A stretch of DNA of 64,000 nucleotides from Schauerella fraxinea. GTDB lineage: Bacteria > Pseudomonadota > Gammaproteobacteria > Burkholderiales > Burkholderiaceae_B. The first letter of the stretch is position 1. Each line of letters starts with the position of its first letter. The DNA is taken from contig JAVDKL010000001.1 of NCBI GenBank assembly GCA_030849965.1, positions 3,020,554 through 3,084,553 on the forward strand, given 5' to 3'. The notes under the pieces are model-generated. The model saw nothing but the letters and a program-made list of their open reading frames with translations, was not told the DNA's origin and searched no databases. Positions 1 to 64,000 of this stretch are shown here, piece after piece. The position numbers and the translations under genes were made by a program.

Positions 1-61
1 CCGGCGAGGCATCACCGGAATACGGCGATAGAAAGAGAAGGAAAAGACGCGCTAAAAAGAG

Positions 62-136
<75 letters not shown>

Positions 137-161
137 AAATTCTTGATCTAGCAAAAAACGT

Positions 162-235
162 TGGAGCGGGTGAAGGGAATCGAACCCTCGTCGTAAGCTT
201 GGAAGGCTTCTGCTCTACCATTGAGCTACACCCGC
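162..235 (-). tRNA. tRNA-Gly (anticodon TCC)
   Basis: Minus-strand cloverleaf of 74 nt with acceptor stem GCGGGTG/CACCCGC, a U discriminator and an encoded CCA. The anticodon loop contains CTTCCAA, giving TCC (Gly). The D arm (AGCTCAATGGTAGAGCA) and the T arm (GGGTTCGATTCCC) are canonical. It lies 25 bp before tRNA-Thr and is presumably cut from the same precursor. Confidence 0.96.
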
Positions 236-423
236 GCCGATTGGATTCACCGCCACTGCCCCGCACCCATCGCCGCACATTCGCTAACCCACGCGACCCG
301 TAGAAGTCACAACCTTGATGGGGAAATCGAGTTTCCTAGAGGACAAGTCCTCCCAAGGCCGCTGCTTTTAGGCGCAGTCAGGCTGGCGCAATGGCACAAC
401 GATGGATGTTGAAACAGGCTCTC

Positions 424-510
424 TGGTGGAGGAGGTTGGATTCGAACCAACGTAGACGCAAGGTCAACAGATTTACAGTCTGCCCCCTTTAACCACTCGG
501 GCACCCCTCC
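424..510 (-). tRNA. tRNA-Tyr (anticodon GTA)
   Basis: Minus-strand class II tRNA of 87 nt with a long variable arm. The acceptor stem GGAGGGG pairs imperfectly with the CCTCCTCC side and is followed by A and an encoded CCA. The anticodon loop TGTAAAT between CAGAC and CTGTT gives GTA (Tyr). It is first in the Tyr-Gly-Thr array, 15 bp downstream of the promoter -10 box; a 188-bp spacer separates it from tRNA-Gly. Confidence 0.95.
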
Positions 511-525
511 AGCGGAGAACCTCAA

Positions 526-554
526 ATTATGGAGAGTTTCGATGCCCATGTCAA
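526..554 (-). promoter_or_regulatory. sigma70-type promoter of the tRNA-Tyr-Gly-Thr array
   Basis: On the minus strand a perfect -35 TTGACA (549-554) is followed by a 17-bp spacer and a -10 CATAAT (526-531). The start of tRNA-Tyr is 15 bp past the -10 box, as expected for a strong stable-RNA promoter. No Fis site or discriminator was tested. Confidence 0.8.
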
Positions 555-675
555 ACCGGTATGGGGAAAATATCGTGATTTCCTGCAAATTTTTTTGCTG
601 GACCGTGAAAAAAACGCCACGGTGCCGGTTTTCCGCGGCGCGATTGGGGACGAAGCGGCGCGATGACCAGCCATT

Positions 676-738
676 CACTGCTCACTGCTCACTGCTCACT
701 GCTCACTGCTCATCGCTCACCGCTCGCCGCTCGCCGCT
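676..738. repeat. 7-bp tandem repeat, nine units
   Basis: Five perfect CACTGCT units (676-710) are followed by CATCGCT, CACCGCT and two CGCCGCT units. The divergence grows in one direction. It lies in the 235-bp gap between the tRNA promoter and the 3' end of the alcohol dehydrogenase gene. Apart from this repeat I see nothing functional in 555-789. Confidence 0.9.
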
Positions 739-789
739 CGGCCTTCACCGTGCGGCGCCCGCACAGAGCGCGCTACCCTGATTTTGCGA

Positions 790-1956
790 TCACGCCATGC
801 GCCCGTGCACCGCGTCTTCAAAAAGCGTCCGATAGCGTGCCGCTCCCAGATCGATGGGATTGCTCGCAGCCGACGGATCGGCGGCCGCCTCTTCGCTCAC
901 GGCCGCAGCCGCAGCCGCATGGATATCGATCTCGGCCAGGGTGTGGGCGATACCGAAGCGACGCCGCAGGTCGAGCACCCAATCGATGACGCCTTGCGAC
1001 GACTCGTCGGCCAGGCGGAGGTGCCGGGCGAGGCGCGATAACGGTTCTTCGATCGCGCTGCGATTGGCCTGCAGCACATAGGGCATCAGGATCGCGTTGA
1101 GCAGGCCGTGATGGGCGTCGTAGCGCGCGCCAAGCGGATGCGCGAGCGCATGCATTGCCCCCAATCCGCGCTGAAAGGCGGTGGCGCCCATGGCCGAGGC
1201 GACGAGCATGTAATAGCGCGCCTCAAGATCGCGGCCGTCGGCCACGGCGCGCGGCAGGTAGAGCGAAATCAACCGCATGGCCTCGAGCGCGATGCCGCTG
1301 GCCATCGGGTGAAATCCCGGCGCGCAATAGGCCTCGAGGTTATGCGACAGCGCATCCATACCGGTGGCCGCCGTCAACTGCACCGGCAGACCCACCGTCA
1401 GTTCCGGATCGAGGATGACCAGGCCCGGCAGCATCTTCGGATGAAAGATGAAGCGTTTGCGATGCGCCGTTTCGTCGGTGATGACCGACGCCCGCCCCAC
1501 TTCCGATCCGGTGCCGGAGGTGGTCGGCACCGCGATCACGGGCACCATTGCGGCCACGTCCACACGTTCGAATTGGGTGCCCACATCCTCGTAGTCCCAA
1601 AGCGCGCCCGTTTGATGCGCCATCAAGGCGATCGCCTTGCCTGCATCCAATGCCGAGCCGCCGCCGAACGCGATCACGCCGTCGTGCCGACCATCGCGCA
1701 GAACGGCCATGCCGTCGGCCACGTTACCCGACGTGGGATTGCCCTTGATGCCGTCGAAGCACGCGATGCGCAAGCCGGCAGCGCGACACGCCTCTAGCGC
1801 GCCCAGCACCATCGGCTGTTTCGACAAACCTGGATCGGTGACGAGCAACGGTGCCGTCATGCCGGCCGCGCGGCAGTACTGCGGCAGTGCGCCGATACGA
1901 CCCGGCCCGGCCTTGATGGAAGTGGGATAGTTCCAGTCGCCAGTGGGCAAACTCAT
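790..1956 (-). CDS. iron-containing (group III) alcohol dehydrogenase
   Basis: A 388-residue protein of the iron-dependent alcohol dehydrogenase family, which reversibly oxidises alcohols to aldehydes with NAD(P) in the cytoplasm. Visible family features are the NAD-binding GGGSALDAGKAIAL at about 96-109 and the metal-binding region, with HNLEAY near 204, GLGAMHALAHPLGA near 264 and a later DAHHGLLN. The length is typical. The ATG at 1956 is preceded by AAGGAG nine bases upstream. It is the last gene of a three-gene minus-strand set, 33 bp after the aldehyde dehydrogenase, so the pair probably carries out alcohol to aldehyde to acid. The substrate cannot be read from sequence; the ligase at the head of the set suggests an amino-alcohol or amine-derived substrate (inference). 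Confidence 0.9.
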   Translation of the reverse strand: MSLPTGDWNYPTSIKAGPGRIGALPQYCRAAGMTAPLLVTDPGLSKQPMVLGALEACRAAGLRIACFDGIKGNPTSGNVADGMAVLRDGRHDGVIAFGGGSALDAGKAIALMAHQTGALWDYEDVGTQFERVDVAAMVPVIAVPTTSGTGSEVGRASVITDETAHRKRFIFHPKMLPGLVILDPELTVGLPVQLTAATGMDALSHNLEAYCAPGFHPMASGIALEAMRLISLYLPRAVADGRDLEARYYMLVASAMGATAFQRGLGAMHALAHPLGARYDAHHGLLNAILMPYVLQANRSAIEEPLSRLARHLRLADESSQGVIDWVLDLRRRFGIAHTLAEIDIHAAAAAAVSEEAAADPSAASNPIDLGAARYRTLFEDAVHGRMA

Positions 1957-1989
1957 GATGCATGACTCCTTCTTGCGAGCGGCGCGCCG

Positions 1990-3375
1990 TCAGGCACGCA
2001 GATGGAAAGACTTCGGCTGTGTGAGCGGTCCAAACCCTAAGGTCGACAGCGATACGCCATTGCCCGATTGCTTCACGCCCGTCCACGCCAGTCCGGGATC
2101 GAGATAGTCGCAACGGTTCATGAATACGGTGCCGACGTCGAGCTGCTGGCCGAGCGTGATGGCGGCGGGCATGTCGCGCGTGTAGATCGCTGCGGTCAGC
2201 CCAAAGTCGCAATCGTTGATTGCTGCCGTCGCAGCCGCATCGTCGTCGACCGGCATCACGCACGCGACCGGACCGAAGCACTCTTCGCGCATGATGGCCC
2301 ACTGCGTGTGCGGCACCGTCAAGAGCGCGGGGGCCACATAAGCGGTGCCTGCCTTGGCGTGCTTGAATCGTGTCGCGTCGATGGTGTTGACAGCCCCCAG
2401 CCCCACCGCCTCGGCAACAGCGGCCCGCACCCGATCGGCGGCAGACAACCGCACCATCGGCCCCAATGTCGTGTCTGGCGACATCGGGTCGCCCAACACA
2501 TAGCGCGATGCCAACGCCGCCGCGCGCTCGACAAAATCGTCATACCGCGCACGCGCGACAAAGATGCGCTGGATGCCGCAACATGATTGCCCCGCATTGA
2601 AGTACGCGCCATCGACGATCGATGCGACCGCAGCGTCGACATCCGCGTCGGCGCGCACATACGCCGCATCCAGCCCGCCGAGCTCCAGGCCAGTGCCGAT
2701 GAACCGCCCCGCCGCCTGCGCTTCGATGGCCGCCCCACCCTGCACCGATCCGGTAAACGACACATAGCCGATGTCGGGCGAGCGCATCATGTGCGCCACT
2801 TGCTCGTGCGTGGCATGCACAAACTGGAAGACGCCCGCCGGCACGCCCGCGCGCAAGAACGCGTCCACCACCCGCTCAGCGCTTGTCGGCGTCTGGTCGG
2901 ACGGCTTCAGCAGCACGGCATTGCCTGCCAGCAATGCCGGCACGATGCTGTTCACCGCCGTCAGGAGTGGATAGTTCCACGGCGCGATGGTCAACACCAC
3001 GCCGATCGGGTCGCGCGTGATGAAACGTGTGGCCCCATCCTTGGCCGGCAACTGGATCGGCGCGAGCGCCGCGTCGGCCAGTTCGATCATGTGCCGCGCA
3101 CGCTCGCCAAAACCGGCGATCTCGCCTGGCGTTTGCGATAACGGACGGCCCATCTGCAGCGTGATGTCGCGCGCCAGATCAGCCACGTCCGCCAGCACGT
3201 TGTCCACCCCCGCGCGAATCGCCGTCACGCGCTCGGCGAGCGTCAGTCGTCGCCAGTCCTTCTGTGCGGCAACGGCGTACGCCAAGGCGCGCGTCAATTG
3301 TTCGTCGCTGGCGTAGTCGCGCGCGGCGACCACGCGGCCATCGATGGGTGAGACGGTTTGCATGCGGGACATCAT
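1990..3375 (-). CDS. NAD(P)-dependent aldehyde dehydrogenase
   Basis: A 461-residue aldehyde dehydrogenase that oxidises an aldehyde to the acid. The N-terminal cofactor domain shows APWNYPLLTAVNSIVPAL and NAVLLKPSDQTP at about 120-160. FTGSVQGG follows near 205, the general-base Glu lies in LELGGLDAAYV near 230, and the catalytic Cys is in FNAGQSCCGIQR near 260. The motif EECFGPVACVMPV is at about 360. I chose the ATG at 3375 because GGAG lies eight bases upstream; a longer reading from 3411 lacks a ribosome site. It sits between a glutamine-synthetase-like gene (57 bp upstream) and the alcohol dehydrogenase (33 bp downstream), consistent with one operon. Succinate-semialdehyde or gamma-glutamyl-aminoaldehyde substrates are possible but unproven. 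Confidence 0.9.
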   Translation of the reverse strand: MMSRMQTVSPIDGRVVAARDYASDEQLTRALAYAVAAQKDWRRLTLAERVTAIRAGVDNVLADVADLARDITLQMGRPLSQTPGEIAGFGERARHMIELADAALAPIQLPAKDGATRFITRDPIGVVLTIAPWNYPLLTAVNSIVPALLAGNAVLLKPSDQTPTSAERVVDAFLRAGVPAGVFQFVHATHEQVAHMMRSPDIGYVSFTGSVQGGAAIEAQAAGRFIGTGLELGGLDAAYVRADADVDAAVASIVDGAYFNAGQSCCGIQRIFVARARYDDFVERAAALASRYVLGDPMSPDTTLGPMVRLSAADRVRAAVAEAVGLGAVNTIDATRFKHAKAGTAYVAPALLTVPHTQWAIMREECFGPVACVMPVDDDAAATAAINDCDFGLTAAIYTRDMPAAITLGQQLDVGTVFMNRCDYLDPGLAWTGVKQSGNGVSLSTLGFGPLTQPKSFHLRA

Positions 3376-3432
3376 GACGGCTGCTCCAGATTTGCGTAGG
3401 GAGGGCGGCATCCATCGACGCCGGGCGCACAG

Positions 3433-4821
3433 CTAAATGATTTCGAAATAACGCGCCATTTCCCAGTCGGTGACATGACGGCGGTAGGCGTTTTCTTCCC
3501 ACTCGCGGGTCGCGGCGTAGTGGTCCACAAAGGCATCCCCGAACACGGTGCGCGCGGCCTTCGATGCGCGCAATCGCTGTGCGGCCTCCCACAACGTCAA
3601 CGGCAATTTGAGCGCGTCGGGAAACTGCTGGTCGTAGGCATTGCCCTTCACGATCTCGCTGGGGCTGAGCTGCTGTTCGATGCCGTACAGCCCCGATCCC
3701 AGCGCCGCGGCCAATGCGATATAGGGATTGGCGTCGGCCGAGCCAATACGCACTTCCACGCGCTGCGACTTGGGTCCGCCAGGAATCAGGCGTAATGCGG
3801 TGGTTCGGTTTTCGGCGCCCCACGTTGCATCGAGCGGCGCCCAGTACCCGGGCACGAGGCGCGAATAGCTGTTGATCGTCTGCGCGTACATCGCCATGAA
3901 TTCCGGCAGGTAGCGTTGCATGCCGGCGATGAAGGCGCGCTGCGTGGCGCTCATCGAATAGTCGGCGCCTTCTTCATAAAAGGCGGACTTGCCTGTTTTG
4001 CGATCGGTAAGCGACACATGAATATGCCCGCTCTGCCCCGAATGATCGTGCGACCATTTCGCCATGAAGGTCGCCATCAGATTGTTCTGCTGCGCGAGTA
4101 CCTTGGCAAATGTTTTGAACAAGAAGCCCTTGTCGGCCGAGGCCCCCGCCTCATCGAAGGCGATTGCCGCTTCGAGTACGCCCGGACCGGTCTCCGTATG
4201 CAACGATTCGATCGACATATCCATGCGTTCACACATGTCGAGCAACTGATGATAGAAGTCGCTGTTGACGGTGCTGCGCAACATCGAATAGCCGAAGTTT
4301 CCTGGCGTCCAATTCTTCAGATTACGGTAATTCTTCTCGCGCACGGATTGCGGCGTTTCGTCAAAAACGAAGAACTCATATTCGAGTGCTGCGAAGGCGT
4401 CGAATCCCATGTCGCGACCGCGCTCGATTACCCGATGCAGCAAACGCCGCGGGCAGATCTCAGCCGCGTCTTCGACGAACTCCGCGAGAAACAGCAGCAT
4501 TTCTTCACCGCCCGCGCCACGCTCGAGCGGCAGGCGCCGAGCGCTTTCAGGGACGATGCGCAGATGGGCGTCGGGATATGCGGTATGCCACCCGGTGTAG
4601 CGCACGTTGTCGTATAGCTGATCGTTCGAATCCCAGCCGAACACCACGTCGCAAAAGGCCAGACCTGAATCCAATGCCGACAGAAACTTGTCGCGGCGCA
4701 TGAGCTTGCCGCGCATGATGCCGTCGATGTCGGAAAGCCCGATCTTGATGTGCGTCAGACTGCTTGCTTCGACCAGACGCTTGGCGTCTGCGACGGAGTG
4801 AATCCCTAGCTGCTGTGGCAT
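3433..4821 (-). CDS. glutamine synthetase-like gamma-glutamyl ligase (PuuA/GlnA-like family)
   Basis: A 462-residue class I glutamine-synthetase fold protein. The beta-grasp part (FCDVVFGWD near 62) is followed by the catalytic domain: metal ligands in LEYEFFVFDE (about 147), TGPGVLEAA (about 210), SGHIHVSL (about 265), PGYWAP (about 325) and the NRTTALRLIPG region (about 338). The PuuA-type length and pairing with an aldehyde and an alcohol dehydrogenase fit gamma-glutamylation of an amine or amino alcohol, as in the Puu putrescine pathway or the ethanolamine ligase GlmA. True nitrogen-assimilating GlnA is unlikely because no glnB/ntr context is visible. The ATG has AAGGGG eight bases upstream. 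It is the first gene of the three-gene set; the 218 bp before it (4822-5039) presumably hold its promoter, but I identified no box there. Confidence 0.85.
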   Translation of the reverse strand: MPQQLGIHSVADAKRLVEASSLTHIKIGLSDIDGIMRGKLMRRDKFLSALDSGLAFCDVVFGWDSNDQLYDNVRYTGWHTAYPDAHLRIVPESARRLPLERGAGGEEMLLFLAEFVEDAAEICPRRLLHRVIERGRDMGFDAFAALEYEFFVFDETPQSVREKNYRNLKNWTPGNFGYSMLRSTVNSDFYHQLLDMCERMDMSIESLHTETGPGVLEAAIAFDEAGASADKGFLFKTFAKVLAQQNNLMATFMAKWSHDHSGQSGHIHVSLTDRKTGKSAFYEEGADYSMSATQRAFIAGMQRYLPEFMAMYAQTINSYSRLVPGYWAPLDATWGAENRTTALRLIPGGPKSQRVEVRIGSADANPYIALAAALGSGLYGIEQQLSPSEIVKGNAYDQQFPDALKLPLTLWEAAQRLRASKAARTVFGDAFVDHYAATREWEENAYRRHVTDWEMARYFEII

Positions 4822-5039
4822 GGCTCGATCCCCTTGTGCTGTGTCGACTTCGCGGTAAACCGCAACAGCCGAGCGCGCGGCCCGACTGCTGGACTATCGG
4901 AAGATGTTGCCACATCGCACGCGAGCCGGCGCTACCGTGACGTGAGGAGAGGTAACGCCACGTGTGTACGCCGAGAGTCATCATCCGAGGTCGAGAGGCT
5001 GCCGTGGGTGCACTGACGCGGACTAACGCGACGCGAGCG

Positions 5040-6059
5040 TCAGGCGCGCAGGAAAGCGCCTTGAATCACTTGCGGCGACTGGCCGGCAAGCAGGCACATC
5101 ATCAACAGGATGCGCGCCTTGGCCGGATTGAGCCAGCCTGCCGCCATAAACCCCATGGCGTCGTCATCGACTTCGATGTTGCGGGCCACGAAACCGCTGC
5201 CGGTGCGCGTCGCGCGCACGACGGCCACACCGCGCGCCACGGCGCGCTCCAATCCAGCCATTACCGCATCCGTGGCATACCCCCCACCGACGCCCGCCAA
5301 CACAATGCCTTGCGACCGCGCCGCGGCCTCGTCAACCGCATCGCCTTGCGCATCCGCATGCGAGTAGATCACCTCAACACGCGGCCACGTGTGCGGCGCG
5401 TGCTGGCGCACGTCGAACTGTGCCGCGGTGGCCCCGAATGTCGCTTCGAGCGAAGGCCCAACTTGAGGGGCCCAGATCGGCCGCGTGCCGGCCACAACGC
5501 CCAGGCGCGCGCTGTTCGGCGAGGCAAAGGCCGCCACACCGGCCGCTGCCATCTTCTGAACGCCTTGCGCAGCATGAATATCGTCGTTCATCAGCACAAC
5601 GGGGCCGAAGCGCGCAGCGCTTTCCGTTGCCGCCAGCGCGACAGCCTGATACAGATTGGCGGGCCCATCGGCGCTCATCGCAGTCGCCGGCCGCATCGCG
5701 CCCACCAGCACCACGGGCTTGCACCACGGCAGCGTGAGACTCAAAAAATACGCCGTCTCTTCAAGGGTATCGGTACCGTGCGTAATGACCACGCCATCGA
5801 TATCGGGATCGGCCAGCAACGCCGTCGTGCGCGCGGCGAGCACGGCCCACACTGCGTGCGTCATGTTCTGGCTGCCGACACTCGCCACTTGCTCACACGT
5901 CAGATCGGCAAGCGCGGCCAACCCGGGCACTGCGGCGATCAGGTCGTCGGCACTCAAGCGGCCGGCGGTATAGCGGCCTGCCTGGGTCGTGGACTGCGCC
6001 CCGGCGATCGTGCCGCCGGTGGCCAACAACGCAATGCGTTTGCGCTGCGGGTCAGGCAT
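5040..6059 (-). CDS. L-asparaginase (type II family fold, no signal peptide)
   Basis: A 339-residue asparaginase/glutaminase that hydrolyses L-asparagine to aspartate and ammonia. The first catalytic threonine is in LATGGTIAGAQST (about 12-24), and the second triad is in VVITHGTDTLEETAYFL (about 88-104). A third motif, VVLVGAMRPATAMSADGP, is at about 115. The sequence begins MPDPQRKRIALLATGG with no signal peptide, so it is probably cytoplasmic despite the type II fold. Its ATG lies inside the end of parB (8-nt overlap, ATGCCTGA), so translation is probably coupled and the gene is likely the last of the mnmG-rsmG-parA-GNAT-parB transcript. Confidence 0.92.
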   Translation of the reverse strand: MPDPQRKRIALLATGGTIAGAQSTTQAGRYTAGRLSADDLIAAVPGLAALADLTCEQVASVGSQNMTHAVWAVLAARTTALLADPDIDGVVITHGTDTLEETAYFLSLTLPWCKPVVLVGAMRPATAMSADGPANLYQAVALAATESAARFGPVVLMNDDIHAAQGVQKMAAAGVAAFASPNSARLGVVAGTRPIWAPQVGPSLEATFGATAAQFDVRQHAPHTWPRVEVIYSHADAQGDAVDEAAARSQGIVLAGVGGGYATDAVMAGLERAVARGVAVVRATRTGSGFVARNIEVDDDAMGFMAAGWLNPAKARILLMMCLLAGQSPQVIQGAFLRA

Positions 6060-6978
6060 CGACGACGCCGGAGAGCCCCTGCTTTTCGAGCAAGGCGTTC
6101 AGATGCTCAAAACCGTGAAAATCGATCACGATCTGACCGCGTTCTTTCGTCCCTACCTTGAGCGCGACTCTGGTGCCGAGATGGTCCGACAATGCCTCTT
6201 CCAAACGCGTCAGATCGCGCGAGGCGCCGCCGTTGGCCTTTTTCTTGGTCGTCGCATCCCCACTCTCCTTGCCAGCGCGGGTGACGAGCTTTTCAGCTTC
6301 ACGCACCGACAGGCGTTTGGCGATGATTTCGTTAGCCAATTGAATTTGCGTTGCCGCATCCACAGCGAGCAGCGCGCGTGCATGGCCCATGTCGACGTCG
6401 CCCGCGAGCAGCATCGTTTGAACTGGTGCAGCCAAATTCATCAAGCGCAGCAGATTGCTCGTGGCCGAGCGCGAGCGGCCGATCGCCTGAGCGGCTTGCT
6501 CATGCGTCAACCCGAATTCGTCCAGCAAACGGCGCACGCCGTGCGCCTCTTCCAACGGATTCAGATCTTCACGTTGGATGTTTTCGATGAGCGCCATGAC
6601 GGCAGCGTTTTCGTCGGCGACCTCGCGCACCAGCACCGGAACTTCTTTCAGCCCGGCCAATTGGGCCGCGCGAAACCGTCGCTCACCGGCGATGATTTCA
6701 TACTCGCCCGGTAGCTTGTCGCCCAATGCGCGCACCAGGATCGGCTGCATGATGCCCTGCGTACGAATCGACTCGGCGAGCTCGTTGAGCGCCCCTTCAT
6801 CCATGCGCGTGCGGGGTTGATACTTGCCGGCGCGCATTTTCGAAATGGGCAAGACCGACGGCGGGCCTTCCTTCGGCGCCGCGTTCTTGTCGTTGCCGAA
6901 ATTGTCGATGGCGGGCATATCCGCGCCAAGCAACGCGTCCAATCCGCGTCCCAGACCCTTGGGTTTTCTGGTGGCCAT
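6052..6978 (-). CDS. parB: chromosome-partitioning protein ParB (Spo0J family)
   Basis: A 308-residue ParB that loads as a CTP-dependent clamp at parS and spreads, recruiting ParA and SMC. It begins with the typical KGLGRGLDALLG (about 5-16). The CTPase/ParB box follows (MRAGKYQPRTRMD near 46, ELAESIRTQGIMQPI near 63, GEYEIIAGERRFRAAQLAG near 88, ENIQREDLNPLEEA near 125). The helix-turn-helix is near 145-165 (TQEQ-like HEQAAQAIGRSRSATSN), and the C-terminal dimer domain ends GTKERGQIVIDFHGFE. I chose the ATG at 6978 rather than 7056 because homologues start at MATRKPKG-like sequences. It follows the GNAT gene by 23 bp and overlaps asparaginase by 8 nt. Five parS-type sites lie 4-6 kb away at 11353-13202. 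Confidence 0.97.
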   Translation of the reverse strand: MATRKPKGLGRGLDALLGADMPAIDNFGNDKNAAPKEGPPSVLPISKMRAGKYQPRTRMDEGALNELAESIRTQGIMQPILVRALGDKLPGEYEIIAGERRFRAAQLAGLKEVPVLVREVADENAAVMALIENIQREDLNPLEEAHGVRRLLDEFGLTHEQAAQAIGRSRSATSNLLRLMNLAAPVQTMLLAGDVDMGHARALLAVDAATQIQLANEIIAKRLSVREAEKLVTRAGKESGDATTKKKANGGASRDLTRLEEALSDHLGTRVALKVGTKERGQIVIDFHGFEHLNALLEKQGLSGVVDA

Positions 6979-7001
6979 GATGTTCCTTGAGAATCTCTCT
7001 G

Positions 7002-7871
7002 TTATGGGGCTGCGGTGGGCGCGGCGTCGGTCACCTGGGGCAGGCTCCGATACCAATAGGCATACATGTCGACAAAACCATAATCTGCGTAAAGCGTGCG
7101 CGCCGGTACGTTGCCCGGCTCGACCTGCAAATACGCTCGCACAGCGCCGCGCGAGCGCGCCGCCGACAGCAACGCGGTCACGACCCGGCGTGCCGCGCCC
7201 TGCCGCCGATGGGCAGGATGCGTCACCACGTCGAAAATACCGACCAGATCATCTTCGCGCGCAGCCATGCCGCACGCAATCGCGCGACCGGCATGATCGC
7301 GCAGCACGATCATATCGATGTTCACTGCCAGACCGGCCAAACGCCCGGCATGCGCCGCGATATCGGCCACTGACGAGCCCCGCATCTCGCCCGCAGCCGC
7401 CGCAAACGCAGGCGCATCGAGCACATCGATGCGCGCGTCGGCAAATGAACGGCCGGTGGGGTCGAGCACGGCGTTGGCCGACGGCGCCATCAAGCTCATC
7501 GCCATGACGCGTGTCTCGCTTTCCGCGGCATAACCGCGGTCGGCCAGATCGCCATCGAGTGTTTCATCAGGACATATCGATGTCAGGCGAAACTCGATCG
7601 GTAACCGACGTTCGGCAAACCAGGCTTGAGCAAATCGCAAGCGGCGCTCGAGCGAACCGGTGGACGGCCCGATCACATTCACACAGCGCATCCGACGAAA
7701 CGGACCCGCCGCACCGCGCACCAGCCAGCCATCGTGCAACACCTGCTCGCGCACGGCGGTCGCATTCAATGCGGCTTCTTCCAAACGCGCGCACACCGCT
7801 TCCGGAGACACGGTCGGCAGCGCCGACGATATCGCGATATCGGGAAAGTCGGTGGTAGGTGCAGACGTCAT
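7002..7871 (-). CDS. GNAT-family N-acetyltransferase between parA and parB
   Basis: A 289-residue protein with a clear C-terminal GNAT domain. The acetyl-CoA motif A reads HPAHRRQGAARRVV at about 213-226, and motif B reads EPGNVPARTLYADYGF at about 250-265. The N-terminal half (about 20-150) has the pattern of a degenerate GNAT-like half (DGWLVRGAAGPFRRMRCVN; LADRGYAAESETRVM). The substrate is unknown. It starts 11 bp after the parA stop and ends 23 bp before parB, so it is embedded in the partition operon. Whether it modifies a partition protein or merely sits there cannot be told from sequence. Confidence 0.85.
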   Translation of the reverse strand: MTSAPTTDFPDIAISSALPTVSPEAVCARLEEAALNATAVREQVLHDGWLVRGAAGPFRRMRCVNVIGPSTGSLERRLRFAQAWFAERRLPIEFRLTSICPDETLDGDLADRGYAAESETRVMAMSLMAPSANAVLDPTGRSFADARIDVLDAPAFAAAAGEMRGSSVADIAAHAGRLAGLAVNIDMIVLRDHAGRAIACGMAAREDDLVGIFDVVTHPAHRRQGAARRVVTALLSAARSRGAVRAYLQVEPGNVPARTLYADYGFVDMYAYWYRSLPQVTDAAPTAAP

Positions 7872-7882
7872 CGTGCGATCGC

Positions 7883-8680
7883 TCAGTCGAGGGTCTTGAC
7901 CCGCTTGATCAGTTCTTTTCCAAACGCCAGGTAGGCCTGCGCCCCGCGTGAATTGCGGTCGTACACCACGCCTGGCATGCCGTGGCTGGGCGCCTCGGCC
8001 AAGCGCACATTGCGCGGCACCACCGCCTTGAATACCTTGTCGCCAAAGTGCGCTTCGAGCTGCGACGACACCTGCTGCTGCAATGTCATGCGCGGATCGA
8101 ACATGACCCGCAACAAGCCGATGATGCGCAGGTCATCGTTGATATTGCGATGCACGCGCTTGATGGTGTTGACCAGGTCGGAAAGCCCTTCCAGTGCAAA
8201 ATATTCGCACTGCATCGGAATGATCACGCCATGCGCTGCCGCCAATCCATTGAGCGTTAGCAGCGAGAGCGTCGGCGGGCAGTCGATCAACACGAAGTCG
8301 TATTCGGTTCGGATGGTATCGATGGCCATCTTCAATTGCCGCTCGCGCTCTTCCATCTGCACCAGATCCATTTCGGCGCCGGACAGCTCGCGATTGGCGG
8401 GCAGAACGTCGTACTTGCCGCTTTCGGAACGCACGCGCGTCTGGGCGATCGTGGCATCGCCGATCAGCACTTGGTACAGGTTGGACGTCAGCCCGCTTTT
8501 GTCGATGCCGCTACCCATCGTCGCGTTGCCCTGCGGATCCAGGTCGATCAGAAGCACACGCTGATTGTGAATGGCCAACGACGCTGCCAGGTTGATGGCA
8601 GTCGTCGTTTTACCAACGCCGCCTTTTTGATTGGCAATGCAAAATATACGGGCGGTCTTGTTGGGCGGTACGGCGTTCAT
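7883..8680 (-). CDS. parA: chromosome-partitioning ATPase ParA (Soj)
   Basis: A 265-residue ParA/Soj ATPase that positions the origin together with ParB. The deviant Walker A motif IANQKGGVGKTTTAINLAA is at about 13-31, Walker A' LIDLDPQGNATMGSG near 45-59 and Walker B FVLIDCPPTLSLLT near 125. The C-terminal part has VPRNVRLAEAPSHGMP at about 215. I chose the ATG at 8680 because AAGGAA lies upstream and it overlaps the rsmG stop by four bases (ATGA), indicating coupled translation; a longer reading from 8770 would run through rsmG. The order rsmG-parA-GNAT-parB is co-directional. Confidence 0.97.
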   Translation of the reverse strand: MNAVPPNKTARIFCIANQKGGVGKTTTAINLAASLAIHNQRVLLIDLDPQGNATMGSGIDKSGLTSNLYQVLIGDATIAQTRVRSESGKYDVLPANRELSGAEMDLVQMEERERQLKMAIDTIRTEYDFVLIDCPPTLSLLTLNGLAAAHGVIIPMQCEYFALEGLSDLVNTIKRVHRNINDDLRIIGLLRVMFDPRMTLQQQVSSQLEAHFGDKVFKAVVPRNVRLAEAPSHGMPGVVYDRNSRGAQAYLAFGKELIKRVKTLD

Positions 8681-9363
8681 GTGTTTCCTTGAATGCGGCG
8701 CATCGAGATGAGACAACGTTGCGCAATGAGTTCCGGCACCGTGAGCGACTCGACGTGATCGATTGCCCACACACCGGCTGCGCGCACGGACTCCATCTCC
8801 TCGTGCGGCGTCTTGCCTTTCATGGCGACGAGGGTACCACCCTGCGCCACATGCGGACCGCCCAACGCAGCGAAATCATCCAGCGACGCAAAGGCCCGCG
8901 AGATCACAACATCGCACTCGGCCGACGGGAGCGTTTCGACGCGGGCATGCTGCGCACTGAGGTTGGGCAATTGCAGTGCGCCGACCATCTGTCGCACGAA
9001 CGCGACCTTCTTCTCAACGGCATCCACGCAGCAGACTGTCCAAGCGGGGCGCATCACAGCGATAACCACGCCAGGCAAGCCACCGCCCGAACCCACGTCC
9101 ATAACGCGCGCAGCGGCCGTCTCATCGCGTCCCAGCAGGGTCGACAAAGGCGCCACTACAGCCAGACTATCGAAGAGATGCTGAATCAGCATTTGCTGCG
9201 GATCGCGGATCGCCGTGAGGTTGTAGGTGCGGTTCCACCGCACCATCTGAGACATATAGCCCAGCAGCCTGCGGCACTGATCGTCGCTGGGTGCGAGTCC
9301 CATTTGCGCGCATGCCTCACGCAGGCGTCGCTCGGCTTCGCCGCCCAGAAAAACATCTTCCAT
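8677..9363 (-). CDS. rsmG: 16S rRNA (guanine-527-N7)-methyltransferase RsmG (GidB)
   Basis: A 228-residue SAM-dependent methyltransferase that makes m7G527 in 16S rRNA. Family features are NRTYNLTAIRDPQQMLIQHLF-type sequence at about 44-64 (the classic N-LT-R motif before the Rossmann fold), the SAM site VMDVGSGGGLPGVVIAV at about 88-104, and CVDAVEKKVAFVRQM near 112. The gene starts 2 bp after the mnmG stop and ends overlapping parA by four bases, so mnmG-rsmG-parA form one transcription unit. Confidence 0.96.
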   Translation of the reverse strand: MEDVFLGGEAERRLREACAQMGLAPSDDQCRRLLGYMSQMVRWNRTYNLTAIRDPQQMLIQHLFDSLAVVAPLSTLLGRDETAAARVMDVGSGGGLPGVVIAVMRPAWTVCCVDAVEKKVAFVRQMVGALQLPNLSAQHARVETLPSAECDVVISRAFASLDDFAALGGPHVAQGGTLVAMKGKTPHEEMESVRAAGVWAIDHVESLTVPELIAQRCLISMRRIQGNT

Positions 9364-9365
9364 GG

Positions 9366-11282
9366 TTAAGCCGCCCGCTTGCGTGCGCCGTATTGCAAAC
9401 GCTTCAAATGGATCAGCAGCAGCGAGACGGCAGCGGGCGTCATACCAGACAGCCGCGCCGCCTGACCTACGGTTTCAGGCAAATGCTGCTTCAACTTCTG
9501 GCGCACCTCAAAAGATAAGCTCGTGACCGCGTCGTAGTCGATATCCTTCGGAATCGGCTGCAGCTCTTGATGGACGTGTTTTTGCACCTCATCGAGCTGT
9601 CGCGCGATGTAGCCGGCGTACTTGATCTGAATCTCGACCTGCTCGGCCACATGCGGGTCTTCGACGGCCGTGCCAGCCACTGGCGCGCCATCGGCGTGCT
9701 TGGCTGACAACAAGCGTTCGTAAGTCACATCCGGGCGCTTCAGCAAATCTGATAGTGAGTACTCACGCTCAATAGGCTTGCCGAGAAGTTCAGTTGCGGC
9801 TTCCGGCGCGTACATTTTCGGATTCACCCACGTGGTGCGTAAACGCTCGACCTCAAGATCGACTGCATCGCGCTTGCGCTCATAAGCGGCCCAGCGCGCA
9901 TCATCAACCAAACCCAGGCGCCGCCCAATTTCAGTTAAACGGCGATCGGCGTTGTCCTCGCGCAAGCTCAACCGGTACTCCGCTCGCGAAGTAAACATCC
10001 GATAGGGTTCCGTCACGCCACGCGTGACCAGATCGTCCACCAGCACGCCAAGGTATGCCTCATCGCGACGCGGCACCCACTCTTCGCGACCCAGTGCACT
10101 CGCTGCCGCATTCAGCCCCGCCAGCAGGCCCTGGGCTGCAGCTTCTTCATAGCCGGTCGTGCCATTGATTTGACCCGCGAAATACAAGCCGCCGATTGCC
10201 TTGCTCTCGAGCGACGCCTTCAACCCGCGCGGGTCGAAATAGTCGTACTCAATGGCGTAGCCCGGCCGCAAAATATGCGCATCCGCCAAACCAGGCAGCG
10301 AGTGAATCAAATCCAGTTGAACGTCAAATGGCAGACTGGTGGAAACGCCATTCGGGTAAATCTCGTGCGTATCCAAACCCTCTGGTTCAAGAAACACTTG
10401 ATGGGTATTTTTGTCGGCAAAGCGCTGGATCTTGTCCTCAATGGAGGGGCAATACCGCGGCCCCACCCCATCGATCACCCCGGTATATAGCGGCGATCGA
10501 TCCAGGCCACCACGGATGATGTCGTGGGTGCGCTCGTTCGTATGCGTGATCCAGCACGGCACTTGCCGCGGATGCATACCAACATTGCCCATGAACGAAA
10601 ACACAGGTATCGGATCAAGATCGCCCGGTTGCTCCTCAAGCACCGAATAATCGATCGTCCTTCCATCAATACGTGGCGGCGTGCCCGTCTTCAGGCGACC
10701 CTGGGGCAACTTCATTTCTCGCAAGCGTTGCCCTAACGACGTGGCTGGCGGATCACCCGCGCGTCCAGCTGCGTAATTCTGCATACCCACGTGAATCAGG
10801 CCATTGAGAAACGTGCCCGCAGTCAAAACAACACGATGCGCACGAAACACCAAACCGATCTGAGTCTTCGCACCTACTACCCGATCCGCCTCAGCAATAA
10901 GGTCATCGACCGCTTGCTGAAAAAGCCAAAGATTGGGTTGATTCTCCAAACGACGGCGAATCGCTGCGCGGTACAACACACGATCAGCTTGAGCGCGCGT
11001 CGCGCGAACGGCTGGTCCCTTCGAACCATTCAGCGTACGAAACTGAATCCCCGCCTCGTCCGTCGCAATCGCCATCGCCCCACCGAGTGCATCGATCTCA
11101 CGCACCAGGTGACCCTTACCGATACCACCGATGGAGGGATTGCAGGACATCTGTCCGAGCGTCTCGATGTTGTGGGTGAGCAAGAGCGTCTTCGCTCCAG
11201 CGCGCGCCGAAGCCAAGGCGGCCTCGGTACCGGCGTGACCACCACCGACAACAATGACGTCGAACTGTTTGGGATATTGCAT
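9366..11282 (-). CDS. mnmG: tRNA U34 carboxymethylaminomethyl modification protein MnmG (GidA)
   Basis: A 638-residue FAD protein that, with MnmE (encoded at 34.7 kb), makes cmnm5U34 in tRNA. The FAD-binding motif [18 protein letters not shown] is at residues 8-25. The conserved [15 protein letters not shown] lies near 45 and the [17 protein letters not shown] segment near 82. [11 protein letters not shown] near 270 and [17 protein letters not shown] near 370 are also present, and the C-terminal helical domain contains [11 protein letters not shown]. The length is normal. No strong ribosome site precedes the ATG; a -10 like TATAAT lies at 11314-11319 on the minus strand but without a clear -35 box. 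The first two parS-type sites are 71 and 100 bp upstream of the start codon. Confidence 0.97.
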
Positions 11283-11352
11283 GATTGAAGAGCGTTTCTC
11301 GCGAGTGTGAGCAATTATAGATTGGGTGCGGTTCCACGGCTATAACGCGTTT

Positions 11353-11366
11353 GTTTCACGTGAAAC
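11353..11366. other. parS-type ParB site 1
   Basis: GTTTCACGTGAAAC is a perfect 14-bp palindrome matching the core of the widely conserved bacterial parS consensus. It lies just upstream of mnmG and 4.4 kb from the parB start. ParB binding is inferred. Confidence 0.9.
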
Positions 11367-11381
11367 GTCCAAAGGATGAAT

Positions 11382-11395
11382 GTTCCACGTGAAAC
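11382..11395. other. parS-type ParB site 2
   Basis: GTTCCACGTGAAAC differs from the perfect palindrome at one position (T4 to C). It is centred 29 bp from site 1, close to three helical turns. Confidence 0.82.
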
Positions 11396-12607
11396 ATAGA
11401 GAGGATAGATTTCACAGACTATCGGGCCGTTCTTGGCCAATCGCTCCGCGTTCCATTCCGCTCGACTATCAAATCGAAGCTCGTGTCGCAGACGAAACAA
11501 ATGATAGATGGGTGCTGCGACAGCAGTGACTCAGAGAAAGTTCGCTAGCCACTTTAAACAAACATCGCCGCAGGTGATGCGGGATTGTCAGCTACGGCAA
11601 CCAAGCATATCGAACGCCTAGCGAAAGTGAGACTACTGGCTAACACCACGTGAACTCCACAGACGATTCGGAGAACGTGAATGCACAAAGCGTGCTGCAT
11701 CCACTCAAACAACGACCCAAGGCGATAACTTAGTAGCGGCTAACGTGGCAACTCGATAAACCAATGTGTGCACGTTTGTTGATGGTCCTCCGACAAAACG
11801 AATTTTAGCATCGCCGCATGTTGCCTCTGTTCGCCAGACATAAGGTATCCACGTGGCGAGCCGCGAGCGAGTCCAACCAATTGAGCATGCGGACGATCTG
11901 TGTTTGCTCCCGCTGAATTGCGCGTCGTGCTTGTGGAGAATATCCACTCACCCGCCGAGATACTTGCCCGCGCATAGGATGTCAGTGCAAGACAAGATCG
12001 CTTACAGTGCGTCAATTAGGTGGCACACCCCCTAAATCGACGCTCTAAATATTGAAACGGTAGGGCCGGTGGCTGCTGAAGAAGATGCGGTGTAGCACAG
12101 GCCCTCCACTTGTCCGTCCATATCCGACGTGAGTACCCCGTGCATGTTGTTGCACTCTGAGCACCTACGAACTTTAGATCCAAAAAACGGCGTTCTTTTT
12201 GCCCATACCTGAGTGAGGGTGCAAAACATCGTCGTTTTTCGCGTTTCGATCCAAATTGAGCTCAGCCCCGCTTCAAGGTTCAACGAAGAAATCTGGTTCG
12301 GGTTTGCAGAATTAACGACAAGCAATAAAGCCTCTCCTCAATCGGTTGGGCAATTAGCGGACCGGGCGCACATGCATGCTAAATAAATCAGGTAACGACG
12401 CGCCACGCATCCGTGTGAAACAGATTTGTTTGGCATTATCTATCGGAGATTTCAAGGGGGAATGGGTAGTCCAAATCTGTCTTAGTTACATGCCACACAA
12501 CGCTATAGCTATCCGTGCAACGCTAAGCAGAGCATTGTTCGATCAATCCGTCTTGGGAGTAAAGGCAGCGGAGGATCCTATCTCTAGCCCATGTGCATGC
12601 CGCAGTT
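11396..12607. other. gene-free segment between parS sites 2 and 3
   Basis: No reading frame here shows a recognisable motif or a convincing start. The longest candidates (about 90 residues, for example on the minus strand at 12032-12325) have atypical composition and no family signature. One 60-base line (12481-12540) counts 47% G+C against about 58% in gyrB. A partial parS-like CCACGTGAAC occurs near 11647. No terminator, tRNA or repeat was seen. Confidence 0.6.
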
Positions 12608-12621
12608 GTTTCACGTGAAAC
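12608..12621. other. parS-type ParB site 3
   Basis: A second perfect 14-bp palindrome GTTTCACGTGAAAC, isolated in the gene-free region about 1.2 kb from sites 1 and 2. Confidence 0.9.
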
Positions 12622-13088
12622 GTGCCCTCACGCAGCGAATGATGCGACCTCGCCGTGTGAACTACCAATGGGACACTTGAAGCACTCCCGCACGGACGGC
12701 TTAGCAACCATTCAGATGTGAATAGGCTAGTCGTTATTGCAATTCGCCCTCGTATAACAGAACGCATCAGCGGCTGACTCAGTTGCTGAGAGCAACGCAT
12801 CAGAGATCAATCACGACTCACCCAGCGCGTTCCAATGCTTTGAGCTTGGGCATGCTGAGCCCTGCGCTTCATCAAATCGCAGCCTGATCGCACATCGACT
12901 TAAGTTGCACCGACTAACGAACAGAGTACCGTTAGACAAATATTCCACTGTTCCGATGGCTTTTGGGCCTGTACATGCCCGGCTCGACGACTCGACGAAT
13001 AGGCATCTCAACAACCGATTATCCCCGTTCCGGTAGATCTGTCATGCCGATCCGAAACGCACGTCGAACCGCCAGCGCGGGCGCCATT

Positions 13089-13102
13089 GTTCCACGTGAA
13101 AC
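13089..13102. other. parS-type ParB site 4
   Basis: GTTCCACGTGAAAC, the same one-mismatch variant as site 2, exactly 100 bp from site 5. Confidence 0.82.
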
Positions 13103-13188
13103 TACTCGCTGACTTCTCTCATGAGCGAAGTTCATGGTCGCTGCTACGGCCGAGGCGATTGGCCAGAGCAGTCGACAATTCGACACGT

Positions 13189-13202
13189 GTTCCACGTGAA
13201 AC
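13189..13202. other. parS-type ParB site 5
   Basis: GTTCCACGTGAAAC, identical to sites 2 and 4 and followed by A. It is the last member of the cluster; no further site was seen to the right in this window. Confidence 0.82.
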
Positions 13203-15699
13203 ACCGCACACCCAGTGCCTCCAAGTTCCTGCTTTCTCTTTCCGGGAGGAAAACCACCAACTTCGAACTTCCCACCAGCTGGAGAATGAACGCGAGTAAG
13301 CATAAAAACACAGCATCATTTAGCGGAATTAGCCCGATCCACCGTGATGCGACCCCCGCGCAAAGCCAAGGCCGCTGTGGCCAAGGATTTGGGACACTCA
13401 GCCCCGGAGTTTTGAGACTAGTCACCGGTTCCAAGTGTGCAGCCAAGCACTTCGGCATCGCTGCAATGTAGGACAGCTAGCGACCAACGTCTTGACGGGA
13501 AGAGCTTCCACATCGCTGAGAGATCCTAGACCGTCACAATGTGAAGACGCTCCAGCTCACTAATGACAATATTCACACTCTGAGCAACGGCGCACCGGCT
13601 GTATCTCCCGGAAAGAGAGGAACTATCGCTCCAGTAGCACAGGCTTTATTTCTAGCTCTCGCCACTTCAATAGATGGCGCTTCCGCCAAATACTTCCTCG
13701 CATTCAATCTCCTGGCGCCGACTCCCTCAGGCTGCCACCGCTCAGTTTTGCCCTAAGTAGTTTTCTCTATGGCCGGCTGCCTCTCAGTCGTGTTGCACCC
13801 CAGTCTCGATGCATCTCAGCCTGATTGCTCTCCGTATCTGCCTGATGGCCCGTATCTTCGCAGCAACATTCCCCATGTCCCACTCGTTACCCCAACTCCT
13901 TTTCACGGACAACTACGGGCTGTCTAAGCTGCGCAACTCATACACGGCCTACGTGGCCACAACATCTCGCCAACCGATGCCATCGCAATCCGCCGGCGTT
14001 AATTCGCTACGACTCTTAAGTCCTGCGCGACCTTGGGGCGGATTGCCGTCATTTGTGCCATGAACGGCAGTAAGAGATATGACGCATTACCGTCCATGAA
14101 TGGTCCGACCAGCAATATTCGATGAACGATCTGAAATGCCTCGCCGCGTTGGGCCGACAACCTCACACCCGACTTACTGCCTTACCCAAGAACTCGCCGA
14201 CAATGTTGTTATACGCCGCAGGAATAGCCTGCCGACACACTCCCGATCGCCAACAAAACTTCACAGCAAACGCGCGGGATTCCCTAGCTGCGAGCCGATG
14301 CCAGCAATCAAGCGAAGTCGCCTTGCGATCGGCACCAGCCACACCTGGCAGTAGACGACGAACGATCAGGCCAGGCAGAAGATCCGGGAATCACCAGCCT
14401 GAGCAGCACCGCCGCCATCGGCGTAAGCCCCCCATCACATGAAACCCATTGCCAGCCGGCTGCCTGTTCGGCAATGTTCTAGCAGATTCGACCACCATAA
14501 GCACATCATCCTTGTGGCTGATATCTAGACGACACGGGCAGCGCTCACTATTCCAGCATCGTCATCGGCGGACAACAAACACACATCAGCCCAACGACTT
14601 GTTCGCGCCAAGACGACGCTGAGTTCTGTCTCGAGATCCTCAATCCACCAGCGTTTCAGCGATGAGGAATGAGCAACAGCGCTCGCCACACAAAGGTACC
14701 CAGCTACGGCGGGGTCAACGCTTAAAAATGACCCTGCGTTCGAAGCACCTACCGTTTAGCGACGAGCAAGTTTGATCAGCCGACCACCCTGCGCGGCAGT
14801 CGGCTCTAGTTATCGATAGCGTCGCCGCAAGCTGTTGTTGGAACGCCGGTGAAACAAAGGCGCCGATAAGAGTGACCAACGCGCGAACTTGGCTTGCTTA
14901 ATAGCCGTCTCGGCACTGCCTCTCGAACACAAACAACTACGGTTTAAGCCCTGTAGATGTAGAAACAGCTCAGAAAAGCTCAAATCGCCACCGACTGAAG
15001 CTTGGTTAGCCGACCATTCGCTCAAGTTGCCGAGCTGATCGACACACGACGCTGCTCTGGAGTCAGGCGCCAATGATGAGAGAACACCACCATCGAGATC
15101 GAAGTTGACGGATCTGTCATCACCACCGTACTGCGGCAATGTGATGACAGCCATTAATGGTGCAATCAGAATGAGGGCTGAGCTTAAGAAACCTGATTCG
15201 TTTCATTAAACCGACGATGACAGCCGAACAATAACGTGCGAATTAATTAAATAAGCCGGCCCCAAGAGACCTCGGATTGACTGGTATTGCGTCCACGATA
15301 TGCTCCGAACCCGACTGGCAGCTCGATGCGTAAGCGTCGATTCCCATGCTCAGGATTCAGACCAACGCTGGCCTCGCCGACATGAAGCCGCATCGGCGCG
15401 CCAGGGAATTGGTGCAGCTCAGGTAAAGCAGCTGAGCTACGGCTTGCCGCCCGTCGTGGAAGTCTTATTGGCACTCGTTTCTGCGTCGACCGCGTGACGC
15501 TTATCGACCTGATCCGCCTCGCATCTGGCCGATGCTCAACCCCGGCACGGCATCACATACCTGGTCGGGCTGAGCTCAGCGACTGAAGAGAAACGCACAC
15601 TTAACTTGCCAAAGCCTAGACGCCACTCTTAAAACGCACGGCAATTCAAACTTTGCTCAAAGGCCTGCTTCTTGGTCGGCGTGCGATCAAGAAGCGCAG
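13203..15699. other. gene-free segment, no feature recognised
   Basis: About 2.5 kb in which I find no credible coding region on either strand. All open frames are short (the longest is 114 codons, minus strand 14810-15154) and none shows a domain or a ribosome site in context. One line (14101-14160) counts 55% G+C. I see no transposase remnant, terminator or tandem repeat. It may be decayed sequence or a structural spacer between the parS cluster and the next genes. Confidence 0.55.
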
Positions 15700-16250
15700 G
15701 TAGCCCATCCCCAAAATAATATAAAAACAACGTGCGCATTTATTGCACAGCATCATTAATGGCCCTTAAGTAAATAGTCGCTGGGGATAACTTTGTGAAC
15801 AACAGGGCTGTCGCTTGAGGCCGCTGTGCCGCACGGTAAGACCCCTGCACTCTCAAAGAGCGCTAGACACAACGATATTGAGGCATCAAGTCTGTGAGAG
15901 CGCTACAACAGGCAAGATGCCCGCAATCGAGGTCCACTCACCGCTCAGTCCCATTTTTTCCCGTAATTCAGGCGATTTTTAGCCAAAACATCGAGATTCG
16001 GAGGCATATTTGGCCTTGGCACTCCCACCTGCCGACGTTTTAGCTCAAAACCAACCCACGACAGCAAGAGATAGCTGGGACGGTGTCAGTGGGAAGCGAA
16101 GATTCTTGTTTAGCACTGGAAGTCTGCGCAAGGGATGAGAGGTAAGGTTTTCACAACAAACATAATTCTGTGGGTAACCAAGCAGACGAATATGCAAAGT
16201 CTGCCAGCACCCTGCAAGCGGCAGGATATATCCACAGAGTTATCCACAGC
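15700..16250. other. AT-rich tract with a pair of DnaA boxes (secondary origin-like site)
   Basis: A local AT-rich stretch (15721-15780 counts 37% G+C) is followed by TGGGGATAA-like and, about 450 bp on, two closely spaced DnaA boxes: ATATCCACA at 16228-16236 (one mismatch) and TTATCCACA at 16240-16248 (perfect), in the same orientation and 12 bp apart. These are ingredients of an origin or a DnaA-titration site. The segment is weaker than the 23.8-25.2 kb modules and its function is inferred. Confidence 0.45.
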
Positions 16251-16369
16251 GCATTGTGAATGGGGATTTTGGCCTCTTAGCATTCACGCGAACGACAACC
16301 GCCTTTTAGATGCTGCGTCAGATGATGTTGGAGCACCGATAATGTTAGCGAGCACTAACCGACGGCACG

Positions 16370-16399
16370 AAAAAAGGCCTCGGTGTTAGCCGAGGCCTT
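16370..16399 (-). terminator. Rho-independent terminator of the cold-shock gene
   Basis: On the minus strand AAGGCCTCGG and CCGAGGCCTT form a 10-bp stem around a short loop, followed by a T run (the A run at 16370-16375 on the plus strand). It lies 40 bp past the cold-shock stop codon. Confidence 0.9.
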
Positions 16400-16438
16400 C
16401 CAGACGTGGGTCTGGTCCCCTTGTTGCCCGGTCGCGAT

Positions 16439-16645
16439 TTAAAGCGGACGGATCTCGGAGGCTTGCGGGCCCTTGGGGCCTTCTTTGACCTCGTACTCTA
16501 CTTCTTGTCCTTCATCCAGGCTGCGGTATCCCTTGCCCTGAATAGCGGAAAAATGCGCAAACACGTCGGTGCTGCCGTCTTCTGGGGTAATAAAGCCAAA
16601 TCCTTTCTCGGCGTTAAACCACTTAACCTTGCCCTTCTGACCCAT
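16439..16645 (-). CDS. cold-shock domain protein (CspA family)
   Basis: A 68-residue single cold-shock domain, an OB-fold nucleic-acid chaperone. RNP1 is [11 protein letters not shown] and RNP2 is VFAHFSAIQ, within the usual [15 protein letters not shown] opening. The C-terminus QASEIRPL matches the family end and the length is standard. I chose the ATG at 16645 because homologues begin MxxGxVKWFN and AGAGG lies 12 bases upstream; an ATG four codons earlier sits against the AGG. A long untranslated leader (to about 16740) is likely, as in other csp genes, but is not demonstrated. Confidence 0.95.
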
Positions 16646-16657
16646 GCTCACACGCAT

Positions 16658-17130
16658 CCTCTAAAAATCCGCCGCCAGAATGCGTGCGGATAATCGCTAC
16701 ATATACGATCAATTGTTAACAAGAATACTCATGGATGGGAAGGTAGCCCTATTGCTGTTTTCCCTAAGTCGCGCAGAGGAGACAATCGGCGGAAAGCCGC
16801 AGCCACGCAGCGTTTGGCAATGATTCGCAATGTTGCGAAAGTTGCGGCAGCAACCGTCTTAACAGGCCTTATAACGTTTCTTCAATCAAACGCGAACGGG
16901 CAGCGCAGCGCCGTTATATGCAAACTCAAAAATTCTGAAATTGGCATCGAGAATCGTCGACCCGCGTATGAGGTCACCAACTAAATGCCGCGTCGCCGCG
17001 ACAGAGTCGGTCTACCAAACGTATTATCCGGGGTGACGATTCTCGCCGCGCTTGCTGCATCAACCGATCCGACGCGCCGATCATCCAATAACGCCATCTA
17101 CTTACCGCACCCGTTTAACCACCAATCGAC
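16658..17130. other. divergent intergenic region, csp leader and aminotransferase upstream
   Basis: About 470 bp separate the cold-shock gene from the rightward aminotransferase. The part near 16700-16740 (AATTGTTAAC and neighbouring AT-rich sequence) is the likely csp promoter and leader. I found no convincing -35/-10 pair, riboswitch or small ORF in the rest. Confidence 0.4.
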
Positions 17131-18297
17131 ATGCTGCAATCCAAATTGCCGGACATCGGCACCACCATATTCACCACGATGAGCCGTCTGGCGCTCGAAC
17201 ACGGTGCCGTTAATCTCGGACAAGGTTTTCCAGACTTCGAGCCGGATCAGCGTTTGCGGGATCTGGTCACGCAAGCCATGCGGGAAGGTCACAACCAATA
17301 TCCGTACATGCCGGGCGTGGCGCCGTTGCGCCAGGCGATCGCCGCCAAAGTGTCCGCACTGTACGGTCATGACTACGATCCCGATACCGAGATCACTGTC
17401 ACGAGCGGCGCGACCGAAGCGTTGATGGCGACGATTCTCGCGGTCGTGCACGCCGGCGATGAGGTGGTTGTGATCGAGCCCTGCTACGACGCTTATATGC
17501 CGTCGATCAGGCTGGCAGGCGCCACACCGGTCGCTGTGCCGTTACGAGCCCCCACAATCGAAGATCCGTACTACCGTGTCGATTGGCAACGGGTGCGCAA
17601 CGCCATCACCAGCAAAACGCGTTTGCTGATGCTGAACTTCCCGCACAATCCGACGGGCGCGGTACTGACCGACAGCGACTTGGATGCGCTCGAACGCATT
17701 GTCGAAGAAACCGGCGTGCTGTTGATTTCGGATGAGGTCTACGAACACATCGTGTTCGATGGGGTCGCGCATGCCAGCCTGGCACGACGCCCGATCCTCG
17801 CCGCCAATGCGTTCATCATTTCTTCTTTCGGCAAGACTTATCACACGACCGGTTGGAAGATCGGTTACTGCTGCGCGCCGAAGGCGTTGAGCGCGGAGCT
17901 GCGCAAGGTGCACCAGTTCATGGTGTTCACGGTGTCCTCACCCATGCAAGTCGCCCTTGCGACATTCATGCAGGACCCCGCGCCCTACCTCGATCTACCG
18001 GCCTTCTACGCCGCCAAGCGCGCGCATTTGAAGGCGGGCCTTGAGCAGACCCGATTCGTACCGTTGCCGAGCCCCGGCACCTTCTTCATGCTTGCTGATT
18101 ACTCGGCGATCTCGGACCGGCCCGAAGCCGAATTCGCGCAATGGCTGACCGTGGAGCACGGGGTTACCGTGATCCCGGTCTCCGCCTTCTACAAACAACC
18201 GGATGCAGCAGGCTCCAATCATCGTCTGGTGCGTTTTTGCTTCGCCAAGCAAGACAGCACCCTCGATGCGGCCGTGGAACGCCTGAAGGCCGTTTAA
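17131..18297 (+). CDS. PLP-dependent methionine-type aminotransferase (YbdL-like)
   Basis: A 388-residue fold-type I aminotransferase of subgroup I gamma, close to YbdL/kynurenine-oxoglutarate transaminases that act on methionine and aromatic amino acids. Visible features are NLGQGFPDFEP (about 27), the YPYMPGVAPLRQAIA segment (about 55), the TSGATEALMATI loop (about 91), NFPHNPTGAVL (about 169), DEVYEHIVFDG (about 201), and the Schiff-base lysine in SSFGKTYHTTGWKIGY (about 230). The C-terminal substrate arginine lies in LVRFCFAKQD. No clear ribosome site precedes the ATG. It stands alone, facing the tct locus tail to tail. Confidence 0.9.
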   Translation: MLQSKLPDIGTTIFTTMSRLALEHGAVNLGQGFPDFEPDQRLRDLVTQAMREGHNQYPYMPGVAPLRQAIAAKVSALYGHDYDPDTEITVTSGATEALMATILAVVHAGDEVVVIEPCYDAYMPSIRLAGATPVAVPLRAPTIEDPYYRVDWQRVRNAITSKTRLLMLNFPHNPTGAVLTDSDLDALERIVEETGVLLISDEVYEHIVFDGVAHASLARRPILAANAFIISSFGKTYHTTGWKIGYCCAPKALSAELRKVHQFMVFTVSSPMQVALATFMQDPAPYLDLPAFYAAKRAHLKAGLEQTRFVPLPSPGTFFMLADYSAISDRPEAEFAQWLTVEHGVTVIPVSAFYKQPDAAGSNHRLVRFCFAKQDSTLDAAVERLKAV

Positions 18298-18463
18298 ACG
18301 CCTCTGTCTGACAACAGAATCGGGTCGGACGCAGGGCACTCATACGTCGGCGCGGGCGACGTCCTGGCGTCGATCATTCGAACGCAAGCGTTGAGGGCTG
18401 AACACGTACGGAAAGTGTTTCGAGCTGCCCCGATGCTGTGCCGTCAACAGCCTTGATAGATAA

Positions 18464-18507
18464 AGAAAACGCCCCACAGCTTGGATGCCAGTCCAACCTG
18501 TGGGGCG
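18464..18507 (-). terminator. terminator of the tctCBA operon
   Basis: CGCCCCACAG (18470-18479) and CTGTGGGGCG (18498-18507) form a perfect 10-bp stem. The loop contains a second small stem (TTGGA/TCCAA). On the minus strand it ends in TTTTCTTT, so it mainly serves the leftward tct operon. The aminotransferase end (18298-18463) shows no other terminator. Confidence 0.85.
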
Positions 18508-18571
18508 TCGATCGAGTCGCTCAAATTTCTACGCGCCTCAGCCTTGTTTGTTGCGCGTTGACCTTGAAGAC

Positions 18572-20098
18572 TTACTCAGCGGTCGGATCGACGGGCAACT
18601 TGCGGCGAAGGCGCCGGAACACCTGCGGCAACACCACCACGGTAATCGCTGCAATCCATAACCCGATGGACACCGGACTCGAATACAGCACGGCCACGTC
18701 GCCGTTGGTGATCGACAGCGCACGGCGCAGATTCTGCTCCATCATGTCGCCAAGCACCACACCCAACACGAGTGGCGCCATCGGCACCTCGAGCTTGCGC
18801 AGAAAGTAGCCGATTGCACCGATGATGGCGACCAACAGCAGATCGAACGTACCCGAGTTGATCGCGTACACCCCGATATAACTGATGCACATCACACCGG
18901 GAACCAGCAACCAGGCAGGCACCGACAGCACTTTCGAAAACACGCGCACCATCGGCACGTTCATGATGAACAGCAGCACGTTGGCCACGAAGAGCGAGGC
19001 GATCAACCCCCACACCAATTGCGGCTGCGCGTCGAACAACACCGGACCCGGTGTGATGTTGTAGAGCGTCAATGCACCCATCATCACTGCGGTCGTGCCG
19101 GAGCCCGGCACACCCAACGTCAGCATCGGCACAAACGAACCGATTGCCGATGCCGTGGCGGCCGCTTCAGGCGCGACCAACCCGCGCATATCGCCCTTAC
19201 CGAACTTGGCATTGGGGTCGCGCGCTTCGGTGATGCGTTTTTCTTGCGAATACGCGACAGCCGCAGCCACGCTGGCGCCGGCGCCCGGCAATACGCCAAC
19301 CACAAAGCCGATCAACGCACTGCGCGCTACTGCAAATTTCGTGAACATGATCTCCGAAAAATTGAAGAGTTTGCGTCCACTAGGTTTCACTTCCACCGAG
19401 TTGCCACTGCTCGATTTGTCGAGCATTTCGAGCAGTTCGCTGACTGCAAACAATCCAATCACCACCACCACAAAATCGACGCCGTCAGCCAAGTGAACCG
19501 AGTCGAACGTGTAGCGATAAACCCCCGAGTTGGAGTCGACGCCGATCACCGAAATACCCAAACCGATCATCGCCGCCAGCACACCCTTCACGGGCTGTTT
19601 GCCAAGCAAACTGGTCAAGCAGCAAAACGAAAAAACCATCAACACAAAGTATTCCGCCGGCCCGAACGCAAGAGCCCAACGGGCAAGAAACGGTGAGAGC
19701 AACGTGATGCCGATAACCGAAACGGTTGCGCCGCAAAATGCCGACCACGCCGAAAGCGATAGCGCCACATTGGCAAGACCTTGCCGCGCCAGCGGATACC
19801 CATCGAGCGTCGTCATGATGGCGCTGGCTTCGCCGGGAACGTTAAGCAAAATCGAAGTAATGCGTCCGCCATATTCCGCGCCCACATATACCGCCGCCAA
19901 CAAAATCAGCGATGTTTCGGGCGGCAAATTCATGGCATATGCAATCGGAATCAGCATCGCCACGCCGTTGATGGGACCCAAGCCGGGCAACACGCCCACA
20001 ATCGTTCCCAGGAAAGATCCGATGGCTGCCACCAGTAGATTCGTGGGAGTGAGGGCCACCCCGAAACCAATCGCAAGATGATCGAGAATGCCGCTCAT
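18572..20098 (-). CDS. tctA: tripartite tricarboxylate transporter, large permease TctA
   Basis: A 508-residue, strongly hydrophobic integral membrane protein of the TctA family, about 10-12 membrane segments. The family signature is near residues 30-45 (FLGTIVGVLPGLGPINGVA), with an internal similar loop near 265 (GFVVGVLPGAGASVAAAVAY). It moves a carboxylate across the inner membrane using an ion gradient, with TctB and a periplasmic TctC receptor. The start overlaps the tctB stop by four bases (ATGA). The length is typical for the family. Confidence 0.95.
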   Translation of the reverse strand: MSGILDHLAIGFGVALTPTNLLVAAIGSFLGTIVGVLPGLGPINGVAMLIPIAYAMNLPPETSLILLAAVYVGAEYGGRITSILLNVPGEASAIMTTLDGYPLARQGLANVALSLSAWSAFCGATVSVIGITLLSPFLARWALAFGPAEYFVLMVFSFCCLTSLLGKQPVKGVLAAMIGLGISVIGVDSNSGVYRYTFDSVHLADGVDFVVVVIGLFAVSELLEMLDKSSSGNSVEVKPSGRKLFNFSEIMFTKFAVARSALIGFVVGVLPGAGASVAAAVAYSQEKRITEARDPNAKFGKGDMRGLVAPEAAATASAIGSFVPMLTLGVPGSGTTAVMMGALTLYNITPGPVLFDAQPQLVWGLIASLFVANVLLFIMNVPMVRVFSKVLSVPAWLLVPGVMCISYIGVYAINSGTFDLLLVAIIGAIGYFLRKLEVPMAPLVLGVVLGDMMEQNLRRALSITNGDVAVLYSSPVSIGLWIAAITVVVLPQVFRRLRRKLPVDPTAE

Positions 20099-20532
20099 AA
20101 CAGACCTCCAAGGAGTCCCGTGGGCAGGACGACGTCCAGCACCTTGTCGAACAAGAGAAAGAAAGCCACGCCCATCACGATGCCGCCGATGGCACTCTTG
20201 AGCCAGGTGCCGTCAAACAATCGCGCCACGAGCACCGTCATGATGGCGGTGGCAACGATGAAGCCCAACCACTGGAACAAGAACGCATAACCGAGCGCCA
20301 CCGCCATCATCATGGCGATGCGCGTGTTGACGCCTGGCGCCGCGGGTTCGACTGGATTGCCGCCCTTGAAAGCCAGGCGCAGTCCGCACAGGCCGATGAT
20401 GCCGGCGATCAACATGGGGAAGGCCCTCGGGCCCACTGGCTCGTATGCAAACGGGGCCTCGATGTCCCAGCCTGCCCACGTCATGAACGCAGCCAGACAC
20501 AGGGCGAGAATGCCCAAGATTCGATCATTCAT
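20095..20532 (-). CDS. tctB: tripartite tricarboxylate transporter, small membrane subunit TctB
   Basis: A 145-residue protein with four predicted membrane helices (about 8-25, 38-55, 75-100, 112-135). The opening ILGILALCLAAFMTWAGWDI and the FAYEPVGPRAFPMLIAG segment are typical TctB features. It is placed between tctC (16 bp gap) and tctA (4-nt overlap). On its own it is poorly conserved; the context makes the call firm. Confidence 0.9.
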   Translation of the reverse strand: MNDRILGILALCLAAFMTWAGWDIEAPFAYEPVGPRAFPMLIAGIIGLCGLRLAFKGGNPVEPAAPGVNTRIAMMMAVALGYAFLFQWLGFIVATAIMTVLVARLFDGTWLKSAIGGIVMGVAFFLLFDKVLDVVLPTGLLGGLL

Positions 20533-20548
20533 GATGGGGTGACCCGCG

Positions 20549-21553
20549 TTATTTCTTGATCAGACCGAAGCTGTCGGCGAGTTCGGCATAGGTCTTGACC
20601 TGCGCTTTGACATAAGCGTCCAGATCGGCGCCAGTCTTGTCGAATGGGAACAAGCCTTGTTGTTCGCGCAGCCGTGCAAAGTCGGGCGACGCCATCGTCT
20701 TCTTGAAGGCCTCGATCCAGAAGTTGTACGCCTCGTCGCTCACCTTCGGGCCCACGTAGAAGCCGCGAATGATGGGCCAGACGATGTCGTAGCCTTGTTC
20801 CTTGGCCGTGGGTACGGTGTTCAGCTTTCCAGGCAAACGCTGATCGTTGAACACCGCGAGCACACGGATTGGGGCACCACCTTCGAGCATCGTGAAGGCT
20901 TCTGCAGCATCGCCCATGTAGGCTTGAATATGACCGCCGCGCAGCGCCGTGACGGCTTCACCGCCCCCTTCGAACGCGACAAAACGCATCTTGCGGAAAT
21001 CGACATTGGCCGCCTTGGCCGTCAGCGCGGCCTTCATCCAGTCCTGGCTGCCCACGGTGCCGCCCGCGCCGAGCACGATCTTGGTGGGATCCTGACGGAA
21101 AGCTTCCATCAGACTTTTCAAATCCTTGTGCGGCGAGTCATCCCGCACCACGGCCACGCCGTAATCGGTGCCAATCCCAGCCAACCAGCGCACATCGTTG
21201 ACGTTATAGCGACCGAATTTGCCTTGTGCCAGGTTCAACAACGACCCCCCGGAAAAGGCCACGATGCTGCCCGGTTCATCGGGATGCTGCGCGACGACGT
21301 TGTTGTAGGCGACGGCACCGATACCGCCCGGCATATACACAATCCGCATCGACGCTTTGAGCGCCTCTGCCTTTTTCAGGCTTTCTTGCGCGAGACGGCA
21401 GGTGAGGTCGAAGCCGCCACCTGGTTGCGCGGGCGCGATGCATTCTGGGCGGCGAGGTTCGTCGGCCGCAAAAGCGGGGGTCATCGTCGTCAGCGCGGTG
21501 GCGCCGGCCAACGCCATGGCTGCCGCCAGGCGCAATGTTGTCATTGCCTGCAT
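20549..21553 (-). CDS. tctC: TctC/Bug-family periplasmic solute receptor
   Basis: A 334-residue receptor with a signal peptide (about residues 1-30, cleaved after TTMTPAFA). After it comes the mature start DEPRRPECIAPAQPGGGFDLTCRLA; the segment PGGGFDLTCR fits the first ligand-binding loop of Bug proteins. Later features are VLGAGGTVGSQDW near 150 and a C-terminal Asp/Lys-rich helix pair. The ATG at 21553 has GAGGAG eight bases upstream. It is first in tctCBA and lies 105 bp from tctE, the usual receptor-permease-regulator arrangement. The ligand is probably citrate or another carboxylate, but is not readable. Confidence 0.92.
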   Translation of the reverse strand: MQAMTTLRLAAAMALAGATALTTMTPAFAADEPRRPECIAPAQPGGGFDLTCRLAQESLKKAEALKASMRIVYMPGGIGAVAYNNVVAQHPDEPGSIVAFSGGSLLNLAQGKFGRYNVNDVRWLAGIGTDYGVAVVRDDSPHKDLKSLMEAFRQDPTKIVLGAGGTVGSQDWMKAALTAKAANVDFRKMRFVAFEGGGEAVTALRGGHIQAYMGDAAEAFTMLEGGAPIRVLAVFNDQRLPGKLNTVPTAKEQGYDIVWPIIRGFYVGPKVSDEAYNFWIEAFKKTMASPDFARLREQQGLFPFDKTGADLDAYVKAQVKTYAELADSFGLIKK

Positions 21554-21657
21554 TGTGTCGTCTCCTCAGTGGCGCGCTTGTCGCGCGTCGGGCTTGTTGG
21601 AATGGCTTGCCGCCACCTCGGGACGAACCGTACAAAACCTTGGCTTTCGGTTTCCTT

Positions 21658-23115
21658 TCAAATTCCGATATTTTCGTTGCGCAGTGCAGCACGCCTTGGG
21701 GGCGCTAGGGAAAACACTAAGCTCACCGCCAAGCCGTGAGGTGTTCGTGGCACGAACGTCAACGCCGCGCCGTGCGCATCTGCGATCGTGCGAACGATGG
21801 CCAAACCCAGTCCGGCCCCGGTGGTATTTTTGCCGGCAGTGCCGCGGCGAAAACGTGCACCGGCCCGAGCGATATCGTTCTCGCTCATGCCAACACCGTC
21901 GTCATCTACCGTTACCGTGACGTCGCGAGTTGTACACGCGATATGCACAGTTACCGCGCCCTTGCGGGGGCTATATCTGATGGCGTTATCCACAAGGTTA
22001 ACCAGAGCTTCGCGCAGCAACCATTCCACGCCCCGGATGGATACCGCCGTATCGGGCCGATCGAGTCCGAGATCGATGGCCTTCAGGCGCGCGACGGGTA
22101 ACAACGATCGAACAACGCCGTCGCATAACTCGCACACATCGAGCATCTCGCCGGCAGTGTCCAGCATGCTGCCGATGGAGGCATCCCGGGCACGCGCCAG
22201 GGCCAGCAACTGGTTTGTCGTACGTACCGCGCGATCAAGCCCATCCTGCATGGCGATGAGCGCCTGACGCGCCTCCTCCGGGTCTTTTTCCCTCAAGGCG
22301 TAGACCACCTGCGTGCGCAACACCGACAGCGGCGTTCGCAACTGATGCGATGCATCGTCGAGGAACTGACTTTGAAGGGCTCCTTGAGCCTCGTAGCGGG
22401 CCATGTGGCGGTTTACGGCGGAAACGAGGGGCTGCACCTCCGCAGGCACTTCCGAACCGCTGACGGGGCTTAAATCGTCCGCAGACCGGTTTTCAACCTC
22501 TTGCCGTAAACGCTCCAGCGGCCTGACGGCGACGACAACGCCAAACACGATCAGCACCACACTGAACACGATGACGAAAAGGTCACGCTCTATCGAGCGA
22601 AACAGAATCGCATTGGTGAACGTCTGCCGCGCATCCAGACTCTCGGCGACCTGGACGATGACGCGCCCCCCGGCGTCGTTGTAGAGCGGCGGATTCATCA
22701 CACGCGCCAACGCGGCCACCCGTACCGGTTCGCCCTGATATACATCATCGAAAAAGACCGGCTCCCCCGAGCGCAAAGCATCCTTGGGCATGGGCAAACC
22801 GGGATTGCCGATTTCGGCGAGCGTGTCCTCAGTCGACACCCGAAAATATACGTTGCCGTTCGCGGTAAGTTCGAAAAATTCCAACAACAAATACGGCTGT
22901 TCCATCGCCAACCCGCCGCTGGCTGTGGATATGTTGTGATCGATCGATTTCAAGGCCCCAGCTAGGGAACGGTCGTAAGCCACATCGACCAAGTTGCGCA
23001 ATTGGGCTGTGGATAACCACAACGCACCAATGAGCACGGCCACCAATGCCGGCACGATCGCCCGCAGCAATTGGCGCCGCAAACTCCGCGGTGCTTTTCC
23101 GGCAATCTCAGCCAT
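21658..23115 (-). CDS. tctE: sensor histidine kinase, TctE family
   Basis: A 485-residue kinase with an N-terminal membrane helix (about 20-38), a periplasmic 2CSK_N-type sensor domain (about 39-180) and a second helix (about 187-207). A HAMP-like stretch follows, then the H-box DDASHQLRTPLSVLRTQ (phosphoaccepting His about 268), an N box LVDNAIRYSPRKG (about 385), and G boxes DDGVGMS and TGAGLGLAIVRTIADAHG (about 450). It overlaps the response regulator by 8 nt (ATGGCTGA), which fixes the start at 23115. It presumably senses a carboxylate and controls tctCBA, which follows in the same direction. Two perfect DnaA boxes lie inside this gene (21986-21994 and 23009-23017). Confidence 0.93.
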   Translation of the reverse strand: MAEIAGKAPRSLRRQLLRAIVPALVAVLIGALWLSTAQLRNLVDVAYDRSLAGALKSIDHNISTASGGLAMEQPYLLLEFFELTANGNVYFRVSTEDTLAEIGNPGLPMPKDALRSGEPVFFDDVYQGEPVRVAALARVMNPPLYNDAGGRVIVQVAESLDARQTFTNAILFRSIERDLFVIVFSVVLIVFGVVVAVRPLERLRQEVENRSADDLSPVSGSEVPAEVQPLVSAVNRHMARYEAQGALQSQFLDDASHQLRTPLSVLRTQVVYALREKDPEEARQALIAMQDGLDRAVRTTNQLLALARARDASIGSMLDTAGEMLDVCELCDGVVRSLLPVARLKAIDLGLDRPDTAVSIRGVEWLLREALVNLVDNAIRYSPRKGAVTVHIACTTRDVTVTVDDDGVGMSENDIARAGARFRRGTAGKNTTGAGLGLAIVRTIADAHGAALTFVPRTPHGLAVSLVFSLAPPRRAALRNENIGI

Positions 23116-23782
23116 CGATCGTTTCCAGGCTGTAGCCCATGCCGCGCAGCGTGACAATCTGAACGGAGGTCGCCGCCAGTTTTTTCCGCAGCCTGTGGAC
23201 AAGTACTTCAATCGCTTCGAGGTTGATATCGGAATCATCCGACACGATGCGATCGAGGATATGTTGTTTGTTCATGGGCTCGCCACTGCGCTGGATCAGT
23301 ACGCGCAACACAGCGTGTTCGCGTGGCGACAGTGCCATGGGTTGACCACTGACCGTGAATCGTTGGGCTGCCGTGTCGAAAACCAGATCGCCAAGGCTCA
23401 ACCGGGGATGCTCTTTTCCCCGACTGCGGCGTATCAAGGCCATCAAGCGTGCTTCAAGTTCCTCGACAACGAACGGTTTCGGCAAAAAGTCATCGGCGCC
23501 CTCATGCAATGTGCCGATCCTTTCCGCGAGAGAATCGCGCGCCGTAAGCACCAACACAGGTGTTCGATCGTCTCGGGCGCGCATTCGCGCCAGCAAACTA
23601 TGCCCGTCGATATCCGGTAAACCCAGATCGAGAACCACGGCGTCGAATTCTTCGACTTCGAGTCGCTTGAGCGCGAGAAAGCCGGTATCGGCCCAATCCA
23701 CAACGAAGCCCGCATGGCGGGCGAGACTGCGCGATAGCCAGCGGGCAAGTTCCGCCTCATCTTCGACTAGCAGGATGCGCAT
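23108..23782 (-). CDS. tctD: OmpR/PhoB-type response regulator, TctD family
   Basis: A 224-residue regulator. The receiver domain has the acidic pair in LLVEDEAE (residues 4-11), the phosphorylated Asp in VVLDLGLPDIDG (about 51), Thr in VLTARD (about 79) and Lys in FLPKPF (about 101). The C-terminal winged helix (about 125-220) shows the typical LSPREHAVLRVLIQRSG and NLEAIEVLVHRLRKKL. Its start lies about 40 bp from the AT-rich end of the origin-like module, so its promoter must overlap that region (23783-23880). Confidence 0.94.
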   Translation of the reverse strand: MRILLVEDEAELARWLSRSLARHAGFVVDWADTGFLALKRLEVEEFDAVVLDLGLPDIDGHSLLARMRARDDRTPVLVLTARDSLAERIGTLHEGADDFLPKPFVVEELEARLMALIRRSRGKEHPRLSLGDLVFDTAAQRFTVSGQPMALSPREHAVLRVLIQRSGEPMNKQHILDRIVSDDSDINLEAIEVLVHRLRKKLAATSVQIVTLRGMGYSLETIDG

Positions 23783-23827
23783 GGTTTTGCGTCCGGTTTG
23801 GCGGGACGGAACATCATTGTCTCTTCC

Positions 23828-24062
23828 TTTCTTTTATATATATAAACCTAGTAGTGGATGATAAGGCCTGTGGATAACTACCTTAACGTTGAATAAGCGA
23901 GCGTGTTCAACACGTTAGCGCGCTTTTGCGCTGTGGATCAGGCCTGTTTAAATTTGAGCGCCAAGAGGGACAAGTTTGCTGCCAGACGGCAAAACCGGGG
24001 GTTGTTGATAAGCGATCCACACGCTGTGCACACCAGCGCTACTTAGGTGTTATCCACAGGCC
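23828..24062. other. origin-like module A (AT-rich tract plus DnaA boxes)
   Basis: This is a chromosomal-origin candidate. An AT-rich tract with alternating TATATATATA (23834-23846) is followed by a TAG/ATG-type triplet stretch (AGTAGTGGATGAT, 23851-23863) that resembles DnaA-trios. A perfect DnaA box TGTGGATAA lies at 23870-23878. Weaker boxes are at 23933-23941 (TGTGGATCA), 24003-24011 (TGTTGATAA) and near 24013-24021 (CGATCCACA). A perfect TTATCCACA closes the module at 24050-24058. Order and spacing recur in module B 1,061 bp to the right. Unwinding and initiation here are inferred. Confidence 0.7.
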
Positions 24063-24888
24063 TCTTGCCGAGCCTCACTCCGGCGGGCATGGGCTCAAAT
24101 CACCCTTCCTACTCCGCGCAGCAAGCCGTTTAAACGCGTTTTCATAGGGCGACGCGCGAAAAAGATGATTGGACGTGTGAGCGCACCGAGGGCGTTTTGG
24201 TTGATTGTGTGGCGTGTCCTGGCCGTGAAGAAAACTGATCAAAGGGTGGTCAGAGGCGTTTGCGAGCGCGGTGGCGTCATCGCGGGAGCCTGGAAAAGCT
24301 GCGAACCCGCGTAGGCCCCTTAGATCGCCTCCGATCCAAAGCGCGAGCCGCTCAGGGATGAGAAAACGCATCGCTCACCCCAATCCCTGAAAATTGCGCA
24401 GTTTTTGAGCAAAGTGAGCACCTTTGGATTAGCGACGTCAACCTGCGGCGGGAAAGGAGCGCTTTTTCGCAAGCAAACGCGGCTGTGGACATCTTTTTTG
24501 CGGCGATCAGCCGGGCGCGGTAGTCAGATTACGGGTACCACGCCCCCTGAATGGCACGCCAGCAATCGTCAACCTGAAACCCAGCAATGACCCGTGTGAT
24601 GGACACCCCGGGTTCGCCGTGCACTACCCGCTTGATTTGTCTCGCAGGTCGAGGCGCGTCGTGCTGATTGCGGTACTCAGTTGCGCAGTGTTTGAGCAGA
24701 AATCAAAAAAAACTTTTTGCCGATATCGATTTCGGAATGGTTTTCCAGTTTCGACACTGAGACGCAGAGGATCCCACGATGCCGTTAGGCGAGCTGGATT
24801 GCATTTCGTCTCTCTCACTTCTGCATCTTCATCTTGGGAAGGTTCACTTCACCGTCGTCGACGCTCACTTGTGTCGTTCTTCTTTATT
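24063..24888. other. spacer between the two origin-like modules
   Basis: About 825 bp without a credible gene. The longest frame (minus 24075-24371, 98 codons) has no family features. It holds an 18-bp near-repeat, TTGCGCAGTTTTTGAGCA at 24395-24412 and TTGCGCAGTGTTTGAGCA at 24681-24698 (one mismatch), and an A-rich run near 24703-24716. No perfect DnaA box was seen in it. Confidence 0.55.
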
Positions 24889-25123
24889 CTTTCTCTTCTA
24901 TATATAAGACTGGTAATGACTAATAAGGCCTGTGGATAACTACCTTAACTTGAAATTTTCATTGTCAATCAATGTCTTGGACGCAATTTTCGCTGTGGAG
25001 CAGCGGTCTGTGTTCATGGTGACCAAGTTGAACAAGTTTTGTGTTTTGCTGCCGCATGACCGCTTGTTCGTCATCGCTCCACATGCTGTGCACACCACTC
25101 CCACTTAGACGTTATCCACAGGC
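24889..25123. other. origin-like module B (diverged copy of module A)
   Basis: A second copy of the module: pyrimidine-rich lead-in and TATATATAA tract (24889-24907), then a 27-bp block identical to module A (24923-24949) that contains the perfect box TGTGGATAA at 24931-24939. A degenerate box follows at 24994-25002 (TGTGGAGCA), then the shared CTGTGCACACCA-type segment near 25086-25097 and the closing perfect box TTATCCACA at 25112-25120. First-to-last box distance is 189 bp here and 188 bp in module A. The triplet stretch is less regular than in A. Confidence 0.7.
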
Positions 25124-26277
25124 GAAATCTGCCTTGGTTCATCACTCGTGCAGGCTGAACTCATGGAGAACAAGAGCGATGTGGTTCATCCGCACCCCAA
25201 ATTTCCTCCTTGATCCCTCGAAAAAGGGACCGTGTGATCGATGTAATACGGAAGGCGTTGAAGCGCAGGCCTAATCAGCGGGATCTGGACGCGTGGTAGC
25301 AGCACTGCAAAGGCAGAGGCAGAGGCCGCAATGTGTGCTCAAGAACTGCGCACAACTTCGAGGTTGTCTTTTGAACATCTGTGCTTGGACGACGGTTTTC
25401 TGCAAATGCCGAGTGGGGCAGAGATATGGAAGAGCCAGCTACCTGGTGCGGAAAAAAAACGGGGTCCCGAAATAATTACTTTGAAAACTTGCTCATTTGT
25501 TGAGCAGTTCGCGCGGCTTTGTATTGCACACGTGACGGTCTGGCGCTCATCTGGGATTGGGGGTCACGCAGACCTGTGCGTCGGGCTTGGGGAAAGCTGC
25601 CCGCGTGGCGATGTAACGAGGCGACGTGACGAAAGCGAGTCCATTTGTGGACAGGATGCGGTGGCCCAGAACCCATATGTTCAGGTTGTCCCCAGCGCTT
25701 CCCGTTCTTAGCAATGTGGATAACGCGACGGCGGTTGCCATATTCTGTGGATAACTTCATTCGCCACAAAATGACCTTCATAAACATCAACTTGTTGGAG
25801 CATGTGGGATCCGCTAGCGGCACGTATCTCGATAGCCGTTGATGTCCAATCAGCGCCCAAAGCGCGTTATCCCAGGTTATTCGGCGCTTTTCCAAGCGTT
25901 ATGCACAAGCTTGTCCACCGAAGGTTTTCCAGGCGCTTCGTGAGTACAAGGTTCATGTGTACAGGCTTCATGAGTCAGGCTGCCATGACAGGCTTTATTA
26001 GCAGGCTTCATGAGCAGGCTTCATGGTTAACCGGCATAGCGAAAATCAGAGATGTGTTGAATTCGATCGTCGGACTCAGGAGATCTCGTGACGTTCTCCG
26101 CGTTAGCCTGAAAGCCCAACGCCAGCCTGACGATTCCACGCGATCGACAGCATTACTGTCTCAATTCCGAAGTGAGGTTATCCACAGCGGCACACGCGTT
26201 GAGCGCTTCGACGTGGACGGAGGGGCCTGGCTGGGTGTAGGGTCGGTGCATCGAATTCTTTTTTTGCGAAGTGCGAA
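25124..26277. other. gene-free segment with further DnaA boxes
   Basis: No convincing gene. Perfect DnaA boxes lie at 25716-25724 and 25747-25755 (same orientation, 31 bp apart) and at 26178-26186 (opposite orientation, about 90 bp before the next start codon). The 13-bp array at 25929-26026 is listed separately. A frame on the plus strand at 25802-26281 (159 codons) reads through the array and has no family signature, so I do not call it. Confidence 0.6.
25929..26026. repeat. 13-bp tandem (iteron-like) repeat array
   Basis: The unit is CAGGCTTCATGAG. Four units run head to tail with an exact 13-bp period (25975-25987, 25988-26000, 26001-26013, 26014-26026). Another perfect unit lies one base upstream at 25961-25973, and two more degenerate units precede it (25946-25958 and 25929-25943). 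The array lies between DnaA boxes of the origin-like region. Confidence 0.85.
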
Positions 26278-27492
26278 ATGACTGACACGCCGTTCGATCG
26301 AACACACGCTGTTGCCGGCTACGGCATGCGTACCTTGGCGGTGCATGCGGGGCAGCGTCCGGATCCGGCAACAGGTGCGGTTGCGCCGCCGATCGCGGCC
26401 GCCTCCGCATTCGCCTATGACGATTTCGATGCCGGTGCCCGCCGTTTCTCGGGCGAGTCGCCGGGATTTATATACAGTCGTTTTGCCAATCCCACGGTGC
26501 AGATATTCGAAGCAAAGATGGCGGCGCTGGAAAACGGCGAAGCGGCTGTGGCTTTCGCGAGCGGCATGGCGGCCATCAGCGCGACATTACTGGGATTGTT
26601 ATCCACCGACGATGAGGTCATTTACGTCGGCACGCTTTACGGCGGCACCGATAGTTTGATGCGAACGTTGTTGCCGCGTTTGGGGATACGCACAATCGCC
26701 GTGCCTGATGTGCAAAGTGTGCACGCGCAGATCACGTCGAAGTCCAAACTGATCTTCGCCGAGACGCCTGCCAATCCCACGATGGCAATTCTTGATGTGG
26801 CTGAGATTGCATCGCTTGCACGCAGTGCCGGCATGATCAGTGTGGTGGACAACACCTTTTCTACGCCTTGTCTGACGCAGCCTCTTGGGCTTGGCATCGA
26901 TGTTGTAGTGCACTCGGCCACCAAATACATCGGCGGGCATGGCGATGCAACGGGCGGGGTCGTGATAGCGGCGGCACGTTTGATCGATCCGATTCGCACG
27001 GCAGGCTTGAAGCATATCGGGGGATGTTTGAGCCCGCACGAGGCGGTTATGTTGATTCGGGGGTTGAAAACCTTGCCACTGCGCGTCTCTGCGTCTTGCG
27101 AGAACGCCCAATATCTTGCGGAGCGCCTGCAGGGTCACGACAAGATCGAACAGGTGTATTACCCAGGCTTGCCCACGCACCCGGGTTACGCGGTGGCACG
27201 GCGGCAAATGCGACAGCCTGGCGGAATGCTGTCGGTGTCGCTTGTTGGGGGCCGACCGGCAGCGCGTGCATTTCTGGATGGATTGTCGTTGATTACCCAG
27301 GCGGTATCGCTTGGCGACGTCGATTCGTTGGCGTGTCACCCGGCGTCGACGACGCACAGTGCAATGGCCGAAGCGGTGCGCCTGCAAAGCGGTGTGACCG
27401 AGGGTCTTGTACGCATCAGTGTGGGTATTGAGGATGCCGAGGATCTTTGGCGCGATATTGAGCACGCACTGGCTGGCTGTCGAAATGAATGA
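26278..27492 (+). CDS. trans-sulfuration family PLP enzyme (methionine gamma-lyase / cystathionine gamma-synthase type)
   Basis: A 404-residue Cys/Met-metabolism PLP enzyme. Features are the YSRFANPTVQIFEAKMAALE region (about 65-84), the PLP phosphate motif FASGMAAISATLL (about 93), SLYGGT-like TLYGGTDSL (about 120), VVDNTFSTPCLTQPL (about 190), the Schiff-base lysine in HSATKYIGGHGD (about 215) and the C-terminal RISVGIEDAEDL. Members make or break C-S bonds of homocysteine, cystathionine or methionine. GIRT-type and GGHGD variants are found in gamma-lyases and O-acetylhomoserine sulfhydrylases, so the exact reaction is open. The ATG directly follows the origin-like region; a DnaA box lies 92 bp upstream. 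Confidence 0.85.
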   Translation: MTDTPFDRTHAVAGYGMRTLAVHAGQRPDPATGAVAPPIAAASAFAYDDFDAGARRFSGESPGFIYSRFANPTVQIFEAKMAALENGEAAVAFASGMAAISATLLGLLSTDDEVIYVGTLYGGTDSLMRTLLPRLGIRTIAVPDVQSVHAQITSKSKLIFAETPANPTMAILDVAEIASLARSAGMISVVDNTFSTPCLTQPLGLGIDVVVHSATKYIGGHGDATGGVVIAAARLIDPIRTAGLKHIGGCLSPHEAVMLIRGLKTLPLRVSASCENAQYLAERLQGHDKIEQVYYPGLPTHPGYAVARRQMRQPGGMLSVSLVGGRPAARAFLDGLSLITQAVSLGDVDSLACHPASTTHSAMAEAVRLQSGVTEGLVRISVGIEDAEDLWRDIEHALAGCRNE

Positions 27493-27579
27493 CGTCAAAA
27501 GAACTGATATTCATCGCATTCACGATCTGTATAAGTGATGCCAAAAGAACTAATGCCCAACGCACGCACGATCTGCCGC
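27488..27579. repeat. two-copy degenerate repeat, 46-bp period
   Basis: The segment CAAAAGAACT...CACGATCTG occurs at 27496 and again at 27542, giving two imperfect copies of about 46 bp just after the gamma-lyase-family gene. The rest of the gap to the PQQ dehydrogenase (27580-27764) shows no promoter boxes I would trust. Confidence 0.6.
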
Positions 27580-27764
27580 AATCATTTGTCGCTGCGGCAC
27601 AGTCCTGAGATATGCACGTAGATCACCATTTCAGCGAGAGGCATATTCAGACGCGATTAATTCTCCAGGAGTAGACTTCGCTCCGTAAGTTTCAGGTAAG
27701 AATTTGAGGACGCCCTCGAGTGGCGATTTTCTTGCCGGTTTACGTGATCTTTTGGAGAAATGAA

Positions 27765-30221
27765 ATGAGTTCGAATCCCAGCCCGGGACGCGGCGCGCGA
27801 ATATTCGCAGCCGTTGTGGGCATCGTCGCCATATTGCTTGGCGCGTATATGAGTTATCGCGGTCTGCAATTGCTGCAGCTTGGCGGGTCTTTCTACTACA
27901 TGCCGGTTGGCCTGCTGATTCTGGTCGCGGGGGTTTTTCTGGTGCGGGCCGATATCCGCGGCGTCTGGCTTTATGCCTTGGCCAGTGTGATCACGGTGGT
28001 TTGGGCGATCTGGGAGGCTGGACTTCATTTCTGGCCTTTGGCCGCACGGTTGGGTTTTATCGGGGTGATTGCGTTGCTGGCGGCACTGGTTGCGCCAGCC
28101 TTGCGCGGTGCGCGTGGGCGTCGCCCAGTCAAAGTGGCGTCGTGGTCTATCGCCGGTGTGTTGACAGTGGCGTTGGTGGGCGCGTTTGCGTACGCGTTTC
28201 AACCGATCTGGCTGGTCAAGCCCGGTGCGGCGCCTGCCGTGGCGGCGGGCTACAAGGCCGGTACCGATAATGCCAATTGGACGGGCTATGGCCGCACACC
28301 GGACGGAACGCAATTTGCCCCGTTCGATGCCATCACGCCCGATAACGTGTCGAAGCTGCAGGTGGCTTGGACGTTCCGCACGGGAGACTTTGCGTACGGT
28401 GGCGCCGAGAATCAGAATACGCCGCTGCAGATCGGCAACGTGCTTTATCCGTGCACGCCGTCCAACCAGGTCTTTGCGTTGGATGCCGATACCGGCAAGC
28501 AGCTTTGGAAGTTCGATCCGCAGGTCAATGCCGGCTTTACGCCGACGTGGCAACGTTGTCGTTCGGTAGCGTATTACGAGTTGCCTGCAGCCAGCCTCAC
28601 GTCGGCCGCGCCGGTGAGTTCGGACAATACCCCTGCTCCCGCAACCGCCACCGCAGTGGCGGGCGGCGATGCCGCTTGCCGTCGTCGCATTTATCTCACC
28701 ACTGGCGATATGCGCTTGATCGCGCTGGATGCGCAAACGGGCAAGCCTTGCGCGGGCTTCGGCCAGAATGGCGAGGTGTATCTGGCGACGGGCATGGGCA
28801 AAGTGGTGCCGGGGTTTTATAACCCCACGTCCGGACCGCTGATCGCAGGCGATCGATTGATCGTGGGCGGCTGGGTGATGGATAACCAGTCCACTGACGA
28901 ACCGTCGGGTGTGGTGCGCGCCTTCGATGCGGTCACGGGTGAGTTGTCGTGGGCGTGGGATATTGGCCGACCGGGTGTGACCACGGCGCCTGCGCAAGAT
29001 GAACATTACACGCGTGGCACGCCGAATATGTGGGCGGTGCCAACGTACGACGCCAATCTGGGACTGGTTTACTTGCCGATGGGTAACGGCACGCCGGATA
29101 TGTATGGCGCACATCGCACCCCTGCGACGGACCGTGTGGGTGCGGCCATCGTTGCCTTGGACGCGCGAACGGGTGCCGAGCGTTGGGTATTCCAAACCAC
29201 ACATCACGACGTGTGGGATTACGACCTGCCTTCCAAACCGGTGTTGTACGACGTGCCTGGTGAGAACGGCGAGCGCGTACCGGCGTTGATTCAAACCACC
29301 AAGCGTGGCGAAATCTTCATGCTCGATCGCCGCACGGGTAAGCCTATTGCGGAAGTGGCCGAAAAAGCGGTGCCGCAGGATGGCTTGCGTGGTGAACGCT
29401 TGTCGCCGACCCAGCCCTACTCGGTAGGCATGCCGCAAATTCGTCAGGACGTGCTGACCGAAAAAGCGATGTGGGGCATTACGCCGATCGATCAACTGGC
29501 TTGCCGTATTGCCTTCAAGGAGTTGAAGTACGACGGCGATTTCACACCGCCCAGCACCGAGTGGTATATCCCGCATCCGTCGCCGTTCGGCACGATGAAT
29601 TGGGGCGGCTTTTCGATCGACAAGCAGCATGACTACATGATCGTCAACGACATGCGGATCATGATGAAGGCCAAGTTGATCCCTCGCGACGAGGTCAATC
29701 GTGCGATGGCGGCATCGGGCAAGACGGGGCCGAGCGTGGCCGGCGTCGTGCCGATGGACAACACGCCTTATGGCGCGGTGCGCAGCATGGTGACGTCGAT
29801 GTTGGGCGTGCCTTGCACCGAGCCGCCGTTTGGCGCGATGACCGCGATCGACTTGAAAACGCGCCAGATTGCCTGGCAGCGTTCGCTGGGTACGGTTGAA
29901 CAGTTGGGCCCGCTTGGGATCAAGACAGGTCTGCCGATTCCGATCGGTATGCCATCGCTGGGTGGCCCTGTGGCCACCGCGTCGGGCTTGATCTTCATGA
30001 CCGGTACGGCCGACTACTACCTGCGTGCCATGGACGTGGCAACGGGGCGTGAAGTATGGAAGTCGCCGTTGCCGGTAGGCGCCCAGTCGACTCCGCTGGT
30101 GTATGTGTCGCCGCAGAGTGGCAAGCAGTATGTGGTGGTGACGGCCGGCGGTGGGCGCACGGCGCCCGATCGTGGTGACTACATCGTGGCCTATGCCCTG
30201 CCCGATGGCGTGTCGAAGTAA
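27765..30221 (+). CDS. membrane-bound PQQ-dependent dehydrogenase (glucose/quinate/shikimate family)
   Basis: An 818-residue quinoprotein. The first about 150 residues hold five membrane helices, followed by a large periplasmic eight-bladed propeller. Landmarks: NWTGYGRTPDGTQFAP at about 171, TPLQIGNVLYPCTPSNQVFALD near 222 (given in parts), WKFDPQVNAGFTPTWQRCR near 249, PGVTTAPAQDEHYTRGTPNMW at about 405 (in parts), FQTTHHDVWDYDLPSKPVL near 475, and GGPVATASGLIFMTGTADYY near 730. It oxidises a sugar or cyclic acid in the periplasm and passes electrons to ubiquinone. Glucose or quinate cannot be separated here. The ATG at 27765 is chosen because GGAG lies about ten bases upstream; an earlier start at 27720 is not supported. 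No pqq biosynthesis genes are in the window. Confidence 0.9.
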   Translation: MSSNPSPGRGARIFAAVVGIVAILLGAYMSYRGLQLLQLGGSFYYMPVGLLILVAGVFLVRADIRGVWLYALASVITVVWAIWEAGLHFWPLAARLGFIGVIALLAALVAPALRGARGRRPVKVASWSIAGVLTVALVGAFAYAFQPIWLVKPGAAPAVAAGYKAGTDNANWTGYGRTPDGTQFAPFDAITPDNVSKLQVAWTFRTGDFAYGGAENQNTPLQIGNVLYPCTPSNQVFALDADTGKQLWKFDPQVNAGFTPTWQRCRSVAYYELPAASLTSAAPVSSDNTPAPATATAVAGGDAACRRRIYLTTGDMRLIALDAQTGKPCAGFGQNGEVYLATGMGKVVPGFYNPTSGPLIAGDRLIVGGWVMDNQSTDEPSGVVRAFDAVTGELSWAWDIGRPGVTTAPAQDEHYTRGTPNMWAVPTYDANLGLVYLPMGNGTPDMYGAHRTPATDRVGAAIVALDARTGAERWVFQTTHHDVWDYDLPSKPVLYDVPGENGERVPALIQTTKRGEIFMLDRRTGKPIAEVAEKAVPQDGLRGERLSPTQPYSVGMPQIRQDVLTEKAMWGITPIDQLACRIAFKELKYDGDFTPPSTEWYIPHPSPFGTMNWGGFSIDKQHDYMIVNDMRIMMKAKLIPRDEVNRAMAASGKTGPSVAGVVPMDNTPYGAVRSMVTSMLGVPCTEPPFGAMTAIDLKTRQIAWQRSLGTVEQLGPLGIKTGLPIPIGMPSLGGPVATASGLIFMTGTADYYLRAMDVATGREVWKSPLPVGAQSTPLVYVSPQSGKQYVVVTAGGGRTAPDRGDYIVAYALPDGVSK

Positions 30222-30248
30222 GCGGGTCAGGTGTCCGTGAAGGGCACC

Positions 30249-30277
30249 TTGGCGCCGTATCTTCGATGCGGCGCCAA
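30249..30277 (+). terminator. possible terminator hairpin after the PQQ dehydrogenase
   Basis: TTGGCGCCG (30249-30257) and CGGCGCCAA (30269-30277) form a perfect 9-bp stem with an 11-base loop 28 bp past the stop codon. There is no T run after it, so it may be a processing or attenuation hairpin. Confidence 0.5.
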
Positions 30278-30344
30278 ACGCTCTTCGTTTGACTGCTCAA
30301 GAATCTAGCCCGATGCGAATGGCGAGATTCAACTTCCCATGAAC

Positions 30345-30368
30345 GCTGCCTTCGGGCAGCTTTTTTTT
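30345..30368 (+). terminator. Rho-independent terminator
   Basis: GCTGCC-TTCG-GGCAGC followed by eight T residues: a compact tetraloop terminator for the PQQ dehydrogenase transcript. A perfect DnaA box follows at 30383-30391 in the remaining intergenic stretch up to 30576. Confidence 0.92.
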
Positions 30369-30576
30369 GTCTCCCCCCCACCTGTGGATAAGGACTTTCC
30401 CGTACACATCTGGGGATAAATGGTGTTACGCCCTCTGAGCACGCGTTGCGACGGCATTGCGCCAAATACGGCCTTTGCGCATTTGAAACACCCGCGCGCC
30501 GCAACCTGTGTACAAAGGCGATTGATATGACAGATCGACTTTGACAACTCGGCGCACAGACGCCAGGAGACAACCC

Positions 30577-31566
30577 ATGACCCGCACGCCTTTCATCGCA
30601 AAAATGTTATCCACAGGTGCGGTTGCAGCAGTCGCTTTCGGCACCAGTTTGAATGCGTTCGCAGCCGAATTTCCCACGCGTCCCATCACGCTGGTTGTGC
30701 CGTTTGCCGCCGGCGGGCCGACCGACATCGTGGCCCGCTCACTGGGCGCATCCATGAGCAAGGATCTGGGCCAGACGATCGTTGTGGAAAACCGATTGGG
30801 GGCGGGCGGGACGATTGCCGCGGGCTCGGTTGCGAAAGCCGCACCGGATGGCTATACGCTCTTGATTCATCACAACGGTATGGCGACGGCACCGGCGCTG
30901 TATCCGGATCTCGCCTACAAGCCGCTCAACGATTTCGAATACATCGGGCAAGTGGCCGATGTGCCGATGACGTTGCTGGGATCGAAGAACTTTCCGCCCA
31001 ACACGACAGCCGAGCTCGTGGCGTACGTGACCAAAAACGGTGAGAAGGTGAACCTGGCCAATGCCGGTCCGGGGGCGGTGTCACAACTGTGCGGCGCGCT
31101 GTTTGAGCAGGCGACCAAAAGCAAGCTGATTGCCATTCCATATCAAGGCACCGCGCCGGCATTGAATGCGTTGTTGGGCAGTCAGGTCGATTTGCTGTGC
31201 GACCAGACCACCACGACCCTGCCCCATATCGCGGCCAAAAGCGTCAAGCTTTATGGCGTGACCACGCCTGCTCGCATCAAGTCGCTGCCTGACGCGCCCA
31301 CATTGCAGGAAGGCGGTTTGAAGGGCTTCGATATGAAGGTGTGGCACGGCGTATATGCGCCCAAGGGCACGCCGAAAGAAGTGACGGCGCGCATTACGCG
31401 TGCGTTGCAGGCGGCATTGAAGGATCCCGAAGTGATCGCGCGCATGGATAAATTGGGGGTCGAAATCGTCCCTGTGGATAAGCAAACTCCGGCTGGTCTG
31501 CAAACCTGGTTGAAGTCGGAAAGCGATAAGTGGCAGCCGTTGCTGAAAAGTATTGCCACTCAATAG
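30577..31566 (+). CDS. Bug-family (TctC-like) periplasmic solute receptor, orphan
   Basis: A 329-residue receptor with signal peptide MTRTPFIAKMLSTGAVAAVA... cleaved after NAFAA (about residue 29). The mature protein starts EFPTRPITLVVPFAAGGPTD, the classic Bug opening with the ligand loop AAGGPTDIVAR. NAGPGAVSQL near 148 and PDAPTLQEGGLKGFD near 235 are also typical. I chose the ATG at 30577 (AGGAGAC six to ten bases upstream) over 30541. No tctA/tctB partner is adjacent, which is common for the many Bug receptors of Alcaligenaceae. A perfect DnaA box (30607-30615) lies in the signal-peptide codons and another (31473-31481) near the 3' end. Confidence 0.92.
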   Translation: MTRTPFIAKMLSTGAVAAVAFGTSLNAFAAEFPTRPITLVVPFAAGGPTDIVARSLGASMSKDLGQTIVVENRLGAGGTIAAGSVAKAAPDGYTLLIHHNGMATAPALYPDLAYKPLNDFEYIGQVADVPMTLLGSKNFPPNTTAELVAYVTKNGEKVNLANAGPGAVSQLCGALFEQATKSKLIAIPYQGTAPALNALLGSQVDLLCDQTTTTLPHIAAKSVKLYGVTTPARIKSLPDAPTLQEGGLKGFDMKVWHGVYAPKGTPKEVTARITRALQAALKDPEVIARMDKLGVEIVPVDKQTPAGLQTWLKSESDKWQPLLKSIATQ

Positions 31567-31751
31567 TCCGCGCGGGTGTCGGTGTTGATAGAATCTATTT
31601 CCTATGATCCGTTTGCCTGTCTGGAGACGGATCGCTTCTACCAGTCCATCGGCCACACTGCACGATCGTCGCGACAGTGGGTTGCCGTTTAACGGTCGGA
31701 AGGCGTGCTGAGACTTTGCCCGCTTACGGCCAGTCTCTGTCGCACACACCA

Positions 31752-32849
31752 ATGACTTCCGCCTGCTCTCTCGAATTTCGTTCTACCCCCTCCTCCAAAG
31801 CGCGCGTGCTCGCCGAACGCGAAGCCATCCTCGCCGACCCCGGTTTTGGCAAGCACTTCACCGATCACATGATTTCGATCGACTGGACGGTGGCCGAAGG
31901 CTGGCACAACGCCGAAGTCACGCCTTATGGCCCCTTGCTGCTCGATCCGGCCGCCTCGGTGCTGCATTACGCGCAGGAAATTTTCGAAGGCCTGAAGGCA
32001 TTCCGTCACGCCGATGGTTCGATCTGGACGTTCCGTCCGGAAGCCAACGCCGCACGTATGCAGCGTTCGGCGCGTCGTCTGGCGCTGCCTGAACTGCCGG
32101 CCGATATTTTCGTCGAGTCGCTGCGCCAGTTGGTGCGCGCGGATGCCGATTGGGTGCCCACGGGCGGCGAGACCAGCCTGTATCTGCGTCCGTTCATGAT
32201 TGCCAACGAAAGCTTTCTGGGTGTGCGCTCGGCCCAAAAAGCGGCCTACTACGTGATCGCCAGCCCGGCAGGTCCTTACTTCGCCAAAGGCGTGGCGCCG
32301 GTCTCGATCTGGTTATCCACAGACTATGCACGCGCTGCCAAAGGCGGCACGGGCGCGGCCAAATGCGGCGGTAATTACGCGGCATCGTTGTTGCCGCAGC
32401 AAGAAGCCTACGAACACGGTTGCGCCCAGGTGTTGTTCCTGGATCCCAGCAAAGGCAAGTATCTGGAAGAGTTGGGCGGCATGAATGTGTTCATGGTCAA
32501 GCGCGACGGTACCGTGTTGACCCCGGCCTTGTCGGGCAGCATTCTTGAAGGCGTCACCCGCGACAGCATCATTCAGTTGGCGCGCGATCGCGGCCATGCT
32601 GTGGAAGAACGCGCGATCAGCATCGACGAGTGGCGCGACGGCGTGACCTCGGGCGAGATCAGCGAAGTGTTTGCCTGCGGTACGGCAGCGGTCGTCACAC
32701 CGATCACGATGCTCAAGGGCAAGGATTTCGCCGTGGGTGATGAATCGGCGCCTGCCGGCGAATTGACGATGGCCTTGCGCCGCGATCTGACGGATATCCA
32801 GTATGGCCGCCAGGCCGATCGTCACGGCTGGATGACGCAACTCGCATAA
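31752..32849 (+). CDS. ilvE: branched-chain amino acid aminotransferase
   Basis: A 365-residue class IV (fold type IV) aminotransferase that interconverts Val, Leu and Ile with their 2-oxo acids. Features are the YAQEIFEGLKAFRHADGSIW region (about 75-94), FRPEANAARMQRSARRLALP (about 97-116), SLYLRPFMIANE (about 140), the PLP lysine in AAKCGGNYAASLLPQ (about 205), and EVFACGTAAVVTPI (about 310). It matches the long type II BCAT form. The ATG at 31752 is preferred because homologues begin close to it; a perfect DnaA box sits inside the gene at 32313-32321. No other branched-chain genes are adjacent. Confidence 0.94.
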   Translation: MTSACSLEFRSTPSSKARVLAEREAILADPGFGKHFTDHMISIDWTVAEGWHNAEVTPYGPLLLDPAASVLHYAQEIFEGLKAFRHADGSIWTFRPEANAARMQRSARRLALPELPADIFVESLRQLVRADADWVPTGGETSLYLRPFMIANESFLGVRSAQKAAYYVIASPAGPYFAKGVAPVSIWLSTDYARAAKGGTGAAKCGGNYAASLLPQQEAYEHGCAQVLFLDPSKGKYLEELGGMNVFMVKRDGTVLTPALSGSILEGVTRDSIIQLARDRGHAVEERAISIDEWRDGVTSGEISEVFACGTAAVVTPITMLKGKDFAVGDESAPAGELTMALRRDLTDIQYGRQADRHGWMTQLA

Positions 32850-32906
32850 GGGCTAATGCCTGACGTGAGGGCCGATGCCTAAGGTGTGGGCTGATGCCTT
32901 ACGTGC
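32850..32906. repeat. 19-bp tandem repeat, three units
   Basis: Three imperfect 19-bp units (consensus GGGCTGATGCCTGACGTG) start right after the ilvE stop codon and end before the terminator. Confidence 0.88.
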
Positions 32907-32910
32907 CGAC

Positions 32911-32952
32911 GCGCGCGCCAACCGTTCTGCGGTTCGCGCGCGTTTTGTTTTT
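32911..32952 (+). terminator. terminator after ilvE
   Basis: A long GC-rich hairpin (GCGCGCG...CAACCG with CGGTT...CGCGCGC) is followed by GTTTTGTTTTTT. It sits just past the 19-bp repeats and is a good Rho-independent terminator. Confidence 0.85.
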
Positions 32953-32987
32953 TGACTTATATCGCTTCACACCGGGATTGGATCATC

Positions 32988-33479
32988 ATGCTCGAAGGGT
33001 TTGCGTACGCAGTCGTGCTGGGCATCGGGGCGACCGCCCTCCTGGATCTCTGGGCGCAGTTGCTGAAGGCCGTGCTTGGCTATCCGCCCCCGAATTGGGG
33101 CATGGTGGGGCGATGGTTTGCGCATTTGCCGCGCGGCACGTTCTTTCACCATGGCATCGGCCAATCGGCACCGGTGAATCGTGAGCTGGCGATCGGCTGG
33201 ACGATGCACTATGTGGTCGGCATCGTGTTCGCGGCAGCCTTGCTGCTGATCTGGGGTGTTGAGTGGGTGCATGCGCCGCGCTTTATCCCGGCGTGGATCG
33301 TGGGCCTGGTTACCGTTGGCGCCGGCTGGTTTATCTTGCAGCCGGGCATGGGGGCGGGAGTCGCGGCATCCAAAACACCCAACCCCACGCGGGCGCGGGT
33401 GCTCAATATTGTGGGTCATACCGTGTTTGCCATCGGGCTATATGGTACGGCGTTGTTGATCAATGCTGCGCAAAGCTGA
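32988..33479 (+). CDS. DUF2938-like membrane protein
   Basis: A 163-residue protein with four hydrophobic helices (about 5-25, 58-80, 92-115, 135-158). It resembles the DUF2938 family of unknown function: GATALLDLWAQLL near 13-25, NWGMVGRWFAHLPRG near 36-50, and a conserved GVAASKTPNPTRARVLNIVGH near 118 (shown in parts elsewhere). The start is uncertain; the ATG at 32988 matches the usual short N-terminus, while 32952 would add 12 residues. No function is known. Confidence 0.75.
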   Translation: MLEGFAYAVVLGIGATALLDLWAQLLKAVLGYPPPNWGMVGRWFAHLPRGTFFHHGIGQSAPVNRELAIGWTMHYVVGIVFAAALLLIWGVEWVHAPRFIPAWIVGLVTVGAGWFILQPGMGAGVAASKTPNPTRARVLNIVGHTVFAIGLYGTALLINAAQS

Positions 33480-33712
33480 GCAATAACGTGCGCATTTCGG
33501 TGAACGCCACCGTTGGGCAAATTGCTTTGGCCAACACTGCAGCCTATGCGTGCCTTTACCGGGGTTTCTTTACACGCGAGCACCGATACGCGTGATCGAC
33601 GCGGCATAGAATGAAGCGGTGCGCCTGAAGTGCTCATCTGACGCGCTCCTGTAGCACCGACTTGAAGCACCACACCGCCTGCCTTTCCACTGATTCAAGC
33701 AAAGGACTGTTG

Positions 33713-34696
33713 ATGAAATACGTGTCGTTGGGTAATACCGGTTTGAAAGTCTCCGAACTCACGTTGGGTTGCATGACATATGGCATTCCCGATCGCGGCG
33801 CGCACGCATGGACGTTCGATGAAGAAAAGAGCCGGCCGTTGATCAAGCACGCGATCGAGTTGGGCTTCAACTTCTTCGATACGTCGAACAGTTATTCGGA
33901 CGGCACGTCGGAAGAAATCACGGGACGCGCGTTGCGCGACTTTGCCAAGCGCGATGAAGTGGTGATCGCGACCAAGGTGTATTTCCCATCGCGCAAGGCG
34001 CCGAACATCGGCGGTCTGTCGCGCAAAGCCATCTTCACCGAGATCGACAACAGCTTGCGCCGACTCGGTACCGATTACGTCGATCTCTATCAAATCCATC
34101 GTTGGGATTACAAGACGCCGATCGAAGAAACGCTTGAAGCGTTGCACGACGTGGTCAAGGCAGGCAAGGCGCGTTATATCGGCGCGTCGTCGATGTATGC
34201 GTGGCAATTTTCGAAAGCCTTGTACACCTCCGAGCAACATGGCTGGACGCGCTTCAGCACCATGCAAAATCATCTTAATCTACTCAATCGCGAAGAGGAG
34301 CGCGAGATGATGCCGCTATGCCGCGATCAGGGCATCGGCGTGCTGCCATGGAGCCCGCTGGCGCGCGGCCGGTTGACGCGCGATTGGGACGTGACCACCG
34401 ATCGAATGGAAACGGATGAGGTCGGCAAAGGCTTGTATCTCGCGCAAACCGCCGAGAGCGATCGGCGGGTGGTGGAGGCCGTGGCCCAAGTTGCTGCGGC
34501 GCGCGGCGTGCCGCGTGCGCAGGTTGCGTTGGCTTGGGTGAAACAAGTGAAGGGTGTGACCGCACCGATCATCGGTGCATCCAAAACGTCACATCTGGAT
34601 GACGCCGTGGCGGCGCTGAGCTTGACCCTCAGCGATGAAGATATCGCCACGCTCGAAGCGCCCTATGTGCCGCACGCGGTGTCGGGATTTTATTGA
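33713..34696 (+). CDS. aldo/keto reductase
   Basis: A 327-residue NADPH-dependent (beta/alpha)8 oxidoreductase that reduces aldehydes or ketones. The opening MKYVSLGNTGLKVSELTLGC is typical of the YajO/YghZ-like subfamily. Catalytic residues are Asp in FNFFDTSNSYSDGTSEEI (about 50; Tyr near 55), Lys in VVIATKVYF (about 85) and His in YQIHRWD (about 125). The C-terminal cofactor loop is PIIGASKTSHLDDAV (about 285). The ATG at 33713 follows AAAGGACTG. The gene abuts mnmE tail to tail with no spacer. The gap 33480-33712 upstream holds no recognisable site. Confidence 0.92.
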   Translation: MKYVSLGNTGLKVSELTLGCMTYGIPDRGAHAWTFDEEKSRPLIKHAIELGFNFFDTSNSYSDGTSEEITGRALRDFAKRDEVVIATKVYFPSRKAPNIGGLSRKAIFTEIDNSLRRLGTDYVDLYQIHRWDYKTPIEETLEALHDVVKAGKARYIGASSMYAWQFSKALYTSEQHGWTRFSTMQNHLNLLNREEEREMMPLCRDQGIGVLPWSPLARGRLTRDWDVTTDRMETDEVGKGLYLAQTAESDRRVVEAVAQVAAARGVPRAQVALAWVKQVKGVTAPIIGASKTSHLDDAVAALSLTLSDEDIATLEAPYVPHAVSGFY

Positions 34697-36055
34697 TCAC
34701 TTCCCAATACAAAAGTTCGAGAAAATCTCGCCCAGCAGATCGTCGCTGGTGAACTGACCCGTGATGCGCGTGAGGCTCAAATGGGCCAACCGCAATTCCT
34801 CGGCAAAGAGATCGAGCACGCGGTCGTCATGCTCGGCATGCGACCGTGCCAATTCCAGATGGTCGGCGGCCTCTTGCAACGCCACCAGGTGCCGCTCGCG
34901 TGCCAGCCATGGCGACTCGGCGCCTGGGTTCCATCCGGCGATCGCCAGGAGCCTGGCTTTCAATGCATCGAGCCCGTCGCCGCGCTGCGCGGATACACCG
35001 ATCCGATTATCGCGTGCGTCGAACGTCGCAGGCAGTAGATCGATTTTGTTGAACACTTCCAGCATGGGTGTGCCGGTCGGCAAACGCGCGGCGATGGCCG
35101 TGTCCAGCGCATCTTCGGGCTGTCGCGCGTCCTGCAAATGCACGATCACGTCGGCGCGTTCGATTTCGCGCCACGTGCGTTCGATGCCGATGCTTTCCAC
35201 GGTGTCGTCCGTGTCGCGCAAGCCCGCGGTATCGACGATATGAAGCGGCACACCATCGAGGTGGATGGCTTGCACGACTTTGTCGCGCGTTGTGCCGGCA
35301 ATCGGCGTGACGATGGCAATGTCTTCACCGGCCAGCGCATTGAGCAAGCTCGACTTGCCCACGTTGGGCTGCCCGGCCAGCACAACATGCAAGCCCTCAC
35401 GCAGGATGACGCCCTGACGTGCCTGCGCGATCATGCCGTCCAAGTCTGACGCAAGCGTGTCGAGCAACGGGCGTGCTTGATACTTCTCGAGAAACTCGAT
35501 TTCTTCTTCGGGAAAATCCAGCGTGGCTTCAACGAGCATGCGCAAGTGCACGATGCGGTCGGCCAGGCCGTTGACCCGATCCGAGAATACGCCCGACAAC
35601 GATCGCATGGCGCCGCGTGCGGCCGCCTCCGACGACGCTTCGATAAGATCCGCCACGCCTTCGGCTTGCGCCAGATCGATGCGCTCGTTCAAGAACGCAC
35701 GTTGCGTGAATTCGCCCGGCTCCGCCAGGCGCATGCCGTCTGCGGTGCCGATGGCAAGGCAGCGATCGAGGATACGTCGCAGTACTGCCGGCCCACCATG
35801 CCCCTGAAGTTCGACCACATCTTCGCCGGTGTAGGAATGGGGGGCGTTGAAGTAGAGCGCGATGCCTTCATCCAGCGTTTCGCCATCGGCGGCGCGAAAC
35901 GGCAGATAGTGCGCATGACGTGGCGTAAGCGCGCGGCCGAACATCTCGAGCATCCAGGCTTTCAGATCCCGGCCGGACACGCGGACAACGCCGATGCCCC
36001 CGCGTCCCGGTGCGGTGGCAATCGCTGCAATGGTTATATCGATATAAGCGGACAT
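34697..36055 (-). CDS. mnmE: tRNA modification GTPase MnmE (TrmE)
   Basis: A 452-residue GTPase that acts with MnmG on tRNA U34. The N-terminal tetrahydrofolate-binding domain starts [20 protein letters not shown] (about 8-27). A helical domain is split by the G domain: G1 [13 protein letters not shown] (about 225), G3 [10 protein letters not shown] (about 270), G4 FNKIDLL (about 335). The C-terminus ends in the required CIGK. The ATG at 36055 is chosen because homologues start just before the IAAIAT motif; no ribosome site is clear. Its stop codon touches that of the aldo/keto reductase. Confidence 0.96.
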
Positions 36056-36211
36056 GGGGGTTGGGCGGGTAGGCAAAAGCGGAAATATAACGGGTGCGAC
36101 CGGTTCTAACGGTCCATATCACTTTTAGTTGTGAAGAAACGCCTAATTCGTCGTTTGAATAATCAGGCGCGGTTTTCATAATGGGCCGGACTGTTCTCAT
36201 TGGAGCATTAC
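36056..36211. promoter_or_regulatory. divergent promoter region mnmE / dioxygenase operon
   Basis: The 156-bp gap between divergent genes contains an inverted repeat, GACCG at 36098-36102 and CGGTC at 36110-36114 around a 7-base centre, in a locally AT-rich context. It could be an operator for the sulfonate-type operon; no protein is known to bind it. Confidence 0.4.
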
Positions 36212-37147
36212 ATGTCTGCCCAAGCCGTAGCCACCGAAGTATTGTCGTCGTCTTCCGTACTGCCGCCGTTTGCCGGAGCACACACCGCCGGTGGCCAGGA
36301 TTTCGAGGTCATTCCGTTCAACGCGGGGTTGGGCGCGGAAATCGTCGGCATCGATTTGGGCAAGCCGTTGTCGGTCGCGGATTTTGCGCGTGTGCACCGT
36401 GCGCATCTGGATCATCACGTGGTGGTGTTTCGCGACCAGCGCATCACGCCGCAACAGCACATCGATTTCAGCCGTCGCTTCGGCAAGCTGATGATTCATG
36501 TGCTGCATCAATTTCACCTCGCCAACCATCCGGAAATCCTGATCGTTTCCAACATTGTGGAAGACGGCAAGCCGGTGGGTCTGGGGGACGCCGGCAAGTA
36601 CTGGCACTCGGATATTTCATACAAGCCGCTGCCCAGCCTGGGTTCGCTGCTGCATGCGCAGGAGTTGCCGGCTGAAGGCGGCGATACGCTGTTTGCGAAT
36701 ATGCACACGGCCTATGAAACGTTGCCCGCTGAGATCAAGGCGGCGATCGACGGCAAGGTGGCCGTACATTCATATCTGGCGAAGTACGACGATATGAAAA
36801 AAGCAGCCAACTGGCGCCCGACGTTGAGCGCCGAGCAGTTGGCGCAAGTAAAGGCGGTGTCGCATCCGGCGGTGCGCACGCATCCCGAAACGGGCCGCCG
36901 CGCCTTGTTCGTGAGCGAGGGTTTCACCACGCATATCGAAGGCTTGCCCGAAGACGAGAGCCGCGATTTGCTCAATCAATTGTTTGCGCACAGCACCAAG
37001 GACGAATTTGTCTACCGTCATCAATGGCGCGAACACGATCTGGTGTTTTGGGATAACCGGTCGTTGATCCACTTGGCTGCGGGCTGTCCGACGCATCTGC
37101 GCCGCAAACTTTTCCGCACCACGATCGAAGGCGATCTGCCGTATTGA
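36212..37147 (+). CDS. TauD/TfdA-family Fe(II)/2-oxoglutarate dioxygenase
   Basis: A 311-residue non-heme iron oxygenase that uses 2-oxoglutarate and O2 to hydroxylate its substrate (taurine in TauD). The iron ligands are His and Asp in KYWHSDISYKPLPS (about 130) and the distal His in DNRSLIHLAAG (about 284). The 2-oxoglutarate-binding Arg is in LFRTTIEGD near the end. FRDQRITPQQHIDFSRRFG (about 73) is typical. The ATG at 36212 has GGAG about eight bases upstream. The next three genes form a TauABC/SsuABC-type transporter, so a sulfonate or similar organic acid is a likely substrate (inference). Confidence 0.9.
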   Translation: MSAQAVATEVLSSSSVLPPFAGAHTAGGQDFEVIPFNAGLGAEIVGIDLGKPLSVADFARVHRAHLDHHVVVFRDQRITPQQHIDFSRRFGKLMIHVLHQFHLANHPEILIVSNIVEDGKPVGLGDAGKYWHSDISYKPLPSLGSLLHAQELPAEGGDTLFANMHTAYETLPAEIKAAIDGKVAVHSYLAKYDDMKKAANWRPTLSAEQLAQVKAVSHPAVRTHPETGRRALFVSEGFTTHIEGLPEDESRDLLNQLFAHSTKDEFVYRHQWREHDLVFWDNRSLIHLAAGCPTHLRRKLFRTTIEGDLPY

Positions 37148-37167
37148 ACGGCATGCTCACGATGCCT

Positions 37168-37176
37168 GTGGATAAC
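37168..37176. other. isolated perfect DnaA box
   Basis: TGTGGATAA between the dioxygenase stop and the substrate-binding protein start. It is one of the outlying members of the DnaA-box excess and could also be coincidental with a regulatory site. Confidence 0.6.
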
Positions 37177-37225
37177 GTGACAACGATGTTGTGCGTGCCA
37201 CGCTTTGAAAAATAATAGGTTCCCT

Positions 37226-38328
37226 GTGGACAACTCAGTTTCCTCTTTTACGCCCGCTTCCGTGGTGTCCGCTGCGCCCGGTACGGCGCCGTCTGCACCT
37301 GCGCCGTCCGCCTTTGTGCGTTACGTGACCAGTGTGGCGATGGCGGCCGTGCTCGTGGTGCTTGCCTTGGCATCACCAACTCCCGCGGTCGCGGCTGAAG
37401 GTCGCCTGCGTGTGGCCGAGCAATTTGGCATCGTGTATCTGCTCTTGAACGTGGCGCGCGATCAGAAGCTGATCGAAAAGCACGGCAAAGAACTCGGCGT
37501 GGACATCGATGTGGAATGGCTGCGACTATCTGGCGGGGCGGCCGTCAATGATGCGCTGCTGACCGGTGCGGTGGATATCGCTGGTGCCGGCGTGGGCCCG
37601 CTCTTCACGATCTGGGACCGCACCAAAGGTCGTCAGAACGTGCGCGGCGTGGCATCGCTGGGCAACTTCCCCTATTACCTCGTGAGCAATAACCCCGATA
37701 TCAAGACGATCGCGGATTTCACTGAGAAGGACCGTATCGCCGTGCCCGCAGTGGGCGTGTCGGTGCAGTCACGCGTGCTGCAGTTGGCCGCCTCCAAGGT
37801 CTGGGGCGATGCCCAATTCAACAAGCTCGATCCCATCACGGTGGCGCTTCCGCACCCGGATGCAGCGGCGGCGATCATTTCTGGCGGCACGGAGATCACC
37901 GGCCACTTCGGCAATCCGCCGTTCCAGGAGCAAGAGCTGGCCGGCAACCCGCGCGCCCACATCGTGCTCAATTCTTATGACGTGTTGGGTGGACCGAGCT
38001 CGTCGACGGTGCTGTTCGCCACCGAGAAATTCCGCAAGGAGAGCCCCAAGACGTATCAGGCGTTCCTGCTGGCCTTGCAAGAGGCCGCCGACTTCGCCAG
38101 CAAAAATCCCGAGAAGGCCGCCGACACCTATCTGCGCGTGACAGGGGCCAAGCAGGATCGCTCGCTGATCGTGAACGTGATCACGAATCCCGCCGTGCAG
38201 TTCAAGCTCAAGCCGGAGAACACCCTGTCGTTGGGCACGTTCATGCACAAGGTGGGCGCCATCAAGAATGAGCCCAAAAGCGTCAACGATTATTTCTTCG
38301 ACGATCCTCTTACCGCGTCGGGTAGCTG

Positions 38329-38329
<1 letters not shown>
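37226..38329 (+). CDS. ABC transporter substrate-binding protein (TauA/SsuA/NitT family)
   Basis: A 367-residue secreted receptor. The signal sequence is unusual in being preceded by about 30 polar, Pro/Ala-rich residues; its hydrophobic core VAMAAVLVVLALASPTPAVAA runs about 41-60 and is followed by EGRLRVAEQFGIVYLLLNVA. Typical NMT1-like features are SGGAAVNDALLTGAVDIAGAG (about 104-124, in parts) and the FPYYLVSNNPDIKTIADF region (about 150). The start is uncertain: I chose the GTG at 37226 because TAGG lies seven bases before it; a TTG at 37205 or a GTG nearer the signal peptide are alternatives. It overlaps the ATPase gene by one base. Confidence 0.88.
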
Positions 38330-39132
<803 letters not shown>

Positions 39133-39145
39133 CCTGACGTCACCC

Positions 39146-40018
39146 ATGACCACACCTACGACTTATATCCGGCCGGAGCGCGATATTGCGCTCGCGCCCC
39201 TGCCCGACACGTTCGAAGCCGCCGCACCGCTGCCGTGGATCGAACGCGTGTGGCAATACGAGGCCTTGCGTAAAACCTTCATCTTGATTGCGCTCGCGGC
39301 ACTTTGGGAAGGCGCTGCGCGTTATACCGACAACGACCTGTTGCTCCCCGGGTTCATTCAGACCGCGCAGGCGTTCTTCAAAGGCATCGCCACCGGCGAG
39401 TTGCTGTCGCGTGCGGCGATGTCGTTGCAGGTGCTGCTCAAGGGCTACGTGGTGGGCATCGTGCTCGCGTTCACCCTCACCTCGCTTGCTGTATCCACCC
39501 GGCTCGGACGGGATCTGTTGTCGACGCTGACCTCGATGTTCAATCCCCTGCCCGCAATCGCCCTGCTGCCGTTGGCGCTGTTGTGGTTCGGTTTGGGCGA
39601 AGGCAGCTTGATTTTCGTGCTGATCCATTCGGTACTGTGGGCGCTTGCGTTGAATACCTACAGCGGGTTCTTGTCGGTATCCGAGACGCTGCGGATGGCC
39701 GGCCGCAATTACGGTTTGCGCGGCGTGCCGTACGTCTTCCAGATCCTGATCCCGGCCGCATTGCCGGCGATCATGTCGGGCCTGAAGATCGGTTGGGCGT
39801 TTGCGTGGCGCACGCTCATCGCCGCCGAGTTGGTATTCGGTTCGGCGAGCGGCAAAGGTGGGCTCGGCTGGTATATCTACCAAAGCCGCAATGAGCTGTA
39901 TACGGACCAGGCGTTCGCTGGTTTGGCAGCGGTGGTGATCATCGGTTTACTGGTCGAGACGCTGGGCTTCAATACGCTTGAACGCGTGACGGTGCGGCGC
40001 TGGGGCATGCAACGTTAA
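39146..40018 (+). CDS. ABC transporter permease (TauC/SsuC type)
   Basis: A 290-residue inner-membrane permease with about six helices. The BPD-type coupling loop EAA motif is in ETLRMAGRNYGLRGVPYVFQ (about 180-199) and is followed by ILIPAALPAIMSGLKIGWAF. I chose the ATG at 39146, 13 bp after the ATPase stop; earlier codons overlap the ATPase gene. It completes the four-gene operon that starts with the dioxygenase. Confidence 0.94.
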   Translation: MTTPTTYIRPERDIALAPLPDTFEAAAPLPWIERVWQYEALRKTFILIALAALWEGAARYTDNDLLLPGFIQTAQAFFKGIATGELLSRAAMSLQVLLKGYVVGIVLAFTLTSLAVSTRLGRDLLSTLTSMFNPLPAIALLPLALLWFGLGEGSLIFVLIHSVLWALALNTYSGFLSVSETLRMAGRNYGLRGVPYVFQILIPAALPAIMSGLKIGWAFAWRTLIAAELVFGSASGKGGLGWYIYQSRNELYTDQAFAGLAAVVIIGLLVETLGFNTLERVTVRRWGMQR

Positions 40019-40126
40019 GGTCGTCTTCAGTCGTATGAAGACATTGCGAATCTTCAACGTGCTTCGCGCTTTGTAGAAAGCGATTGCCGTAAAAATGGGA
40101 GCTCTTCAGTTTCCTGGTGATTTGCG

Positions 40127-41746
40127 ATGGCCGTCGCACCGCTCGAGTCGGCAATGGCGATGTTTCGTTCGGGCCGGTACGACGACGCCGAGACCGTGTT
40201 GCAACGCTTGGTGCAAGCTCCTGAGCTAGCCGGCGATGCGCTCGAAGGGCTCGGCTACATCGCCGCCAAACGTGGCGATTATCATCGCTCCGCTTCGCTC
40301 CTCGATCGCGCAGCGGCACTCAATCCTGATGCTGTCGAACTGTTGCTATACACCGGCACCGTTCACGTCCGTGCCGGTCAGTTGCGTGCCGCACAGGACT
40401 GGTTTCTGCGATGCCTCGCACGCCGACCAGGCTGGGTGCCGGCCCTGCTGAATCTTGTGGATGTGCACATTCGATTGCGGGAGTACGACGCAGCCCATGC
40501 CCGGGTAAAGCAGGCGCAGTGCGCTTATCCCACGTTGGCGGCGGCGCACTTTGCACAGGGTCGCGTGTTTGGCGCTGAAGGCCGCTACACCGAAGAGATC
40601 GCCGCCTATCGCCGCGCCATTGCACTGAAGCCGGATTTTGTGGATGCGTATGTGAACGCTGGTGTCGCCTTGCGCGACCTGCGGCGCTTTGACGACGCGC
40701 TGACGATGTTCAAGAAAGCACTGGCCATCGATCCCGACCACGCCGGCGCACGCACCAATCGCGCGCAGACCAATCTGCAGCTTGGGCGCTACGAACATGG
40801 TTGGCGTGACTACGAATGGCGCTGGCGTGACGGCGGACAGTTTCACGGCTTGAAGGGTCCGGCATGGCGTGGTGACACACCGATCGCGGGAAAGACGATC
40901 CTGGTTCATGCAGAACAAGGGTTGGGCGACATATTGCAGTTCGTGCGGTATGTGGCCTATTTTGAGGGATTGGGTGCAAGGGTGATGTTGCGCGTGCCGG
41001 AATGCCTCGTCGCGCTGTTGGCTTGCCGGGGTGAGCCCATCGGTACCGATTCAGCCATGATCGCGCCCGCGGCCCCTTCTGGTGCTCGCGTTTTACCCGA
41101 CTGCGTGGCAGCGGTGGTAAACGAGGCGGCGCCGCTGCCGGCCTACGATGTTCACATACCGCTGCTCAGCCTGCCGCTCGCATTTATCAAGCGCGAGCGA
41201 CACGTGCCGGCGTGTGTGCCGTATTTGCACGCAGAGGTGAGTCGAATGACCGTTTGGCGCGCGCGCATTGACGCGTTGAATGCGCAACGGCGGCCTACTG
41301 TTGGATTGGTGTGGTCGGGCAGCCGCAAGCTCGAGGACGACAACCGATCGACGGCGCTTGCGCAATGGGCGCCGATCTTCGGCCTGCCGGTGCAGTTCGT
41401 GTCGTTGCAGAAAGAGGTTCCCGATGCGGATACCGATTCCTTGAGTCAGTTTTCGAATCTGGCCGACGTATCAGGCGATCTGCATGATTTTGCCGACACC
41501 GCTGCCGCCATGTGCTGCCTGGACCTGATCGTATCGATCGACACGAGCGCTGCGCATCTCGCTGGAGGCCTCGGCCTGCCGGTGTGGCTTGCCTTGGTGC
41601 ATGCGGCCGACTGGCGCTGGCAGCTTGATCGCAGCGATTCGGACTGGTATCCGAGCATGACGCTCTACCGCCAGCCGGCAAGGAACGATTGGGACGGCGT
41701 CATCGCGCAGATCGCCGCTGCGTTGGCGGCGCGCTTTGCGCGTTGA
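40127..41746 (+). CDS. TPR-repeat protein with a GT41/GT9-like C-terminal domain
   Basis: A 539-residue cytoplasmic protein with no signal peptide. Residues about 5-235 hold six or so TPR units (for example FRSGRYDDAETVLQRLV near 13, FVDAYVNAGVALRDLRRFDD near 174, ALAIDPDHAGARTNRAQTNL near 202). The second half (about 260-535) resembles the glycosyltransferase-like module often fused to TPRs: ILVHAEQGLGDILQFVRYV near 264, GLVWSGSRKLEDDNRS near 390, and SIDTSAAHLAGGLGLPVWLAL near 470 (in parts). Such proteins are found in flagellin or polysaccharide glycosylation and in O-GlcNAc transferase-like families; no acceptor is identifiable. It is separated by 108 bp from the ABC operon and has no obvious partner genes. 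Confidence 0.8.
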   Translation: MAVAPLESAMAMFRSGRYDDAETVLQRLVQAPELAGDALEGLGYIAAKRGDYHRSASLLDRAAALNPDAVELLLYTGTVHVRAGQLRAAQDWFLRCLARRPGWVPALLNLVDVHIRLREYDAAHARVKQAQCAYPTLAAAHFAQGRVFGAEGRYTEEIAAYRRAIALKPDFVDAYVNAGVALRDLRRFDDALTMFKKALAIDPDHAGARTNRAQTNLQLGRYEHGWRDYEWRWRDGGQFHGLKGPAWRGDTPIAGKTILVHAEQGLGDILQFVRYVAYFEGLGARVMLRVPECLVALLACRGEPIGTDSAMIAPAAPSGARVLPDCVAAVVNEAAPLPAYDVHIPLLSLPLAFIKRERHVPACVPYLHAEVSRMTVWRARIDALNAQRRPTVGLVWSGSRKLEDDNRSTALAQWAPIFGLPVQFVSLQKEVPDADTDSLSQFSNLADVSGDLHDFADTAAAMCCLDLIVSIDTSAAHLAGGLGLPVWLALVHAADWRWQLDRSDSDWYPSMTLYRQPARNDWDGVIAQIAAALAARFAR

Positions 41747-41767
41747 TGTGATTGATGTCTCGACATG

Positions 41768-41802
41768 AAAAAGGGCCGTGCAGCACAGATGCCGCACGGC
41801 CC
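41768..41802 (-). terminator. katA terminator
   Basis: GGGCCGTGC (41773-41781) and GCACGGCCC (41794-41802) form a 9-bp stem. On the minus strand it is followed by TTTTTC, right after the catalase stop codon. Confidence 0.9.
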
Positions 41803-41823
41803 ACACGCAGTCTGGGATAAGCG

Positions 41824-43284
41824 TTATGCCGGGACTTCCTCACGCAGCGCAAGGCCCAGGGCCTTTGCCACGCCTTCCGCATACGCCGGATCGGCACGGC
41901 GGAAATGTTCGAGCTGACGGCGCTGAATTTCTTCGGGCACGTCGGCCATATGGCGACCGATGTTGGCAAAGAGGCGTGCCTTCTCGTCGTCGGTCATCAG
42001 GAGGAACAGATTGCCCGGCTGCGAATAGTAGTCGTCGTCCACACGATGATTCCAGCGGTCGGCGGCTTGACCGTCCAACGCCAAGGGCGGTTCGGCGGCT
42101 GAGGGCGTTTCCTTCCATTGGCCGTAGCTGTTGGGTTCGTAGTTCTTGGTGCCGCCCAGATTGCCGTCGGCGCGCATACCGCCATCCCGATGGAAGCTAT
42201 GCATGGGGCATCGCGGTTGATTGACCGGGATCTGATGATGGTTCACACCCAGACGGTAGCGCTGCGCATCGCCGTACGAGAAGAGGCGACCCTGCAGCAT
42301 TTTGTCGGGTGAGTAGTCGATACCGGGCACCACGTTGGCGGGCGTGAGCGCCGCTTGTTCCACATCGCCGAAATAGTTGTCCGGGTTGCGGTTCAGTTCG
42401 AGCGTGCCCACTTCGATCAACGGATAGTCGCCATGCGGCCATACCTTGGTCAGATCGAACGGATTGATGTGATACGTGGCCGCATCGGCCTCCGGCATGA
42501 TCTGCACTTTCAACGTCCAGCGCGGGAAGGCGCCATTGGCGATGTGATTGAACAGATCGCGTTGCGCGCTTTCGCGGTCGCCGGCCACGACATCCGCGGC
42601 TTCCTGGTCGGTATAGTTTTCCACGCCCTGCTCCGAGCGGAAATGGAATTTCACCCAGAAGCGCTCGCCATCGGCATTGACGAAGCTATACGTGTGCGAA
42701 CCGAAGCCGTGTTGCTGGCGGTAATTCTTCGGCAGGCCGCGATCGCTCATCAGGATCGTTACCTGGTGCAGCGATTCCGGGCTCAGTGACCAGAAGTCCC
42801 AGGCGGCGGTGGCGCTGCGCAGGTTGGTTTGCGGATCGCGCTTTTGCGTGTGGATGAAGTCCGCGAACTTGAGCGGATCGCGCACGAAGAACACAGGGGT
42901 GTTATTGCCCACCAGGTCCCAGTTGCCTTCGTCGGTATAGAACTTCACGGCAAAGCCGCGGACGTCGCGCTCGGCATCGGCTGCACCCCGTTCACCGGCC
43001 ACCGTCGAGAAACGCAGAAAAACGGGCGTCTCTTTGCCCACTTCCGAAAAAATCTTGGCGCGTGAGTACTTGCTGATGTCCTGGGTCACGGTAAACGTGC
43101 CGAAGGCACCCGAGCCTTTGGCGTGGACGACACGCTCGGGGATCCGTTCACGGGCGAAGTGGGCCAGCTTTTCGATCAGCCACACATCTTGCAGCAACAC
43201 CGGGCCGCGCGGGCCGGCGGTCAGTGAATGATTGTTTGAGGCGATGGGGGCGCCGGCAGCATTGGTCAGTGTCTTATCGCTCAC
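41824..43284 (-). CDS. katA: monofunctional heme catalase (clade 3, KatA type)
   Basis: A 486-residue small-subunit catalase that dismutates hydrogen peroxide. The distal His is in [13 protein letters not shown] (about 52), the Asn in [18 protein letters not shown] (about 125), and the proximal heme Tyr in [14 protein letters not shown] (about 335). NADPH-binding features and [14 protein letters not shown] follow. I chose the GTG at 43284 because AAGGAG lies six bases upstream and the product then starts [13 protein letters not shown], as in homologues. A longer open frame runs upstream through the 16-bp repeats but is not coding. Peroxide (OxyR-type) control is expected from the family; I could not identify a site with confidence. 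Confidence 0.96.
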
Positions 43285-43437
43285 GTTCACTCCTTGGATG
43301 TTGTGCTGACGACTGCAAGTGGAAAGGCGGTCGTTGCAAGCTAGGACTGAATCGTAAAGTTTGCTCAGCCAAAGAGGAAATTGATTGTTATTTAATAATC
43401 GATAGTTAATGCCAATGATCGGAGCCGGTGGCGCATG

Positions 43438-43517
43438 TGGAGATGACGTAGCGTGGAGATGGCGCAGCATGGAGATGGCGCAGCATGGAGATGCCGCAGC
43501 ATGGAGATGCGACGAGA
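43438..43517. repeat. 16-bp tandem repeat, five units, upstream of katA
   Basis: Five 16-bp units (consensus TGGAGATGGCGCAGCA), the middle three nearly identical and the outer two degenerate. They lie about 155 bp upstream of the catalase start, between katA and the yidC terminator. Confidence 0.9.
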
Positions 43518-43615
43518 CCTGAACGGCAAGCACGGTCTAGCTGGATCGAAGGCGGGCTTGGTTGGATTTCGCTCGCGCCACGCCTTCATCCCTGAATCTG
43601 GGCGACTCACAGACG

Positions 43616-43655
43616 AAAAAAAACCCGGCACCGCGATGGGCGGCCCGGGTTTTTC
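43616..43655 (-). terminator. yidC operon terminator
   Basis: AACCCGG and CCGGGTT arms around a GC-rich loop, with eight A residues on the plus-strand left side (a T run on the minus strand) and TTTTT on the right. It can work in both directions; it ends the leftward rpmH-rnpA-yidD-yidC transcript. Confidence 0.85.
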
Positions 43656-43667
43656 CGTGTGCGGCGA

Positions 43668-45359
43668 TCAGCGCTTGGCGGTGACGGCCGTTTGCGCTTT
43701 GGTCGCGTTTTCCATCTTCTTGGTGATGTAGTACTGCTGAGCGATCGACAACGTGTTGTTGACGCACCAGTACAGCACCAGACCGGCCGGGAAGAAGAAC
43801 ATCATGCCGCCGAACACCAACGGCATGACCATCATGACCTTGGCCTGGATGGGGTCCGGGGGCGTCGGGTTCAGTTTGATCTGCAGGAACATCGTACCCA
43901 TCATGATGGCGGGCAGGATGAACCAGGGATCGCGCACCGAGAGGTCATGCACCCACAAAATCCACGGCGCGCCGCGCATTTCGACGCTGGCCAGCAGCAC
44001 CCAGTACAGCGAGATGAACACCGGGATCTGCACCACCATGGGCAAGCAGCCGCCCAGGGGATTGATCTTCTCGGTGCGATACATCTCCATCATCGCGGTG
44101 TTGAGCTTTTGCTTGTCGTCGCCGTACTTCTCTTTCAGCGCCATCAAACGCGGCGACACGGCCTTCATGCGCGCCATCGACTTGTAGCTGGCGGCGGCCA
44201 ACGGGTAGAACACGGCCTTGATCAGCACGGTGAGCGCCACAATGGCCCAGCCCCAGTTGCCCAGCAACGAGTGCAACCAGGTCAACAGACCGAAGATCGG
44301 CTTGGCGATAATCGTGAGCCAACCGTAGTCGACCACCAGATCCAGGCCGGGGGCCAAGGCGGCCAGGGCTTTCTGATCCTGCGGGCCAACCCAGAGGTGC
44401 GAATCCACGGCAGCGGTCGCGCCAGGAGCGATGGCGCCCACCGCTTCGATCGAGCGTGCGGCGTACAGGTTTTCCGACACCTTCAGCACTTCGTTGGTGC
44501 GTTGCTTGCCTTGCGGCGGCACCCAGGCGCTGGCGAAGTAATGCTGCACCACGCCGATCCAGCCGTTGTCGGCTTGCTTGACGTAGGCGGCCTTGCCTTT
44601 GTTGATGTCCGAGAAGGTCATCTTCTGGAACTTCTCTTGTTCCGAGTAGACGGCCATGCCGGTAAACGTGTGATAGAAGCTCGACGTATCCGACGGATCG
44701 TTGCCGTCGCGCTCGAGTTGCAGGTACAGCGCGGGATTGATCTCGGCCGAACCGGTGTTCACGAGCTGATGCTTGACGTCGATGGCGTAGGCGCCACGGT
44801 GCAACGTGAAGGTTTTGATGACCTTCAGACCGCCCGACTCGCCTTCGAACGTGACGACGAGGTTTTCACCGTTCATCGTGCGCTCGGTCGACGTCATGCG
44901 GAACGGCGTCTGGTGCGTGGGGAAACTTTGCCCAGCGGCCGCGCCAACGGTCCCCGACTGCACGATGTAGTGCAGGGCGTTGGAATTATCCAACAGCACG
45001 AACGGCTGATCGAGGCCGGAAACGGGGTACTTGAGCATCTCGGCGCGCACAAGCTGCGCGCCGGCGGTCGTGAACGTCAGACGCAGCACATCGCTTTCAA
45101 TAACGATTTCCTGGCTCTGCGCGTTGCCTGCGGTGCCTGTGGAACCCGGAACGGCATCGCTGGCCGCAATGGCGGCTTGCTGCGGCGAATTCGGGATCGA
45201 AGGCGTCGTTTTGTCGGTCGTGCGCGACGGCTCGACCTGGCTCGCGGGCGCAGGGCCACCGAACAGCGACTGTTTACCGTGTTGAACCTGCCAGTTGTTC
45301 CACAGCAGCAACAACGAGAAAGAGAAGATCATCCAGAGGACGGTACGTCGGATATCCAT
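43668..45359 (-). CDS. yidC: membrane protein insertase YidC
   Basis: A 563-residue inner-membrane insertase/chaperone. The N-terminal anchor is MDIRRTVLWMIFSFSLLLLW (1-20). A large periplasmic beta-sandwich domain follows (about 60-345). Five C-terminal helices form the insertion core, with the hydrophilic-groove Arg in the segment AAASYKSMARMKAVSPRLMA (about 380). LGGCLPMVVQIPVFISLYWV (about 433) and GLVLYWCVNNTLSIAQQYYI (about 525) are typical. It follows yidD by 48 bp in the conserved order rpmH-rnpA-yidD-yidC. Confidence 0.97.
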   Translation of the reverse strand: MDIRRTVLWMIFSFSLLLLWNNWQVQHGKQSLFGGPAPASQVEPSRTTDKTTPSIPNSPQQAAIAASDAVPGSTGTAGNAQSQEIVIESDVLRLTFTTAGAQLVRAEMLKYPVSGLDQPFVLLDNSNALHYIVQSGTVGAAAGQSFPTHQTPFRMTSTERTMNGENLVVTFEGESGGLKVIKTFTLHRGAYAIDVKHQLVNTGSAEINPALYLQLERDGNDPSDTSSFYHTFTGMAVYSEQEKFQKMTFSDINKGKAAYVKQADNGWIGVVQHYFASAWVPPQGKQRTNEVLKVSENLYAARSIEAVGAIAPGATAAVDSHLWVGPQDQKALAALAPGLDLVVDYGWLTIIAKPIFGLLTWLHSLLGNWGWAIVALTVLIKAVFYPLAAASYKSMARMKAVSPRLMALKEKYGDDKQKLNTAMMEMYRTEKINPLGGCLPMVVQIPVFISLYWVLLASVEMRGAPWILWVHDLSVRDPWFILPAIMMGTMFLQIKLNPTPPDPIQAKVMMVMPLVFGGMMFFFPAGLVLYWCVNNTLSIAQQYYITKKMENATKAQTAVTAKR

Positions 45360-45407
45360 GGTGCCTACAAAGTGAAGAGCGGACTTGCAAAGCCCACGAG
45401 TTTAGCT

Positions 45408-45680
45408 TTATTCGTGGCGAGCGCGGCCGTGACGGGCGCAGCAGGAGGCCTCCCCGGTCGAACCGGCGGGAGGGACGGGGTCGTAGCCGCCCGGACTGAA
45501 CGGGTTGCAACGACCGATACGACGAAGGCCCAGCCAGACGCCTTTAAGCGCGCCGTGTTGTTCGATCGCCTCGATTGCATACGCCGAACAGGACGGCGTA
45601 AAGCGGCATTGTCGCCCGATCCAGGGACTCAGGAAAAACCGGTAGAACCGGATCGGAGCGATGACTAAGGCCTTGATCAT
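45408..45680 (-). CDS. yidD: membrane protein insertion efficiency factor YidD
   Basis: A 90-residue YidD/DUF37 protein. The family core is [17 protein letters not shown] (about 11-27), [16 protein letters not shown] (about 28) and [21 protein letters not shown] (about 50, in parts). It has three conserved cysteines. The ATG overlaps the rnpA stop by four bases (ATGA). It is thought to help YidC-dependent insertion. Confidence 0.95.
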
Positions 45681-46102
45681 CGTTTGACACGCCTGAAATG
45701 CCCATCGGCCTCATCGCGGGTCGTGCGCTTGATGTGCGTCAGCGACCCTTCGGGCACCCGGGCGTTCAGCCGCACCACATAGTCGGCCACCGGCAACGTA
45801 TGCCGCGTCATGCGAAACGATTCGCGAATCGCTCGCTTGATGGCGTTGCGCGTGGACGCATGCGGCGCGAAGCGCTTGGCGATGATCAGCCCAAGCCGCG
45901 CGGTGTCTTGCGCCGGCGCTGCCGCTGCGGACGTCAATACGAAAAAAGCCCCTCGCGCCAACCGCCGGCCTTTCAGCGCGGCAGAAAACTCCGAGGGGCG
46001 ATGCAGGCGAGCTTCGGGCGGAAAGCGATAAAGCCCCCGAGTCGATGCGGCAAGCGCATCGGGGCGGGCTATCGCGTCTTGCGAGGCATCACCGGCGTTC
46101 AC
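45677..46102 (-). CDS. rnpA: ribonuclease P protein component
   Basis: The protein subunit that assists RNase P RNA in tRNA 5' processing. The core begins [20 protein letters not shown]. The conserved basic helix is in [20 protein letters not shown] (the RNR-type motif) and the end is [14 protein letters not shown]. The start is a guess: no ATG lies near the N-terminus and I chose the GTG at 46102, giving 141 residues. The same frame stays open upstream through rpmH to 46522, so a longer product cannot be excluded by sequence. It overlaps yidD by four bases and starts 41 bp after the rpmH stop. Confidence 0.88.
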
Positions 46103-46143
46103 GGACGGCGTCCGCAGATCGCGGCCGAATCCGTCGGCAGCGA

Positions 46144-46278
46144 TTAGACGGCCAGGCGCTTGCGGCCCTTGGCGCGACGGGCGCTCAGAACGGCACGGCC
46201 CGAACGGGTTTTCATGCGAAGACGGAAACCGTGGGTGCGCTTGCGACGGGTAACGGAAGGTTGATAAGTGCGTTTCAT
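46144..46278 (-). CDS. rpmH: 50S ribosomal protein L34
   Basis: A 44-residue protein starting [18 protein letters not shown] and ending AKGRKRLAV with a TAA stop. It is the full-length L34 of the large subunit and is very Arg/Lys-rich. It is first in rpmH-rnpA-yidD-yidC and divergent from dnaA across 242 bp. Confidence 0.97.
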
Positions 46279-46520
46279 GAAAGATCCACAAAGAACAAGT
46301 CAGAAGGGTCCTGCCCGGCGGGTATAAAGACGGTGCCCACGGCGCTACGCCATGACGCATCCAACCTTCTGACAGACAGAATTCGGCAAAGCCCAGCATT
46401 TCAGCAAGTTTTCTCTTGCTTGTCAAACAGTTAGCCGGGCTGTTCGTGCGCGCAAATGGCACAGCCTGTGGATAACCTGGGCCGAGGCAAGGTAGAATCG
46501 AGGTTTGAATAGCGAGCGAC
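46279..46520. promoter_or_regulatory. rpmH/dnaA divergent control region with a DnaA box
   Basis: The region holds one perfect DnaA box TGTGGATAA (46467-46475) and a -10 like TAGAAT (46493-46498) before dnaA. With a 17-bp spacer the -35 position coincides with the DnaA box, which suggests autorepression by DnaA. There is no AT-rich tract or second perfect box, so it is a poor origin candidate on its own. Confidence 0.6.
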
Positions 46521-48173
46521 ATGAAAGATTTCTGGCAGACCTGCGTCAGTCGCCTTGAGCAGGATTACCCCCCCCAACAGATCAGTGCGTGGATTCGTCC
46601 ACTGGTTCCGCTCGACTTCGATGAGTCGTCGGCGGTGCTGCGTGTGGCTGCGCCCAACCGCTTCAAGTTGGATTGGGTGCGCAAGAATTTTTCACATCAG
46701 ATAGAGACGATCGCGGCCGAATGGTTCCAGCGTCCGGTGCAAGTATTGTTCGAATTGCCCACGCAGTCGGGTGCACCGCGCATCGCGCAGCCTTCGCGCG
46801 CGCCTACGCCTACTGGCGCGGCGCACGCGATGGCGGCACCCACGCAGCATGCTCAGGCAGCCCCTGCGCAGCACTATGCGCCCCCGAGCGGTCCGGCCAA
46901 CGGCATGAATAGCCCCGGAACCGGACCCGCTTTCGGGCAGCAGGCGCCGCTCCCGCCGGGCTATAACCCGAGCCTCGATACGCTCCCGCCCGCCTCGCTG
47001 CCGTCCGCTGCGCCGCCTTATTCCGGCACGCCCATGCACTCCGGCGCCTCGTCACCGGTTGCGCCTTCGGCGCCCGTGCATTCGGGCGCGTCCGCGCCGG
47101 GCATCTCGGCGGCCCAGGCGCAAGCCGATGCGGCCAATATCGTCTACGAACGCTCGCGTTTGAACACCGACCTGACGTTCGATAATTTCGTCACGGGTAA
47201 AGCCAACCAGCTGGCGCGTGCGGCGGCCCTGCAGGTCGCCGAAAACCCCGGCATTTCGTACAACCCGCTGTTTTTGTACGGCGGTGTGGGTCTGGGTAAG
47301 ACGCACTTGATTCACGCCATCGGCAACGCCATGGTCGCGGCCGGTACCGGTGTGCGCGTGCGCTATGTGCATGCCGACCAATACGTGTCCGATGTGGTCA
47401 AGGCCTACCAGCGCAAGGCGTTCGACGAATTCAAGCGCTATTACCACTCCCTCGATCTCTTGCTGATCGACGATATTCAGTTTTTCTCGGGCAAGAACCG
47501 CACGCAGGAAGAGTTCTTCTACGCGTTTGAAGCGATGGTGGCGCAGCGCAAGCAGATCATCATCACCAGCGACACGTATCCGAAGGAACTCGCCGGTATC
47601 GATAGCCGGTTGATCTCGCGTTTCGACTCGGGTCTCACGGTCGCGATCGAGCCGCCCGAACTCGAGATGCGCGTGGCCATTTTGCTGCGCAAGGCCGAGT
47701 CCGAGGGCGTACCGATGCCCGAGGAAGTGGCGTTCTTCATTGCCAAGCATTTGCGCAGCAACGTGCGCGAGCTCGAAGGCGCATTGCGCAAGGTGTTGGC
47801 GTATGCGCGGTTCCACGGCCGCGATGTGCTCACCGTCGATGTGTGCAAGGACGCGCTCAAGGATCTGCTGTCGGTATCGAACGGGCAGATCACGGTAGAG
47901 AATATCCAGAAAACGGTGGCCGATTTCTACAAAATCAAGGTCGCCGACATGTATTCGAAACGCCGGCCCGCCAATATTGCGTTGCCGCGCCAGGTGGCGA
48001 TGTACCTGGCCAAGGAGTTGACCCAAAAAAGCCTTCCGGAAATCGGCGACCTCTTCGGAGGCCGTGACCATACGACGGTCTTGCATGCCGTTCGCAAGAT
48101 TTCCGACGCCCGCGCCAAACAGGCGGAGCTCAACCATACCCTGCACGTGTTGGAACAAACTCTAAAAGGATGA
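46521..48173 (+). CDS. dnaA: chromosomal replication initiator DnaA
   Basis: A 550-residue initiator ATPase. Domain I is residues 1-85 ([21 protein letters not shown]). The linker, about 88-205, is long and rich in Pro, Ala and Ser. AAA+ domain III has Walker [14 protein letters not shown] (about 253), Walker [14 protein letters not shown] (about 314) and sensor motifs. Domain IV has the DnaA-box helix [15 protein letters not shown] (about 512). It is longer than the roughly 460-residue E. coli protein because of the linker. It overlaps the dnaN leader (stop TGA inside ATGAACATG). Confidence 0.97.
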
Positions 48174-48175
48174 AC

Positions 48176-49285
48176 ATGCAACTCGTACAAACACCGCGCG
48201 ATGCGTTGCTCAAACCGTTGTCGATCGTGGCGGGCATCGTCGAAAGACGCCATACCCTCCCGATCCTCGCGAACATCCTCATGCGCAAAGAGGGCAATCG
48301 TGTGTCGTTCATCGCGACCGACCTCGAAGTGCAGATCACCACGCATGCCGATTTCGGCGTCGGTCAGGACAACGAGTCCATCACCGTCGCGGCGCGCAAG
48401 TTGCTCGATATCCTCAAGGCGTTGCCCGGCACGGGCGACGTACGGTTGGGGCTGGCGAGCAACAAGCTGTCCGTGCAAACCGCCAAGAGCCGGTTCAACC
48501 TGCAGACGCTGGCCGCGACCGAGTTTCCGACCGTCGCACAGCCCGAGCAATGGGATGTCTCGCTGACGATGCCGCAAAAGACGCTGCGTCATGTGCTCAA
48601 CATGGTGCACTTCGCGATGGCGCAACAAGACATCCGCTATTACCTGAACGGTATGCTGCTGGTGTTCGAACCCGGTCACGTGCGTGCCGTGGCGACTGAC
48701 GGTCACCGTCTGGCGCACTGCGCCACCGTGGCCGATGGCATCGAAGCGCGCCACGAAGTGATCGTGCCGCGCAAGACCGTGCTCGAAATGCAGCGGCTGT
48801 TGAGCGATACCGAAGAGCCGGTGTCGATCGACGTGGCGCCGGGCCAGATCCGGTTCCGCTTCAGCGATATCGAGTTGGTGTCCAAGCTCGTGGAAGGTAA
48901 GTTCCCCGACTTCACGCGCGTCATTCCCACCAACTACACGCGTCATTTCGGCGTGAGCCGCGAAGCGTTGCAAGGCAGTCTGCAGCGCGCCGCCATTCTC
49001 ACCACCGATAAGTTCAAGGGTGTGCGTCTGCAGTTGGGCGAACATCTGATGAAGATCTCGTCTTCCAACGCCGAGCAGGAAGAGGCGCAGGAAGAAATCG
49101 ATATCGATTACAGCTTCGAGCCGCTGGACGTTGGGTTCAACGTCAGCTACTTGCTCGATGTCCTGGGTAATGTGAAAACCGACCAGATTACGTGGTCGGT
49201 GATGCCGGACGCCAACGCCTCCGCGCTCATCACGCTCCCCGAAGACGACCAGTTCAAATACGTCGTCATGCCGATGCGCATCTGA
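48176..49285 (+). CDS. dnaN: DNA polymerase III beta sliding clamp
   Basis: A 369-residue clamp that tethers Pol III. It opens MQLVQTPRDALLKPLSIVAG, has the hydrophobic-pocket segment VRAVATDGHRLAHC (about 170) and ends YVVMPMRI, the standard C-terminus. I chose the ATG at 48176 because AAAGGA lies six bases before it. An ATG at 48170 inside the dnaA stop would add two residues. Confidence 0.97.
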   Translation: MQLVQTPRDALLKPLSIVAGIVERRHTLPILANILMRKEGNRVSFIATDLEVQITTHADFGVGQDNESITVAARKLLDILKALPGTGDVRLGLASNKLSVQTAKSRFNLQTLAATEFPTVAQPEQWDVSLTMPQKTLRHVLNMVHFAMAQQDIRYYLNGMLLVFEPGHVRAVATDGHRLAHCATVADGIEARHEVIVPRKTVLEMQRLLSDTEEPVSIDVAPGQIRFRFSDIELVSKLVEGKFPDFTRVIPTNYTRHFGVSREALQGSLQRAAILTTDKFKGVRLQLGEHLMKISSSNAEQEEAQEEIDIDYSFEPLDVGFNVSYLLDVLGNVKTDQITWSVMPDANASALITLPEDDQFKYVVMPMRI

Positions 49286-49320
49286 GCGACCTCCTGTCGC
49301 ACAGTTAATGCGTTTCGTCG

Positions 49321-49345
49321 CCGTTGCCGGAAGGTCCGGCAACGG
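49321..49345. other. perfect hairpin in the dnaN-gyrB leader
   Basis: CCGTTGCCGG and CCGGCAACGG form a perfect 10-bp stem with a 5-base loop. No T run follows and gyrB starts 42 bp on, so it is not an ordinary terminator. It may act as an attenuator or processing signal. Confidence 0.7.
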
Positions 49346-49368
49346 TCAGGCCGCAAGGCCGTTTATAA

Positions 49369-51837
<2,469 letters not shown>

Positions 51838-51879
51838 TGCGGCTCGGTTTGCCGTCACGCGATTGAACGCGTGATGCAG

Positions 51880-51907
51880 AAAGGCCCTCTTTGCGGAGGG
51901 CCTTTTT
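51880..51907 (+). terminator. gyrB terminator
   Basis: AAAGGCCCTC and GAGGGCCTTT arms with a TTTGCG loop and a T run: a strong Rho-independent terminator 40 bp past the gyrB stop. The remaining gap to 52040 shows nothing further. Confidence 0.93.
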
Positions 51908-52039
51908 CATTAGCGCGGGAGGGTGAAGCGTGGGCCGAGGTTGCATTGCAATCCGACCTCGGCGACCCGGCCACGCTACCACGCCACGCTACTTGTGATG
52001 ACGCTCAACGGCCGTGATCCATTCGGACGCAGATCGTTC

Positions 52040-52870
52040 TTACGCGTCGATCTCAGTCGACAACGTAATCGCCTTGTTCGTCCCCAATTCGTCGAGCCGC
52101 GCCGTCAGCGCCGCATGCACGCGGTCGTAAGCGCCGCTACCCAACAACAGACGTTTCGGCGGCGACGCCGCATCTGCGCAGGCGATCATCGCAGTCACCA
52201 TCTTTGCCGGATCGCCGGTCACGGCAAACGAGCCGTCTGCCAGCCCTCGCCGCACGTCGCCGGCCGGCGTGGCGTCGTAGACTGGCATCGGCTCGGCGGT
52301 AACCAGGCCGCCGGTGAAGGCGGTCCTGGCGGGGCCCGGTTCGATCAACGTAAACGTGATGCCGAACGGCGCAACTTCTTGCGCCACGGATTCGACAAAC
52401 CCCTCGATCGCCCATTTGGTCGTGTGATACAGGCTGAAGTTGGGATACGCGATCTGCCCGCCTTCCGATGAGATTTGCAGAATGCGGCCACCGCCCTGCT
52501 CGCGCAGCAACGGCAATGCCGCGCGAATGACCTGAATGGAGCCGATGAGGTTGGTGTCGATCTGCTGGCGGATCTGCTCGTCGCTGGCCTCTTCTGCAGC
52601 ACCGAACAGGGCGTAACCCGCGTTGTTGACGACGACGTCGATGCGGCCGAGTTCGGCGAAGGCGCGACCAACGGTGGCGCGAATTGCGGCGGTGTCCGTC
52701 ACGTCGAGCGCTGCGACCCAAAGCCGGTCGCCGTATTGGCTTTTGAGCGCAGCGAGCACGTCGGGTTGGCGCAATGTGGCGGCAACGCGATCGCCGCGTG
52801 CCAACAGACGTTCGGTGAGTTCGCGTCCGAAGCCTTTGGAGGCGCCGGTGATGAACCAAGTTTTAGCCAT
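52040..52870 (-). CDS. short-chain dehydrogenase/reductase
   Basis: A 276-residue classical SDR. The cofactor loop is TGASKGFGRELTE (about 7-19), the NNAGYALFG motif lies near 85, the catalytic Ser is in LQISSEGGQIAYPNFSLYHT (about 135), and Tyr/Lys are in YHTTKWAIEGF (about 152). The ATG at 52870 is preceded by AGGAG eight bases upstream. It is divergent from the LysR gene across 119 bp, so that regulator likely controls it. The substrate is unknown. Confidence 0.92.
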   Translation of the reverse strand: MAKTWFITGASKGFGRELTERLLARGDRVAATLRQPDVLAALKSQYGDRLWVAALDVTDTAAIRATVGRAFAELGRIDVVVNNAGYALFGAAEEASDEQIRQQIDTNLIGSIQVIRAALPLLREQGGGRILQISSEGGQIAYPNFSLYHTTKWAIEGFVESVAQEVAPFGITFTLIEPGPARTAFTGGLVTAEPMPVYDATPAGDVRRGLADGSFAVTGDPAKMVTAMIACADAASPPKRLLLGSGAYDRVHAALTARLDELGTNKAITLSTEIDA

Positions 52871-52956
52871 GTGTCGATCTCCTGATATGGGGGTGACGAC
52901 GCTTGTGCGGCGTCCATGGCAATCAAGATAGGCCGATCTGGCTGCTGATACTATCC

Positions 52957-52979
52957 ACCTAATCTGGCATGAGTTAGTG
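52957..52979. promoter_or_regulatory. candidate LysR-type operator
   Basis: CTAA (52959-52962) and TTAG (52974-52977) form an inverted repeat with an 11-base centre, matching the T-N11-A form of LysR-type operators. It lies between the divergent SDR and LysR genes, 12 bp before the LysR start codon. Binding is inferred. Confidence 0.45.
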
Positions 52980-52989
52980 AAAATTCCCC

Positions 52990-53958
52990 ATGAATGAACA
53001 GCCGACGTTGAATGATCTAAGGGCGTTTGCTGCCATCGTGGCGCATCGCAGCTTTCGGCAAGCGGCAGATGAACTTGGATTGTCGCCATCGAGCTTGAGC
53101 CACATGATGCGCGCGCTCGAACGCATGATGGGCGTGCGGCTGCTCAACCGCACCACTCGCAGCGTGTCGCCTACCGAGGCTGGCGAGCAGTTGGTGGCGC
53201 GCTTGCGGCCGGTGCTCGAGGACTTGAGTATCGCGTTGGACGAGGTAGGCACGTTTCGCGATCGGCCTAGCGGCTCGATCAAGATCAATGCGAGTGAACC
53301 GGCCGCGCGCGTGCTGCTGCAAAGGGTGGTGCCCACGTTCCTGGCGCGGTATCCCGAGGTGACGTTGGACCTGACCACCGATGGGCGGCTCACCGATATC
53401 GTGGCGGGCGGCTTCGATGCAGGCGTGCGTTTGGGTGAAGCGGTGCCGCGCGACATGATTGCGGTGCCGTTTGGCGGCGATGTGCGCTTTATCGCGGTGG
53501 CGTCGCCGGCGTATCTCAAGGCGCATCGCGCACCTGAGGTGCCGGATGATTTAAAGCAGCATGCGTGCATTCGGTTTCGGTTGCCGAGCGGCAAGCCCTA
53601 TCGATGGGAGTTTTCCAGACGTGGGCAAGAAATCGAGGTGGATGTGCCAGGCGCGTTGACGCTGGATCATCTGGGGTTGATGACCGAGGCGGCAGTGGAT
53701 GGGTTAGGGATCGCTTATGTGGTGGATCGCAGTGCGCAGCCGTATCTGGAAACCGGACAATTGGTGCAGGTGCTGGTCGATTGGTCGCCGGCCATCCCTG
53801 GCCTCTTTTTGTACTACCCCGGCCATCGCCATGTGCCGGCAGGGCTGCGGGCATTTATCGATGTGCTGAAAGCGCAGCGCATCGAGGCGCCATCCCCGCC
53901 GTTGCCGCGTCGCCCGACGTCAACGCGGCAGCCGCGTCGCGCGCCAACACACGAGTGA
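52990..53958 (+). CDS. LysR-family transcriptional regulator
   Basis: A 322-residue LTTR. The N-terminal winged HTH is at about 5-64 (DLRAFAAIVAHRSFRQAADE... LSPSSLSHMMRALERMMGVRLLNRTTRSVSPTEAG, in parts). The effector-binding domain follows from about 95. It belongs to the group that often controls a divergent oxidoreductase. Its last 39 bp overlap the end of the convergent YddG-type exporter. The C-terminal tail (about 295-322) is Pro/Arg-rich and probably disordered. Confidence 0.92.
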   Translation: MNEQPTLNDLRAFAAIVAHRSFRQAADELGLSPSSLSHMMRALERMMGVRLLNRTTRSVSPTEAGEQLVARLRPVLEDLSIALDEVGTFRDRPSGSIKINASEPAARVLLQRVVPTFLARYPEVTLDLTTDGRLTDIVAGGFDAGVRLGEAVPRDMIAVPFGGDVRFIAVASPAYLKAHRAPEVPDDLKQHACIRFRLPSGKPYRWEFSRRGQEIEVDVPGALTLDHLGLMTEAAVDGLGIAYVVDRSAQPYLETGQLVQVLVDWSPAIPGLFLYYPGHRHVPAGLRAFIDVLKAQRIEAPSPPLPRRPTSTRQPRRAPTHE

Positions 53959-54834
53959 ACCTGCGGTGACCATCACCACCCCCTGCCAGAACGCCACGGA
54001 GGGCTGCGTGCGCAGCCACAGGCTGGCGAGCAACACCGAGAGCACCGGGGTGAAGTAAGACGCCGCGGCGAGGACCGCGATCCGTCCGTGTTGAACGCCC
54101 AGGTTCCAGCAGGAGTAACCCGTTGCCGTCAAAATCGACAACACCAGCACCTGCGCACCGCTTTCGAGCGTGATGGCAATCGGCGGCTCGTCGCCCAGGG
54201 CATATTTTGTCCACAGCACAGCGGCGGTGGCGAGCAGAAACCACGCCACGCCACTTTTGCCGCCGCCGAAGCGTCGCGTGAGCACCGAGTACATTGCCCA
54301 CAGAAAGGCCGCAGCGAACGCGAGGCCATACGCCGTCGCATTGCCTTGAAGGTTGCTGGCGAACAGCTCGGGTGACCAACCTCCCGACCCTTTCATCACC
54401 CAGACGATGCCCAGAAACGAGAGCACCGCACCTGGGATCAGCATCAGAGATCCCCTTTGCTGCCCGCAGAGCACGGCGAGCAGAATCGTCAGGCATGGCC
54501 AGAGATAATTGATCATGCCGAGTTCCATGGCCTGCGAGCGGTCGTGCGCAAGGCCAATGGAGAGCGAGAGGCACACCTCATACGCGACGAAGAGCAGCCC
54601 GCCCACAAAGAGGTAGATCGGGTTGAACGTGCTCAGCCGCGGCAATCCCCTCACCAGACACACCAGAAGCCCGCTGGTGGTGAAAATCACGGCGGCCCCA
54701 CCCGTGGGGCCCAGTGCCTCCGCAATCGTGCGGATGAGCCCTACGGAGGCGCTCCAGAACAGGATGGCAAGCAATCCAATCGACGTAGCGGATTGCACGC
54801 TATAGGACGGATTCGACGGCGATGAGGCGTTCAT
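53920..54834 (-). CDS. EamA/DMT-family exporter (YddG type)
   Basis: A 304-residue protein with about ten membrane helices in two EamA repeats. It resembles YddG, an exporter of aromatic amino acids: ILFWSASVGLIRTIAEALGP near 24, AMELGMINYLWPCLTILLAV near 101, WNLGVQHGRIAVLAAASYFT near 238. Substrates other than aromatic amino acids are possible. The 3' end overlaps the LysR gene tail on the opposite strand. The promoter probably lies in 54835-54998, which it shares with the divergent solute-binding protein gene. Confidence 0.88.
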   Translation of the reverse strand: MNASSPSNPSYSVQSATSIGLLAILFWSASVGLIRTIAEALGPTGGAAVIFTTSGLLVCLVRGLPRLSTFNPIYLFVGGLLFVAYEVCLSLSIGLAHDRSQAMELGMINYLWPCLTILLAVLCGQQRGSLMLIPGAVLSFLGIVWVMKGSGGWSPELFASNLQGNATAYGLAFAAAFLWAMYSVLTRRFGGGKSGVAWFLLATAAVLWTKYALGDEPPIAITLESGAQVLVLSILTATGYSCWNLGVQHGRIAVLAAASYFTPVLSVLLASLWLRTQPSVAFWQGVVMVTAGSLVCWRATRLPR

Positions 54835-54998
54835 ATTGCGCTGCAGAGAAGATGCGCCACCGTATCACCGATTTTGCGGTCACATGCCCGACAGTTGCCC
54901 AGCCAAGGTGCCCGGCCCGCGCAAACCCCGATTGACGCTGACCCTACCCTTACGAATAATCCCCGGTTACCCATAGTCGGTACTAATCCGGAGTTGTT

Positions 54999-56624
54999 AT
55001 GAAGTTACGCGCTACCCGCGCCCTGATGGTCGGCGTTATCGGCCTCGCAGGTCTGACTGGCGCGGCCTCCGCCCAGACGCTGAAGATCGCCTTGTCCGCC
55101 GAACCTACGTCGGCCGACCCCAATTATCACAAGATGACGGCTAACGATGCGTTGGCCACCCACATTTACAGCTACCTGGTCGCGCGCGATGCGGACATGA
55201 ATCTGGTGCCGTCGTTGGCCACGTCCTGGAAGACGTTGGACGACACGACCTGGGAATTCAAGCTGCGCAAGGATGTGAAATTCTCGAACGGCAAACCGCT
55301 GACGTCCGAAGACGTGCTGTTCACGATCTGCCGCACGCTGAATAACGAGACCAACGTGTCGGCGTCTTACACCGACGTGACCAAGCGCCTGGCCGATGTG
55401 CAAACGCCCGATCCGTATACCGTGATCGTCAAGACCAATGGTCCGCTGCCGCTCTTGCCGGCGGAATTCGCGCGCTCGTTGCCGATCCTGTGGAACGGCA
55501 TCGTCGAGCACGGTCCGCTCACGTACAAGCCGAAGGAAGGTTGCGGCGTGACGGGCCCGTGGCCCACCGCCGGCGACTTCAACTCCGGCAAGATCAATGT
55601 GGGCTCCGGTCCGTATCTGCTCAAGTCGTATGTGAAGGGCTCGGGCGTGGTGCTCACGCGCAACGACAACTACTGGGGCACCAAGCCCGCGTGGGAAGAA
55701 GTGCGTCTGATCCCCGTGCCTAACGCGGGTCCGCGTTTGACGGGTCTGTTGTCGGGTGACTTCGATGTGATCGAAAACCCGGCCGCGCGCGACCTGCCGC
55801 GCATCAAGGAAAACGCCAAGCTGGCCTTCGTGTCGACCCCGTCGACGCGCCTGATCTTCTGGCAACCCGATATCGGTCGCAACCCGACGCCTTTTGTGAA
55901 GACGGCGGACGGCAAGAACCCGCTGGCTGACGTGCGTGTGCGCCAGGCAATTTCGATGGCCATCGATCGCAAGGCCATCGTGTCCCGCATCATGGACGGC
56001 ATGGCTACGCCCGCCTACCAGTACATGCCCGATGGCATGTTCGGCACGGTGCCGAACGTGAAAGAGATTAAGTACGACCCCGAAGGCGCCAAGAAGTTGA
56101 TGGCGGAAGCGGGCTATCCGAACGGCTTCGAGATGACCATCTCCTCGCCCAACGATCGCTATGTGAACGACGGTCAGATCTCGCAAGCGGTGGCGCAATA
56201 CCTGTCGCGTATCGGTATCAAGGTGAACGTGGATGCGATGACGGCATCGATCTACTTCTCCAAGCGTGCCAAGCGCGACTTCAGCTTCTCGATGGGCGGT
56301 TGGCCGTCGGAAGTGGGTGAGTCGTCGGCGTTGTTCCAGCTGTGGGTGGTGTCGACCGATGCGCCCAAGGGCCAGGGCACGAGCAACTACGGTGCGTTCA
56401 GCAATGCCGAGTTCGACAAGGTGTACCTCGAAGGCGCGAACACGGTCGATCCGGTCAAGCGTAAAGCGCTTTACGAGAAGGCCACGCAAATTGCGTTGGA
56501 CAATGTGCCGCTGATTCCGCTGCACTTCGAAAGCACGATCTGGGCGTTCCGCAAAGATCTGAACTACGAAGGCCGCCGCGATCAATACACGTTGGCCAAT
56601 TCGGTCACGCCGGCGAAGAAGTAA
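54999..56624 (+). CDS. ABC transporter substrate-binding protein, family 5 (peptide/oligopeptide type)
   Basis: A 541-residue secreted receptor of the DppA/OppA family. The signal peptide runs 1-25 (cleaved after GAASA), and the mature protein starts QTLKIALSAEPTSADPNYHK. The family lobes show TTWEFKLRKDVKFSNGKPLT near 82 and VRQAISMAIDRKAIVSRIM near 312. GGAG lies about eight bases before the ATG. No permease or ATPase genes are adjacent, so it is an orphan receptor that may serve a transporter elsewhere. The ligand is unknown. Confidence 0.92.
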   Translation: MKLRATRALMVGVIGLAGLTGAASAQTLKIALSAEPTSADPNYHKMTANDALATHIYSYLVARDADMNLVPSLATSWKTLDDTTWEFKLRKDVKFSNGKPLTSEDVLFTICRTLNNETNVSASYTDVTKRLADVQTPDPYTVIVKTNGPLPLLPAEFARSLPILWNGIVEHGPLTYKPKEGCGVTGPWPTAGDFNSGKINVGSGPYLLKSYVKGSGVVLTRNDNYWGTKPAWEEVRLIPVPNAGPRLTGLLSGDFDVIENPAARDLPRIKENAKLAFVSTPSTRLIFWQPDIGRNPTPFVKTADGKNPLADVRVRQAISMAIDRKAIVSRIMDGMATPAYQYMPDGMFGTVPNVKEIKYDPEGAKKLMAEAGYPNGFEMTISSPNDRYVNDGQISQAVAQYLSRIGIKVNVDAMTASIYFSKRAKRDFSFSMGGWPSEVGESSALFQLWVVSTDAPKGQGTSNYGAFSNAEFDKVYLEGANTVDPVKRKALYEKATQIALDNVPLIPLHFESTIWAFRKDLNYEGRRDQYTLANSVTPAKK

Positions 56625-56716
56625 GCGACGGAAGCGAGTGAGTGCGGGTGAGGGTGTTGGGCGTTGAATGAACGCGGTGTTCGCACCGTCTCGCGCATTC
56701 GGTGATTGCAAGGAGA

Positions 56717-56757
56717 TAGGCCCCAAGGATCGCATGATCCGTGGGGCCTTTCTTTTG
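56717..56757 (+). terminator. terminator after the family 5 receptor
   Basis: AGGCCCCA...GGATC and GATCC...TGGGGCCT arms followed by TTCTTTT, about 95 bp past the stop codon. Confidence 0.88.
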
Positions 56758-56788
56758 CATGGCGCACGTACACGGAATTTTGTTTTGT

Positions 56789-57172
56789 TCAGGCGCTCAG
56801 CGTCTCGATCTTCGGCTTACCCACCGCAAACGATGCGCGCTGAATGCGCCCATCGATCACCTCGTACACGCACAGCATTTCCACAGTGCCGCGTCCTTCG
56901 GGAAAGTTGCGCGTGACCAATTCGAAATCGCTGACGACGTTTTCCATTACCGTGCGCGACAGCAGCCGGGCGTGCAGATCGGGTTCGGCAAGGCGCGCGG
57001 CGAAACGCGTGCGCAGGGTCTCATGGCCGCGTGCCAGAAGCTCGCCGTGCAGGGCGTATTGTTCCGCGTCTGGCGCGTAGGTGTGCAGCAGGGTTTCCAG
57101 GTCCTTGGCGTTGTAGGCGTCGAGCTGCTTTTGCACGACGGCAATGGCGGTGTCTTGAATCACGTGTGGCAT
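56789..57172 (-). CDS. NTF2-like / SnoaL-like small protein
   Basis: A 127-residue protein with the alpha+beta barrel pattern of SnoaL-like proteins. It opens VVQKQLDAYNAKDLETLLHTYAPDAE (in parts, about 11-36) and ends in the strand pair EMLCVYEVIDGRIQRASFAVG (in parts, about 100-120). Members range from isomerases to stress proteins; no catalytic residue is evident. The ATG at 57172 is chosen because homologues start close to it; an upstream frame to 57277 is poorly supported. Confidence 0.75.
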   Translation of the reverse strand: MPHVIQDTAIAVVQKQLDAYNAKDLETLLHTYAPDAEQYALHGELLARGHETLRTRFAARLAEPDLHARLLSRTVMENVVSDFELVTRNFPEGRGTVEMLCVYEVIDGRIQRASFAVGKPKIETLSA

Positions 57173-57317
57173 TCCGAGAAAGTTATTGGTGAATGTGCGG
57201 TCGGTGTACTTGATGCAGCGTACGGCTACGTTCACGCCACCTACAAGCCGGCGTCGCAGTTCCAGCAGGTTCAGCATTTTTCAGTATCCCGACCTATCCG
57301 CATTATGCGGCACCGCA

Positions 57318-58211
57318 CTAGGCCATCTGCTCGGCCAGCATATCTCGCGCGCGGGTGACGAAGCCGCTTTCGCCGTGGCGCGGTTCGAGTAGCTGAAATT
57401 CGACGGCGGGTAATGCCGGCAACTTATGCCCGCTGGCCAGCGCGGCAACGCCCTCGCACAGTGCGGATTCGTTCAGGCACGCGACACCCAATCCCGCTGC
57501 CAAGGCCGACTGCAGGCCTGCCACGCCGGAGGCCACGTGCGCCACGGTGAATGGCACCTTTGCCGCGCGCAGCCGCTTGATGGTGAACTGGTGCAGCGAG
57601 CAGGTATCTGGAAGCACCAGCAATCTCAGAGGCTGATCGCGATGATGCACGAGGCCGGATGCGCCCATCCAGATCAAGCGTTCGCGCCGCAAGGGCTGGG
57701 TCGTCTTCGTCGCCGTCTGCTTGCGTGGCGGTGCGATCAATGGGGCGGCTCTTGCATGGAGAATGCGCATGGTGAGACCCACGTCGAAGTCGCCCGCGGC
57801 GTAGCCGGCCTCGATCGCCCCGCTCTTCAACACGGTCACGTGCAAACGAAGCTGTGGGTACGCCACATTGAGGCGGCTAAGCAGGGTGGCCAGATCGCCT
57901 GGACGAAAATAGTCGGTCACGCCCAGGCGGAGCTCGCCCGCGAGCGCGTCGTCGTGCAGATCCCGCATCGCGCGATCCGAGAGCGCCACGATCTGCCGCG
58001 CATAGACGGCAAGCCGCTCGCCTGCGGCCGTTGCCGCCACGCCCGACTTGCTGCGCGTGAACAAGGGCACGCCGACGCGCGCCTCGAGCTTGCGCATCTG
58101 CTCGCTCACGGCCGACTGCGAAAGAAACACGCGAGGTGCTGCGGCCGTGAGGCTGCCGGCATCGATGACCGCGACGAAGGTGTTGAGCTGTTCGCTATCC
58201 AGAACGGGCAT
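57318..58211 (-). CDS. LysR-family transcriptional regulator (LrhA-like)
   Basis: A 297-residue LTTR. The winged HTH is at about 5-62 (LNTFVAVIDAGSLTAAAPRV, LSQSAVSEQMRKLEARVG), and the effector domain follows. It is divergent from the tautomerase gene across about 113 bp, which suggests a regulator-target pair. The start is uncertain; a Met 12 codons earlier (58247) is an alternative. Confidence 0.9.
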   Translation of the reverse strand: MPVLDSEQLNTFVAVIDAGSLTAAAPRVFLSQSAVSEQMRKLEARVGVPLFTRSKSGVAATAAGERLAVYARQIVALSDRAMRDLHDDALAGELRLGVTDYFRPGDLATLLSRLNVAYPQLRLHVTVLKSGAIEAGYAAGDFDVGLTMRILHARAAPLIAPPRKQTATKTTQPLRRERLIWMGASGLVHHRDQPLRLLVLPDTCSLHQFTIKRLRAAKVPFTVAHVASGVAGLQSALAAGLGVACLNESALCEGVAALASGHKLPALPAVEFQLLEPRHGESGFVTRARDMLAEQMA

Positions 58212-58324
58212 GGGACATCTATGTGAGAAACGGGTGATATCCATCATATCTTCCCGTTATTCAAATAGCACGATCTTCTCCACAATGGGGTGTCGCTCAT
58301 CCCATCCCCTTATCTGGAGTCGTC

Positions 58325-58723
58325 ATGCCTCATATCGTTATTCACCTCTCCGGCACGCCCGATCCGCAGTTGACGCGCAACGTGGTCGATCGCGTGGTGG
58401 ACCTTACGCAATCGGTGCTCGGCAAGCAGCAACCCGTGATTGCGATCACGGTGCAGTACATCGCGGCAGACGCGTGGTTCATCGGCGGCGAAACGCTTGC
58501 GGACGTGAACCGGACAGCGTTTCACCTGGACATCAGCATCACCGACGAAACGAATACCAAAGCGGAGAAGGCCCGCTATCTGCGTCAGATTCATGCGGCG
58601 ATGGCGGCACTGCGGCCCGATCTGCATGAGGTGTCGTATGTGCATCTGATTGATGCGCGCGCAGCGGCGTATGGCTACGGTGGATTGACGCAAGAGTATC
58701 GCCACCAGCAAGCCGGCGTTTGA
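58325..58723 (+). CDS. tautomerase-family protein (4-oxalocrotonate tautomerase-like)
   Basis: A 132-residue protein with the essential Pro directly after Met (MPHIVIHLSG). It is two to three strands longer than 4-OT, like the cis-CaaD/PptA-type members. VQYIAADAWFIGGETL near 40 and the duplicated beta-alpha-beta pattern agree. GGAG lies about eight bases before the ATG. The substrate is unknown, and the divergent LysR gene is the likely regulator. Confidence 0.85.
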   Translation: MPHIVIHLSGTPDPQLTRNVVDRVVDLTQSVLGKQQPVIAITVQYIAADAWFIGGETLADVNRTAFHLDISITDETNTKAEKARYLRQIHAAMAALRPDLHEVSYVHLIDARAAAYGYGGLTQEYRHQQAGV

Positions 58724-58761
58724 CCCAAGGGGCGAGCCTCAAGTCGAACGCCCTGCGCGCC

Positions 58762-60546
58762 TCAGTGATTATGACGCGGGAGCGTCCTGGCCACGCGATG
58801 AAATTTCACGGCATCCTCGATCACCGCGCCTTCGGACAAATGCCCTACCGTGCGGCGATAAATCATCTGCCATGGCGTGGCGTCGGCCGGAATGGCAGGT
58901 ATCGTTTCTTCGCGTAGACGCCGCGCGATTTCCTCTTCGTCGACCAGGGCATCGCAACGTCCGCGGGTAAGGTCGATGCGGATCACGTCTCCGGTACGCA
59001 GCCACGCCAAGCCGCCGCCCGCGGCGCTCTCGGGGGAGGCGTGCAGGATCGACGGGCTATCGGCCGTACCGGACTGCCGGCCATCGCCAAGCGTCGGCAA
59101 GCTGTTGATGCCGCGTTTGATCAAGAAGTCGGGCGGCTGCATGTTGACCACTTCGGCCGAGCCCGGCCAGCCGATGGGACCGGCGCCGCGCATCACGAGA
59201 ATCGAGTCTTCGTCGATGCCTAGCGCGGGATCATTGATGCGCTGGTGATAATCCTCCGAGCCATCGAAGACGGCAGCGCGGCATTCGAAGATGCCTTCGC
59301 GGCCGGGCTCGCTCAAGTAGCGATCGTAGAAGCCCTGTGAAATCACGCTGGTTTTCATGATCGCAAAGTCGAACAGGTTGCCGCGCAAGACCAGAAAGCC
59401 CGCGCGTTCCTTGATGGGTTCGTTGAACGCATAGATGACCTCACGGTCGTGGGACTCGCGGCCGATGAGGTTCTCACCCATCGTGCTGCCGGTGACCGTC
59501 ATGCACGAGCCATCGAGCAGGTCGTTGTGCAGCAGCTCCCACATGATGGCGGGCACGCCGCCGGCACGGTGAAAGCGTTCGCCGAGATACGCGCCTGCGG
59601 GTTGCACGTTGGCCAATAGCGGGATGTCGTAACCATACTTCTGCCAGTCATCCAGCGTGAGTTCGACGCCCGCATGGCGCGCCATTGCCATCAGGTGGGG
59701 CTGGGCGTTGGTGGAGCCACCCAATGCCGTATTGGTGCGCACGGCGTTGATGAAGGCGGCCCGCGTCATGATGTCCGACGGCTTCACATCGGCCAGCACC
59801 AACTCCACGGCACGTTTACCGGTGCGGTAGGCGATCTGGCCGCGTTCGCGATACGTGGCCGGAATGGCCGCGCAGCCGGTGAGCGACATGCCCAGCGCTT
59901 CGGCCATGGCGTTCATCGTGGAGGCCGTGCCCATCGTGTTGCAGTGACCGAGCGACGGCGCGGAGTCGAGCGCCAGCTGGAGAAATTCCTGCTCGTCGAT
60001 CTCGCCTGCGGCAAGCTTGCGGCGCGAGCGCCAGATCACCGTGCCGGAGCCCACCAGTTCGCCGTCGTGCCAGCCGTCCAGCATGGGGCCGCCCGAGAGC
60101 ACGATCGCGGGGATGTCTACCGTGGACGCCGCCATCAGTGCAGATGGGGTGGTCTTGTCGCAGCCGGTGGTGAGCACCACGCCATCGATGGGGTAGCCGT
60201 AGAGAATTTCCACCAGTCCCAGGTATGCCAGGTTGCGATCCAGCGCCGCAGTAGGGCGCTTGCAGTTCTCGAAAATGGGATGCGTGGGAAATTCGATGGG
60301 AATGCCGCCGGCATCTCGAATCCCGTCGCGCACGCGTTTGACCAAGTCAACATGCACGCGATTACAGGGCGTGAGGTCGCTGCCGCTTTGAGCGATGCCG
60401 ATGATGGGTTTGCCGGCGCACAGTTCCTCGGGCGTCACGCCATAGTTCATGAACCGCTCAAGATAGATCGCGGTCATGTCGATGTGATCGGGGTTCTGAA
60501 ACCAGTCCAGCGAACGCAGGCGGCGGACGGGAGGGGATGTGGCCAT
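58762..60546 (-). CDS. IlvD/Edd-family dehydratase, sugar-acid type
   Basis: A 594-residue iron-sulfur dehydratase. Conserved cysteines are in TTGCDKTTPSALMAAST (about 127) and SLGHCNTMGTASTMNA (about 198), and the metal region LGGSTNAQPHLMAMARH is near 280. The opening RSLDWFQNPDHIDMTAIYLE and the length fit the L-arabinonate/D-xylonate dehydratases more than dihydroxy-acid dehydratase. It removes water from a sugar acid to give a 2-keto-3-deoxy acid. The FAH-family gene is divergent and could act downstream. The ATG at 60546 is preferred to 60594. Confidence 0.88.
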   Translation of the reverse strand: MATSPPVRRLRSLDWFQNPDHIDMTAIYLERFMNYGVTPEELCAGKPIIGIAQSGSDLTPCNRVHVDLVKRVRDGIRDAGGIPIEFPTHPIFENCKRPTAALDRNLAYLGLVEILYGYPIDGVVLTTGCDKTTPSALMAASTVDIPAIVLSGGPMLDGWHDGELVGSGTVIWRSRRKLAAGEIDEQEFLQLALDSAPSLGHCNTMGTASTMNAMAEALGMSLTGCAAIPATYRERGQIAYRTGKRAVELVLADVKPSDIMTRAAFINAVRTNTALGGSTNAQPHLMAMARHAGVELTLDDWQKYGYDIPLLANVQPAGAYLGERFHRAGGVPAIMWELLHNDLLDGSCMTVTGSTMGENLIGRESHDREVIYAFNEPIKERAGFLVLRGNLFDFAIMKTSVISQGFYDRYLSEPGREGIFECRAAVFDGSEDYHQRINDPALGIDEDSILVMRGAGPIGWPGSAEVVNMQPPDFLIKRGINSLPTLGDGRQSGTADSPSILHASPESAAGGGLAWLRTGDVIRIDLTRGRCDALVDEEEIARRLREETIPAIPADATPWQMIYRRTVGHLSEGAVIEDAVKFHRVARTLPRHNH

Positions 60547-60835
60547 GGCGGTGTCTCTACGGGTTCGGGCGTTTTGGAGCGGAGCGATCAGCACGCGGCA
60601 CGCCTACCCGATTGGGAGGTGGACGACACGACGGCTTCCGACAACATATCATTGACGATACTTGGGTGAACGATTCGACCCAATGGGCCGACGTCAATGG
60701 GGGCGTGCTGAAGTGACTCGACAGGTTGGCCTAATGAGCCAGACGGATGGGTTACCCAGATGGCGCGAACGACTCGACCGAACGATCAGACTGACGCGTC
60801 AAACTTAATGACGCGTCCCAACGAGGAGCACGGAC
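60547..60835. promoter_or_regulatory. divergent control region with direct repeats
   Basis: The 289-bp gap carries two copies of TGACGCGTC (60792-60800, itself part of the palindrome TGACGCGTCA, and 60809-60817), 17 bp apart, just before the FAH-family start. GAACGATTCGACC (60668-60680) and GAACGACTCGACC (60767-60779) form a second pair with one mismatch. These could be operator sites for a sugar-acid regulator not present in the window. Confidence 0.5.
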
Positions 60836-61678
60836 TTGAAACTTGTGAGATATGGCACCGCCGGCCAGGAGAAGCCCGGTTTGATCGATGCCGAGGGCGT
60901 GTTGCGCGATCTGTCGGCGCAGATTGCCGACGTCGGGGGCGAGCATTTGAGCCCTGCGTCGCTCACGCGTCTGGCGGCGCTGAATACGGCGTCATTGCCC
61001 GAGGTGCCGGGCAATCCGCGTCTAGGCCCGTGCGTGGCGGGCACCGGCAAGTTCGTCTGCATCGGGTTGAACTATTCCGATCACGCGGCTGAAGCGGGGA
61101 TGCAGGCGCCGTCCGAACCCATCGTGTTCATGAAAGCGACTTCCGCCATCGTGGGACCCAACGACGACGTGCTGATCCCGCGCGGCTCGGAAAAGACCGA
61201 CTGGGAAGTCGAGCTGGCCATTGTGATCGGCCGCACCGCGAAGTATGTGTCGCAAGCTGACGCGCTGGATTATGTGGCCGGCTATTGTGTGGCCAATGAC
61301 GTAAGCGAGCGCGCGTTTCAGATTGAGCGCCAGGGGCAGTGGACCAAGGGCAAATCGTGCGACACGTTTGGGCCCATCGGCCCGTGGCTGGTCACGCGCG
61401 ATGAGATCGGCGATCCCGGCAATCTGGATATGTGGCTGAAGGTGAATGGCGAGACCATGCAGCAAGGCTCGACGCGCACGATGATCTTCGGCGTGGCGCA
61501 CATCGTGTCTTATCTCAGCCAGTTCATGTCGCTGCAGCCCGGCGATGTCATCGCAACCGGCACGCCGCCCGGTGTGGGCATGGGCAAGAAGCCGCAACGC
61601 TTTCTGAAACCAGGCGACGTGGTGGAGCTGGGAGTGGCCGGCCTGGGCGCGCAACGTCAAACGATGCGCGCCGATTGA
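60836..61678 (+). CDS. fumarylacetoacetate hydrolase-family enzyme
   Basis: A 280-residue FAH-fold enzyme. The metal-binding acidic residues are in the segments SEKTDWEVELAIVIGR (about 116) and YCVANDVSERAFQ (about 150), and the end motif is GDVIATGTPPGVGMGKKP (about 240). Homologues hydrolyse or lyase 2,4-diketo acids, including diketo-3-deoxy-fuconate and rhamnonate, or act as ureidoglycolate lyase. Pairing with a sugar-acid dehydratase favours the first. The start codon is a TTG at 60836 with GAGGAG seven bases upstream. It abuts the next gene tail to tail. Confidence 0.88.
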   Translation: MKLVRYGTAGQEKPGLIDAEGVLRDLSAQIADVGGEHLSPASLTRLAALNTASLPEVPGNPRLGPCVAGTGKFVCIGLNYSDHAAEAGMQAPSEPIVFMKATSAIVGPNDDVLIPRGSEKTDWEVELAIVIGRTAKYVSQADALDYVAGYCVANDVSERAFQIERQGQWTKGKSCDTFGPIGPWLVTRDEIGDPGNLDMWLKVNGETMQQGSTRTMIFGVAHIVSYLSQFMSLQPGDVIATGTPPGVGMGKKPQRFLKPGDVVELGVAGLGAQRQTMRAD

Positions 61679-62116
61679 TTACGGCTTGGTGCAGAGGGCG
61701 CTGTTGGCGGTGGTGCAGTTCAGGAGCTCGAAGGTGTAACGACCTTGCGCCTGACCACCGTCGATGTAGCCGTAGCGCAGAAGTATGGAGTCGCCTTTGC
61801 GCAGGTTGGCATGTGTGCCCGACAACCTGATGTTTACCGCTTCCTTCTCTTCGTGGGTGCAGTCGTCGTCGTTGCGTGTGGCCCGCGCCTTGGCTGACTG
61901 CGAGAGCGCCATGCCGAACCGCGTGGTGACGATCTCGCGCTTGTCGGCGCCGATCTCGCGCACGATCTGCGGCTCGCTGGTGATCTGGCCACCCCAATCA
62001 CACGCGATTACGGTCGAGGCCTGTGCTGTGCCGGCTGTCCATGCCAGGCACAGCACGGCTGCGATGGCGTAGCCCACACCACGAATCTTGTTTACTTCAA
62101 CTTGACCAGACAACAC
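61679..62116 (-). CDS. small secreted protein of unknown function
   Basis: A 145-residue protein with an N-terminal signal sequence (core VGYAIAAVLCLAWTAGTAQA) and a mature part of about 108 residues with four cysteines (CDWGG, DDDC, LLNC, LCTKP). I recognise no family. The start is read as a GTG at 62116 with AAGGAG eight bases upstream. It ends exactly where the FAH-family gene ends, on the other strand. Confidence 0.6.
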   Translation of the reverse strand: MLSGQVEVNKIRGVGYAIAAVLCLAWTAGTAQASTVIACDWGGQITSEPQIVREIGADKREIVTTRFGMALSQSAKARATRNDDDCTHEEKEAVNIRLSGTHANLRKGDSILLRYGYIDGGQAQGRYTFELLNCTTANSALCTKP

Positions 62117-62155
62117 GCACCGCACTCCTTGTGAAATTCGGCGCGTGGGGTTCTG

Positions 62156-63028
62156 CTAAAGGATCGACGCGCCGCCCGCCACGGTGATCATGGCGCCGGA
62201 AGTGTAGCTGCTTTCGTCCGATGCAAGCATCACATACGACGGCGCCAATTCAGCCGGTTGGCCAGGGCGATCGAAGGGCACCTGCGTGCCGAACTTGGCC
62301 ACTTCCTCGGGCTTCATTGTCGACGGAATCAGCGGCGTCCATATGGGACCGGGCAGCACGGCGTTGGCCCGGATGCCGCGTTTGGCTAACGACTGCGCGA
62401 GGCCCGACGTGAAGTTGGTGATCGCGGCCTTGGTCGACGAGTAGGCCAGTTGGTTGGCGACAGGTTTCTTCGCATTGATCGATGCCGTGTTGACGATCGA
62501 CGCACCGGCCTTCAAGTGCGGCAGGGCGGCTTTGATGAGATAGAACATCGCGTGGATGTTGACGGCGTAGTGGCGGTTCCAGTCTTCGACCGTGATGTCT
62601 TCGATCTCATCGACCGGGTTTTGATATGCCGCGTTGTTGACGAGCACATCCAGCCGTCCGAACTGCACCATGGCTTGCTTGACGATGCTTTCAGCGTGCG
62701 CGGGATCGGAAATGTCGCCGGGAATCAGCACCGCTTCGCGGCCCGCTTCCTTCACCCACTTTTCCGTTTCTTGGGCATCATCGTGCTCATCCAGATAAGA
62801 CAGCACGAGGTCGGCACCTTCACGGGCATAGGCAATGGCCACGGCACGGCCGATGCCGCTATCGGCGCCGGTGATGATGGCGACTTTGCCGGCCAGCCGG
62901 TCGGACCCGCGATAGGTGGTCTCACCATGATCCGGGCGCGGTGTCATCGCATTGGTTTTGCCCGGGGGCGCTTGCTGCGCGGTATCGAACGTGGGCTTGG
63001 GGTACTCGGGAATGTGCATCGTGGCCAT
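62156..63028 (-). CDS. short-chain dehydrogenase (YghA/glucose-ribitol type)
   Basis: A 290-residue SDR of the long-N-terminal group. The cofactor motif is TGADSGIGRAVAIAYA (about 52), then NNAAYQNPVDEIED (about 127), the catalytic Ser in NTASINAKKPV (about 178) and Tyr/Lys in YSSTKAAITNF (about 193). The N-terminal tail has the typical PPG/M-rich region. The substrate is unknown. Confidence 0.9.
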   Translation of the reverse strand: MATMHIPEYPKPTFDTAQQAPPGKTNAMTPRPDHGETTYRGSDRLAGKVAIITGADSGIGRAVAIAYAREGADLVLSYLDEHDDAQETEKWVKEAGREAVLIPGDISDPAHAESIVKQAMVQFGRLDVLVNNAAYQNPVDEIEDITVEDWNRHYAVNIHAMFYLIKAALPHLKAGASIVNTASINAKKPVANQLAYSSTKAAITNFTSGLAQSLAKRGIRANAVLPGPIWTPLIPSTMKPEEVAKFGTQVPFDRPGQPAELAPSYVMLASDESSYTSGAMITVAGGASIL

Positions 63029-63100
63029 GAGTGCGGCTCCGGTTGAGGGAATGCCGGTTCAGCGCAAGATTGGTGCCGTGCGCTGCGTTGCCTGCCTAGC

Positions 63101-63127
63101 CAGTCGAGCCAGTCGAGCCAGTCGAGC
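63101..63127. repeat. 9-bp tandem repeat, three perfect units
   Basis: Three perfect CAGTCGAGC units between the SDR gene and the rightward DUF2007 gene. The rest of that 214-bp gap shows no convincing site. Confidence 0.88.
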
Positions 63128-63242
63128 CACGCTGTGCTGTGTTGAGCGCGCCAACCGCCGCTGCGGCCGCGAGTCTCCCCGATCCTGCGATATGCTCTGG
63201 CCTTGGCCAATTTGCTGCCGCGAATTCTGCGATACGACGATC

Positions 63243-63557
63243 ATGATCAGGCTGTTACGCGCGCCCAATATGATGATGGCCCAGCACTGGGCCAATCTGC
63301 TTGAACAAGCCAACATCGCCTGCACGGTGCACAACCAGTATTTGCAAGGTGCGTTGGGCGATATCCCTACCGATCAATATGGCCCGGAAATCTGGATCGA
63401 GCACGCAAGCGACGAGGCGCAAGCCAACGCATTGATCGACCAGAGCCGGCGCGGGTCGACGGCTGTGGCGCCGAATTGGCATTGTCCGGCGTGCGACGAG
63501 TGGCTCGAGCCGCAGTTTGCGACGTGCTGGAACTGCGGCGCGTCGCGCGAGGGTTGA
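63243..63557 (+). CDS. DUF2007-domain protein with a C-terminal zinc ribbon
   Basis: A 104-residue protein. Residues about 1-70 match the DUF2007 pattern (MIRLLRAPNMMMAQHWANLL, then IACTVHNQYLQGALGDIP). The C-terminal part has four cysteines in a CPAC...CWNCG arrangement (about 80-99), which is a zinc-ribbon. The function is unknown; such proteins may bind metals or signal ligands. I chose the ATG at 63243 by homology; the earlier open frame is spurious. Confidence 0.8.
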   Translation: MIRLLRAPNMMMAQHWANLLEQANIACTVHNQYLQGALGDIPTDQYGPEIWIEHASDEAQANALIDQSRRGSTAVAPNWHCPACDEWLEPQFATCWNCGASREG

Positions 63558-63900
63558 CTCGCGTTCAGCGCTCCTCTTTGCATCGTTCGGTGCCAGACAA
63601 TGTGCAGCGCAAAGCCCAGCCGCTCAAAAACGGTGGCAGGGCACGGCTGTTGGAATGGTGCGCTGCGGTGCCCGTAGATCGCGCCAATCTGATCGCGCCG
63701 CCGCGCCCGGTCTGACAGTCGACCGGCACTTCGCTTGCTGAGAGACCCCGCCGGTAGCGCGAACAGTTCCGGCCACCCAACGCGGGGCCAGGAGACGAAC
63801 GGCGTTATAGTCCGGGCGGCGGCAAAAACCCCATTGCTTAAAAAACACGCCATCGTGGCCCTACGAATCGGTACGGCGCGGTGACATCGAGATTGAATAC
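63558..63900. other. intergenic region, no feature recognised
   Basis: About 340 bp between the DUF2007 gene and the response regulator. A TATAGT at about 63806 could be a -10 box, but no -35 fits. I found no gene, repeat or terminator that I would support. Confidence 0.4.
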
Positions 63901-64000
63901 GTGGCAAAGATAGTGATTGTGGACGACGACCCGGATGTGGTGGGTGCGTTGCGAGAATGCTTGGTTGACGAAGGCCACGAGGTCTATACCGAGGCCAATG
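63901..64000 (+). CDS. response regulator, 5' part only
   Basis: The first 33 codons of a receiver domain, starting at a GTG and continuing past the window. The translation includes VAKIVIVDDDPDV, with the acidic pair of the receiver domain, and ALRECLVDEGHEVYTEAN. The type and partner cannot be told. Confidence 0.8.
   Translation, partial: MAKIVIVDDDPDVVGALRECLVDEGHEVYTEAN

Follow-up and report, generated by a model that had tools for sequence, protein, structure and literature searches.

The window analysed here is a 64,000-nucleotide stretch of Schauerella fraxinea (positions 3,020,554 to 3,084,553 of a 3.42-Mb contig in a genome of 5.37 Mb), and it contains two modules, A and B, that lie in tandem with the same order of parts and an offset of 1,062 bp. 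Each module opens with an AT-rich tract containing TATATATA, followed by a perfect DnaA box on the minus strand and an IHF-type site at +36 from that box, and continues with a degenerate box, TGTGCACA and a closing perfect box on the plus strand. The IHF consensus is WATCAANNNNTTR, and the sites in A and B that resemble it are called putative IHF-type sites. The features, in window coordinates, are:

17131 to 18297, plus strand: methionine aminotransferase gene (NCBIfam PRK09082 over its cut-off; synteny).
23108 to 23782, minus strand: gene for a TctD-like response regulator (NCBIfam TctD at 246 bits, cut-off 337; Pfam Response_reg and Trans_reg_C above cut-off), its start facing module A.
23824 to 23868, no strand: AT-rich, presumed unwinding side of module A, with TATATATATAAA, from the sequence.
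23869 to 24058, plus strand: module A, outer perfect DnaA boxes included (box scan; 144 bits with the module model R1), with an R1-like box at 23869 to 23877 (minus) and an R4-like box at 24050 to 24058 (plus).
23905 to 23917, plus strand: putative IHF-type site of module A, GTTCAACACGTTA, at +36 from the first box.
24024 to 24035, plus strand: CTGTGCACACCA element of module A, a mostly conserved block of alignment A1.
24062 to 24885, no strand: inter-module spacer, poorly conserved (50% identity to the sister species).
24886 to 24930, no strand: AT-rich, presumed unwinding side of module B, with TATATATAA, from the sequence.
24931 to 25120, plus strand: module B, outer perfect DnaA boxes included (box scan; 150 bits with the module model), with boxes at 24931 to 24939 (minus) and 25112 to 25120 (plus).
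24967 to 24979, plus strand: putative IHF-type site of module B, AATCAATGTCTTG, a full match to the consensus at +36.
25086 to 25097, plus strand: CTGTGCACACCA element of module B, from the sequence.
25715 to 25907: box cluster C, with perfect boxes at 25715 and 25746 (minus) and a one-mismatch box at 25899 (plus).
46521 to 48173, plus strand: dnaA (Pfam Bac_DnaA, Bac_DnaA_C and DnaA_N), about 22 kb from the modules.
48170 to 49285: dnaN (DNA_pol3_beta domains), directly after dnaA.

In A and in B alike, the outer perfect boxes span 190 bp from first to last and stand 181 bp apart start to start, and a 27-bp block is exactly identical between the copies (23861 to 23887 and 24923 to 24949). The same order of parts and the identical 27-bp block had already been described in a sequence-only reading of this DNA, and both are present as it stated; its distances need small corrections, from 1,061 to 1,062 bp between the copies and from 188 and 189 bp to 190 bp across the boxes of either copy. 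Over 238 ungapped positions the modules agree at 154, a likeness for which chance can be rejected, since 19,802 pairs of 238-mers drawn at random from the window gave a mean of 62 matches (sd 7.5) and a maximum of 94. Duplication during assembly was likewise rejected as the source of the pair: the copies differ at more than one-third of positions, and in a different assembly, that of a congeneric species, the pair recurs at an offset of 1,072 bp, which together make an artefact unlikely. The 65 bp preceding the first box have an AT content of 0.63 in A and 0.66 in B (window mean 0.40), and the opposite sides have 0.34 and 0.48, respectively. The IHF-type site of module A carries 2 mismatches to the consensus, with its letters unchanged in the sister species. 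Three NAN triplets that resemble a DnaA-trio, a loose motif, lie 12 nt from the box in both modules.

The layout follows that of E. coli oriC (NC_000913.3, 3925744 to 3925975), where an AT-rich side, an R1 box, an IHF site (putative in A and B) and an inverted R4 box are found, and where R1 and R4 are 180 bp apart start to start in strain K-12, compared with 181 in A and B. The E. coli IHF site, which we take to lie at +27, has two mismatches from the consensus, and the putative site in A and B is at +36. With the module model, E. coli oriC reaches 12.9 bits over the whole module and 15.2 bits in a partial match on the other strand, and a score of only 12.9 bits means that the likeness is one of layout. 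A and B are not adjacent to dnaA, an adjacency that is common for oriC though not universal, and in this they resemble E. coli, whose oriC is placed away from dnaA according to PMC8287927. Unlike in E. coli, the module is present twice in tandem.

The turning points of base composition fall at the same place. Within a 400-kb stretch, the cumulative GC-skew minimum lies at window position 23711, the keto-curve minimum at 23714 and the purine-curve minimum at 25219, so that the turning points bracket the A–B pair, and 20 further 20-kb samples of contig C1 have positive skew at 0 to 0.4 Mb, negative skew at 0.6 to 2.8 Mb and positive skew again at 3.3 to 3.4 Mb. GC skew is unable to separate units 1 kb apart. 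Perfect DnaA boxes (TTATCCACA) number 32 genome-wide, 16 of them inside the 64-kb window and two in each module. The module model is a sequence-only model of 220 positions built on alignment A1 (11 modules from 8 genomes, in which the row of G015 and two rows of G025 are misaligned by about 10 bp towards their ends); its training set took in A and B themselves, and its E-values are rough. Run on its own genome at E ≤ 0.01, it returned three matches, namely A, B and a weak third one 0.6 kb farther on, all within 2.1 kb. We consider it almost certain that the A–B locus is the chromosomal oriC. The sequence-only reading had named GC skew and close relatives as checks, and both agree with it, the minimum being located at this locus and close relatives carrying the module at the matching place; its proposal of a tandem duplication of an origin core in which the DnaA parts were kept is supported by the skew and the relatives.

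Conservation was measured against the second species of the genus (G001). Identity is 87% for A, 50% for the spacer, 79% for B and 41% downstream, and the shuffled spacer gave 25 to 41% in 10 shuffles. Of the 45 bp on the AT-rich side, A shares all 45 with G001 and B shares 42, and the pair is present in both genomes of the genus examined. Both A and B have very probably been kept by selection, and since B retains its AT-rich side, what selection seems to hold is an unwinding unit and not DnaA boxes alone.

Beyond the genus, at least one match to the module model at E ≤ 0.01 was found in 225 of 268 family genomes. Same-strand pairs less than 5 kb apart, with both matches at E ≤ 2e-4, occur in 52 of the 268 and in 18 of 43 genera, a count in which weak second units may be missed because the filters of the family-wide search were stricter. 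The pair had not been recognised from elsewhere by the sequence-only reading, and these numbers make clear that it is no one-off. Match places were examined for 78 genomes (77 with at least two matches and one with a single match), and the other 26 comprise one flanking pair, nine distant second modules, five with matches on separate contigs that were left out of the pair count (G112, G225, G234, G258 and G282) and 11 with no clear second module. The second module of the nine is 50 to 250 kb off, in opposite orientation in eight. The flanking pair (G031) has its oppositely oriented modules on either side of the aminotransferase gene (L188, 6997 to 7215, minus, and 8570 to 8774, plus). A strong module is present in 46 of 80 named loci, which were found by tctD and extend at most 10 kb to each side, so that a locus without a match does not mean a genome without a module; of the 43 with Achromobacter or Bordetella in their title, 42 carry a single module and the remaining one, A. 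aestuarii, carries two. A sample of 200 genomes drawn across the order gave 26 with a match at E ≤ 0.001, five of them from this family, and the best match outside the family scored 49 bits. No publication describing this pair was found among the matches listed in the literature on duplicated or second oriC regions or on the origins of this family, a search that covered few subscription papers and no preprints.

Proximal and distal units were compared across the family. AT-rich sides are alike, with a mean AT in the 65 bp before the first box of 0.668 in distal units (n = 20, range 0.58 to 0.75) and 0.651 in proximal units (n = 21), and the first box has at most one mismatch in all 41 of these modules. 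The closing box is perfect in 11 of 20 distal and 17 of 21 proximal units, and the spacing of the best boxes falls outside 178 to 182 in 6 of 20 and 3 of 21, respectively; distal copies are weaker on average. Among 40 modules from 20 paired genomes, a set that contains A and B but not G031, 27 have the IHF core CAANNNNTTR no more than 51 bp from the first box, compared with 2.65% of random 51-mers from the window, and 3 of 4 single modules have it as well. Its position among the 27 is +35 or +36 in 24 and +12 or +19 in three. Runs of three trio-like triplets are present in 31 of the 40 modules and in 47% of shuffles, an excess that proves little, since the modules share ancestry and the motif is loosely defined. 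DnaA-trios were accordingly rejected as proof of unwinding, although their frequency exceeds that of the shuffles. Base composition around other pairs is mixed: in one paired genome (G157) skew over the 200 kb examined is lowest some 92 kb away from the pair and turns only weakly at the pair itself, and in another (G009) the GC minimum is 4.5 kb and the keto minimum about 30 kb from it.

Our preferred interpretation, to which we give a probability of about 0.58, is that the origin is a tandem of two complete oriC units of the E. coli type, each of them competent. The odds that A and B can both initiate seem somewhat better than even, and each unit can probably unwind, because the AT-rich side is preserved in both along with the boxes. 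In each unit, DnaA would bind the high-affinity boxes at either end and weaker sites in the interval, and an IHF-type protein would introduce a bend about 36 bp from the first box. A DnaA filament would then open the AT-rich tract beside the first box, where the helicase would be loaded. Initiation at either unit would make this a two-unit locus with a single bidirectional start in each cycle. Against two competent units, relatives with a single unit show that one suffices. Also on this side of the balance are the weaker average state of distal copies, the two mismatches in the putative IHF-type site of A and the skew curves of G157 and G009.

If only one unit fires, most likely A, then the other may be an accessory DnaA-binding site that titrates DnaA or supports looping in a bipartite-like arrangement, an alternative that we regard as unlikely but well short of negligible. 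The lower conservation of B (79%, compared with 87% for A) speaks for this alternative and against two competent units, as do, for the alternative, the closing boxes that are more often imperfect in distal units, the occurrence here of box clusters without an AT-rich side (cluster C and the box halo described below) and the existence of bipartite origins in B. subtilis and H. pylori (PMC4403523). A pure DnaA-binding site, however, would need no AT-rich side, and yet B keeps 42 of 45 positions of its own, while the distal AT-rich sides, at 0.58 to 0.75, are well above the 0.45 of cluster C. That B keeps this side whereas cluster C has none is the main reason to see in B more than a DnaA sink. 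In the bipartite origins of B. subtilis and H. pylori, dnaA separates two sub-regions that are unlike each other, and unwinding takes place in one of these. Such origins share with the A–B locus two DnaA-box regions close together, but here the units are alike, both have an AT-rich side and nothing but a poorly conserved spacer separates them; if a bipartite origin is taken to mean unlike sub-regions, a gene between them and one unwinding site, then A and B do not form one.

That B is a decaying remnant of the tandem duplication with no present role seems improbable, even though many relatives manage with one unit, because B retains 79% identity between the two species, compared with 41 to 50% in its flanks, its main parts are intact and both genomes of the genus examined have the pair. 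More improbable still is that the locus serves the tct genes as a promoter region under DnaA control, or that its box clusters are due to chance, for although module A stands directly before tctD and dnaA is 22 kb off, the GC-skew minimum falls at the locus, the layout is E. coli-like and the module adjoins the methionine aminotransferase gene without an intervening tct cluster in 19 of 20 family regions.

The methionine aminotransferase gene is present in all 20 of those regions and less than 1 kb from a module in 19, the exception being G009, where a tct cluster lies between the two. The genus of the window likewise has a tct cluster in this position, and so do Achromobacter, Bordetella and a single Pigmentiphaga locus (the five other named loci with a module that were examined are L051, L052, L081, L090 and L100, all selected by tctD); tctD is thus a neighbour of the module in only part of the family. 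The conserved neighbour of oriC in the family is the methionine aminotransferase gene, and tctD is incidental. The sequence-only reading had singled out a pair beside tctD; the adjacency stands, whereas a special link to tctD does not. A role of the modules as a tctD promoter element was rejected, as in 19 of the 20 regions a module adjoins the aminotransferase gene with no tct cluster between. On the other side of the pair, at 26278 to 30221, are genes for a methionine gamma-lyase-like protein and a PQQ dehydrogenase, neither of which has a match in the 20 kb of sister-species sequence in L050.

The history of the duplication was approached with a tree of 50 modules, 40 from paired genomes and G031, two from G001 and eight single modules picked from the 46 loci; the modules of L185 and weak or palindromic matches were left out. 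The tree is weak, with 25 of 47 inner branches open and the bootstrap unsettled. Proximal and distal units do not separate in it (14 changes each, shuffled means 16.1 and 15.7), and one ancient duplication common to all genera is therefore not supported. The A modules of this genus pair up across its two species, as do the B modules (100/99 in either case), and all four units form one group at 93/93, just under the mark for a firm branch, a grouping that favours a duplication on the lineage of the genus itself or later homogenisation. In other genera, pairs group partly within a genome and partly across genomes, with low support. Repeated duplication, or units kept alike by exchange, would fit these patterns better. 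It is possible, at somewhat less than even odds, that twin and independently competent origins are common in this family, with tandem units repeatedly duplicated or homogenised by exchange and both under selection, in which case at least 18 of the 43 genera would have two usable starts about 0.4 to 5 kb apart.

Four putative double origins were listed by Gao in 2015, in Acidaminococcus, Dehalobacter, Ralstonia pickettii 12D and Ochrobactrum (PMC4403523). The case in Acidaminococcus is a duplicated dnaA region, and those in Dehalobacter, R. pickettii 12D and Ochrobactrum are predictions beside different genes, 150 to 882 kb apart (PMC4403523). They resemble the locus described here in having two predicted oriC regions per chromosome, but in none of the four does one conserved module recur in close tandem, as it does in A and B. 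Pseudomonas aeruginosa, according to PMC4403523, has two autonomously replicating origins, only one of them essential in typical laboratory growth, and by that description it is similar in having two candidate origins on one chromosome.

What distinguishes the present locus is a twin oriC, likely an origin built twice about 1 kb apart with both copies conserved. Since both copies are conserved and the twin layout occurs in many related genera, this amounts to a natural test of two-origin use in a bacterium, with a complete and conserved pair of units on one side and one-unit relatives as natural controls on the other. It bears on whether two starts can coexist, how a single initiation per cycle is kept and why the second unit is retained.

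The pair lies within a halo of perfect DnaA boxes from 16240 to 46475. Outside the modules it holds 12 boxes in 30 kb, several of them inside genes, where 0.16 would be expected from the genome rate, with the limits of the halo drawn after the boxes had been seen; modules included, it accounts for 16 of the 32 perfect boxes in the genome. All 7 of the non-module boxes that can be aligned to G001 are unchanged and 5 are not alignable, the chance for one box to remain unchanged at 87% identity being about 0.29. A complete genome of the presumed Achromobacter group (G065) has 14 of its 25 perfect boxes within 40 kb around the module, and one of the presumed Bordetella group (G036) has 6 of 26 within about 20 kb. 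The positions of perfect boxes revealed no halo in G157, G006 and G009. Such a halo may serve DnaA titration around the origin.

Cluster C coincides with the weak third match to the module model (25740 to 25929, 22 bits) and has no AT-rich side (AT 0.45 before 25746). G001 has the same 153-bp spacing between boxes, and there both boxes are perfect (L050 reversed, 12672 to 12833). As a third origin unit it was rejected, given the weak match, the missing AT-rich side and the 41% identity.

Second modules at other places were noted in genera g66 and g61. In two genomes of genus g66 a second module lies exactly between dnaA and dnaN (G227, C1:1012330-1012514, L197; G232, C1:1607-1791, L208), and over the 200 kb examined in G227 skew is lowest about 0.9 kb away from the other module, the one on the aminotransferase side. 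In genus g61 (G103, G104 and G108) two modules stand 67 to 88 kb apart in opposite orientation, and within the stretch examined in G104 the skew minimum is by the aminotransferase-side module, with a local turn at the other.
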